NCBI RefSeq assembly: GCF_900187885.1
Contig: NZ_FYEK01000015.1
Span: forward strand, 1 to 40,377
Direction: 5' to 3'
Length of the DNA stretch: 40,377 nucleotides
Source of the DNA: Thermoflexus hugenholtzii JAD2
GTDB taxonomy: Bacteria > Chloroflexota > Anaerolineae > Thermoflexales > Thermoflexaceae
Positions 1 to 40,377 of this stretch are shown here, piece by piece. The notes under the pieces were generated by a model. That model did no database searches. It was given only the letters and a program-made list of their open reading frames with translations, and was not told the DNA's origin. The translations under genes and the position numbers were made by a program. How positions within the stretch are numbered: position 1 is the stretch's first letter; every line of letters begins with the position of its first letter.

Positions 1-420
1 GCCACCCGGCGCACCATCCCGTCCTTGTCCTGGAGGGCCTGGGTGAGGGCGGGGAGGGCCGGGGGGTCGCCGATGTTCCCCAGGGCCTCGGCTGCCGCCC
101 GGCGCACTTCCGCATCCTCATCTTGGAGGGCTCGGAGGAGGGCGGGGAGGGCCGGGGGGCCCATCTTCTCCAGGACCTCGGCTGCCGCCCGGCGCACCCC
201 CCCGTCCTCATCCTGGAGGGCCTGGGTGAGGGCGGGGAGGGCCGGGGGGTCGCCGATGTTCCCCAGGGCCTCGGCTGCCGCCCGGCGCACGTCCGCATCC
301 TCATCTTGGAGGGCTTGGAGGAGGGCGGGGAGGACCGGGGGGCCCATCTTCTCCAGGGCCTGCACCGCCGCCCGGCGCACGTCCGCATCCTTATCCTGGA
401 GGGCCCTGCGCAGCTCAGGG
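1..420 (-). repeat. Tandem HEAT-repeat coding units of 90-93 bp
   Basis: Four or more tandem coding repeats, each 90 or 93 bp (30 or 31 codons), alternate in a two-repeat super-unit of 183 bp. The 50 bases at 58-107 recur without change at 241-290. They encode HEAT helices inside the NACHT gene. Such DNA-level identity suggests recent duplication or gene conversion. The frame is kept throughout, so this is coding sequence and not a CRISPR array. Confidence 0.9.
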
Positions 421-1946
421 CCCAGGTGCTCCCATATCCCCTTGGCGTAGCCGCTCTCCGCGGCCAGCTCGGCGGTTAGGAACAGGTCGCGGCGCAGGAA
501 GCGCTCTTCCGGCGAGCGGGCGCGCAGGATCCTGCGCAGCAGGCCCAGGGCCTCCGCTTCGGGCAGCGAGCCGACCAGCAAGGCCAGCGGCTCGCGCCAC
601 TCCGGAAGATGCAGGCGCGGCCGCAGGAAGCGCCACGCCCGCCGGGCGTCCCGCTCCCATGCCTCCTTCAGGCGCAGGGCCACGAAATACTCCCGCAGCG
701 TCTGGTGGCTGAAGACGTAGCGGTAACGCACCCTTCCATCTTCCGCCTCCGGCAGGCGGGCGAGGAGGCCGGTCTGCTCCCGCAGGCGGCGCAGCCCCTC
801 GGCCGCCTCCTTATCGTCCTGCGCCACCCGGAAGGCTTGCAGCGCCTCGCGCAGATCCGCCTCTTCGTTCCCCCCGCCGATATGCAGGTGCCATGCCAGC
901 GCCTGGAGGGCCTGAAGGAAGCGCGGCTTTTCCTCCTCCTTCGCGCCGCGCCGTTTGGCGCGCTCCCAGGCCTCCTCCACCCACAGGCGGTAGAGGTCGG
1001 CGCGGCCCCGGGCGACCTCGCCGGTTTGGGCGTAATGCTGGGCGCTCAGGCGCAGGAGCAGGGGGTTATCCAGCAGGCGGCCCAGGGCCGGGTGGGCCCG
1101 CATCTGCTCCAGCAACCGCCGCGCCTGCGCCTCGGCCTCCTCATCGGTCCACTCGGGTTTCAGGGCAGCCAGCCAGCCGCGCAGGTAGGGCAGGGCTTCG
1201 CCTTCGGGGTGCTCAAAGGGCTTGAGGGTGTATTCGCGCAGCCCTCGCAGGGGTTGAAACCCGGCCGGGCGGGAGGCCAGGATCACCCATCCGGCCCCGC
1301 TGTCGGCGAAGCGCTGGATGCGCTCGCGCACGGCCCCGCGGAGGCCCTCCGGCACCTCGTCCAGCCCGTCCAGCAGGACGAGCAGGCCGAGGTCTTGTTG
1401 CCCGGCGCGCAGCAGCGCCTCCGCTTCGTCCTCGGGGCATTGTAGCCATTCGCGCACCTCCATGCGCAGGGCGTCCCACAGGGTCTCCTTCTCGGCGATG
1501 GGGTGGGCCCGGGCTTGCAGGTTCAGCAGGATCGGGACGTAGGGACGCTGGACCCTCAGCCGCGCGATGTGCCAGTTTTCCTCCGCGCGGGCGAAGCACA
1601 GCCCGATGAACCGCAGGGCGGTGGATTTCCCCGCCCCCGGCTCGCCCAGCAGGGCCAGGTTTTCTCTCTTCTCCAGCACCTCCTCCAGCGGGACCGGCGG
1701 CGGGGGCGGCTGGGGGGAAGGGGGCACGCCGGCGTGCTGAAAGCGCAACTCGGCCGGGTCGAGGTCGGGACGCGGCGGCTCGGTCCCCTTCGGTTCGGGT
1801 CGCTCCCGCGCCTGGAGCATGAAGAAGACGCGCTCCAGCGGCAGGCGGCGTTCCTCGCCGTGCACGGTGACTGTCAGGTATCGCCATTCCTCCGCGACGG
1901 CGCGCCGGTAACGCGCGATCAGGTCGTTCAGGGATTGTGCGCCCAT
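1..1946 (-). CDS. NACHT NTPase with C-terminal HEAT repeats (partial, C-terminus beyond left edge)
   Basis: STAND-class NTPase of the NACHT family, a signalling ATPase type used in bacterial immunity and regulation. About 648 residues are visible. Walker A GEPGAGKST lies at residues 101-109. The NACHT Walker B LLVLLDGLDEVPEG lies near 188-200, followed by ILASRPAGF near 222-230 (sensor 1). A winged-helix-type segment FSHQTLREYFVALRL precedes the repeats. The C-terminus, encoded at about 1-420, is a run of HEAT/PBS-lyase repeats of 30-31 residues with the core VRRAAAEAL; it runs off the window without a stop. The segment between the first 40 residues and Walker A is proline-rich. Start: ATG at 1946, although an in-frame ATG at 1967 adds seven residues; neither has a well-placed Shine-Dalgarno. 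It is the last visible gene of the operon starting at 5667, after the S24-like gene. The NACHT call is firm; a defence role is inference. Confidence 0.9.
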   Translation of the reverse strand, partial: MGAQSLNDLIARYRRAVAEEWRYLTVTVHGEERRLPLERVFFMLQARERPEPKGTEPPRPDLDPAELRFQHAGVPPSPQPPPPPVPLEEVLEKRENLALLGEPGAGKSTALRFIGLCFARAEENWHIARLRVQRPYVPILLNLQARAHPIAEKETLWDALRMEVREWLQCPEDEAEALLRAGQQDLGLLVLLDGLDEVPEGLRGAVRERIQRFADSGAGWVILASRPAGFQPLRGLREYTLKPFEHPEGEALPYLRGWLAALKPEWTDEEAEAQARRLLEQMRAHPALGRLLDNPLLLRLSAQHYAQTGEVARGRADLYRLWVEEAWERAKRRGAKEEEKPRFLQALQALAWHLHIGGGNEEADLREALQAFRVAQDDKEAAEGLRRLREQTGLLARLPEAEDGRVRYRYVFSHQTLREYFVALRLKEAWERDARRAWRFLRPRLHLPEWREPLALLVGSLPEAEALGLLRRILRARSPEERFLRRDLFLTAELAAESGYAKGIWEHLGPELRRALQDKDADVRRAAVQALEKMGPPVLPALLQALQDEDADVRRAAAEALGNIGDPPALPALTQALQDEDGGVRRAAAEVLEKMGPPALPALLRALQDEDAEVRRAAAEALGNIGDPPALPALTQALQDKDGMVRRV

Positions 1947-2013
1947 GCCTCCTTGGCCCCTTTCCATCCGATGCGGCTCGTCGGATCGGGCGGACGCCCC
2001 CTTCCCATGGCGA

Positions 2014-3156
2014 TTATAGCGATGCGGGGGGCTCTGGCTTGAGGATGGCCAGGACGGGGTAGAGCTCCGGGCGACCGGGCTCGATGGCGATCTCCTCGAA
2101 GGCCGGGTTCTCCGGCGAGAGAAACCATTTCCCGTTGCGGTAGTTCAGTCGCTTGATCAGGAAGGCCCGGTGGGCCTGGGTGTGGTAATCCTCCACCAGG
2201 ACGGCCAGCACCAGCCTCCCCCGCCACGCGCGCCACTCGTTCGGGTCCCGCGCCGCCGGCCCCGGGATCCGCCGCGCCAGGATCAGGTCCCCGGGCTCGA
2301 TGCCCGCACCCCGCATGCTCTCCCCCTCCACCCGGAGCACGATCAGCTCCTCCCGACGCGCCACCACTATCGGCGCCATATCCGCCTCCACATACACCCG
2401 ATACACCTGCTCCCCCACGCACAGTCGCTCGATTTGAACCTCCGCCGAATCCGAAAGGCGCTCCGCGGTCTGAGGGTCCAGGAACTGAAGGTCCCCCGCT
2501 TGAGGATGGGTGTCCGGGAGCAGGATGAGGGAGAGCAGGGCCAGGCGGGCGGGCCGGAGCGGGCCTCCCGGCGTCGAGATGGGCTCCGCCGGCGTCCTTT
2601 CCGGAGCCTCCTCCCGTGGAGGCTCCGCGGCAGCGAGGTGTCGATCGCGGAGGATCTCCCCGATGATCTCCCGCGCCCAACGGAGCCATTCCGCCAGCTC
2701 CGGCGATGTCATGCCCTGCAGCGCGGCCGCCCGCTGCCGGTCCTGCAGCAGCCGCTCCGCCCGCCGCGCCAGCTCCAGGGCCCATGCCGGATCCTCTCTG
2801 CGCAGCCAGAAGGCCCCCAACAGCGCCGCGAGCGCCTCCGCCAGGGCCGGGCCGTGAAACCGAAGGGCGCGGAGGATCTCCGTCAGGGGCTGCCGCAGGG
2901 CGCCCGGGGGCAGATACCCCGCCCACCGGTCCAGGGCCATCCCGACCAGCTGCGCCCCGATCCGACCGGGCATGGCCGCCCCCGGCCCGGCCAGGGAGTC
3001 CACCGGCACGGACAGCAGGAGATGGCAGAGGGCGCGCAGCCGCTCCGGATCCAGCGGGTCCTGATCCAGCAGCGCCCGGAGCGCCTGCAGGGCCGGATGC
3101 CCGCCTTCATTCAAGGTCCGAATCAGATGGGAAAGCAGGCGACGCTCCTGCTCCAC
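2014..3156 (-). CDS. LexA/S24-like serine peptidase domain protein lacking an HTH
   Basis: 380 residues. The C-terminal part (about 255-372) matches the S24 (LexA/UmuD/CI) fold: VEGESMRGAGIEPGDLILARR holds the nucleophile Ser280, and AFLIKRL holds the paired Lys335, followed by the usual LSPENPAFEEI strand. The first 210 residues are helical, rich in Ala, Leu and Arg, and contain no helix-turn-helix I can recognise, so this is not LexA itself. No Ala-Gly self-cleavage site is evident in front of the domain. Start: GTG at 3156, with AGGAGG eight bases upstream, inside the end of the preceding SPFH gene (50-base overlap), which suggests translational coupling. The TAA stop overlaps a TATAAT. 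I infer a protease or peptide-binding regulator working with the neighbouring NACHT and SPFH proteins; the substrate is unknown. Confidence 0.8.
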   Translation of the reverse strand: MEQERRLLSHLIRTLNEGGHPALQALRALLDQDPLDPERLRALCHLLLSVPVDSLAGPGAAMPGRIGAQLVGMALDRWAGYLPPGALRQPLTEILRALRFHGPALAEALAALLGAFWLRREDPAWALELARRAERLLQDRQRAAALQGMTSPELAEWLRWAREIIGEILRDRHLAAAEPPREEAPERTPAEPISTPGGPLRPARLALLSLILLPDTHPQAGDLQFLDPQTAERLSDSAEVQIERLCVGEQVYRVYVEADMAPIVVARREELIVLRVEGESMRGAGIEPGDLILARRIPGPAARDPNEWRAWRGRLVLAVLVEDYHTQAHRAFLIKRLNYRNGKWFLSPENPAFEEIAIEPGRPELYPVLAILKPEPPASL

Positions 3157-4486
3157 CGGACGCGCCTCCTGTGTCGCCCTGGGGGCTCTGTATGATCCGC
3201 TGCAGGTGATGGAACAGCTCCAGCAACTCCTTGGGGGTCAGCAGGGCCATCTCCGGCTGGGCCCAGTGCTGCACCAGCTCCACCAGCCGCAGGAGCAGGC
3301 GATGAAGCCCCCGCTGGGGGTCCTCCGCGGACCACTCCTCGCGGACCACCGCGGTGATGGCCTCCAGCAGCTCCCGCTGGCCCATGGCCCGGGCCAGCTC
3401 CCGCTGGCGCAGCTGCTCCCGCACCGCCCGGGATTGCATGTGCACCACCCACCCCCGCCAGGGCACCTGCCAGTGCTCCAACCACGCCTGGCGGATCAGC
3501 GGCTCCACTTCCGGCCGGGGCATGGGCGGGGTGAAGGCGAAGTGCAGGATCTGCGCGTTCCACCGCGCCGCCTGCTCCTCCAGCTCGGCGCGGATCTCCT
3601 CCCGGATCTGCTCCCAGCGCACCGGGATCGGCGCGTCCTCCGGGGGTCGCTCCGGGATCCCCCGCGTGTTTCGCTGCTCTGCAGGCTCCCCGGCGAACCG
3701 GGGCGGCTGGGCCTGGGCACCTTCCGGGCTGGTGTAAGGGGACCACAGCTCATCGAACCACAGGGTGCCCAGCCGGCGGGCCAGGCGGTTTCGGGCCTCG
3801 TCGGCCAGCTCGCCGGCCCAATCCACGCCATAGCCCCGGTCCCGGGAGCCGGTGTCCAGGGCGTAGGCCATGCGGATCAACCGGGCCTCCCCGGCCGCGT
3901 CCCCGGGCTCCCAGCGCAGCCGCGCGCCGAGCTCCAGCCGCGCCTGCACCGGCAGCCCATCCTGGGTCCATGCGTTCACCTGCCGGCGGCGGATCTGCGG
4001 ACGAAGATCCAGGACCAGGGCCGGGCGTTCGAAGGGCCTCAGGCGATGTTCCCCCGGACCGATCAGCCGGACGAAGACACCGCCCCGCTCCAGCAGGACC
4101 AGGCAGCTCTCGTGCACGACCAGAGTGCCCGGGCCGCCGATCCGGACCAGGGGGGACGTGCGGGTCGCTGCGGTGAGGTCCCCGTCCCGCGCGTGGCCCA
4201 CCGGGGTTCGCGCGTGGGGGAAGAACAGCGCCCGCAGGAGGAAGCCGAGGGCCTCACCCCAGCGGACCTGATACATCCGCGCGACGAAGTTGGAGGCCTG
4301 AACCAGCATGAAGGCGGCGATCGCTCCTTCCATCAGAAGGCCCAGCCCGCAGCCGAGCCCCAAGATCTCCCCGATCCGCTCCCCCCGCCATGCGCCGATC
4401 AGGCATGCGCCGATCAGGAGGGGGATCAGAAGCAGGCCGGGCAGGCCGGCGGCGAAGACGATGGCCACCCGAAGGAGGAGCTCCAT
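3107..4486 (-). CDS. Membrane-anchored SPFH/band-7-like protein (paralog 2)
   Basis: 459 residues. Two hydrophobic N-terminal segments (about 5-33 and 43-63) are followed by a region that reads like an SPFH/band-7 (stomatin/prohibitin) domain: LERGGVFVRLIGPGEHRL (about 132-149), LVLDLRPQ (157-164) and TQDGLPVQARLEL (174-186). The C-terminal half is helical and charged, ending in a low-complexity Gly/Ala/Ser tail. The same motif order occurs in the gene immediately upstream, so the two are tandem paralogs. Start: ATG at 4486, eight bases after the upstream stop with GAGG in front; a GTG at 4498 overlapping that stop is an alternative. SPFH proteins form membrane microdomain scaffolds and often sit beside proteases. 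The family call rests on motif reading only. Confidence 0.7.
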   Translation of the reverse strand: MELLLRVAIVFAAGLPGLLLIPLLIGACLIGAWRGERIGEILGLGCGLGLLMEGAIAAFMLVQASNFVARMYQVRWGEALGFLLRALFFPHARTPVGHARDGDLTAATRTSPLVRIGGPGTLVVHESCLVLLERGGVFVRLIGPGEHRLRPFERPALVLDLRPQIRRRQVNAWTQDGLPVQARLELGARLRWEPGDAAGEARLIRMAYALDTGSRDRGYGVDWAGELADEARNRLARRLGTLWFDELWSPYTSPEGAQAQPPRFAGEPAEQRNTRGIPERPPEDAPIPVRWEQIREEIRAELEEQAARWNAQILHFAFTPPMPRPEVEPLIRQAWLEHWQVPWRGWVVHMQSRAVREQLRQRELARAMGQRELLEAITAVVREEWSAEDPQRGLHRLLLRLVELVQHWAQPEMALLTPKELLELFHHLQRIIQSPQGDTGGASGGAGASPAFPSDSDLE

Positions 4487-4494
4487 CAGCGCCC

Positions 4495-5667
4495 TCACGG
4501 GCTCCCTCCTTGCAGATACGTGCGGAGGTGGTTCAATTCCTCCGGCAGCAGCAACCCGCTCTTGCGGACCGCCGTGTCCAGCGTCTCCAGGAAGTGCAGG
4601 AGGATGAGATTGGGGGAGAGGGCGTCGCGGCCGCTCAGCACCTCCCGGAGGGCCTGGAGGGTCTCCATCTGGGCGGCATGACGGGCGCGGGCGTATTCCA
4701 GCAGCAGCTCGGATTCTGCCAGGCCGATCCAGCGGGCCAGCCGGGCGGCCCACTGGCTGCGCCAGACCTCCACCCGCTGGCGCCGGGCTTCCTCGGGCAC
4801 CTCCGTCAGGGCGAGACGCAGTCGGTCCAGCCGGATCCCGGCCCGGCGCAGCTCCGGGACCAGCGTCCTCTGGATCTCTTGGGCCAGCCGGGCGAGGGGC
4901 GGATCCGGCCGCTCTGTTCCTTCCCGAGCCAGCCCGAACAGCTCATCGAAGAGGCGGTTGCCGATTTGGAGGGCAAGCTCCTCCCGGGCCCGGTGGGCGG
5001 CCAGCTCGAACCAGTGGAGCATCCGATCCTCATCGACGCGGGCGGCCCGGAGGGCCTGGGCGATGGACCGGGCGACGCGCGGGGCCGGATAGAAATAGGG
5101 GGACAATCCCCGCTCGACGGGAGGGGGACGCTGGGCGGCGAAGGCGGTGACGGTGCGGATCTGGAATCCAAGGGAGAGCCCGTCCTGGGTGCGGACCGTC
5201 ACCGGATCCGGGTCGCTTCGGGGATAGCGCTGCGGGCGGAGATCTATGAAGGCGGTGATCTGCTCTCCCTCTCGCACCCACGTCAGCCCGGGGCCGGCGA
5301 TGTGGAGGAAGCCGACTCCCCCCTCCACGGCCAGGGCGCTCCGGGCGTCCATCAGCCAGAGCCCGGGCCCCTGCCGGGGCTCCATGGAAGCGCGCGCCTG
5401 GCCCGCGTCCACCACCCCCAGGCTGCGCAGCCGGCCGAAGATCCAGGCGGCGAACGCCCGCCGCACAAGGCCGGCCTCGTGCGGCGCAGCGGGAGCTAAG
5501 GCAGGGAGGAGGAAGAAGAAAAGGAAAACCCCATACAGGATCATCGCGAGGAGCCAGAGGGCGAACAGGAACCCGGGGATCTTCGCCCAGCGGAGCCATC
5601 CGATCCCGCTCAGAAGCCCGACGAGGAGCAGCCCCAGCCATGCCCCGATTCTGCCTCTCCGCAGCAT
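4495..5667 (-). CDS. Membrane-anchored SPFH/band-7-like protein (paralog 1)
   Basis: 390 residues. Two transmembrane segments (about 8-26 and 31-57) precede an SPFH-like region: VEGGVGFLHIAGPGLTWV (114-131), AFIDLRPQ (139-146) and VRTQDGLSLGFQIRTVTAF (158-176). The remainder is helical, including stretches rich in Glu, Arg and Leu (about 255-350), consistent with coiled-coil assembly. It is the first gene of the SPFH-SPFH-S24-NACHT operon. Start: ATG at 5667, chosen because GGGGAGG lies six bases upstream and the hydrophobic segment follows at once; a start at 5766 would add an arginine-rich stretch with no domain. It is probably an inner-membrane scaffold that pairs with paralog 2. Confidence 0.7.
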   Translation of the reverse strand: MLRRGRIGAWLGLLLVGLLSGIGWLRWAKIPGFLFALWLLAMILYGVFLFFFLLPALAPAAPHEAGLVRRAFAAWIFGRLRSLGVVDAGQARASMEPRQGPGLWLMDARSALAVEGGVGFLHIAGPGLTWVREGEQITAFIDLRPQRYPRSDPDPVTVRTQDGLSLGFQIRTVTAFAAQRPPPVERGLSPYFYPAPRVARSIAQALRAARVDEDRMLHWFELAAHRAREELALQIGNRLFDELFGLAREGTERPDPPLARLAQEIQRTLVPELRRAGIRLDRLRLALTEVPEEARRQRVEVWRSQWAARLARWIGLAESELLLEYARARHAAQMETLQALREVLSGRDALSPNLILLHFLETLDTAVRKSGLLLPEELNHLRTYLQGGSP

Positions 5668-5836
5668 GCTTGCCTCCCCTGGAGGGACCCCCGTAGCGCG
5701 CCGCGATTTCCCGGGCCTCCTGATCCCCAACCCGGATCCCCATCTGGGGGCCCAGTGGAAGGGCATGGTTGCATCCCCGTATCTCCCGGAAAGGCCAGGG
5801 GAACGCCGCGAAATCGCCTGCAGATTTCAACTTTCA

Positions 5837-5842
5837 ATTGTA
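5837..5842 (-). promoter_or_regulatory. Candidate -10 box for the SPFH-S24-NACHT operon
   Basis: On the minus strand this reads TACAAT, about 170 bases upstream of the first SPFH start. No convincing -35 box lies 17 bases further up. The 324-base gap 5668-5991 between this operon and rbfA holds no gene that I can see; besides this box it carries the rbfA promoter. Confidence 0.35.
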
Positions 5843-5941
5843 TTACCGCTGCAGGGTTGCTGCGAGCCATCACCCGTTCGTCCGATGGCCGGAAGAGAGC
5901 GCCCGTTCTGGAGAATGACCTCACACGCCGAGCCTCCCTTT

Positions 5942-5970
5942 TTGACGGGGCGGCGCTCCTGTGCTACGAT
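5942..5970 (+). promoter_or_regulatory. Sigma-70-type promoter of rbfA
   Basis: TTGACG at 5942-5947, a 17-base spacer, and TACGAT at 5965-5970 preceded by TGC (extended -10). The rbfA start is 22 bases after the -10 box, with GGAGG between. This is the most complete promoter in the window. Confidence 0.75.
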
Positions 5971-5991
5971 GGAGCACCCTGGAGGTTCACC

Positions 5992-6360
5992 ATGGGAGAG
6001 CGACGACAGCGACGGATCGGGGAGCTGTTGCGGGAGGAGTTGAGCGCCTTGATCGGGGAGCTGAAGGACCCCCGGGTGGCCGGGGTGACGGTCACCGCGG
6101 TGGAGCCGGCGCCGGATTTGACCATCGCCAAGGTCTATGTGACGACCTGGCCGGCGGATCCCGCCCGACGGGAGGAGGTGCTGGCCGGCCTGGAGCACGC
6201 GAAGGGTTACCTGAAGCACGAGCTGGCCGGCCGCGTCATCCTGCGCCGCATCCCCGATTTGGTGTTCAAATGGGACGACACCTTCGATCGCGCGGATCGC
6301 ATCGAGCGCCTGATCTCCCGGCTCCACGGTGAGAAGGAGCAGCCCTCGGATGAGTCGTGA
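5992..6360 (+). CDS. rbfA: Ribosome-binding factor A
   Basis: 122 residues, normal for RbfA, a KH-fold protein that binds the 30S subunit and helps mature the 5' end of 16S rRNA. The sequence reads from RRQRRIGELLREELSALI through LKDPRVAGVTVT, the central strand VYVTTWP, and the C-terminal RIPDLVFKWDDTFDRADRIERLI, which matches the family's RxxPxLxFxxDxSxxxxxRIxxLL ending. Start: ATG at 5992 with GGAGG six bases upstream. Its last bases overlap the ATG of the DHH phosphoesterase gene; rbfA-nrnA adjacency is common in bacteria, which supports both calls. Confidence 0.95.
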   Translation: MGERRQRRIGELLREELSALIGELKDPRVAGVTVTAVEPAPDLTIAKVYVTTWPADPARREEVLAGLEHAKGYLKHELAGRVILRRIPDLVFKWDDTFDRADRIERLISRLHGEKEQPSDES

Positions 6361-7318
6361 GCAGGCCCGACAGGCCCTGGAGCGGGCGCGCCGCGTGGCG
6401 GTGGCCACGCACATCACCCCGGATGCGGATGCCATCAGCAGCCTCATCGGGCTGACGCAGATCCTCCGCCGTCTGGGGAAGGAGGCGGAGCCGTTCTGCG
6501 ATGATGAGCTGCCCCCGCGCCTGCGGGCGATCCCCCATGCCGAGGAGATCTCCCGCGTCGCCCATGGCTCCTTCGACCTCCTGGTCAGCCTGGACGCCAG
6601 CGACCCCGCCCGCCTGGGCCGAGCCTTCGCGGAGGTTGGAGAAGCTCCTTTGCTGAACATCGATCACCACATCACCAACACCGGCTTCGGAACGGTGAAC
6701 TGGGTGGATCCCTCCGCCGTGGCCACGGCGGAGATGGTGTTGTGGCTGGCGGACGACCTGGGGGTGCCGCTGGATCGGGAGCTGGCTTCGATCCTGCTGG
6801 CCGGGATCTTGGGGGACACCATGGGACTGCGCACGCCCAACGTCACCCCCCAGGTCCTGCGGGAGGTCATCCGCCTGATGGAGGCGGGGGCCTCCCTGCC
6901 GACCCTGGTCGATGTCCTTTTCAACCGGCGCTCCTTCGCGGCCATCCGTCTCTTCGGCCAGGCCCTCGCGGGGGTCCGGCTGGAGGACGGCGTGATCTGG
7001 ACGGTGGTCACGCGGGAGATGCGACAGACCTTGGGGCTGGGCCAGGCCAACGACCTCAGCCTCTCCAGCTTCCTGATCAGCGCCGAGGAGGCACGGATCG
7101 CCGCGGTCTTCACCGAGCGGGACGATGGCAAGGTGGAGGTGAGCATGCGGGCCCGACCCGGCTACGATGTGGCCCGCGTCGCCCTCGCCTTCGGCGGCGG
7201 CGGTCATCCCCCGGCCGCCGGCTGCTTAGTCCCCGGCCCGCTGGAGGAAGTCATCCCTCCGATCCTGTCCGCCCTGAAGGCCGCCGCGCGGGACGGCCGC
7301 ACGGATCCTTCCGGATGA
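6350..7318 (+). CDS. nrnA: DHH/DHHA1 phosphoesterase (NrnA-type oligoribonuclease / pAp phosphatase)
   Basis: 322 residues. The N-terminal DHH domain has HITPDADAISS (21-31; family form HxNPDxDA), LLVSLDASDPAR, and NIDHHITN (103-110) with the DHH signature. The C-terminal DHHA1 domain ends in the FGGGGHPPAAG motif (about 281-291). NrnA degrades short RNA oligomers and hydrolyses 3'-phosphoadenosine 5'-phosphate, using manganese; cyclic-dinucleotide phosphodiesterases share this fold, so c-di-AMP or pGpG turnover is possible. Start: ATG at 6350, overlapping the end of rbfA. The first residue of motif I is Thr where Asn is usual, a mild change. Confidence 0.88.
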   Translation: MSREQARQALERARRVAVATHITPDADAISSLIGLTQILRRLGKEAEPFCDDELPPRLRAIPHAEEISRVAHGSFDLLVSLDASDPARLGRAFAEVGEAPLLNIDHHITNTGFGTVNWVDPSAVATAEMVLWLADDLGVPLDRELASILLAGILGDTMGLRTPNVTPQVLREVIRLMEAGASLPTLVDVLFNRRSFAAIRLFGQALAGVRLEDGVIWTVVTREMRQTLGLGQANDLSLSSFLISAEEARIAAVFTERDDGKVEVSMRARPGYDVARVALAFGGGGHPPAAGCLVPGPLEEVIPPILSALKAAARDGRTDPSG

Positions 7319-7328
7319 AGGAGGCCCC

Positions 7329-7853
7329 GTGGCTTCCACAGGACAACCGGTGCGGGTGGGCATCCTGACCATCAGTGATCGAGCGGCCCAGGGGATCTAT
7401 GCGGATGAGAGCGGGGCCCTCCTGCGGCAGCAGGTCGCCGAGCGGCTGGGCTGGACCGTGGCCCACTATCGCGTGGTCCCCGATGAGGTCGAGGCGATCC
7501 AGCAAACCCTGCGGGCCTGGTGCGATGAGGAGGGGCTGGATCTGATCCTCACCACCGGGGGGACGGGGCTGGGCCCCCGGGATCTCACCCCGGAGGCGAC
7601 GCGGCCCCTGCTGGAGCGGGAGGCACCGGGGATCGCGGAGGCGCTGCGGTTCTACGGGCTGCAGCGCACGCCTTTCGCCATGCTCTCCCGGGGCGTGGCT
7701 GGCCTCCGCGGGCGGACCCTGATCATCAACCTGCCGGGGAGTCCTCGGGCGGTGCAGGAGGCCATGGAGGTCCTGGTCCCTGTGCTCCCCCATGCCCTGG
7801 CCTTGACGCGGGGGGAAAGCGGCCCGGCGGCTGCCCACACCCTGCGGGCGTGA
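7329..7853 (+). CDS. mog: Molybdopterin adenylyltransferase / MoaB-MogA family
   Basis: 174 residues. The pterin-binding fold is marked by VGILTISDRAAQG near the N-terminus, LILTTGGTGLGPRDLTPEAT in the middle and LIINLPGSPRAV near the end. MogA activates molybdopterin by adenylation before molybdenum insertion; MoaB proteins share the sequence and can do the same job. Start: GTG at 7329 with GGAGG just upstream, 10 bases after the nrnA stop, so it is co-transcribed with rbfA and nrnA. No other molybdenum cofactor gene is in the window. It ends six bases before the convergent end of pfkA. Confidence 0.88.
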   Translation: MASTGQPVRVGILTISDRAAQGIYADESGALLRQQVAERLGWTVAHYRVVPDEVEAIQQTLRAWCDEEGLDLILTTGGTGLGPRDLTPEATRPLLEREAPGIAEALRFYGLQRTPFAMLSRGVAGLRGRTLIINLPGSPRAVQEAMEVLVPVLPHALALTRGESGPAAAHTLRA

Positions 7854-7859
7854 AACGGC

Positions 7860-8825
7860 TCAGCGGGCCAGCATCAACACCATATCGTAGTAGGCCAGGT
7901 TGGCCTCCCGCCGACGCTGGACCACCTCCTCCAAGGGAATCGTGACGATATCCCGACCCTGCAGGGCGGTCATCACCCCGCGCTCGCCTCCCAGCAGCGC
8001 CTCCACGGCCTTCACCCCCATGCGGGTGGCCAGCAGGCGATCGAAGGCCGTGGGGCTCCCGCCCCGCTGGATATGGCCCAGGATCGTGATCCGCACATCG
8101 AAGCCGATGGGATGGCTCTCCAGGAATTTGGCGACCTCCGTGGTGCGATAGGGGGAACCCTCCGCGATGACGATCAGGGCGTGGGTTTTGCCCCGCTCGT
8201 AAGCGTCCATCACCGCCCGGGCCACCTCCTCCAGGCGGGTCTCCCGCTCCGGGATCAGCACCATCTCCGCCCCGCCGATCACCCCGGCGATCAGCGCCAG
8301 ATACCCGCAATCCCGCCCCATGGTCTCCACCAGGAACGCCCGCCCGATGGAGGAGGCGGTGTCCCGCAGCCGGTCGATGGCGTCGATGATGGTGTTGAGG
8401 GCGGTGTCCACCCCGATGCTCATGTTCGTGCCCCAGATGTCGTTGTCGATGCTGGCGGGGACGCCGACCACGGGGAAGCCACGCTGGTGGAGGGCCAGGG
8501 CGCCGCGCATGGAGCCGTCGCCGCCGATCACCACCAGCCCCTCGATCCCATGCTGGTTCAGGCGCCGCAGGGCCTTGCGTTGCCCCTCCTCCGTCATAAA
8601 CTCCTTCGAGCGGGCGGTCTGAAGAATGGTCCCGCCGCGCTGGATGATGCCGCCCACGTCCCGAGGGCGGAGCTCCACGATCTCCCCCTCGATCAGGCCC
8701 TGGAACCCCCGACGGATCCCCATGACCCGCAGGCCGTGATAGGCGGCGGTGCGCACCACCGCCCGGATGCAGGCGTTCATGCCCGGCGCATCCCCTCCGC
8801 TGGTCATCACCCCAATGCACCGCAT
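7860..8825 (-). CDS. pfkA: ATP-dependent 6-phosphofructokinase
   Basis: 321 residues, the standard length. Glycolytic step from fructose 6-phosphate to fructose 1,6-bisphosphate. Motifs: GVMTSGGDAPGMNA (5-18), GGDGS (101-105; the Gly at position 104 is typical of ATP rather than pyrophosphate users), SIDNDI with catalytic Asp127, ETMGRDCGYLA (167-177) and GHIQRGGSPTAFDR. PASIDND replaces the more common PKTIDND, and WGTNMSIG replaces the common TDYTIG-type stretch; neither removes a catalytic residue. Start: ATG at 8825 with an excellent GGAGGTGAT upstream. It diverges from the ABC ATPase gene. Confidence 0.95.
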   Translation of the reverse strand: MRCIGVMTSGGDAPGMNACIRAVVRTAAYHGLRVMGIRRGFQGLIEGEIVELRPRDVGGIIQRGGTILQTARSKEFMTEEGQRKALRRLNQHGIEGLVVIGGDGSMRGALALHQRGFPVVGVPASIDNDIWGTNMSIGVDTALNTIIDAIDRLRDTASSIGRAFLVETMGRDCGYLALIAGVIGGAEMVLIPERETRLEEVARAVMDAYERGKTHALIVIAEGSPYRTTEVAKFLESHPIGFDVRITILGHIQRGGSPTAFDRLLATRMGVKAVEALLGGERGVMTALQGRDIVTIPLEEVVQRRREANLAYYDMVLMLAR

Positions 8826-8885
8826 CCCGCATCACCTCCGTGGCGGCTTTCAAGCGGGTCGCTTCCGAAATCGGACATTTTACTC

Positions 8886-8916
8886 ATTTTAGCGCTCCCC
8901 ACGTATATCCGGACAA
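8886..8916 (-). promoter_or_regulatory. Candidate pfkA promoter
   Basis: On the minus strand: TTGTCC (8911-8916) and TAAAAT (8886-8891), preceded by GC, with a 19-base spacer. A second TAAAAT lies at 8877-8882. The spacer is longer than ideal. The -10 context GCTAAAATG resembles other promoters in the window. Confidence 0.45.
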
Positions 8917-9017
8917 AGATCCGTCCTCACAGCGGGCGCGATCGCCGGCAGCCGCCGTCGGCCGCGCAGGGGCCCTTCGCCGGAGCTCCGCTCAGGAGGA
9001 CACGCTCCCCCGAATTG

Positions 9018-9026
9018 TGCTACAAT
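9018..9026 (+). promoter_or_regulatory. Extended -10 promoter of the ABC ATPase gene
   Basis: TGCTACAAT, followed by G, about 60 bases ahead of the ATG at 9086. No strong -35 box is seen, as is usual for extended -10 promoters. It shares its core with the rbfA promoter. Confidence 0.55.
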
Positions 9027-9085
9027 GTAAAGAAATCAGAGAGGATCCGGGCAGGTTGAACTTTGCTGAGCAGGGGGAAGATCCC

Positions 9086-10186
9086 ATGGCGAGCGTGGCC
9101 TTTGAGCATGTCACTAAGCAGTTCGGGAACGTGGTCGCGGTGAAGGACCTGACCCTTTACATCCCGGACGGCGAGTTCCTGGTGCTGGTCGGCCCCTCCG
9201 GTTGCGGCAAGACGACCACCCTGCGGCTGCTGGCTGGGTTGGAGGAGGTCACCCAGGGGCGGATTTACATCGGGGATCGGGACGTGACGGAGGTTCCCCC
9301 CAAAGATCGCAACATCGCCATGGTCTTTCAGTCCTACGCCCTCTATCCCCACATGAACGTCTACGACAACATCGCCTTCGGCCTGCGCATGCGCAAGGTC
9401 CCCAAGCCGGAGATCGAGCGCCGGGTGCGGGAGGCGGCCCGCATGCTGGAGATCGAGCATCTGCTGGACCGCAAGCCGCGGCAGCTCTCCGGTGGGCAGC
9501 GCCAGCGGGTGGCCGTGGCCCGGGCCATCGTCCGCGACCCGGCGGTTTTCCTCTTCGACGAGCCCCTCTCCAACCTGGACGCCAAGCTCCGGGTCCAGAC
9601 GCGGGCGGAGCTGATCAAGCTGCACCAGCGGCTGGGGACCACCTTTGTGTATGTGACCCACGATCAGGTCGAGGCCATGACCATGGGCACCCGCATCGCG
9701 GTGATGAAGGATGGGGTGCTCCAGCAGGTCGACACGCCCCAGAACCTTTACGAGCGGCCCGACAACCTGTTCGTGGCCGGGTTCATCGGCTCGCCGCCCA
9801 TGAACTTCTTCGAGGCCCGCCTGGTGCCGGAGGGCGAAGGCCTGTGGGTGGACACGGGGGCTTTCCGCGTCCCGGTCCCGCCGGATCGGGTGCCCGTCTA
9901 TCGGCCCCATGTGGGCCGGCGGGTGATCTTCGGGCTGCGGCCGGAGCACATCTACGACCCCGAGTTCGCGCCGCCCCTCAACCATCCGGCGGAGGTGCAG
10001 GCTCGGGTGGACGTGCGGGAGCTGATGGGCAGCGAGGTCCATCTGCACCTGGTGGCCGACCGCCAGATCTTCGTCGCCCGTGTCGATCCGCGAACCCACG
10101 CCCTGGTCGGGAACACCATCCGCGTCCTCTTCGATATGGACCGCATGCACCTCTTCGACGCGGAGACCGAGCGGGCGATCCGGTAA
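9086..10186 (+). CDS. ABC transporter ATP-binding protein, MalK/UgpC/MsmK type
   Basis: 366 residues. ABC domain: Walker [10 protein letters not shown] (36-44), Q-loop [13 protein letters not shown] (80-92), signature [14 protein letters not shown] (134-147), Walker [17 protein letters not shown] (154-169) and the switch histidine in YVTHDQ. The C-terminal third is a TOBE/OB region with the [11 protein letters not shown] motif typical of sugar importers. These ATPases energise carbohydrate uptake and one copy can serve several permeases, which fits the lack of permease or binding-protein genes here. Start: ATG at 9086 ([14 protein letters not shown]) with GGGGGAAG in front. The gene ends at a hairpin shared with the convergent lipoprotein gene. 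Confidence 0.93.
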
Positions 10187-10228
10187 CTCGCACGGGGGAT
10201 CCTGTGAGTTTCCCCCATGGAGGGGGAA

Positions 10229-10268
10229 GGGGGAGCTGAGGGCGTGAGCGCCTCAGCCCCCTTGTTTT
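10229..10268. terminator. Hairpin terminator between convergent genes
   Basis: A long GC-rich stem: GGGGG, a one-base bulge, then GCTGAGGGCG pairing with CGCCTCAGC (loop TGAG) and CCCC, followed by TTGTTTT. It lies between the ABC ATPase stop and the convergent lipoprotein stop. The T-run serves the plus strand. Confidence 0.75.
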
Positions 10269-10881
10269 ACTGAGCTCGGCTGGCGAGGAAACGATCGAAG
10301 CCCACCTGTGCCTCACCCACCGCCATCGTTCCTATGCTCACCCCCACCCGTCCGCCCTCCTCCCCGGGATCCCGGGGGATCCGGGTGGCCTCGATCCCGT
10401 TGATCCAAAAGACCATCGCGCCCCCTTCGCGGCGAACCCGTAGGTGATTGGTGGTCCGCCCAACCCGGATCGCCTCGTGAGGGGTCCAATCCATGCGTAT
10501 CCGCCATGCTCCTCGCTCATAGACGAAGATCCCATAGTAGCCGTCGGCGCTGACGGCGAACCGGTAAAGGCGCCCCGGCCCGGCCTCCAGGATTAGGCCG
10601 TAATCCGCGGACATGGGGCCCTCGAGCAGGGTGGCCTCCACCTCGACTTGGCCCTCCCGGAATGCGAAGGGAGAGAGCGCCCAGGCGACGGTCCGCGCCG
10701 GTTGCAGCGTGAGGATCAGGCGCCCGTCCTCCACCCGGGCCTGGAAGCGCGGATCCCGAGGGAGGAGCCACCCCGGCGCGCCCTCGCGGAAGTCCGCGGC
10801 GTAACGCGCCGGGGCGGGCGCACGGCAGCCCGCGAGCAGCATGATGCCGATCATCCCGCCGAGAAGGACCCCGCCTCTCAT
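10267..10881 (-). CDS. Secreted lipoprotein with a LamG/concanavalin-like fold
   Basis: 204 residues. Signal peptide with lipobox LLAGC (Cys19), so it should be lipid-anchored outside the membrane. The mature part reads like a jelly-roll domain: VEDGRLILTLQPART, FREGQVEVEATLLEG, ADYGLILEAGPGRLYRFAVSADG and NHLRVRREGGAMVFWINGIE, alternating strands similar to DUF1080/LamG-type proteins that often bind carbohydrate. I see no catalytic residues I can name. Start: ATG at 10881 with GGAGG six bases upstream. It is a single-gene unit diverging from trmB. The lipoprotein call is firm; the fold is a reasoned guess. Confidence 0.8.
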   Translation of the reverse strand: MRGGVLLGGMIGIMLLAGCRAPAPARYAADFREGAPGWLLPRDPRFQARVEDGRLILTLQPARTVAWALSPFAFREGQVEVEATLLEGPMSADYGLILEAGPGRLYRFAVSADGYYGIFVYERGAWRIRMDWTPHEAIRVGRTTNHLRVRREGGAMVFWINGIEATRIPRDPGEEGGRVGVSIGTMAVGEAQVGFDRFLASRAQ

Positions 10882-10928
10882 CCCATCCCTCCGCGCAGGG
10901 AGCCGAAGGCCCCCGGGCTTTGGTCTCT

Positions 10929-10936
10929 ACTATAAT
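10929..10936. promoter_or_regulatory. Overlapping divergent -10 boxes (trmB and lipoprotein)
   Basis: The eight bases ACTATAAT give TATAAT on plus (10931-10936, towards trmB) and TATAGT on minus (10929-10934, towards the lipoprotein gene). Neither side has a strong -35. An in-frame GTG at 10944 lies where the plus-strand transcript would begin. Confidence 0.5.
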
Positions 10937-10988
10937 TCCACCCGTGAACGGTTTACTTTCTCCGGATCTCCGGCCGGTGTCCACGCCG

Positions 10989-12020
10989 ATGGGCGATGTG
11001 GATCGGATCCCGCCGCCGCGGTTTCAGCTGGGGGACCCGCGGTGGGTGCTGGAGCTGCGATACCTGCCGTGGCCGGTGGCGTGGGCGGCCTGTTTCGGCC
11101 GCCCGGGGCCGCTCCATGTGGAGCTGGGCTTCGGCGATGGGGCCTTCCTGGCCGCCCTGGCCCGCCGGATGCCGGCCGCCAACCTGGTCGGGGTGGAGCG
11201 GGCCCTGGAGCCGACCCGCTGGGCCCTCCGGCGCATGCGCCGAGAGGGAGTCGAGAACGTCCGGCTGGTGCTGGGGGACGCCTTCGCCGCCCTGGCCTTC
11301 CTGTTCGAGCCGGGGTCCATCGAAGGGCTTTATGTCAACTTCCCGGATCCCTGGCCGAAGGCCCGTCATCATCATCGACGCCTGCTGACGCCGGGCTTCC
11401 TTCATCTGGCCGCCCATCGCCTCCAGCCCGGCGGCCTCCTGACCATCGCTACCGATGATCCTGATTACGCCCTCTGGATCGCGGAGGCGCTCCGGGACAC
11501 CCCCGGTCTGGAGAGCGTCTTTGAGACGCCCTGGGTGCACGCCCTGCCGGGGCGGGAGCCCACGCGATATGAACGCAAGGCCCTGGCGGCCGGACGGCCA
11601 TGCTTTTATTTCGTCTGGCGGCGATCCGGAGCGGTCCCGGCGCCGGTGTTGCCGCGGATCATGCGAGGGGAGGCGTCCATGCCCCATCGGATCTGGGAGG
11701 GGGATCCGGATCTCTCTCAGGTGGCGGCGCAGCTGCGGGGACGCCTGTGGCAGGACGGGGAGACCATCTGGCGGGTGAAGGGCCTGTATCGGGCCGTGGA
11801 GGGGGAGGGGTTACTGATCGAACTGCTGATGGCCGAGGGATCCTGGGTGGAGACGGTGGCCCTGATCTTCCGTCCCCATGGCCCAGGGCTCTGGATCCTC
11901 AAGCCGGCGGAGATCGGAGGGCTCCGGCCCACCCTGGCCCTTAAGATGGGCGTCCAGCGCATCGCTCAGGCCATTGAGGAGGCAACCCCCGGGCTGCGCG
12001 TGGTCTCCTCCACGATCTGA
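10989..12020 (+). CDS. trmB: tRNA (guanine-N7-)-methyltransferase with C-terminal extension
   Basis: 343 residues. The enzyme makes m7G46 in tRNA using S-adenosylmethionine. Motifs: HVELGFGDGAFLAALARRMP (SAM site), NLVGVERA, the hallmark VNFPDPWPKARHHHRRLL and LTIATDDPDYALWIAE. TrmB is usually 200-250 residues; here about 110 more follow the FYFVWRR strand, with alternating strands and helices that I do not recognise. Start is uncertain: ATG at 10989 has no clear ribosome site, while GTG at 10944 lies eight bases after a TATAAT and could be a leaderless start. It heads an operon with xseB, PAP2, cobalamin adenosyltransferase and nitroreductase. Confidence 0.9.
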   Translation: MGDVDRIPPPRFQLGDPRWVLELRYLPWPVAWAACFGRPGPLHVELGFGDGAFLAALARRMPAANLVGVERALEPTRWALRRMRREGVENVRLVLGDAFAALAFLFEPGSIEGLYVNFPDPWPKARHHHRRLLTPGFLHLAAHRLQPGGLLTIATDDPDYALWIAEALRDTPGLESVFETPWVHALPGREPTRYERKALAAGRPCFYFVWRRSGAVPAPVLPRIMRGEASMPHRIWEGDPDLSQVAAQLRGRLWQDGETIWRVKGLYRAVEGEGLLIELLMAEGSWVETVALIFRPHGPGLWILKPAEIGGLRPTLALKMGVQRIAQAIEEATPGLRVVSSTI

Positions 12021-12063
12021 AGGGCCCGACGGTTGGCCTTTGAACCCGGACGCGGAGGGGCGG

Positions 12064-12300
12064 ATGGACAAACCGGTTCACGAGCTGACCTTTGAGGAGG
12101 CGCTGGCGGAGCTGGAGCGGATCGTGCGGGCTCTGGAAGGGGGCGGTCTCCCCCTGGAGGAGGCCCTGGCCCTCTATGAGCGGGGACAGGCCCTGGCGGA
12201 GCGCTGTCAGCGGCTGCTGCAGGAGGCCCGGCTCCGCGTCCGGATCCTGGAGCGGGACGAATCCGGGGCGCTCCGCCTCTCGCCCTTCGAAGAAGGGTGA
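12064..12300 (+). CDS. xseB: Exodeoxyribonuclease VII small subunit
   Basis: 78 residues. Family signature FEEALAELERIVRALEGGGLPLEEALALYERGQALAERCQRLLQEA, a helical hairpin that wraps the large subunit XseA. ExoVII degrades single-stranded DNA. Start: ATG at 12064 with GGAGGGG in front, 43 bases after trmB. xseA is not in the window, so the large subunit must be encoded elsewhere. Confidence 0.92.
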   Translation: MDKPVHELTFEEALAELERIVRALEGGGLPLEEALALYERGQALAERCQRLLQEARLRVRILERDESGALRLSPFEEG

Positions 12301-12303
12301 CGG

Positions 12304-12756
12304 ATGGAGCCGGCGGATCTCTTCCGGAACCCGATCCTGATCCCGGCCTTCCTGGCCTGGACGGCTGCCCAGCTCTCCAAGGTCCCGGTGGAGTGGGCGC
12401 GGCGGCGACGGTTGGACCTGAGGCTGTGGTTCAGCGCCGGCGGGATGCCTAGCTCCCACGCCGCCCTGGTCTCGGCCATGGCGACCGCCGTGGGGCTGCG
12501 GGAGGGTTTCACCTCCACCGCCTTCGCCGTCAGCCTGATCGTCGCCCTCATCGTGATGTATGACGCGGCGGGGGTCCGCCGCGCAGCCAGCATCCAGGCG
12601 CGCCTCCTCAATCAGATCCTGGACGAGGTGTTCGCGGGCCGTCCCCTGAGCGAGCAGCGCGTGAAGGAGCTCATCGGCCACACCCCGATGGAGGTGGTGG
12701 TGGGGGCGCTGCTGGGGATCGCCATCGCGTGGATCTGGTGGCAGCTCGCGCCCTGA
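12304..12756 (+). CDS. Divergent PAP2 family (DUF212) membrane protein
   Basis: 150 residues, three or four membrane segments. Conserved blocks: FSAGGMPSSHAALVSAMATAVG (about 44-65), IVMYDAAGVRRAA (about 82-94) and ELIGHTPMEVVVGALLG (about 123-139). These match the acid-phosphatase/vanadium-haloperoxidase-related family, with the PSSH and GHTPxE motifs. The substrate is not established; a lipid phosphate is likely. Start: ATG at 12304, three bases after the xseB stop. Confidence 0.87.
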   Translation: MEPADLFRNPILIPAFLAWTAAQLSKVPVEWARRRRLDLRLWFSAGGMPSSHAALVSAMATAVGLREGFTSTAFAVSLIVALIVMYDAAGVRRAASIQARLLNQILDEVFAGRPLSEQRVKELIGHTPMEVVVGALLGIAIAWIWWQLAP

Positions 12757-12766
12757 GGGGAGAGGG

Positions 12767-13315
12767 ATGAAGATCTACACCCGCACCGGCGACGACGGGA
12801 CCACCCAGCTGATGGGCCCGACCCGGGTCCCCAAGGATCACCCCCGGGTGGCGGCCTACGGGGCGGTGGACGAACTGAACGCCTGGCTGGGTTACCTGCA
12901 CGCCATGGGGCTCCCCCCTCCATGGGCGGAGCGGCTGCAGGAGATCCAGCGAGACCTCTTCGTCATCGGCAGTTACCTGGCCCTGGATCCCACCGTGGCG
13001 GATCGGGCGGCCGCCCTGCCTCCTCCGCCGGAGGAGCGGATCCCCCAGATGGAAGAGTGGATCGACGAGTGCGAGGCGGTGGCCGGGCCGACCCGCGTCT
13101 TCATCCTGCCGGGCGGGCATCCCCTGAGCGCCGCGCTGCACATCGCCCGCACCGTCTGCCGACGGGCGGAGCGGGCCGTGGTGACCCTCCACCGAGGAGA
13201 GCCGGTTCCCTCCTGGATCCTGGCCTACCTCAACCGTCTCTCCGACCTGCTGTTCATGCTGGCCCGCTGGGCCAACGCGGCGCACGGGGTGGAGGACATC
13301 CCATGGAGGCCGTGA
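12767..13315 (+). CDS. Cob(I)yrinic acid a,c-diamide adenosyltransferase, PduO type
   Basis: 182 residues. ATP:cob(I)alamin adenosyltransferase that makes adenosylcobalamin. Motifs: YTRTGDDGTT (4-13, ATP binding), YGAVDELNAWLG (31-42), IARTVCRRAERAV (about 127-139) and NRLSDLLFMLAR (about 156-167), all PduO-type. Start: ATG at 12767 with GGGGAGAGGG in front. The stop overlaps the next start as TGATG, so it is translationally coupled to the nitroreductase. Confidence 0.93.
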   Translation: MKIYTRTGDDGTTQLMGPTRVPKDHPRVAAYGAVDELNAWLGYLHAMGLPPPWAERLQEIQRDLFVIGSYLALDPTVADRAAALPPPPEERIPQMEEWIDECEAVAGPTRVFILPGGHPLSAALHIARTVCRRAERAVVTLHRGEPVPSWILAYLNRLSDLLFMLARWANAAHGVEDIPWRP

Positions 13316-13944
13316 TGGCAGTGTTGCCGGCTCATGCTCAGGCGCTGCTGGAGCAGATCCGCTCCCGGCGCTCTGTCCGCCGTTACCGGCCGGATCCCAT
13401 CCCCCGGGAGTGGGTGGAGGCCTTGCTGGAGGCCGCCCGCTGGGCCCCCTCGGCCCACAACCGGCAGCCCTGGCGCTTCGCGGTGGTGGAGGACCCCGGG
13501 GTCAAGGCCCGCCTGGCAGAGGCGATGGGAGAGCGGCTGGCGGAGGACCTGCGGCGCGATGGCGTACCGGCGGAGCGGATCGCCGAGGAGGTCGCCCGCT
13601 CGGTGGCGCGGATCACCGCCGCTCCCCTGGCCCTCGTGGTCTGTCTCTCGATGGTCGAGATGGACCGCTATCCCGATACGCGGCGCCAGGCCGCGGAGCG
13701 GACGATGGCCGTCCAGAGCGTGGCTATGGCCGGGCAGAACCTCCTGCTGATGGCTCACGCCCTGGGCCTGGGGGCCTGCTGGATCTGCGCCCCGCTGTTC
13801 TGCCCGGATACGGTCCGCGAGACGCTGGGGTTGCCCGCGGACTGGGAGCCCCAGGGGATGATTCTGGTGGGGTTCCCGGCGGGGCCGCCCCGGGTGAAGG
13901 AGCGCCGGCCCCTCGAGGCCTTCACCCGCTGGATCCGCGCCTGA
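13315..13944 (+). CDS. FMN-dependent nitroreductase family protein (FbiB C-domain-like)
   Basis: 209 residues. FMN site: RSRRSVRRYRPDPIP (16-30) and WAPSAHNRQPWRF (43-55); the C-terminal half has LLMAHALGLGACWICAPLFCP. This arrangement resembles the reductase half of FbiB, which reduces dehydro-F420, and also general nitroreductases and BluB. A link to F420 or to corrin chemistry is possible given the adenosyltransferase next door, but is not shown. Start: ATG at 13315, overlapping the upstream stop with GGAGG five bases ahead; ATG at 13303 is an alternative. Confidence 0.85.
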   Translation: MAVLPAHAQALLEQIRSRRSVRRYRPDPIPREWVEALLEAARWAPSAHNRQPWRFAVVEDPGVKARLAEAMGERLAEDLRRDGVPAERIAEEVARSVARITAAPLALVVCLSMVEMDRYPDTRRQAAERTMAVQSVAMAGQNLLLMAHALGLGACWICAPLFCPDTVRETLGLPADWEPQGMILVGFPAGPPRVKERRPLEAFTRWIRA

Positions 13945-13989
13945 GGGGCCCTCCAGACATCGAACGAGGCTTCTTTCTCCAGGAGGCCT

Positions 13990-14023
13990 GGGGATGGGGA
14001 CCGCCGAGGGCAGTCCCCACCCC
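13990..14023. terminator. GC-rich hairpin between convergent genes
   Basis: GGGGATGGGGAC pairs with GTCCCCACCCC around a ten-base loop, with one bulged base. It lies between the nitroreductase stop and the convergent acyl-CoA synthetase stop. There is no T-run on either side, so termination is only probable. Confidence 0.45.
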
Positions 14024-14036
14024 GGAAGGGGAGCGA

Positions 14037-15674
14037 TCAGGCGGGGGTTTCAGGAAGACGGTAGTCTTTGAACTGCTCCCGCAGCACCTTTTTGTCGAAC
14101 TTCCCCACGCTGGTCTTGGGGATCGCCTCCACGAATACGATATCGTCCGGGAGCCACCACTTGGCGAAGCGCGGCCGCAGGAACTCCAGCAGCTCCTCCT
14201 TGGTGAGGTCCTCCTTGAACTCGGGGCGGGGGACCACCACGGCCAGCGGGCGCTCCTGCCACTTGGGATGCGGCACGGCGATGACCGCCGCCTCCAGGAC
14301 CTTGGGGTGGGCCATCAGGGCGTTCTCCAGGTCCACCGAGGAGATCCACTCCCCGCCGCTCTTGATCAGATCCTTGGTTCGGTCCACGATCTGGATGTAG
14401 CCCTCCGGGTCGATGGTCACCACGTCCCCGGTGCGGAACCACCCGTCCTGGAAGGCCTCGGCGGTGCGGGGGTCGTTGTAGTAAGCGCGGATCACCCAGG
14501 GGCCGCGGACCTGGAGCTCGCCCATGGTTTTACCGTCCCACGGCACCTCGCGCCCCTGGTCGTCCACCGCGCGGATCTCCACGCCCACGACGGGCATCCC
14601 CTGCTTGGCGCGGACGGCGAAGCGCTCCTCGTCGGGCCAGCTTTCCATATAGCTTTTGAGGTTGGCCACGGTGCCCAGGGGGGTCATCTCGGTCATGCCC
14701 CAGGCGTGGGCGATGCGGATGCCGAAGCGCTTCTCGAAGGCCTCGATCAAAGCCCGCGGCATGGCGGATCCGCCCACGGGCATCACCCGGAGGCTGGAGA
14801 GGTCGTAGCGCTCCCGCTCCAGCAGGGCGTAGAGGCCGATCCAGATGGTGGGCACGCCGGCGGTCACCGTCACCCGTTCGTTCTGGATCAGCTCCGCGAT
14901 GTCCCGAGGCTGCAGATGGGGACCGGGGAAGACCAGCTTGGCGCCGACCATCACCCCGGCGAAGGGCATCCCCCAGGCGTTGGCGTGGAACATGGGGACC
15001 ACGGGCATCAGCACGTCCCGCTCGCAGATGCCGAAGGTATCAGCCAGACAGAGGGCCAGGGAGTGCAAGAAGATCGCCCGATGGCTGTAGACCACGCCCT
15101 TGGGGTTCCCCGTCGTCCCTGAGGTGTAGCACATGCCGGCGGCCGCGTTCTCGTCCAGGCGCGGCCAGGGATAGGGAGCCTCCGGGGATTCGGCGAGCAG
15201 CGCCTCGTAGTCGAGGGCTGGCGAAAGGGAGGTCTGGACCGGCCCGGCGTCGCTCATGATCACGAAGGCCTTCACCGTGGGGATCTGATCCCGGATGCGC
15301 TCCAAGAGGGGAACGAGGGAGGCGTCGACAAAGATCACGCGGTCCTCGGCGTGGTTGATGATGTAGATCAGCTGATCGGGGGCCAGGCGGATGTTGAGGG
15401 TATGAAGGACGGCGCCCATACATGGGGCGGCGAAGTAGATTTCCAGGTGGCGGTAGGTGTTCCAGGCGAAGGTGGCCACCCGATCGCCCCGCCCGATCCC
15501 CAGCCGGGTCAGGGCGTGGGCCAGGCGGTGAACCCGTCGATGGAAGTCGGCGTAGGTGTAGCGATGCATGCCGGCGGCGGTGCGGGTGGCGATCTCCTTG
15601 CGGGGGAAGAGACGGGCGGCGCGGTCCAGGAAATGATGCAGGGTGAGCGGCCAGTCCATCATCAGGCCTTCCAT
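14037..15674 (-). CDS. Long-chain fatty acid-CoA ligase / AMP-dependent synthetase
   Basis: 545 residues, normal for the family. Activates an acid to acyl-AMP, then acyl-CoA. Motifs: [19 protein letters not shown] (181-199, P-loop), [11 protein letters not shown] (acyl-adenylate motif), [24 protein letters not shown] with the hinge Asp, [13 protein letters not shown], and the C-terminal catalytic lysine in [11 protein letters not shown]. The GGEW form is typical of medium- and long-chain enzymes. Chain length cannot be read from sequence. Start: ATG at 15674 with AGGAGG five bases upstream. It lies 125 bases downstream of gap in the same direction; a hairpin and a TAAAAT (minus, 15734-15739) lie in between, so it may have its own promoter. 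Confidence 0.92.
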
Positions 15675-15763
15675 GGCACCCTCCTTTCCGGATAGGGGAA
15701 TAGAAGAACAGGGGAATCACCCCACGCGGTTTGATTTTAACATGGGGGGTGGTGGCTGGGGAA

Positions 15764-15790
15764 GGGGGGATGGGAGCGCCCCATCCCCCC
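15764..15790 (-). terminator. Perfect hairpin after gap
   Basis: An 11-base perfect inverted repeat (GGGGGGATGGG and CCCATCCCCCC) with a five-base loop begins ten bases past the gap stop. There is no U-run, only TTCCCC. It is a likely terminator or attenuator between gap and the acyl-CoA synthetase. Confidence 0.55.
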
Positions 15791-15799
15791 GGTTGGCGA

Positions 15800-17151
<1,352 letters not shown>

Positions 17152-17567
17152 GGGCCGCGCCAGAGGGCCTGTAAGCCGGGTTCTGTCCCCCGTGGGGCGC
17201 CACGGGGTGGCGGTCATCTCTCTGGGACGGCGGTTGCCCGCCGCCTCAAGCGGCCTACCCGCGGGCATTGGGCGCGGGGCCGCCCCGGCGCCCCGAAGGG
17301 CGCCGCGCCCGCTGCTTGGCCTTGCTCCGGGTGGGGGTTGCCATGCGCCGGCGCGTTGCCGCCCGGCCGGTGGGCTCTTACCCCACCTTTTCACCCTTGC
17401 CTCCATGACCCCGGGAGTTCCCGGGCGGATCGGCGGTCTGTTTTCTGTGGCCCTGTCCACGGGTCGCCCCGTCCGGGTGTTACCCGGCACCCTGCCCCGC
17501 TGGAGCCCGGACTTTCCTCAGGCCGGGATTTCCCGGCCCGCGACCGCCCGGCCTTCTGACGCGGCCC
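17152..17567 (-). ncRNA. rnpB: RNase P RNA (catalytic subunit)
   Basis: 416 nt ribozyme that trims the 5' leader of pre-tRNA. On the minus strand the 5' region has the conserved P4/J3-4 sequence GAGGAAAGTCCGGGCTC (17504-17520), and the 3' region has ACAGAACCCGGCTTACAGG (about 17168-17186), the other half of P4. The ends pair as a 12-base P1 helix: GGGCCGCGTCAG at 17556-17567 with CTGGCGCGGCCC at 17152-17163, one G-U pair, which fixes both ends. Between lie several GC-rich stems. It starts 36 bases after the UPF0182 stop. Whether it is type A or the type C reported from some Chloroflexota needs folding. Confidence 0.96.
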
Positions 17568-17603
17568 ATGTTTATATTTTAACGCGGAACGATGTCTCCC
17601 AGG

Positions 17604-20261
17604 TTAGGGCCCGCCCGCGGCCTGCCGCAGGGCTTCCAGGACGCGGCCCAAGGCCTCGATCTCGGCACCGTAGGCCGCCCAGTCCCCCCGGCGGATGGCT
17701 TCCTGGGCCCGCTGATAGTGCGCGTAGGCCTCCCGGATCAGGGCGGCCACATCCCCGCCCGGAGGGGCTGAAGGGCCTGAGGGTCCCAAGACCTCCGCTC
17801 CGCCGATGGCCTGAGCCAGCGCCTGCTCCAGGGTGGGGGCCATCGCCACCCGCTGCTCGGTGGCCACGATCACCTGCTTCAGCTCCGGGATCTGCCCCTG
17901 CTCGGCCAGGAGATACAGCGGCTCCACATACAGGAAGGCCTCCCCGATGGGGATCACCAGGAGGTTCCCCCGGATGACCTGGCTGCCCCGCTGGCTCCAC
18001 AGGGTGAGCTGCGCCGAGATGGCTGGCTCCTGATCGATCCGCGCCTCGATCTGCTGCGGGCCGAAGATCAGCCGCTCCTTGGTCAGCCGATACAGGATCA
18101 CCTCCCCATATCGCCCCGGATCCGAACGGGCCGCCATCCAGGCGATCATGTTCTGCCGCCCGGAGGGCGTGAAGGGGAAGATGAGGGCGAACTCCACCGG
18201 TCCCTCTGGATCCACCCGGGTGAGCACGTAGTAGGGCTCCATCGGCTGGGGCTCGGAGCCGAAGATCTCCGTCGGGATCGCCCACACGTCCTCCTTGTTG
18301 TAAAAGGTGCGGGGATCCTGCACGTGATACGTCCGGAGGACGTCCGCCTGGATCCGGAAGAGGCCCTCCGGGTAGCGCAGATGGGCCTTGAGGCCCTCCG
18401 GCATCTCCGAGAAGTCCCGCCAGAGGGCCGGGAAGATCCGCCGCCACGCCCGGATCAGGGGCTCGTCCTCCACCACGTAGAAGGTCACCGTCCCATCGTA
18501 GGCGTCGATCACCGCCTTCACGCTGTTCCGGATGTAGTTGAGGTCCCCGTGAGGCTGGCTATACGGGTAACGATCCGTCCACGTATACGCGTCCGCCACC
18601 CAGACGATCCGGCCGTCCAGGATCACGGCGTAGGGATCCGGATCGAAGCGCAGGAAGGGAGCCAGGGTGCGGAGCCGGGTGCGGATGTCCCGCCAGAACA
18701 GGATGCGGCTCTCGGCGGTGAGGGCGCCGCTCAGGATCAGATTGGGGTCCCCGAAGTAGAGAGCGAAAAGGGCCCGCCGCGCCAGCCCGCCCAGGCGGAC
18801 GCCGGTGCGGCCCTGATACGTCGTGGTGACGTTCTCTTCCCCGCGCGGATAGTCGAACTCCGGCACGGCGGTGTTCACCAGGGCGAAGTCCACCGTCCGC
18901 TCCCCAAAGTAAATCTGCGGGCGGGTCAGGGGGATGGCGCCCGCCGGCGGGATGTCCTTCAGCAGGAACACCGGGAGGCCTTCCGGAGTGAAAGCTCGCA
19001 CCGGCACGACCACCGCGCCGTAGCCGTGGGTGAACACCAGGTGCCGGTTGACCCAGGTGCGGGCCTGAGGCGGAAGGGCGTCCAGGTCCAGCTCCCGCAC
19101 GCTCAGCATGACCTGGCGATACGTGCCATCGATGCGATAGCGATCGACATCCACGTCGACGAACACGTAGTAGGGGCGGATGCTTTGCAGCTGCTGCAGG
19201 GTCTGCAACAACGGCCGGTAATCCCACAAACGGATCCCCTCCAGGATTTCGGCGTTGGCCCGGATCTCCTCCGGGGTGGGAGCCTCACGCGGGGAGAAGA
19301 CCTGTTCATGGAAGCGCTCCAGCCCATAGGCGCCCCGGGTGAAGGCGATGCTGTGGGCGATGTAAGGGCTCTCCCGGGCCAGCTCGTTGGGCCGCACCAC
19401 CAGGGCCTGGATCAGACCCGGGTAAACCTCCAGCCCGAGGAAGGCCAGGGCAAGCCACACCCCGAACCCCAGGGCCAGAAGGGCCGGCCGGCGCAGCCGC
19501 AGGTTGAGCAGCATCCCGGCCGCGAGGAGGACCATCAGGCCGCTCAGGAGATTCAGGACGGGCAGGCGGGCGTGGACCTCCGCGTAGCCCGCCCCGAAGG
19601 CCACCGGCCGCTCCGCGTAAAGCAGCCGGTAGGCGTCGAAGCGATACCCTACCGCCATCAACAGGAAGAAAAGGGCGGCGAGGACCGAGAGATGGGCCCA
19701 TCGCCACCGCCGGGGGACCGGAAGGACCAGCGGGAAGAGGGCGGCGAGAGGGACCAGACCCCACTGGGCGGTCTCCTGCAGGGATGTCCAGAGGGGCCAC
19801 CGGAACACATACCAGCCGACGTCGAGGCCGAAGAGGGGATCGCGGACACCGAAGGACTCCGCGTTCAAGGCCAGCAGGACCCTCTCCCATTCCCCCTGGA
19901 GGGCGAGGCCGAAGAGGAAGCCGACGGCGGCGGCCAGCCCCAGCCAGAGCCGAGGGGAGCGGCCCGCCGCCCGGGCCGCGAGGAAGGCGTTCAGCCCCAG
20001 GAAGAGGAGGGCGGCGCCCCATCCGATCCCAAAAAGAGCCGCCCGGGCCTGCCACTGCGTCCACAGGATCGACTCGTAGCCCAGGTCCCGGAACCACTCC
20101 CACGTCACCCACAGGTGCAGCAGGCGATCGGGGAGGAACAGGAAAAGAACTCCCGCCCCGAAGAGCCCCAGCCCCCACCGGAGCCACCGCTCGTAGGGGA
20201 GCCGCGCCCATTCGATCTCTAGCCGTCTTCCTTCAAAACGACCCCCTCGCCGCCAGGCCAT
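17604..20261 (-). CDS. UPF0182 family membrane protein
   Basis: 885 residues. The N-terminal third has about seven hydrophobic segments (for example GLGLFGAGVLFLFL, ALFGIGWGAALLFLGLNAFLA and LSVLAALFFLLMAVGYRF). The remainder is a large extracytoplasmic domain with the family's conserved stretches: NEL(A)RESPYIAHSIAFTRGAYGL, RPYYVFVDVDVDRY, NRHLVFTHGYGAVV, PQIYFGER and DYPRGEENV. The function of UPF0182 is not established. Start: ATG at 20261 with GGAGG five bases upstream; a start at 20381 would add an unconserved stretch. A minus-strand TACAAT at 20323-20328 may be its -10 box. Confidence 0.9.
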   Translation of the reverse strand: MAWRRGGRFEGRRLEIEWARLPYERWLRWGLGLFGAGVLFLFLPDRLLHLWVTWEWFRDLGYESILWTQWQARAALFGIGWGAALLFLGLNAFLAARAAGRSPRLWLGLAAAVGFLFGLALQGEWERVLLALNAESFGVRDPLFGLDVGWYVFRWPLWTSLQETAQWGLVPLAALFPLVLPVPRRWRWAHLSVLAALFFLLMAVGYRFDAYRLLYAERPVAFGAGYAEVHARLPVLNLLSGLMVLLAAGMLLNLRLRRPALLALGFGVWLALAFLGLEVYPGLIQALVVRPNELARESPYIAHSIAFTRGAYGLERFHEQVFSPREAPTPEEIRANAEILEGIRLWDYRPLLQTLQQLQSIRPYYVFVDVDVDRYRIDGTYRQVMLSVRELDLDALPPQARTWVNRHLVFTHGYGAVVVPVRAFTPEGLPVFLLKDIPPAGAIPLTRPQIYFGERTVDFALVNTAVPEFDYPRGEENVTTTYQGRTGVRLGGLARRALFALYFGDPNLILSGALTAESRILFWRDIRTRLRTLAPFLRFDPDPYAVILDGRIVWVADAYTWTDRYPYSQPHGDLNYIRNSVKAVIDAYDGTVTFYVVEDEPLIRAWRRIFPALWRDFSEMPEGLKAHLRYPEGLFRIQADVLRTYHVQDPRTFYNKEDVWAIPTEIFGSEPQPMEPYYVLTRVDPEGPVEFALIFPFTPSGRQNMIAWMAARSDPGRYGEVILYRLTKERLIFGPQQIEARIDQEPAISAQLTLWSQRGSQVIRGNLLVIPIGEAFLYVEPLYLLAEQGQIPELKQVIVATEQRVAMAPTLEQALAQAIGGAEVLGPSGPSAPPGGDVAALIREAYAHYQRAQEAIRRGDWAAYGAEIEALGRVLEALRQAAGGP

Positions 20262-20322
20262 CCCAACCTCCCGGGCAGGATGTGCAGCGTCCTCCGAATC
20301 CGAACGGCGATCGCGCGTCTCT

Positions 20323-20328
20323 ATTGTA
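20323..20328 (-). promoter_or_regulatory. Candidate -10 box of the UPF0182 gene
   Basis: TACAAT on the minus strand, about 60 bases upstream of the chosen start. The -35 region is weak. Confidence 0.35.
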
Positions 20329-20442
20329 GGGGATGTGGTGGGGCTCGGACATCCGTAGGCAAGCGTGCGCGTCGGAGGCACCGGCCCTGGATGCCAGGTT
20401 GTTCCTCGATGTGTCCTTCACCGAAGGATCGATGGATGTATC

Positions 20443-20610
20443 GGAGCGGCTTCCGCCGCGACCCTTGCGTGATCGAAAACCCAGTGGTTCGAAGTTGTCA
20501 GAGCCGCTTTTGCTGCGGCCCTTGCGTCGTCGAAGGCGGAGGTTCGGGGCTAAAGCCCCTCCTACAAAAACCGCCTTTCGTAGGAGGGGCTCCCATCGCG
20601 ACCCTTTGCG
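20443..20610. repeat. REP-like palindrome cluster A
   Basis: Four copies in the 401-base gap between UPF0182 and gatB: 20443-20463 (plus), 20501-20521 (plus, degenerate), 20542-20565 (minus) and 20580-20603 (plus). A full copy starts with GTAGGAG, then has arms CGGC/GCCG or GGGC/GCCC around a short loop, then CGACC or CGAAC. The minus and plus copies at 20542 and 20580 face each other head to head across 14 bases. Copies are followed by a tail like TTGCGTGATCGAAAA. No gene is seen in this gap. Confidence 0.8.
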
Positions 20611-20662
20611 TTCTCGAGTTCAGGGCTCCGGGCGGAAGTTCCCTTCTGCCGGAGGATGGACG

Positions 20663-22132
20663 CTAAGAAGGTCCTGCGGACCGGCGCGCCTCCAGGGCTT
20701 CGCGGACCAGCTCGTTGACCCGCTGGGGATCGGCTTGGCCGCGGGTGGCGCGCATCACCTGGCCGACGAACCACTTCAGCACGCCCTCCTTGCCCCGCAG
20801 GTAGCTCTCCACCTCCCGGGGGTTCTCCTCGATGACCCGGAGGACGATCGCCCGCAGGGCTTCCACATCCCGGATTTGGGTGAGCCCCCTGGCTTCCACG
20901 ATCCGACGAGGGGCCTCGCCGGTCTCAAAGGCCTCCCGAAGGACCATCTTCCCGGTGTTCAGGTTGATCTCCCCCCGCTGGACCATGCGGATCAGGTCCA
21001 CCAGGGCGGTGGGAGGGACGCGCACTTCCCCGATCTCCACGCCCGCCTCGTTCATCAGGCGGAAGAGCTCGCCGGTGATCCAGGTCGCCAGGGTTCGGGG
21101 CTCGAGGGGAGGATCTCCCTGGCGGGCATGGCGCACAGCCTCCTCAAAGTAATCCGCCACGGCGTGATCCTCGGTGAGCAGGTCGGCCTCGTAGCGGGTG
21201 AGGCCGTATTCCCGTTCGAAGCGCTCCCGGCGCGCCCGGGGCAGCTCCGGGAGCATGGCCCGGATCCGCTCCACCCACTCCCGGGAGATCGCCAGCGGAG
21301 GGATGTCCGGCTCGGGGAAGTAGCGGTAATCGTGGGCGTGCTCCTTGCCGCGCTGGGGGACGGTGACCCCGCGGGCCTCGTCCCAGCCCATGGTCTCCTG
21401 CTCCACCTGCCCGCCGGCGCGCACGATCTCGATCTGCCGCCGGATCTCATATTCCACCGCCCGCACCAGGGCCCGGAAGCTGTTCAGGTTCTTGATCTCG
21501 GTGCGTGTCCCCAGCCGCGTCTCCCCTTTCGGGCGCACCGAGACGTTGGCCTCGAAGCGGATGACGCCCTTCTCCATATCTCCGGAGTTCACCCGGAGGT
21601 AGCGGAGCAGCGTGCGCAGAGCGATGGCGAAGGCCTTAACTTCCTCCACCGAGTGCATGTCGGGCTCCGTGACGATCTCCATCAGGGGGACGCCGGCGCG
21701 GTTGAAGTCCACCAGGGTGGCGCCGCCCACGTGGATCAGCTTCCCGGTGTCCTCCTCGATGTGAACCCGGCGGATGCGCACCCGCTTCGTCCCCGTCGGT
21801 GTGTCGATCTCCAGATAGCCGTTCAGGCAGAGGGGGTAATCATACATGGAGCGCTGATACTCGGAGGGGAGGTCCGGGTAGAAATAGTTCTTCCGATAGA
21901 ACAGGCTGTATTCAGCGATCTCGCAGTTCAGGGCCAGGCCGGTGAGGATGGTCCACTCGATGGCCCGCTGGTTGGGGACAGGGAGCGTGCCGGGCATCCC
22001 GGCGCAGACCGGGCAGACATAGCGGTTCGGCTCCGCCGTGGTGCTGTCCACCACCGGGCACGGGCAGAACATCTTGGAGCGGGTCTGCAGCTCCGCGTGG
22101 ATCTCCAGGCCGATCACCGGCTCGAACTCCAC
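20663..22132 (-). CDS. gatB: Aspartyl/glutamyl-tRNA amidotransferase subunit B
   Basis: 489 residues. Kinase subunit of GatCAB, which converts Glu-tRNA(Gln) and/or Asp-tRNA(Asn) to the amidated form. Motifs: [17 protein letters not shown] (6-22), zinc ligands Cys23, Cys25, Cys40 and Cys43 in CPCP and CPVC, and [10 protein letters not shown]. The C-terminal YqeY-like tail has [20 protein letters not shown]. Start: GTG at 22132, chosen because AAGGAGGTGA precedes it. gatA and gatC are not in the window. It lies 11 bases downstream of the nucleotidyltransferase gene and is probably co-transcribed with it. Confidence 0.95.
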
Positions 22133-22143
22133 CGGTCACCTCC

Positions 22144-22560
22144 TTATGCTTGAGGATCTGATCCCTGTGTCCCTGGCGAGGACCCTTCCGGGAGGGCTTT
22201 CTCCCGTTCCCACACCCACCGAACTTCCTCCCGCAGGATGCGGCCGAAGCGGCTGTCCGGATCGATGCGCTCCCATTCCTCCTGCGTATAAACCAGGATA
22301 TCGGCGGGCACAGGGAGCTCCTCGATCGGCCACTGGGCGGCCCGGGATATGAAGGGCTGGTCGGAGCGCGCCACGATGATCACCACGTCCAGATCGCTGC
22401 CCACCCCCCAGTCGCCCCGGGCGTAGGAGCCGAAGTAGCCCACCCGGAGGACCTCGGGGTGGGCGGCGGCGATCCGACGGCTCCAGGCCCGCACCGCTGC
22501 CTCAACCTCCCGGGCGTCCGGCCAGGTGCGCACGGACGAACTCAAGGATTTCACGGGCAT
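22144..22560 (-). CDS. MNT-type nucleotidyltransferase (MntA-like antitoxin candidate)
   Basis: 138 residues. Minimal nucleotidyltransferase: GSYARGDWGVGSDLDV (44-59) gives the GSx10DxD catalytic motif with Asp56 and Asp58. In MntA/HepT systems this enzyme adds AMP units to the HEPN toxin and silences it. Start: ATG at 22560 with AGGAGG nine bases upstream, inside the 3' end of the HEPN gene (59-base overlap). The pair sits directly upstream of gatB. Catalytic residues look intact. Confidence 0.85.
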   Translation of the reverse strand: MPVKSLSSSVRTWPDAREVEAAVRAWSRRIAAAHPEVLRVGYFGSYARGDWGVGSDLDVVIIVARSDQPFISRAAQWPIEELPVPADILVYTQEEWERIDPDSRFGRILREEVRWVWEREKALPEGSSPGTQGSDPQA

Positions 22561-22906
22561 AGCGGATGGCCTCCTCGCTCTGAAGGGGCCCGTAATGTTC
22601 AAAGGGCGCGCCCTCGGGATGGCTGTTCGGATAGCGGGGAGGGATGTAGTAACCGTCCAGCACGCGGGCCCTTTCGATTAACAGGGGCGGGACCTGGAGG
22701 GAGGAGGGGAGCTCGCGGAGCAGCCGGGCGATGACGCGTCCCCATGCCTCCTGTCCCCAGTAGAGGTGAAGGGCCTTCACCGCTTTCTCCGCCGCCTGAT
22801 GGGCCGCGAAGCACGCCCACTCGTGACGGCCGGCCCGCATCGAATCCTCCGCCTGCTCCAGATCCCGCTCCGCCTGTCGGAACCAGTCCATATGCCGGGC
22901 AGGCAT
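22502..22906 (-). CDS. HEPN domain protein (HepT-like toxin candidate)
   Basis: 134 residues, helical. MDWFRQAERDLEQAEDSM, FAAHQAAEKAVKAL and YYIPPRYPNSHPEG are typical of the HEPN family partnered with MNT proteins. The RYPNSH stretch (Arg91 to His96) fits the RX4-6H RNase motif. Partner of the overlapping nucleotidyltransferase. HEPN toxins cut RNA; other HEPN-MNT pairs are uncharacterised. Start: ATG at 22906 with GGGAGGG just upstream. Confidence 0.85.
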   Translation of the reverse strand: MPARHMDWFRQAERDLEQAEDSMRAGRHEWACFAAHQAAEKAVKALHLYWGQEAWGRVIARLLRELPSSLQVPPLLIERARVLDGYYIPPRYPNSHPEGAPFEHYGPLQSEEAIRYAREILEFVRAHLAGRPGG

Positions 22907-23101
22907 GCTCCCTCCCCGAACCGTGGATCGATGATTTCCGCCTCTTAATTTAACTCAAATCGCGGGACGGGGCCGGGAAGGCCCAGATCGCCTTCCGGAG
23001 GTTCATTTTTCCGTCGGCGCCCGGCCCGTGCGGGGAAAGCATCCCGGGAAGGTATGGAAGAAGCGGCGTAAAATTTTAACAAATGGGCCTGGGGATAGGA
23101 G

Positions 23102-24364
23102 ATGGGCAGGGGGTGTGGGTGGTGGGTGATGCTCCTCCTGATCGGCCTCGCGGCGGCCTGCGCGCCCCCCTCCGGTTTCCAGCTGCCTGATGATCCCATG
23201 GCGCGCGTCCTGGGGCGGCGGGTGGGTCGCATCGTCATCGTGGGGGGAGATGGGAACCTGTATCTAACGGATCAGAGCGGCCTGCGCCGCCAGGCCCTGA
23301 CGGAGGACGCGGGACCGACGGCCGAGGGCCGCCGGGCTTACCGGCTCCCCGCTTGGTCTCCAGACGGACAGCGCCTGGCGGTTTTCGAGGTCCTGAGCGC
23401 GGAGACGACGACCACGCGGGTGATCGGACTGGAGCTCCCAGCCGGACATCCGCCCGTTCGCCAGGTGTGGGGGGAGTGGAGGGGGGAGGAGCCAGCGCTC
23501 CTGCGTTGGCTGGACTCCCGATCGCTGCTCGCCTTGAGCCGAACCGGGACCGGCGCGCGCGCCGGCTACGCCCTGCGGGTCCTGGAGGCGGAGGGCAGCC
23601 CGGTCGTCCTGGCCCGGGGGACGCCGCTGTTCTTCAGCTGGAACCCCGTGCGGCGGACGATGGCGCTGCATCGGGAGGGGCGTTATCTGGAGCTTCGAGC
23701 CCTCGACCGCGAGGAGATCGAGCGGCGCTCCGACCGCACAGCGGCGTTCAACGCGCCGGCCTGGTCCCCGGACGGTCGCTGGCTGGTCTGGGCGGAGCGG
23801 GAAGGGGATATCAGCGTCCTTCGGCTGGAGGGGGTCGATCCGCCGACCTCCCGCACGGTCCTCACCTTCACCGGCGGGGTGGCCTTCGCCTGGTCCCCGA
23901 CAGGCCGCTATCTTGCCCTCATCACGGATCCGACCACGACTCTCCCGCGCATCGGACCGTTGGATCTCTACGATGCGGAATCGGGTCAGCAGATCCGGCT
24001 GGACGATCAGTCCAACCTGGCGCTCTTCTGGTCCCATGACGGCCGGCGGTTGCTGGCGTTCCGCCTCCTGGAAGCCGACCCGGCTTCGGGGCAGGTCCTG
24101 TTGCAGGCCCGCGTCTATGAGCCTCCGGGGAAGGGGGCGCGGGAGCTGGGGGCGTTCATCCCCACCCGTTCCTTCCTGGAGGTCCTCGCTTTCTTCGACG
24201 TCTTCCAGTCCTCCGCTTCCCTCTGGTCGCCGGACGATCGGTTCGTTCTGATCGCGGCGCTGGAGCCGGGCGGGGAGGCGGGGATCTACGCGCTCCATGC
24301 CTCGGGCTGGCTGGAGCCCCGCCGGCTGGGGGATGGAGTGCTGGCCTTCTGGTCCCCTCGCTGA
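23102..24364 (+). CDS. TolB-like beta-propeller lipoprotein
   Basis: 420 residues. Signal peptide with lipobox LAAAC (Cys20). At least six PD40/TolB-type blades are marked by LPAWSPDGQRLAVF, APAWSPDGRWLVWAE, AFAWSPTGRYLALI, LFWSHDGRRLLAF, LWSPDDRFVLIAA and AFWSPR at the very end. Such propellers are usually binding or scaffold proteins on the cell surface; no enzyme site is visible. Start: ATG at 23102, with GGGGATAGGAG directly in front. A TAAAAT lies at 23069-23074. It ends six bases from the convergent FtsH-like gene. Confidence 0.87.
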   Translation: MGRGCGWWVMLLLIGLAAACAPPSGFQLPDDPMARVLGRRVGRIVIVGGDGNLYLTDQSGLRRQALTEDAGPTAEGRRAYRLPAWSPDGQRLAVFEVLSAETTTTRVIGLELPAGHPPVRQVWGEWRGEEPALLRWLDSRSLLALSRTGTGARAGYALRVLEAEGSPVVLARGTPLFFSWNPVRRTMALHREGRYLELRALDREEIERRSDRTAAFNAPAWSPDGRWLVWAEREGDISVLRLEGVDPPTSRTVLTFTGGVAFAWSPTGRYLALITDPTTTLPRIGPLDLYDAESGQQIRLDDQSNLALFWSHDGRRLLAFRLLEADPASGQVLLQARVYEPPGKGARELGAFIPTRSFLEVLAFFDVFQSSASLWSPDDRFVLIAALEPGGEAGIYALHASGWLEPRRLGDGVLAFWSPR

Positions 24365-24370
24365 CCGTTC

Positions 24371-26095
24371 TCAGGCGCCCGAAGAGGGGGAAGCCGGGAT
24401 CGGGACGGGGAGGGCGATGGGCTGACCGGCGCGGGCGGCTTCGATGACCGCGATCACCTCGTTCCCGGAGAGATCGTGGCGCTCCAGCAGGGCCTGGGCC
24501 ACTGCCTCCACCTCAGCGGCGTGCTCCCGCAACAGACGTTCCACTTTCTCCTCGCACTCCGCCCAGAACCGCTCGATGATCTCTTGATAGCGCTCCGGCT
24601 CCTCCGGCTTCAGCGGATGGAACCCGAAATAGCCCAGATCCAGCAGGGTCAGGATCCGCCGGCGGACGTGCTGGAAATCGGCGCTGGCGCCGGTCCAGTA
24701 TTCGCCCATGAAGATCTTGGTGGCCACGTGCCCGGCCAGGGAGACCATGATCTCCGCCACCAGGCGCCGCAGGGGGACAGTGTAGAGCTCCTGTTTGGGG
24801 GCGCTGTGGACGTAGCCCAGGGCGCCGGGCATGTTGGTGCGGCGGATCAGGGAGGCGCGGATGATGCGCTCGTCCGGCAGCAAATAATACTGGGCGACGG
24901 CGTGGCCGGCTTCGTGATAGGCCACTTGGCGCCGCTGGATCGGATCCATCTCGGCGATGGGGTTCTCCAGGCCCATGGCCTGCTCTTGGAGGGCCAGCTC
25001 GATGTCCCGTTGGGTGATGTAATCCCGCCCGTTGAACAGGGCGATGCGCACCGCATCCTTGGTGATGGCGGCCATGATCTTGGCCGGGGTGGCCCAGGCG
25101 GTGTCGGCCACCAGGGATTCGATATCGATGTTCGGGTCATGCTTGACCTTGGACAGATAGCCTTTGATGATCTCCCGCCGCCCCGCTCGATCGGGCAGAT
25201 CCACGTAGATGATGCGGTCGAACCGCCCCGGGCGCACCAGGGCCGGGTCCAGGGCGTCGGGGCGGTTGGTGGCGCCCATGAAGAGCACGTGCCAGTTGCG
25301 GGGCGGAGGGCGTTTCCCCAGAAGCCGATAGATCCGCCCTTTGATGCGTTCCCAGCGGGTGAGCTGGGTGATGCCGTCCATCTCGTACAGAAGTCGGGTC
25401 AGGGCTCCGGTGCCCCCCCAGCCGAACCAGCCCAGGGGGCCGACGCGCTCGCCCCCCATCACCCCACCCCGGCTGGCACCGACGGCGTCGATCTCATCGA
25501 TGTAGGCGATGCAGGCTCCGTATTCCCGGGCGAGCTTGCGGGCCTTCCCCACGAACCACATCATCTTGAGCACATCCACTCCCCAGAACATCGAGCGGAA
25601 GCTGGAGCCCTCGATGGAGATGAAGGGGATGCCCGCCTCGCCGGCGATGGCCTTGGCCAGCATGGTCTTGCCGGTGCCGGGAGGGCCGGCCAGCAGGATG
25701 CCGTTGATGAACTGCCCGCCCATCTTCACGAAGCGCTCCCGGTTCGAGAGCAGATCGATCCACTGCCGGACCAGGCGCACCAGGTTCTCTTGGCCCCAGT
25801 AATCCGCCAAGGTGACCTGTTTGGGATCACCAGGCTTGATGACCTCCACCCGGCTGCGGGACATGAACCAGAAGAGCGCCACGAATTGGATGATGACGAA
25901 GGTGATGGCGAAGAGGAGCTGGAGGGCGAAGCGTAGCAGCAGGATCAGTGCGTTCAGGACCACCGGCTCCACGTAGGCCCAGTAACCCAATCCGCCCAGG
26001 CCGACGATCCAGATCCCCCGACGCCACCACCAGTGCCAGCCGCGTGTCAGGATCCGCTGCACGCGGGATCGCAAGGGCCGCCCGGTCTTGCCCAT
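24371..26095 (-). CDS. Divergent FtsH-like membrane AAA+ zinc metalloprotease
   Basis: 574 residues. Two transmembrane segments (about 26-42 and 47-78) without the usual periplasmic domain between them. AAA+ domain: Walker A GPPGTGKT (137-144), Walker B IAYIDEIDAVGASR (196-209) and the second region of homology ATNRPDALDPALVRPGRFDR (275-294). M41 protease: HEAGH at 394-398 and TGASADFQHV, where FtsH has a SNDL-like stretch for the third zinc ligand. Odd points: the pore loop is MFWGVDV where FtsH has a FVGxGAxR-like loop, and about 40 extra residues rich in Gly, Trp and Arg lie between Walker B and the second region. Probably a membrane-protein quality-control protease; it may be a paralog beside a standard FtsH. 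Start: ATG at 26095 with AGGAGG five bases upstream. Confidence 0.87.
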   Translation of the reverse strand: MGKTGRPLRSRVQRILTRGWHWWWRRGIWIVGLGGLGYWAYVEPVVLNALILLLRFALQLLFAITFVIIQFVALFWFMSRSRVEVIKPGDPKQVTLADYWGQENLVRLVRQWIDLLSNRERFVKMGGQFINGILLAGPPGTGKTMLAKAIAGEAGIPFISIEGSSFRSMFWGVDVLKMMWFVGKARKLAREYGACIAYIDEIDAVGASRGGVMGGERVGPLGWFGWGGTGALTRLLYEMDGITQLTRWERIKGRIYRLLGKRPPPRNWHVLFMGATNRPDALDPALVRPGRFDRIIYVDLPDRAGRREIIKGYLSKVKHDPNIDIESLVADTAWATPAKIMAAITKDAVRIALFNGRDYITQRDIELALQEQAMGLENPIAEMDPIQRRQVAYHEAGHAVAQYYLLPDERIIRASLIRRTNMPGALGYVHSAPKQELYTVPLRRLVAEIMVSLAGHVATKIFMGEYWTGASADFQHVRRRILTLLDLGYFGFHPLKPEEPERYQEIIERFWAECEEKVERLLREHAAEVEAVAQALLERHDLSGNEVIAVIEAARAGQPIALPVPIPASPSSGA

Positions 26096-26227
26096 CGCCG
26101 CCTCCTGATCCGCCGTTGCGGGCGATCCGGTAAGGGCGGAACGGGGTTTTCATCAGAGGATAAGCCTCAGCGGGCGTTTGGCGGGATGCTCCCTGCGCGG
26201 ATCGCCCGATCCCTGGCTTTCTTTAAC

Positions 26228-26236
26228 ATTTTAGCA
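26228..26236 (-). promoter_or_regulatory. Extended -10 promoter of the FtsH-like gene
   Basis: TGCTAAAAT on the minus strand in the 176-base gap after rodA, about 130 bases before the FtsH-like start. Same core as the rbfA and ABC ATPase promoters. Confidence 0.5.
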
Positions 26237-26271
26237 CGACGGGGGGAGGACGGCCTCTTTCAAAGAGGAAT

Positions 26272-27390
26272 TCACCCGCGTATCGAGAAGGCCAGGCGGT
26301 GGATCTGCACGCTCTGGACGAGACCGATCCCGAGGCATAGGGAGAGGAGGGCGCTCCCGCCGTAGCTCAGGAAGGGGAGGGGGAGGCCGGCCACCGGCGT
26401 CAGCCCCACGTTCATCCCGATGTTGGCCAGAGCCTGGAAGGCGATCCAGGTCCCCACCCCGACGGCGATCAGCCGGCCGTAGGTATCCTCCGCCGTCCAG
26501 GCGATCCGAAGGATGCGCCCGAGGACCCACAGGTAAAGGGCGATGACCCCCAGGGCCCCCACCAGGCCGAACTCGCCCGCCAGGACGGCGAAGAGGAAGT
26601 CCGTGTGGCGGACCCGCAGGAAGCCCCAGACGTTCTGGGGGCTCTGCCCCCAGCCGGTCCCCCACAGCCCTCCGCTGCCGATGGTGATCAGGGCCTGGGT
26701 GAGGTTGTAGGCGGTGTTCGGATCCGGCTGCAGGCCCAGGAAGTGCAGCAGGCGCCCCCGCATGTAAGGCAGCATCATCGTCCACGCCCCAAGGGCCAGG
26801 GGAAGGCTCAAGACCCCCACGGCCAGGAGATGCCGGGGACGGATCCCCCAGACGAACAGCATGGCCAGCCCGATGACGGCGAGCACCACCGCTGTGCTCA
26901 GATTGGGCTGGAGGAAGATCAACGCCGCCGGCAGCAGGAGGTAGCCGAAGGCCAGCAGCACCGTTCGGAAGGAGTCCAGCTGTTCCTCACGGTCCGCCAG
27001 GAAACGGCCCAGGCTGAGGATCAGGAGGAGCTTGGCCAGCTCTGCCGGCTGGATGTTCACCGAGGCCACCTCCAGCCAGCGGCGGACCGGGGCGATCTGG
27101 CTGCGGCCGGCGATCAGGGCGAGCAGCAGCAGGCCGACGAGGAGCAGATAGAGCCCCTGGTGGAAGGTTCCCCAAACCCGGTAGTTCACCGAGGATGTGG
27201 CGAGGATGAGGGCGATCCCGATCAGGGCGAAGGTCGCCTGCCGCCGGGGGACGTCTGCGAGATCCGGGGAGCGCAACACGGCGCTGGCGATGGTCGGGAT
27301 GCTGATGGCCATCAAGGCCATCACCCCTAGGAGCAGCCCGACATCGAAGCGACGCCATTCCCCCAGACGTTCCTGCAGCCACCCGATCAT
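26272..27390 (-). CDS. rodA: RodA / FtsW / SpoVE family peptidoglycan polymerase
   Basis: 372 residues, about ten membrane segments. SEDS-family glycosyltransferase that polymerises lipid II. Family marks: RRWLEVASVNIQPAELAKLLLIL, FLQPNLSTAVVL, and the C-terminal GLPLPFLSYGGSALLS signature. RodA rather than FtsW is chosen because it sits with minCDE and lacks division-cluster neighbours. Start: ATG at 27390, overlapping the minE stop by four bases; a start at 27438 would lie inside minE. No partner PBP2 or mreBCD gene is in the window. Confidence 0.9.
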   Translation of the reverse strand: MIGWLQERLGEWRRFDVGLLLGVMALMAISIPTIASAVLRSPDLADVPRRQATFALIGIALILATSSVNYRVWGTFHQGLYLLLVGLLLLALIAGRSQIAPVRRWLEVASVNIQPAELAKLLLILSLGRFLADREEQLDSFRTVLLAFGYLLLPAALIFLQPNLSTAVVLAVIGLAMLFVWGIRPRHLLAVGVLSLPLALGAWTMMLPYMRGRLLHFLGLQPDPNTAYNLTQALITIGSGGLWGTGWGQSPQNVWGFLRVRHTDFLFAVLAGEFGLVGALGVIALYLWVLGRILRIAWTAEDTYGRLIAVGVGTWIAFQALANIGMNVGLTPVAGLPLPFLSYGGSALLSLCLGIGLVQSVQIHRLAFSIRG

Positions 27391-27644
27391 GATCGGCTCG
27401 GCCGGTTCCCCAGCGGGATGTCCGCCACCAGGCGGCACTCCCGCGCATCCTGGGTCACGGTCACCCGCACCTCTTCGGCGATGATGGGCACGTGGCGGGA
27501 GAGGACGGCGATGATCTCGTCCTTGATGACCTCCAGCAACCCCGGGGAGAGGTCGCTGCGGTCATGAACCAGGATCACCTGCAGGCGTTGCTTGGCGGTC
27601 TCCCGGGGCGAGGGCTGTCCTCGCAGTCGATCCAGCCAGCTCAT
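27387..27644 (-). CDS. minE: Cell division topological specificity factor MinE
   Basis: 85 residues. SPRETAKQRLQVILVHDRSDLSPGLLEVIKDEI is the MinD-binding and helix region, followed by the beta-strand VRVTVTQDARECRLVADIP. MinE drives MinD off the membrane and sets the oscillation that places the division ring at midcell. It overlaps minD at its start and rodA at its stop by four bases each. Confidence 0.93.
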   Translation of the reverse strand: MSWLDRLRGQPSPRETAKQRLQVILVHDRSDLSPGLLEVIKDEIIAVLSRHVPIIAEEVRVTVTQDARECRLVADIPLGNRPSRS

Positions 27645-28447
27645 CGGCCACCTCCGCTGCGCACCAGCCGGCGCAACCAGCTCAGAACCCCCTGTCCATC
27701 CTCGGAGGGGAAGAGAGGGACGTTCTCCCCCATCAGGCGCCGGGCGATGGCCCGGAAGGCTTGGCCCGCCGGCGACCGCTCCTCCAGCACCACCGGGGTC
27801 CCCCGGTTGGTGGCGACGATGACCTGTTCGTCCTCGGGGATCACCCCCAGCAGCTCGATGGCCAGGATCTCCAGCACATCCGAGGTATCCAGCATGTCGC
27901 CCCGGCGGACCATGTCCGGCTTCAGGCGGTTGACGATCAGTTTGGGGGTCGGCTTGCCCATGGCCTCCACCAGCCCGATCACGCGGTCCGCATCCCGCAC
28001 CGCGGCCACCTCCGGGTTGGTGACCAGGAGGATGAGATCGGCGGGGGCCAGGGCGGTGCGGAAGCCCTCCTCGATGCCGGCGGCGGAGTCGATGAGGATG
28101 TAATCGAAGTCGGGCCGCAGCTCCTCGCAGATGCGGACCATGTCCTCCGGCCTGACGGCCGATTTATCCCGGCTCTGAGCGGCGGGCATCAGGTAGAGGT
28201 CGGGAACCCGCTTGTCGCGGATGAGGGCCTGGCGGGTGCGGCAGCGGCCTTCCACCACGTGGACGATGTCGTAGACGATGCGGTTCTCCAGCCCCAGGAC
28301 CACATCCAGGTTTCTCAAGCCGATGTCCGCGTCGATGCACACCACCTTCTTGCCGGCCAGGGCCAGGGCCATCCCCACGTTTGCCGTCACCGTCGTCTTG
28401 CCCACCCCGCCCTTGCCGGAGGTGACCGTGATCACCTGCGCGCTCAT
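27641..28447 (-). CDS. minD: Septum site-determining ATPase MinD
   Basis: 268 residues. Deviant Walker A SGKGGVGKTT (10-19), CIDADIGLRNLDVVLGLENR (37-56), YILIDSAAGIE (switch/Walker B) and VTNPEVAAVRDADR. The C-terminal WLRRLVRSGG is an amphipathic membrane-targeting helix. MinD recruits MinC to the membrane near the poles. Start: ATG at 28447 with GGGAGGTT upstream, 49 bases after minC. Confidence 0.96.
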   Translation of the reverse strand: MSAQVITVTSGKGGVGKTTVTANVGMALALAGKKVVCIDADIGLRNLDVVLGLENRIVYDIVHVVEGRCRTRQALIRDKRVPDLYLMPAAQSRDKSAVRPEDMVRICEELRPDFDYILIDSAAGIEEGFRTALAPADLILLVTNPEVAAVRDADRVIGLVEAMGKPTPKLIVNRLKPDMVRRGDMLDTSDVLEILAIELLGVIPEDEQVIVATNRGTPVVLEERSPAGQAFRAIARRLMGENVPLFPSEDGQGVLSWLRRLVRSGGGR

Positions 28448-28496
28448 GGCGAACCTCCCGCTTTACCAATGCGAAGGGAGAGAAAACTCCTCTGGT

Positions 28497-29195
28497 TCAC
28501 AGAAAGCGCCCGAACCATCGTTCCATCCACGATAAGGGACGCCACGGCTCCACCACGATCCGGCCCTCCTGAACCACCGCTTGCTCGGGGATGGGCCGTC
28601 GGGGCTCCTCCGGCGAGCGGGCGATGTGGCGCCCGATGCGCAGCTGGACCGGGCGGAGCTCCAGGGCGTAGACCGCCGCCTCATCGTTCCCCTCACAGCC
28701 GGCGTGGGCCGTCCCCAGCAAGCGTCCCCAGATCACGATGTCGCCGGTGGCGGCGATCTCCGCCCCCGGATGCACATCCCCGATCACGCAGAGATGCCCT
28801 TCCACCTGCAGGTAATGGCCCGCCCGCAGGGTCCGGCGGACCACCCATGCCGGCTCCAGGGGGAGCTCCCGGGTTTCGGGGGCACGCTCCGGGGCCGGGG
28901 GGCTCTGGAGGGGCAGCCCCAGCCGTCGCACCAGGGCCTGCGTGACCGGATGTTCCGTCCATATGCCAGTCAGGGTGAGGCCGAAGCGGTTCAGCAAAGC
29001 CAGAGCGGCCAACAGGTCCGCCTCCTCCAGGATCCGATCCCCTAAGGCGAGGACCGCCCGGCCGCCGATGAAGAAGCTCGGGTTGGCCGACAGCCGGGCC
29101 TCCAGCGCCCGCAGGGCCTCGGGCCATGGCTCCGGCCCGAAGGAGAACCACAACGCATCCCCCACGCCTTTAATCGCCACCGGCTCTCTGGCCAT
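28497..29195 (-). CDS. minC: Septum site-determining protein MinC
   Basis: 232 residues. N-terminal FtsZ-inhibiting domain (about 1-105; FFIGGRAVLALGDRILEEADLLAALALLNRFGLTLTGIW) and a C-terminal beta-helix domain: TLRAGHYLQVEGHLCVIGDVHPGAEIAATGDIVIWGRLLGTAHAG and AVYALELRPVQLRIG. The linker is proline-rich. First gene of minC-minD-minE-rodA. Start: ATG at 29195 with GAGG in front; the open frame further upstream crosses the promoter and is not coding. Confidence 0.92.
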   Translation of the reverse strand: MAREPVAIKGVGDALWFSFGPEPWPEALRALEARLSANPSFFIGGRAVLALGDRILEEADLLAALALLNRFGLTLTGIWTEHPVTQALVRRLGLPLQSPPAPERAPETRELPLEPAWVVRRTLRAGHYLQVEGHLCVIGDVHPGAEIAATGDIVIWGRLLGTAHAGCEGNDEAAVYALELRPVQLRIGRHIARSPEEPRRPIPEQAVVQEGRIVVEPWRPLSWMERWFGRFL

Positions 29196-29239
29196 CCCGT
29201 CCGTCCTCGTGTTCAGGTCAATGCCCCGGGATCGGTTTT

Positions 29240-29268
29240 GTTGTAGTGTAAACTTGTGGAAAAAGCAA
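29240..29268 (-). promoter_or_regulatory. Promoter of the minCDE-rodA operon
   Basis: On the minus strand: TTGCTT (29263-29268), a 17-base spacer, and TACAAC (29240-29245), about 45 bases before the minC start. An AT-rich patch surrounds it, unlike neighbouring DNA. Confidence 0.6.
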
Positions 29269-29424
29269 CTCTGGCGCAATGCCTTGTGGGGTTGGGAATG
29301 CAGGAACCGACTCCGCCGCGGGTGGTTCGAGCAAGAGGACAGGCCATCCGCGAAGGGAACACGAATACACGAATCGATGGGCGGAGACCGCCAGAGCCGC
29401 ATTCGGTGGCCGGCTTTCCCTTCC

Positions 29425-29701
29425 GGAGAAGCGGCTTCCACCGCGACCTTGGCATCATTGAAGAGGGAGGTTCAGGGCTAAAGCCCCTCCTGCAGGAAGA
29501 TCAATGTTTGGTAGGAGCGGCTTCCGCCGCGACCCTTGTGTCATCGAAAACCCGGCGGTTTGGAGTTGTCCGAGCGGCTTCAGGCGCGACTTCCTTCGCT
29601 CCGAAGGCGGCATTCGTGGATGGCTTTCCTCTTGCAAGAGCAGCTTTCGCCGCGATCTCTGCGGCATCGAAAACAGGGGTTCAGGGCGAAAGCCCTCCCC
29701 C
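29425..29701. repeat. REP-like palindrome cluster B
   Basis: Six copies between minC and the amidohydrolase: 29425-29448 (plus), 29471-29493 (minus), 29511-29534 (plus, near-consensus with GTAGGAG), 29571-29591 (plus, degenerate), 29634-29657 (plus) and 29679-29701 (minus). The minus/plus pair 29471 and 29511 is separated by a 17-base spacer starting AGGAAGATCA, which recurs in cluster C. Plus copies carry the tail CTTGTGTCATCGAAAACC or close variants. The rest of the 536-base gap 29196-29731 holds the minC promoter and no gene. Confidence 0.8.
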
Positions 29702-29731
29702 AGGGAGGATTCCACCCCATAGGAGGCTGGG

Positions 29732-31111
29732 ATGGCGTGGCTGATTGCGCATGGCATCGTGTGCACGATGGAGGATCCGCCCCGGGTGATCGAGGACGGA
29801 GCGGTGGCGGTGGAGGGGGATCGGATCGCGATGGTAGGGCCCACGGCGGAGGTGCGGGCGCGCTACCCCGAGGCGGAGGTCCTGGACGCGAGGGGTCAGT
29901 TGGTCCTCCCGGGCAGCATCTGCGCCCACACGCATTTTTACGGGGCCTTCGCCCGGGGCATGCCCCTGCACGACGAGCCCCCGACCAACTTCCCCCATAT
30001 CCTGCGCCGCCTGTGGTGGCGATTGGACCGCGCGCTGGATGAGAAGGCCGTGCGCCTCTCGACCCTGGTCTGCCTGATCGACGCCATCCGCCACGGCACG
30101 ACCACCCTGATCGATCATCACGCCAGCCCCTCGTGCATCGATGGCTCCTTGGATATCATCGCCGAGGCCGTGTTGGAAGCCGGCCTGCGGGCCTGCCTGT
30201 GCTATGAGGTCACCGATCGCAACGGCCCGGAAGGGGCGCGGGCCGGGATCCGGGAGAACACGCGGTTCATCCGCCAGGTCCAGAGATGGCGGGCGACGGG
30301 GGATCCCCGGGGAGACTTGCTGGCGGCCTCCTTCGGACTCCACGCCTCCTTCACCGTGGGCCCGGAGACCATGGCGCAGGCCGTGGCCGAGGCCCAGGCC
30401 CTGGGGGTCGGCTTCCACATCCACGTGGCGGAGGACGCGGCCGACGAGGGCCACAGCCTGACGATCTATGGGGTCCGCACGGTGGAGCGGCTGGCGCGGG
30501 AGGGAGTGCTGGGCCCCCAAACCCTGTGCGCGCACTGCGTGCACGTCGACACAAGGGAGATCGACCTTCTGGCCCGCACCCGGAGCAAGGTGAGCCATCA
30601 GCCCCGTTCGAACATGAACAACGCCGTCGGAGTGGCGCCGGTGGGCGCGATGCGGGCCGCCGGGGTGACGGTCGGGCTGGGCAACGACGGGTTCTCCAAC
30701 AACATGTTCGCGGAGATGAAGGCCGCCTACCTGGTGCACAAGGTCCACGCCCGGGACCCGCGGGCGATGGGGGCGGAGGAGGTGCTGGCCATGGCCTATC
30801 GGGAGAACGCTCGCATCGCCGCCCTCTTCTGGCCGCATCCTTTGGGGGTCATCGCCCCCGGCGCCTACGCGGACCTCATCCTCTTGGATTACCGGCCTTA
30901 CACGCCGCTGACGGCGGCGAACCTCCCCTGGCATCTGATCTTCGGGATCGACGGCTCCCATGTCACCACGACGATCTGCGGAGGGCGGATCCTGATGAAG
31001 GATCGGCAGCTGCTCACCCTCGACGAGGAGCGGATCGCCGCCGAGGCCCGGGCGCATGCGCCCATCATCTGGGAACGCTTCCGCGCCATCGCGGAGGCCG
31101 AGCGGGGCTGA
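29732..31111 (+). CDS. ssnA: SsnA-type amidohydrolase
   Basis: 459 residues. Metal-dependent hydrolase of the amidohydrolase superfamily: HTHFYGAFARG holds the HxH metal ligands, HIHVAEDAADEGHS and LCAHCVHV the next histidines, and VGLGNDGFSNNMF the Asp. The stretches LWWRLDRALDEKAV, LIDHHASPSCIDGSLD and HQPRSNMNNAVG closely match SsnA (as I recall the E. coli protein). In some genomes SsnA goes with selenium-dependent molybdenum hydroxylases; no such gene is seen here. The substrate is probably a nitrogen heterocycle or guanidino compound, unproven. Start: ATG at 29732 with GGAGG five bases upstream, 30 bases after REP cluster B. Confidence 0.85.
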   Translation: MAWLIAHGIVCTMEDPPRVIEDGAVAVEGDRIAMVGPTAEVRARYPEAEVLDARGQLVLPGSICAHTHFYGAFARGMPLHDEPPTNFPHILRRLWWRLDRALDEKAVRLSTLVCLIDAIRHGTTTLIDHHASPSCIDGSLDIIAEAVLEAGLRACLCYEVTDRNGPEGARAGIRENTRFIRQVQRWRATGDPRGDLLAASFGLHASFTVGPETMAQAVAEAQALGVGFHIHVAEDAADEGHSLTIYGVRTVERLAREGVLGPQTLCAHCVHVDTREIDLLARTRSKVSHQPRSNMNNAVGVAPVGAMRAAGVTVGLGNDGFSNNMFAEMKAAYLVHKVHARDPRAMGAEEVLAMAYRENARIAALFWPHPLGVIAPGAYADLILLDYRPYTPLTAANLPWHLIFGIDGSHVTTTICGGRILMKDRQLLTLDEERIAAEARAHAPIIWERFRAIAEAERG

Positions 31112-31197
31112 TGAAGAGAAGATCCGCCGGCTGGCATGCGGCCGGCCCTTCGGATATCCTACGGGAACCGTTCGAGCTCTCCGTCATGGGAGGTGGC

Positions 31198-32112
31198 ATG
31201 CGGATCCGGGTGCGGGTGCCCGCGACGATCGCCAACCTGGGCCCGGGGTTCGACGCGATGGGGCTGGCCATCCGCCTGTATAACGAGATCGAGGCGGAGC
31301 CGGCCCCGGCGCTGGAGGTCGTCCTGGAAGGGGAAGGGGCGGACGTCCTCCCCCGGGATGTCACGAACCGGGTGGTGCGCAGCGCGGCGGCGCTGTTCGA
31401 GCAAGCGGGGATGACCCTGCCCCCCATGCGGCTGCGCTGTCGCAACCGGATCCCCCTGATGTCCGGTTTGGGCTCCAGCGCGGCCGCCGTGGTGGGCGGG
31501 CTGGCCCTGGCCGCGGCCTGGCTGGGTCGGAGGGGATGGCGGGAGGAACTGCTGGAGCTGGCCACGGCCTTGGAGGGCCATCCGGACAACGTGGCGCCGG
31601 CTCTGCTCGGAGGCCTGACGCTGGTGACCCAGGATGAGGAGGGACTGATCGCCGTTCGGGTGCTGACCCCTCCGATGCGGGTGGCCCTGGCCCTCCCGGC
31701 GGTCCAGATCTCCACCGAGATGGCCCGCCGTCTGCTTCCCACTCAATTTCCCCTGTCGGATGTGGTGGCGCAGATCGGGCATGTCGCGCTGCTGGTGCAC
31801 GCGTTCCGGGAGGGGGACTGGGAGTTGCTGAGGCGGGCGATGCAGGATCGGGTGCACGAACCCTATCGGGCGCGTCTGATCCCGGGCTACGCGCAGGCGG
31901 TTCGGGCGGCGCGGGCGGCCGGGGCCGCGGCGGTGTGCATCAGCGGATCCGGCCCGGCGCTGGCGGCCTTCGCCCCCGAGGGCCATGAGGCCATCGCGGC
32001 CGCCATGGCCGCCGCCTTTGAGGAGGCGGGCTTCCCGGCCCGCACCTGGGTGGTCGACGTGGAGCCCCAGGGGGTGCAGGTGGAGGTGGAGCCGGATCCG
32101 AACCCCCGGTGA
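31198..32112 (+). CDS. thrB: Homoserine kinase
   Basis: 304 residues. GHMP kinase that phosphorylates homoserine in threonine synthesis. Motifs: VRVPATIANLGPGFDAMGLAI (5-25), the ATP loop PLMSGLGSSAAAVVGG (86-101) and ISGSGPALAAFAP near the C-terminus. Start: ATG at 31198 with GGAGG five bases upstream; upstream in-frame codons run through the end of the amidohydrolase gene in another frame and are not coding. No thrC or hom gene is adjacent. Confidence 0.94.
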   Translation: MRIRVRVPATIANLGPGFDAMGLAIRLYNEIEAEPAPALEVVLEGEGADVLPRDVTNRVVRSAAALFEQAGMTLPPMRLRCRNRIPLMSGLGSSAAAVVGGLALAAAWLGRRGWREELLELATALEGHPDNVAPALLGGLTLVTQDEEGLIAVRVLTPPMRVALALPAVQISTEMARRLLPTQFPLSDVVAQIGHVALLVHAFREGDWELLRRAMQDRVHEPYRARLIPGYAQAVRAARAAGAAAVCISGSGPALAAFAPEGHEAIAAAMAAAFEEAGFPARTWVVDVEPQGVQVEVEPDPNPR

Positions 32113-32147
32113 TCGCCGGCATGGGATTCCATTTTCAGGAGACGTCT

Positions 32148-32687
32148 ATGGAGTTCCTGCGACGGATGTGGCGGGCCTTCCAGACCATCGCGATCCTTTT
32201 CTCGTTTACCGTCAACCTGATCCTGGTGATCGCCCTGGGGCTGCTCTACATGCAGCTGGCCTCCCTGAAATCCGCCGTCAACGGGACGGTGGCCCGCCTG
32301 GAGGCCATCGTCCAGGAGCTGGGGGATACGCGGATCTCCACCACCATCCCGATCCGCCAGTCGGTCCCGGTGGCCTTTGAGCTCCCGGTGCAGCAGGACA
32401 CGGTGGTGGTGACCCTGGCACCCGTGCCGATCACCACGGCGGCGACGTTCCAGTTGCCGGGGGGCGGGGGCACGATCAACGGAACGGTCTTCATCAACCT
32501 GCCCCCAGGGACCCGGCTTCCGGTTCGGCTGAACATGACCGTTCCGGTCCGCACCCAGATCCCGGTGAACTTCGATCAGCCGGTGGATATCGCGCTGGGG
32601 GCCTCGGGGCTGGACCCGGTGGTGGGGAAGCTGTTGTTGCTGCTCAAGGATCTCCAGGCGCTGCTGGATCTGATCCCGGGGCCGTGA
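32148..32687 (+). CDS. Hypothetical one-pass membrane protein
   Basis: 179 residues, not recognised. One transmembrane segment (about 12-34) is followed by a short helical region and then an extracytoplasmic part full of short beta-like repeats with a Pro-Val pattern (TTIPIRQSVPVAFELPV, TLAPVPITT, NLPPGTRLPVRLNMTVPVRTQIPVNF). It ends in a Leu-rich helix. Start: ATG at 32148 with AGGAG six bases upstream, 35 bases after thrB. Likely co-transcribed with thrB. Role unknown. Confidence 0.8.
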   Translation: MEFLRRMWRAFQTIAILFSFTVNLILVIALGLLYMQLASLKSAVNGTVARLEAIVQELGDTRISTTIPIRQSVPVAFELPVQQDTVVVTLAPVPITTAATFQLPGGGGTINGTVFINLPPGTRLPVRLNMTVPVRTQIPVNFDQPVDIALGASGLDPVVGKLLLLLKDLQALLDLIPGP

Positions 32688-32759
32688 GGAGCGGAGCGCC
32701 TTCGGCCAACGGTTGGCCTGCGCCGATGGGGAGAGGTCCTCATCAACGGGCCGAAGGAA

Positions 32760-33170
32760 GTCGCTGCGGCGGAAGCCGATCTACGTTCAGATTCCCGCGC
32801 TCAGGAAGGTCTTCACGGCTGCAGGAAGGCCTCGGATCCGACCTTCCGTCGCGGCGAAAGCCGCTCCTACGAAGAAGGGAGCCGTCCACGAATCCGATCC
32901 GCGAACGCACGAATGCCGCTTTCGGAGCGAGGAAGGTCGCGGCGGAACCTCCTACAGGAAGATCATTTTTGTAGGAGGGGCTTTCGCCCCGAACTTTCTG
33001 CTTCGGTGGCGGGAAGGGTCGCGGTGAAGGCTGCTCCGGCAATCCCAAGCCTATGGTTCTCGATGACACAAGGTCGCGGCTAAAGCCGCTCCTACTTTTG
33101 TAGGAGGGGCTTTCGCTTTAGCCCCGAACGCTCGTCTTCGAGGGCGCGAGGGTCGCGGCGGAGGTCCCTC
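32760..33170. repeat. REP-like palindrome cluster C
   Basis: Eight copies in the 511-base gap 32688-33198: 32760-32784 (minus), 32847-32870 (minus), 32935-32955 (minus, shortened), 32971-32994 (plus), 33017-33037 (minus), 33072-33095 (minus), 33100-33129 (plus, with a six-base loop insertion) and 33151-33170 (degenerate). Head-to-head pairs are 32935/32971 (15-base spacer beginning AGGAAGATCA) and 33072/33100 (four T bases). A short palindrome GGCCAAC-G-GTTGGCC at 32704-32718 follows the upstream stop. No gene is seen. Confidence 0.85.
33072..33129. repeat. Head-to-head REP pair (BIME-like unit)
   Basis: The clearest composite. A minus copy with arms GCGGC/GCCGC ends in CTCCTAC; four T bases; then a plus copy starts GTAGGAG with arms GGGGC/GCCCC. 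The arms differ between copies but stay paired within each copy, which shows that the fold is conserved. Confidence 0.85.
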
Positions 33171-33198
33171 TGATCACGATGGGGAGATCAACGACCAG

Positions 33199-33744
33199 AT
33201 GCGGTTGCGCACGCATATCGTCGTGGGGACTGTCTGGGGCTTTGGGGTGGGTGGGCCGCTGGGGGGCGCCCTGGGCGCCTTTGCCGGCGCCGTCCCGGAT
33301 GTGGATCTCGATGTCGGCTCGGTGGGGCGGGGGGCGCGGGCGCTGGGTGCGCTGGCCATCGCCAGCGGAGTGCTGGGAGGCTATCTCCTGCGCTCGCCGT
33401 GGATGGCGGGCGCAGGCCTGGGCGCCGGCTTCCTGCTGTGGGCGCTGGTCCGCCTGCCCCATCGGGGCCCCACGCATTCGCTGGCCATGGCGGGTCTCTG
33501 GAGTCTGCTGGGCGCGCTGCTCCTGCGGGATCCCGGCCTGGCCGGGGCGTGGGCGGGGGGCTATCTCTCCCACTTGTTGCTGGACGCCCTCACGCCCCAG
33601 GGCATCCCCTGGCTCTGGCCGCTCACCAGCGCGCGTCTGCGCCTGGCACGCTGGCCCACCGGATCCCTGTGGGATCACGGGATCCTGTGGCTCAGCGGGC
33701 TCGCCGGGCTGGGGCTTTTGGGCTGGCATCTGCTGGGAGGATAA
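33199..33744 (+). CDS. YdjM-like membrane-bound metal-dependent hydrolase
   Basis: 181 residues, about four membrane segments. Motifs: GAVPDVDLDVG (31-41), LPHRGPTHSLAMA (86-98) and GYLSHLLLDALTPQGIPWLWPL (about 120-141), which give the conserved Asp, His and HxxxD residues of this family. The biochemical role in most bacteria is not known; E. coli YdjM is under LexA control. Start: ATG at 33199; the ribosome site (GGGGAG, 13 bases upstream) is weak. It follows REP cluster C. Confidence 0.82.
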   Translation: MRLRTHIVVGTVWGFGVGGPLGGALGAFAGAVPDVDLDVGSVGRGARALGALAIASGVLGGYLLRSPWMAGAGLGAGFLLWALVRLPHRGPTHSLAMAGLWSLLGALLLRDPGLAGAWAGGYLSHLLLDALTPQGIPWLWPLTSARLRLARWPTGSLWDHGILWLSGLAGLGLLGWHLLGG

Positions 33745-33763
33745 AGCAGGGGGAGGATCGAGG

Positions 33764-34648
33764 ATGTCGGATGCGCCGGCTCTCCCTCCGATCTGTGATT
33801 ACGAGGAGACCGATTACGAGGCCTTCTGGCGGGCAGGCCGGGCGTATGAGGACCTGGCGGAGCGGATCGCGCTGCGCGCCCTGTTGCCGCCACGGGGCCG
33901 ACGCCTGGTGGAGATCGGCGCGGGCTTCGGGCGCCTCGCCGATCTTTACGCAGGCTACGAGGAAGTTTACCTTCTGGACTACGCGCGGTCGCAGGTCGAG
34001 GCGGCCCGGCGGCGCTGGGGCCATGATCCACGGTTCCGCTTCGTGGTCGGCGACCTCTACCGCCTGCCTTTCATGCCCGGATCCTTCGACGTCATCGTCA
34101 TGGTCCGGGTGATCCATCACGTCCGGGATGTGCCCCGGGCGTTGCGGGAGATCCACGAGGTCCTGCGGCCGGGCGGGGTTTTCATCCTGGAGTTCGCGAA
34201 CAAGCGGAACCTGAAGGCCATCCTCCGTTATGTGGTTGGCGCCCAATCCTGGTCGCCGTTCTCACCGGAGCCGGTGGAGTTTGCTCCGTTGCATTTCGAT
34301 TTTCATCCGGCCTGGATGCGCGCCCGGCTGGAGGAGGCGGGCTTCCAGATCCAGCGGGAGCGGGCGGTGTCCCATTTCCGACATCCGTGGTTGAAGCGCC
34401 TGATCCCTGCGCCCGCGCTGGCCAGGATGGACGGATGGGTGCAGGGGATCGGGGCCCTCTGGAGGCTGACCCCCAGCCTCTTCGTTCGAGCGGAGGCCGG
34501 GCTCGTGGAGCGCGCCATGGGCGAGGGATTCTGGCGCTGCCCCCTCTGCCGCCGGCCGGCCCGCGAGGAGGAGGCGGCGGTGGTCTGCCCGGAGGGCCAT
34601 CGCTGGCCCCGGGAGGGATCCCTCTACCGGATGCGGGAAGGGATCTGA
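33764..34648 (+). CDS. Class I SAM-dependent methyltransferase with C-terminal zinc ribbon
   Basis: 294 residues. SAM site VEIGAGFGRLADL (49-61), acidic residue in LLDYA, VVGDLYRLPFMPGSFDVIVMVRVIHHVRD and the post-motif LRPGGVFILEFANK: a methyltransferase-11/UbiE-like Rossmann domain. The last 40 residues, starting about FWRCPLCRR, have Cys259, Cys262, Cys275 and His279 in CPLC and CPEGH, followed by a WPREGSLYRM stretch; this reads like a Trm112-type zinc ribbon fused at the C-terminus. The substrate is unknown. Start: ATG at 33764 with GGGGGAGG upstream. It ends two bases before the convergent comEC stop. Confidence 0.85.
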   Translation: MSDAPALPPICDYEETDYEAFWRAGRAYEDLAERIALRALLPPRGRRLVEIGAGFGRLADLYAGYEEVYLLDYARSQVEAARRRWGHDPRFRFVVGDLYRLPFMPGSFDVIVMVRVIHHVRDVPRALREIHEVLRPGGVFILEFANKRNLKAILRYVVGAQSWSPFSPEPVEFAPLHFDFHPAWMRARLEEAGFQIQRERAVSHFRHPWLKRLIPAPALARMDGWVQGIGALWRLTPSLFVRAEAGLVERAMGEGFWRCPLCRRPAREEEAAVVCPEGHRWPREGSLYRMREGI

Positions 34649-34650
34649 GC

Positions 34651-36861
34651 TCACCGCCCGGATCCGAACCACCACACCCTTCCATCGGTCCAGGCGGTGA
34701 CCCACTCTCGGCCTCCGGCATGCCGGAGCTGGCGCAGGCCGGAGACCGCCCCGGCGGCCCCACCGGCGGGCGATCCCCCGACCAGGAGCCCCCACGCCTG
34801 CCATCCTTGCGCGATGGCCAACCCGGTGCGCTCGTCGCCCCGATAGACCACCAGATCCACCCGGGGGACCTCTCCGTTCGGGCGGCGGCGGGCGATCAGG
34901 ATCCGCTGGCTTCCCATCCGGAGCAGCCATCCGTCCTCCCGGTTCTCCAGGATAAGGGAACCCATCTCGATCCGCAGGCCGGTCGGGGGCGGGGCGCCTT
35001 CCCCCAGGATCTGCCGGACTGGATAACGTTGTCGCAGCGCGCTGGGAAGAGCGGGCTTCGCGGAATCCTCGAGGATCAGGAGATCCAGATGGGGATCAAA
35101 GGGGCCCAACCAGCGCCCCAGCCCGGCCAGGGAGGCTTCGCGGATCCCCCACAGCCACAGCGCCCGATGGCCCTCCGGGCTTTCGACCAGAAGGAGATCC
35201 CCGCCCTCAAACAGCACCAGCTTCGCCCGATGGTCCGGGAGATAGGTGAAGGCGATGGCCCCCAGGGCGCCGATCCATCCCAGGGCGCGCAAGGCGGGCT
35301 GATGGGGCCGGAGGCGGAGGATCGCCTCCTGAAAGGAGAGGCCGTAGGCCCGCAGGAGGAGGGCGCTCAGGGCGCCGCCGTAGAACAGCAGCATCCCCTC
35401 CAGGTAGCCCGGGGCGACGCGAAGGGTGGCGAGAGGCCAGCGCGCCGTGAGGTCGGCGACGCGGATGGTCCAGGCCAGGGGCCACCAGGCCGCCCAGCCC
35501 AGCGGGGCGGCCAGCGGTCCGAGGGCCGCCGCGCCGAGGGCGGCGGCGATCCCCAGGGCCATCAGAAGAGGCTGCACGGGCAGGACCAGGAGGTTGGCCA
35601 GAGGGGCGATGAGGGAGAGCTCCCGGAAATGATAGAGCATCAGGGGGGCAGTGGCGATCTGGGCGGCCAGGGAGACCAGCAGGGCCTCGCGGACGGCCTC
35701 CACCAGGGCGCCGGCTTCGGGATCCCGCAGGAGCCGGGCCGTCCCTTCGCGGGCCCATCCCTCCAGGGGCGGGGCGAGGAAGAGCAGGCCCAGGGTGGCG
35801 GCGAAGCTCAGCTGGAAGCCCACATCGTCCAGGGCCAGAGGATCCCACAGGGTCATGGCGAAGGCGGAGAGGCTGAGGGCGTTGAGGGCGTCGTGGCTGC
35901 GGCCCAGCATCAGGGCGATCAGGGTGAGCGCCCCCATGAGGGCCGCCCGCACCACCGAGGCGGCGGCGCCGACGAAGAGGGTGTAGAGGGGGATCAGGAA
36001 GAGGGTCGCCCAGAGGGCAGCCCGCCGGCCCAGCAGCCGGGTGAAGAGGGCCAGGGCGAGGGCGGTGAGCAGCGTAATGTTGTAGCCGGAGATGGCGACG
36101 ATGTGGCTGAGGCCGGAGCGGGCGAAGGCCTGCTCCACCGGCCAGGGGATCCCGCTTTCATCCCCCAGGAGGATGCCGATGAGCAGCCCGGCCTCCGGGT
36201 CCGGCAGGAGCTCCCGCAGGCGATCCCGAAGGAAGCCCCGGGCGGCGTAGAGCCCGCGGAGCAGGGAGTTCCCCTCGCCGGCCCGCACCCGGGTCCACTC
36301 CCGGGCCCGCATCTGCCCGAGCACCCCGTGGCGGGCCAGGACCTCTCGCATGTCCACCTCCGGCCGGACCTCGGGGGGACGGATGCGGCCGGTCAGGCGG
36401 AGGCGATCCCCGTAGCGGGGACGGCCTTCCTCCAGGTCCACTTGCAGCAGGGCTGTGCCCCCTTCCGGCCGGAGGCGAAAGCGGGATCCGGCCCCGCGCC
36501 CGGCAGGGTCGTCCGCCACGATCCCTTCCACAGTGACCTCGGCGCCTTCGGCCATCGCCGCGGCGAGGTCGGGCGGCAGGGCCGGGGTGGGCTGCAGGGT
36601 CCCTCGGACCGCGCCGAGGAGGGCGATCAGACCGAGGAGAGGAAGGCGCCGGTTTGCGGTGCGGGGGACGCCGAACCCCAGCGCCGCCATGACCGGAAGG
36701 GTCCAGATCAGGAAAAACAACGTCCAGCGTGGGAAGAGATCCTCGCCGGACGGGAGGGTCCGGGCGAGGAGGAGCCCCGTCAGCCAGGCCAGGGTGGGCA
36801 GGAACAGGGGCGCCCCTCGTAAATCCGGCATCCGGGCGGTCCATCCCTGAGGAGCGATCAT
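34651..36861 (-). CDS. comEC: ComEC/Rec2-type DNA uptake channel protein with degenerate C-terminal domain
   Basis: 736 residues. Order: N-terminal membrane segments, a DUF4131-like OB region (about 60-200), then the competence domain with GLLIGILLGDESGIP and SGLSHIVAISGYNITLLTALAL, about ten membrane segments, and a soluble C-terminal part. ComEC carries single-stranded DNA across the inner membrane in transformation. The C-terminal part should be a metallo-beta-lactamase domain, but where HxHxDH is expected it reads DPHLDLLILEDSAKP and the DVGQGD opening is missing, so it is unlikely to be a nuclease. Start: ATG at 36861 with AAGGAGG close upstream; ATG at 36918 and 36831 are alternatives. 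No comEA or comF is in the window. Confidence 0.87.
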   Translation of the reverse strand: MIAPQGWTARMPDLRGAPLFLPTLAWLTGLLLARTLPSGEDLFPRWTLFFLIWTLPVMAALGFGVPRTANRRLPLLGLIALLGAVRGTLQPTPALPPDLAAAMAEGAEVTVEGIVADDPAGRGAGSRFRLRPEGGTALLQVDLEEGRPRYGDRLRLTGRIRPPEVRPEVDMREVLARHGVLGQMRAREWTRVRAGEGNSLLRGLYAARGFLRDRLRELLPDPEAGLLIGILLGDESGIPWPVEQAFARSGLSHIVAISGYNITLLTALALALFTRLLGRRAALWATLFLIPLYTLFVGAAASVVRAALMGALTLIALMLGRSHDALNALSLSAFAMTLWDPLALDDVGFQLSFAATLGLLFLAPPLEGWAREGTARLLRDPEAGALVEAVREALLVSLAAQIATAPLMLYHFRELSLIAPLANLLVLPVQPLLMALGIAAALGAAALGPLAAPLGWAAWWPLAWTIRVADLTARWPLATLRVAPGYLEGMLLFYGGALSALLLRAYGLSFQEAILRLRPHQPALRALGWIGALGAIAFTYLPDHRAKLVLFEGGDLLLVESPEGHRALWLWGIREASLAGLGRWLGPFDPHLDLLILEDSAKPALPSALRQRYPVRQILGEGAPPPTGLRIEMGSLILENREDGWLLRMGSQRILIARRRPNGEVPRVDLVVYRGDERTGLAIAQGWQAWGLLVGGSPAGGAAGAVSGLRQLRHAGGREWVTAWTDGRVWWFGSGR

Positions 36862-37024
36862 GATCCTCCTTGGACGCAGGTCAATCGTCAGGCCAGGGTT
36901 GTAAGGGATGTCGGCCATCTGAGGGCAGGGCTGGAAATGAGCGCGATGATCCTTTCCGGCCTCGCCCCTTCGCCTCTTCCCGTCCGATCCCGCTTTCCCT
37001 GGGTTGCTGCGGATGAGCTCCCGC

Positions 37025-38263
37025 TCACCAGGGGAAGGGAAGCGGGTAATCGGGCAGCCGGTATTGGGAGGGGATCAAGGTCTGCATCACCGGCTCGACC
37101 CAGCCTGCAATGTATCGATCGTTGAACCCGGCCGCCCGGACCCCGATGGGGTAACCGATGCCGTCCTTCAATCGGATCACCCAGAGGATCAGGACGGCTC
37201 CCTGAGCGTCCCCAGGGGATTCGAGGGGCCAAGCGTCAGCGGAAAGGCGGACCCGGGAGAGGGGATGCCAGATCCCCTGGGCGACCAGCATGAACCGGCC
37301 GGAGGGAGAACACCCCCACTCGGTTTCAATAGTGGGGCCCCGTTGGATGCCCTCCAGAAGGGGGGCCAGGGCAGGAGGCAGGACCCCTCGTTCGCTCATG
37401 GCCCGGGCGAGGGTCTGTTGGTCCAGCCACGTGGGGGCGTTGATCGGGGCCGGCGCGACTTGCCCGGAGCGCAGATCGACCCAGTAAAGCCCGCCGGGGA
37501 AAGCGGAGGGATCCGGCGGATCGCCGCGCTGGATCGCCAGGATCGCGTGCGGGGGGTTCGCCTGAAGATCCGCGCATCCTCGAACCTGGGCGTAAGGAAA
37601 GGAGGTCTGGAAGGGCTCCGGCAACGGCAGTCGGAAGGGCCGGGAACGCCAGCAGCCCTCGGAGGGACAATCCACAGTTTCCAGGCAGACCTCTCCCGCC
37701 CCTCCACAGGGAACCAGATACGCCGAGGCGGCCGAGGTTGCCTCTCGCACCTCACCGCCTCGAATGGAGATCCCTCTGCGAGAACCAAAGTAGACATCCA
37801 TCTCAAGATAGTCACGAAATTCGGCACATATTGGTCTCTGAGACTCATTTGAGTTCCATTGGAAATGACATAAAATTAGCAACTTTTTAGATATCAAGTC
37901 GGCAAACTTCCAGGAGACGGGGGGTGCGAGGTTGGGGGGCCATGGCCCGATCCAGCGCTGGCCGTTGGTTAACCAAGTCTCTCCGTCCAGCCAGGTTTGG
38001 CGCTCCAGGGCGGGTCGGAAGACCATCATCCAGTCTCCATCTGTCCGGAAGCCCTCGGGGAGGGGTTGCGGTGTCGGGATCGATGGCGCAGAAGGCTTGC
38101 CCCGGATCGACCCGGGAGGCGGCGTGGGAGGCTCCGGCGTTGGACGGGGCATCGTCGGCCGGGGCGCAGAAGTCGGGGTAAAAAGGGGGGACTTCGGTCC
38201 GATCCCGCAGGCTCCCAGCCATAGCCCGATGAGGATCCATCCCACTCGCAGCACGATGCGCAT
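37025..38263 (-). CDS. Secreted lipoprotein, paralog B
   Basis: 412 residues, not a family I recognise. Lipobox LGAC (Cys19), then a linker of Pro/Thr/Ser (about 26-68), then a folded domain. Shared with its neighbour: PLPEGFRTDGDWMMVFRP, TNGQRWIGPWP, RPFRLPLPEPFQ, GLYWVDLRSGQVAPAPINAPTW, and CSPSGRFMLV. Several Cys could form disulphides. Residues about 118-155 are encoded by an unusually AT-rich patch (37795-37910) and show little of the paralog's sequence. Start: ATG at 38263 with a near-perfect GGAGGTGAG. Third gene after the C39-like peptidase and paralog A, 23 bases behind A. Role unknown. Confidence 0.85.
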   Translation of the reverse strand: MRIVLRVGWILIGLWLGACGIGPKSPLFTPTSAPRPTMPRPTPEPPTPPPGSIRGKPSAPSIPTPQPLPEGFRTDGDWMMVFRPALERQTWLDGETWLTNGQRWIGPWPPNLAPPVSWKFADLISKKLLILCHFQWNSNESQRPICAEFRDYLEMDVYFGSRRGISIRGGEVREATSAASAYLVPCGGAGEVCLETVDCPSEGCWRSRPFRLPLPEPFQTSFPYAQVRGCADLQANPPHAILAIQRGDPPDPSAFPGGLYWVDLRSGQVAPAPINAPTWLDQQTLARAMSERGVLPPALAPLLEGIQRGPTIETEWGCSPSGRFMLVAQGIWHPLSRVRLSADAWPLESPGDAQGAVLILWVIRLKDGIGYPIGVRAAGFNDRYIAGWVEPVMQTLIPSQYRLPDYPLPFPW

Positions 38264-38286
38264 TTCTCACCTCCACACCCAATCCG

Positions 38287-39537
38287 TTAGGGGAGCTCCC
38301 AGGGAAGAGCATATTTGGGATCTTGATACACCAGCGGCTTCAAGCGGCTATCCCAGAAGCGAATCCACCGGGTCGTTGTATGGAAAAGCCGATCATCGTA
38401 GTTGGATATAGCAACGGGAACTCCCGATCCGTCTTCTATCCGAATCAGCCATTGTTGGTGATATACGCTAAAATATTCGTCCTTGTTTTTGCCAATTAAG
38501 ACCAACAAATATGTCAGTGCGAAGCGTCCGCTGGGAGAGCACTCGGCGAGATCGATGGCCATGCGGAGGGGTTTTTGGCCCAGGAGGGTCGGAGGGGGAT
38601 CCAAGAAGGGCAAGAAGGGGGTGGGGAGCGTGCCCTGGGCGACCATGGCCTGCGCCAGGGCCCGCCGGGCGGGGAGATCCGGCGCGTTGGTGGGGGCAGG
38701 GCGGACCTCGCCGGTCTCGAGGTTCACCCAGTAGATGGCCCCTGGGAAGGTGAGGGGTGCGTCCTCTTCCAGCCCTCCCACGCCAAGGAAAGGCCCCCCG
38801 AGACGTGAGATGAACAGAACGGCCCTTCGTCGATCGGGGCTCAAGCATCCTTGCACCGATGGCACCTGAGCCCCCGCTGCGATCCCCGCGGTCTGGATCT
38901 GTAAGCCGGGGGGCAAAGGGAGCCGGAAGGGGGAGGAGCGCTGGCCATCCGGAAGCGTGAGGCACAGCGCCCCATCGGAGCCACACTCGACCAGCTTCTC
39001 TCCATAGAACGAGACGTTCTCCTTAGGCAAATCTTCGGCCGGATGAAAGTCCAGCGCATCGGGAATGGGGAAGCAAACGGACACCCCGGCTTCGATACTG
39101 GGCGGTTCATGGCAGAAGAACCGCTGTCCTCCTCTCCAGGTCCACACGGGGGAAGGCCAGAAAGGCCCCTTCGCTTCGTCCGTAGGAAAGGGGCCGATCC
39201 AGCGTTCTCCGTTGGTCCACCAGACGGCCCCTCCCGTGGTCCACGGTTGCCCGGACTCCCACCGTTTCGGATCCACTGTGGGGTAGAACACTTGGAGCCA
39301 ATCCGGATCCGTGTGCAATTCCTCGGGGAGAGGGGGAGGAGTTGGTCCCCGTATGGCGGGGACGGGTGAAGGGGTCCAGAGAGGTGGCCGGGTCGATGGC
39401 CGCGGAGGGGCCGGGAGGGTAGCGGCCCCTGGGTGAGAAGTAGGAGATGCCGTCGGGCGCGGGCTTGGGGCTTCGACGGCACGGCTGCAGGCCATTAGGC
39501 TAACGATCAATCCGATCGCTGTGATCCAGCGCCTCAT
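38287..39537 (-). CDS. Secreted lipoprotein, paralog A
   Basis: 416 residues, same family as the gene that follows it. Lipobox LMAC (Cys17), a Pro/Thr/Ser linker (about 22-70), then PLPEELHTDPDWLQVFYPT, WTNGERWIGPFPT, SPFRLPLPPGLQ, GAIYWVNLETGEVRPAPTNAP and CSPSGRFALT. The YWVxLxxGxVxPAPxNAP block is the best conserved part. Start: ATG at 39537, overlapping the peptidase stop as ATGA with GGAGGAG nine bases upstream. Translational coupling suggests that peptidase and lipoproteins act together on the cell surface. Function unknown. Confidence 0.85.
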   Translation of the reverse strand: MRRWITAIGLIVSLMACSRAVEAPSPRPTASPTSHPGAATLPAPPRPSTRPPLWTPSPVPAIRGPTPPPLPEELHTDPDWLQVFYPTVDPKRWESGQPWTTGGAVWWTNGERWIGPFPTDEAKGPFWPSPVWTWRGGQRFFCHEPPSIEAGVSVCFPIPDALDFHPAEDLPKENVSFYGEKLVECGSDGALCLTLPDGQRSSPFRLPLPPGLQIQTAGIAAGAQVPSVQGCLSPDRRRAVLFISRLGGPFLGVGGLEEDAPLTFPGAIYWVNLETGEVRPAPTNAPDLPARRALAQAMVAQGTLPTPFLPFLDPPPTLLGQKPLRMAIDLAECSPSGRFALTYLLVLIGKNKDEYFSVYHQQWLIRIEDGSGVPVAISNYDDRLFHTTTRWIRFWDSRLKPLVYQDPKYALPWELP

Positions 39538-40377
39538 TGGGTTTTCTCCTCCTTGGATTCCGGGATGTTCGGTTCGCCCTCCAGGCGCACGATCCACCAC
39601 TCTGAGCCGCGACGGGCCTCTTGGTTGATTGAACGCCAGAACAGATCCCACCGATATCGCTCCTGACGGTTGTGGAAGGGGTTGTTGATGACCACGTAGC
39701 GCTCCCCTTCCCGCTCCTCCAGTCGGTCGATCACCACCCAGTGGGCGGTCTCGCCGGCCTGGGGGACCGCATGACCCGTGAGGATCCCTCCGTCGCCGGT
39801 GTGCTTCTTTTCGGTGAGGACGATGGCCGCCGCCGGCGTGCCATCCGTCCCCTGCCAGCCGTCTGTCCAGTGGGTGGTGTGGCTTTTGGCGGTGACCAGG
39901 GCGATCACGGTGGTTCGGGGACGGGTGATCTGGTCTCGGAGGGCTGCCCAGGCCGCTTCGGAAGAGGAGCCATCGAGGTCAACCTTTTGTCCCTCCACGC
40001 CGTAGGCCTTCTTGGCGGTTTCGAGCAGGTCTGCGGCGCTGGTGTAACGGGTCGCCTTACGCCCTCCGTTCGGCAGCTCCGCCACCTCAGGCGGAATCTG
40101 TCTCACCTGGATCAAGCGATCCGCCACGTCTTGGGCGGGGATGGGGCGGCCGGCCAGGCGGGAGAGGGCCATCGAGAGGGCCACCGGGCCGCAGGCGGCC
40201 GACCAGGGCAGATCCACGCCTTCCGCGCGGAAGCGGAGGACGAATTGATTGGGGAGGGGCGCTCCGGTGCTGTCCACCGCCAGGGGGGTGGTGGGCAAGG
40301 GCGGGGCGATCCAGCCTTCCTCGATCGCCTGGGCGGCCGCATAGAAGGCCTCCTCCAGGCGCTGGAGGGCCGTTTCG
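39534..40377 (-). CDS. C39-like papain-fold cysteine peptidase (partial, N-terminus beyond right edge)
   Basis: 280 residues are visible and the frame stays open to the window end, so the TTG at 40298 is not needed as a start. The core has SAACGPVALSMALSRLAGRP with the catalytic Cys (codon near 40191-40193), ETAHWVVIDRL with the His (codon near 39741-39743) and YVVINNPFHN with the downstream Asn/Asp strand, the order of C39/papain-like peptidases. A helical region EEAFYAAAQAIEEGW precedes it. It ends by overlapping the first lipoprotein gene by four bases. Peptidase or inactive binding protein cannot be decided without the N-terminus; the dyad residues look intact. Confidence 0.8.
   Translation of the reverse strand, partial: ETALQRLEEAFYAAAQAIEEGWIAPPLPTTPLAVDSTGAPLPNQFVLRFRAEGVDLPWSAACGPVALSMALSRLAGRPIPAQDVADRLIQVRQIPPEVAELPNGGRKATRYTSAADLLETAKKAYGVEGQKVDLDGSSSEAAWAALRDQITRPRTTVIALVTAKSHTTHWTDGWQGTDGTPAAAIVLTEKKHTGDGGILTGHAVPQAGETAHWVVIDRLEEREGERYVVINNPFHNRQERYRWDLFWRSINQEARRGSEWWIVRLEGEPNIPESKEEKTQ

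What the first reader, a model, noticed from the sequence alone, without database searches (positions are those of the whole stretch)
1..5667. SPFH-SPFH-S24-NACHT/HEAT operon: a possible undescribed membrane-linked sensing or defence system
Four co-directional genes with short gaps or overlaps join two paralogous membrane-anchored SPFH-like proteins, an HTH-less LexA-type protease and a NACHT NTPase with HEAT repeats. NACHT proteins with repeat sensors are known antiphage receptors, and SPFH proteins are membrane scaffolds often tied to proteases. I know of no described system with all four. The functional link is inference from gene order and translational coupling (50-base overlap at 3107-3156, 8-base gap at 4487-4494).
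Basis: partly seen in the sequence, partly recalled or inferred. Interest (0 to 1): 0.82.

Follow-up and report, generated by a model that had tools for sequence, protein, structure and literature searches.

The report
SPFH membrane scaffold with LexA-type protease
Bacteria of the class Anaerolineae carry a conserved three-gene unit in which two membrane scaffold proteins travel with a protease built like the self-cleaving SOS switch LexA but without its DNA-binding part, sometimes joined by an immune-receptor-like NTPase; this looks like an undescribed membrane signalling device, although nothing about its function has been tested.

Summary
The four genes are as described, and the SPFH, S24 and NACHT/HEAT assignments hold. 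The unit itself is different from the one proposed. Its conserved core is three genes, SPFH1-SPFH2-(TPR-like)S24. It recurs with near-zero gaps, or overlaps of up to 70 bases, across several Anaerolineae families. In an S24-only search, 22 of 25 such genes adjoin or are fused to an SPFH gene. The third protein has a helical/TPR N-terminus and a LexA/UmuD-type domain. Ser, Lys and the scissile Ala survive together in 33 of 34 members. The one member that lost the Ser also lost the Ala-Gly. The NACHT-HEAT gene, which ends in two membrane helices, adjoins the core in only three closely related species; one of these has lost S24, and four congeners have the core without it. Other STAND-like NTPases join the core independently: KAP (4-base overlap with SPFH1), an ORC/CDC6-like NTPase in the same gene order, and an ATPase-TPR-S24 fusion. 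A TIR gene sits inside one copy. No SOS box precedes the operon, and neither the SPFH nor the S24 protein matches any PADLOC defence model. Best reading: an SPFH membrane cage holding a latent self-cleaving switch, with an exchangeable NTPase sensor. Defence is possible but not shown.

The parts
4495..5667 (-). SPFH1: 390-aa SPFH/Band-7 paralog, two predicted N-terminal membrane helices (residues 7-25 and 27-62)
3107..4486 (-). SPFH2: 459-aa SPFH protein; membrane helices at about 1-36 and 41-64, SPFH domain about 120-325, long coiled-coil helix 329-384
2014..3156 (-). TPR-like/S24: 380-aa protein, helical N-terminus (about 1-175) plus LexA/UmuD-type Ser-Lys protease domain (about 200-378); no membrane helix, no HTH; overlaps SPFH2 by 50 bases
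2494..2499 (-). codons of the predicted scissile pair Ala220-Gly221 (LexA-type motif)
2317..2319 (-). codon of the predicted catalytic Ser280 (GESM motif)
2152..2154 (-). codon of the predicted catalytic Lys335 (IKRL motif)
3..1967 (-). NACHT NTPase with HEAT repeats, first 655 aa; the gene runs on over the contig end into G000 contig C72 (L006 2-529), where it ends in two membrane helices. Clade-specific fourth gene
1620..1646 (-). Walker A (GEPGAGKST, residues 108-116) of the NACHT protein
   Evidence: read from the translation

Best explanation
The locus encodes a membrane-scaffolded proteolytic switch. SPFH1 and SPFH2 are paralogous membrane-anchored subunits that probably alternate in one ring or dome, as HflK/HflC and prohibitin 1/2 do. 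The third gene product docks on that scaffold through its helical/TPR part and carries a LexA-type domain that can cut its own chain at Ala220-Gly221 with Ser280 and Lys335, separating the TPR part from the protease domain. The trigger is not the SOS promoter system. In some lineages a STAND-type NTPase (here a NACHT-HEAT protein with C-terminal membrane helices) joins as sensor or clamp, so that NTP-driven assembly at the membrane provokes the cleavage. Shown by sequence: conserved gene order, folds, catalytic and scissile residues. Inferred: cage formation, docking, cleavage, trigger, output.
For: Core linkage: in the 35 TPR-S24 genes collected, 30 follow SPFH2 directly (-70 to +171 bases), one is fused to SPFH2 and one is separated only by a TIR gene. 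By S24 profile alone, 22 of 25 are linked. SPFH fold: profile hits to stomatin and HflC, paralogy of the pair (hhalign E 9e-41), model matching prohibitin, HflK/C, erlin, QmcA and flotillin. Autoprotease: LexA/UmuD profile hits at 5e-8 and structural match Z 9.8. Lys is kept in 34 of 34, Ser and scissile Ala in 33 of 34; the sole Ser loss (L137) has also lost Ala-Gly. NTPase coupling: KAP-SPFH1-SPFH2-S24 with 4-base overlap in two genomes, SPFH1-SPFH2-S24-ORC/CDC6-like in L147, ATPase-TPR-S24 fusion in G348, NACHT here. All solved heteromeric SPFH complexes alternate two paralogs (PMC12624060).
Against: No wet data. Most copies have no obvious NTPase neighbour, so the NTPase cannot be obligatory. 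G455 kept SPFH1, SPFH2 and NACHT but lost S24. Two relatives (G192 and G144) have degenerate S24 domains. The N-terminal half of the P0003 model is of modest confidence (mean pLDDT 64.7 for the whole model). Docking to the SPFH pair was not modelled.
Confidence: 0.5

Rival explanations
1. Antiphage defence: the NACHT-HEAT protein senses a phage product, the S24 domain is unleashed, and the SPFH proteins carry out or contain a membrane-directed abortive response.
For: NACHT-repeat proteins are proven antiphage receptors (bNACHT25, PMC12169576, found). The KAP partner of L107 matches PADLOC PDC-S20, PifA and QatA models. A TIR protein sits between SPFH2 and S24 in L113.
Against: No PADLOC hit for any SPFH or S24 protein. 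The core sits at a stable locus beside psuG, PfkB and PHP genes across several families rather than in islands. NACHT is absent beside the core in four congeners. No phage carries a relative.
Confidence: 0.18
2. Membrane protein quality control like HflK/C-FtsH: the SPFH pair organises membrane proteolysis, the S24 protein cuts other membrane-associated substrates or the SPFH tails, and the NACHT gene is an unrelated neighbour.
For: SPFH proteins are repeatedly paired with proteases: HflK/C with FtsH, stomatin with NfeD/ClpP-type PH1510 (PMC2636767 and PMC13086221). The core is vertically kept, as a housekeeping function would be.
Against: The S24 domain is of the self-cleaving LexA type, with a conserved Ala-Gly in its own chain, unlike a trans-acting protease. 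NTPases join it repeatedly and independently.
Confidence: 0.2
3. SOS-linked switch: activated RecA binds the S24 domain as it does UmuD and LexA, and cleavage signals DNA damage to the membrane.
For: LexA, UmuD and CI are the closest folds, and RecA is their known trigger.
Against: The genus has a clear lexA-promoter box, CGAACAnATGTTCG, but no such box lies upstream of SPFH1 in the window or seven relatives. A separate LexA exists in every genome of the genus.
Confidence: 0.1

Closest known systems
HflK/HflC (with FtsH)
   Same: Tandem SPFH paralogs with N-terminal membrane anchors, expected alternating assembly, link to proteolysis
   Different: Not HflK/HflC by curated models (no NCBIfam hit); SPFH side probably cytosolic here (inference); partner gene is a LexA-type autoprotease, not the AAA protease FtsH
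Stomatin-NfeD operons (e.g. PH1511-PH1510)
   Same: SPFH gene in an operon with a serine protease; PH1510 cleaves the stomatin C-terminus (PMC13086221)
   Different: No NfeD or ClpP domain; S24 fold with Ser-Lys dyad and its own Ala-Gly site; two SPFH genes
UmuD / LexA / lambda CI
   Same: S24 fold, Ser-Lys dyad, Ala/Cys-Gly-type scissile bond ahead of the domain
   Different: Helical/TPR N-terminus instead of HTH or short arm; no SOS box; operon with membrane scaffolds
Bacterial NACHT (bNACHT) and other STAND antiphage receptors
   Same: NACHT NTPase with repeat array
   Different: C-terminal membrane helices after HEAT repeats, adjacent to the SPFH/S24 core; no curated antiphage model reached (EruA 36 bits against cut-off 1000)
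KAP-NTPase conflict proteins (QatA, PifA)
   Same: In L107/L109 a KAP NTPase is the NTPase partner, as NACHT is here
   Different: Partners are an SPFH pair and TPR-S24, not the Qat genes; KAP lies upstream of SPFH1, NACHT downstream of S24

Membership tests
SPFH / Band 7 superfamily | SPFH domain by profile and fold | tested here: met
   SPFH2 above the Pfam cut-off; profile hits to stomatin/HflC; model matches prohibitin, HflK/C, stomatin at Z 10-13; SPFH1 by profile homology to SPFH2
SPFH / Band 7 superfamily | N-terminal membrane anchor followed by SPFH domain and coiled coil | tested here: met
   hydropathy; secondary structure of the SPFH2 model
SPFH / Band 7 superfamily | assembly into ring or cage | not testable with these tools
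   no multimer prediction available
HflK/HflC | curated HflK/HflC models | tested here: not met
   no NCBIfam family at E <= 1 for either SPFH protein
Stomatin-NfeD operon | adjacent NfeD homolog | tested here: not met
   neighbours are S24, NACHT and, divergently, an rbfA-like gene
LexA/UmuD-type self-cleaving peptidase (S24) | S24 fold and Ser-Lys dyad | tested here: met
   Peptidase_S24 35.6 bits; LexA C-domain Z 9.8; Ser280 and Lys335 conserved
LexA/UmuD-type self-cleaving peptidase (S24) | own scissile Ala-Gly upstream of the domain | tested here: met
   Ala in 33 of 34, Ala-Gly in 27 of 34
LexA/UmuD-type self-cleaving peptidase (S24) | actual self-cleavage | not testable with these tools
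   needs protein
LexA repressor | N-terminal winged HTH | tested here: not met
   N-terminus matches TPR, not HTH, profiles; TIGR00498 18.2 bits against 110.95
NACHT STAND NTPase | NACHT domain with Walker motifs | tested here: met
   G208 ortholog 31.5 bits against cut-off 26.7; window copy 18.7, below cut-off
Antiphage NACHT systems | match to curated antiphage model | tested here: not met
   NCBIfam EruA 36.1 against 1000; PADLOC hits are HEAT-repeat or generic P-loop only
Antiphage NACHT systems | protection against phage | not testable with these tools
   needs phage challenge

The most novel reading that the evidence does not exclude
A new class of prokaryotic signalling device: a heteromeric SPFH membrane cage that gates a RecA-independent, LexA-type self-cleavage switch, into which different STAND-class NTPases (NACHT, KAP, ORC/CDC6-like) plug as interchangeable sensors, in the manner of an inflammasome-like relay at the membrane.
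Probability: 0.3. Interest if true: 0.9.

Novelty: new variant of a known kind. Interest (0 to 1): 0.7.

Why it matters
SPFH assemblies are found in all domains of life but what they do with proteases in bacteria is largely open. A conserved operon that pairs an SPFH duo with a LexA-type autoprotease would give a partner, a cleavage site and catalytic residues that can be mutated one by one. It would also place the LexA/UmuD self-cleavage chemistry outside DNA-damage control, at the membrane, and link it to NACHT, KAP and TIR proteins that are usually read as immune components. I found no paper that describes SPFH proteins together with an S24 peptidase, and the 2009 survey of prokaryotic SPFH operons names NfeD and FtsH partners only (PMC2636767).

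Tried and rejected
(1) Four-gene unit as the conserved system: rejected as stated; NACHT is beside the core only in G000, G208 and G455. (2) SOS control: lexA promoters of the genus carry CGAACAnATGTTCG; none upstream of SPFH1. (3) Phage or mobile origin of the core: no relative in viral contigs, one weak S24-only phage hit. (4) The second LexA-like gene of the genus (G000:C8 4057-4698) beside a weak NACHT-profile hit: reading it showed an FtsK-like translocase, unrelated. (5) Spread to other phyla: the Desulfobacterales contig L138 has an Anaerolineae-like psuG beside it and is probably mis-binned; the Ignavibacterium contig L153 has the SPFH pair and NTPases but no S24. (6) search for related loci with the 16-row SPFH2 alignment failed for lack of conserved stretches; a closer six-row alignment worked.

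Full report
What is there. The window is contig C15 of its assembly and begins at a contig end. The NACHT gene is cut inside its HEAT repeats; contig C72 starts with the missing end, and genome G208 of the same genus has the complete locus in one contig, between the same flanking genes, with a 1079-aa NACHT-HEAT protein. That protein ends in two membrane helices; SPFH1 and SPFH2 each have two near the N-terminus; the S24 protein has none. The organism is probably Thermoflexus or a near relative; this is my guess from gene content and was not shown by a tool.

The SPFH assignment holds. SPFH2 passes the Band_7 cut-off and SPFH1 falls short, but profiles of each family hit stomatins or HflC, the two profiles align over 286 columns at E 9e-41, and the SPFH2 model matches prohibitin, erlin, HflK/C, QmcA, stomatin and flotillin with the usual order of membrane helices, SPFH domain and coiled coil. 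In solved heteromeric SPFH complexes two paralogs alternate (PMC12624060), which is the natural reading of this tandem pair; it is inference here.

The third protein is a LexA-type autoprotease on a helical, TPR-like stalk. Its family profile hits LexA, UmuD and TPR proteins; the model gives LexA C-domain at Z 9.8 and lambda CI at 8.7, although the N-terminal half is modest. Across 34 full-length members the Lys is always kept and the Ser in 33; the Ala of the predicted scissile pair is kept in 33 and the pair is Ala-Gly in 27. The one member without the Ser (L137) has also lost Ala-Gly. Two further relatives have unrecognisable S24 domains. Loss of both features together is what self-cleavage predicts.

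The core is three genes. A search of 396 Anaerolineae genomes with the S24 profile and reading of the neighbourhoods shows the TPR-S24 gene joined to the SPFH pair in 22 of 25 cases. A separate scan of GTDB contigs with the SPFH2 profile found 24 loci, most of them with S24 directly downstream; some of these contigs belong to genomes already seen. Of 35 TPR-S24 genes, 30 follow SPFH2 at -70 to +171 bases, one is fused to it (L118), one has a TIR gene between (L113), and three are exceptions: L106 alone, L116 with SPFH convergent, L114 fused to an ATPase. In 400 Chloroflexota genomes full-length TPR-S24 appeared only in Anaerolineae. Outside this genus the core often lies beside psuG, PfkB and PHP genes, and a second SPFH pair without S24 can follow it.

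The NACHT gene is an addition, but NTPase partners recur. It adjoins the core in G000, G208 and G455, and G455 has no S24 between SPFH2 and NACHT. Four congeners have the core with other genes beside it, and the nearest other NACHT homologs (57 and 54% identity) lie on contigs without SPFH genes nearby. The genus has 3 to 7 NACHT-profile hits per genome, so adjacency by chance is uncommon but this is one event. Independently, two genomes have KAP NTPase-SPFH1-SPFH2-S24 with a 4-base overlap, L147 has SPFH1-SPFH2-S24 followed by an ORC/CDC6-like NTPase on the same strand, and G348 has one protein made of an ATPase, TPRs and S24. On the S24 tree the NTPase label needs three changes, against 5.6 in shuffles; few sequences and near-copies limit that test, and P-loop genes are common, so I rate the NTPase link as likely rather than shown.

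What it probably does. The best-supported mechanism is a membrane SPFH scaffold that holds a latent self-cleaving switch, with an NTPase sensor added in some lineages. Steps shown by sequence: gene linkage, folds, dyad and scissile bond. Steps inferred: cage, docking, cleavage, trigger, output. SOS control is unlikely. Defence is possible because of the NACHT, KAP (QatA/PifA-like) and TIR partners, but the SPFH and S24 proteins match no defence model, the core is kept at a stable locus, and no phage experiment exists.

Novelty. Searches of open full text found no paper with SPFH and peptidase S24 together, and the 2009 survey of prokaryotic SPFH operons describes NfeD operon partners and the FtsH interaction only (PMC2636767). 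Subscription papers and preprints were not searchable, so a description elsewhere cannot be excluded. SPFH-protease pairing is a known kind; the LexA-type partner and the exchangeable NTPases are new variants of it.

Noticed in passing
L114 10475-13054 (genome G348): Single 859-aa protein with ATPase, TPR repeats and a complete LexA-type S24 domain (AAGEPIL, Ser, Lys): a fusion linking a STAND-like ATPase to the autoprotease.
   Followed up: partly
L107 4658-10127 and L109 4037-9509: KAP NTPase overlaps SPFH1 by 4 bases: a second kind of four-gene NTPase-SPFH-SPFH-S24 operon in another family.
   Followed up: partly
L113 8670-12503 (genome G574): TIR-domain gene between SPFH2 and S24 on the same strand, followed by psuG.
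   Followed up: partly
L135, L139, L140, L141, L149, L151 and others: The SPFH core and a second SPFH pair sit beside psuG (pseudouridine glycosidase), PfkB and PHP genes in several Anaerolineae families; the reason for this synteny is unknown.
   Followed up: partly
L153 3994-8418 (Ignavibacterium MAG): SPFH pair flanked by ORC/CDC6-like NTPase genes on both sides in another phylum, without S24.
   Followed up: no
L106 11969-13105 (genome G333): TPR-S24 gene without SPFH neighbours is closer to the window's S24 than those of four congeners are, which suggests gene transfer.
   Followed up: no
L006 654-1214 (contig C72): Gene resembling a REP-associated Y1-type transposase (by eye; no Pfam hit) directly downstream of the NACHT gene, with a shorter relic at the same place in G208.
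   Followed up: partly
L190 4057-5782 (G000 contig C8): Second LexA-like HTH-S24 gene next to an FtsK-like translocase, conserved in the genus; perhaps a mobile-element remnant.
   Followed up: partly
L138: Contig filed as Desulfobacterales carries the Anaerolineae SPFH-SPFH-S24-psuG cluster; probably mis-binned.
   Followed up: no
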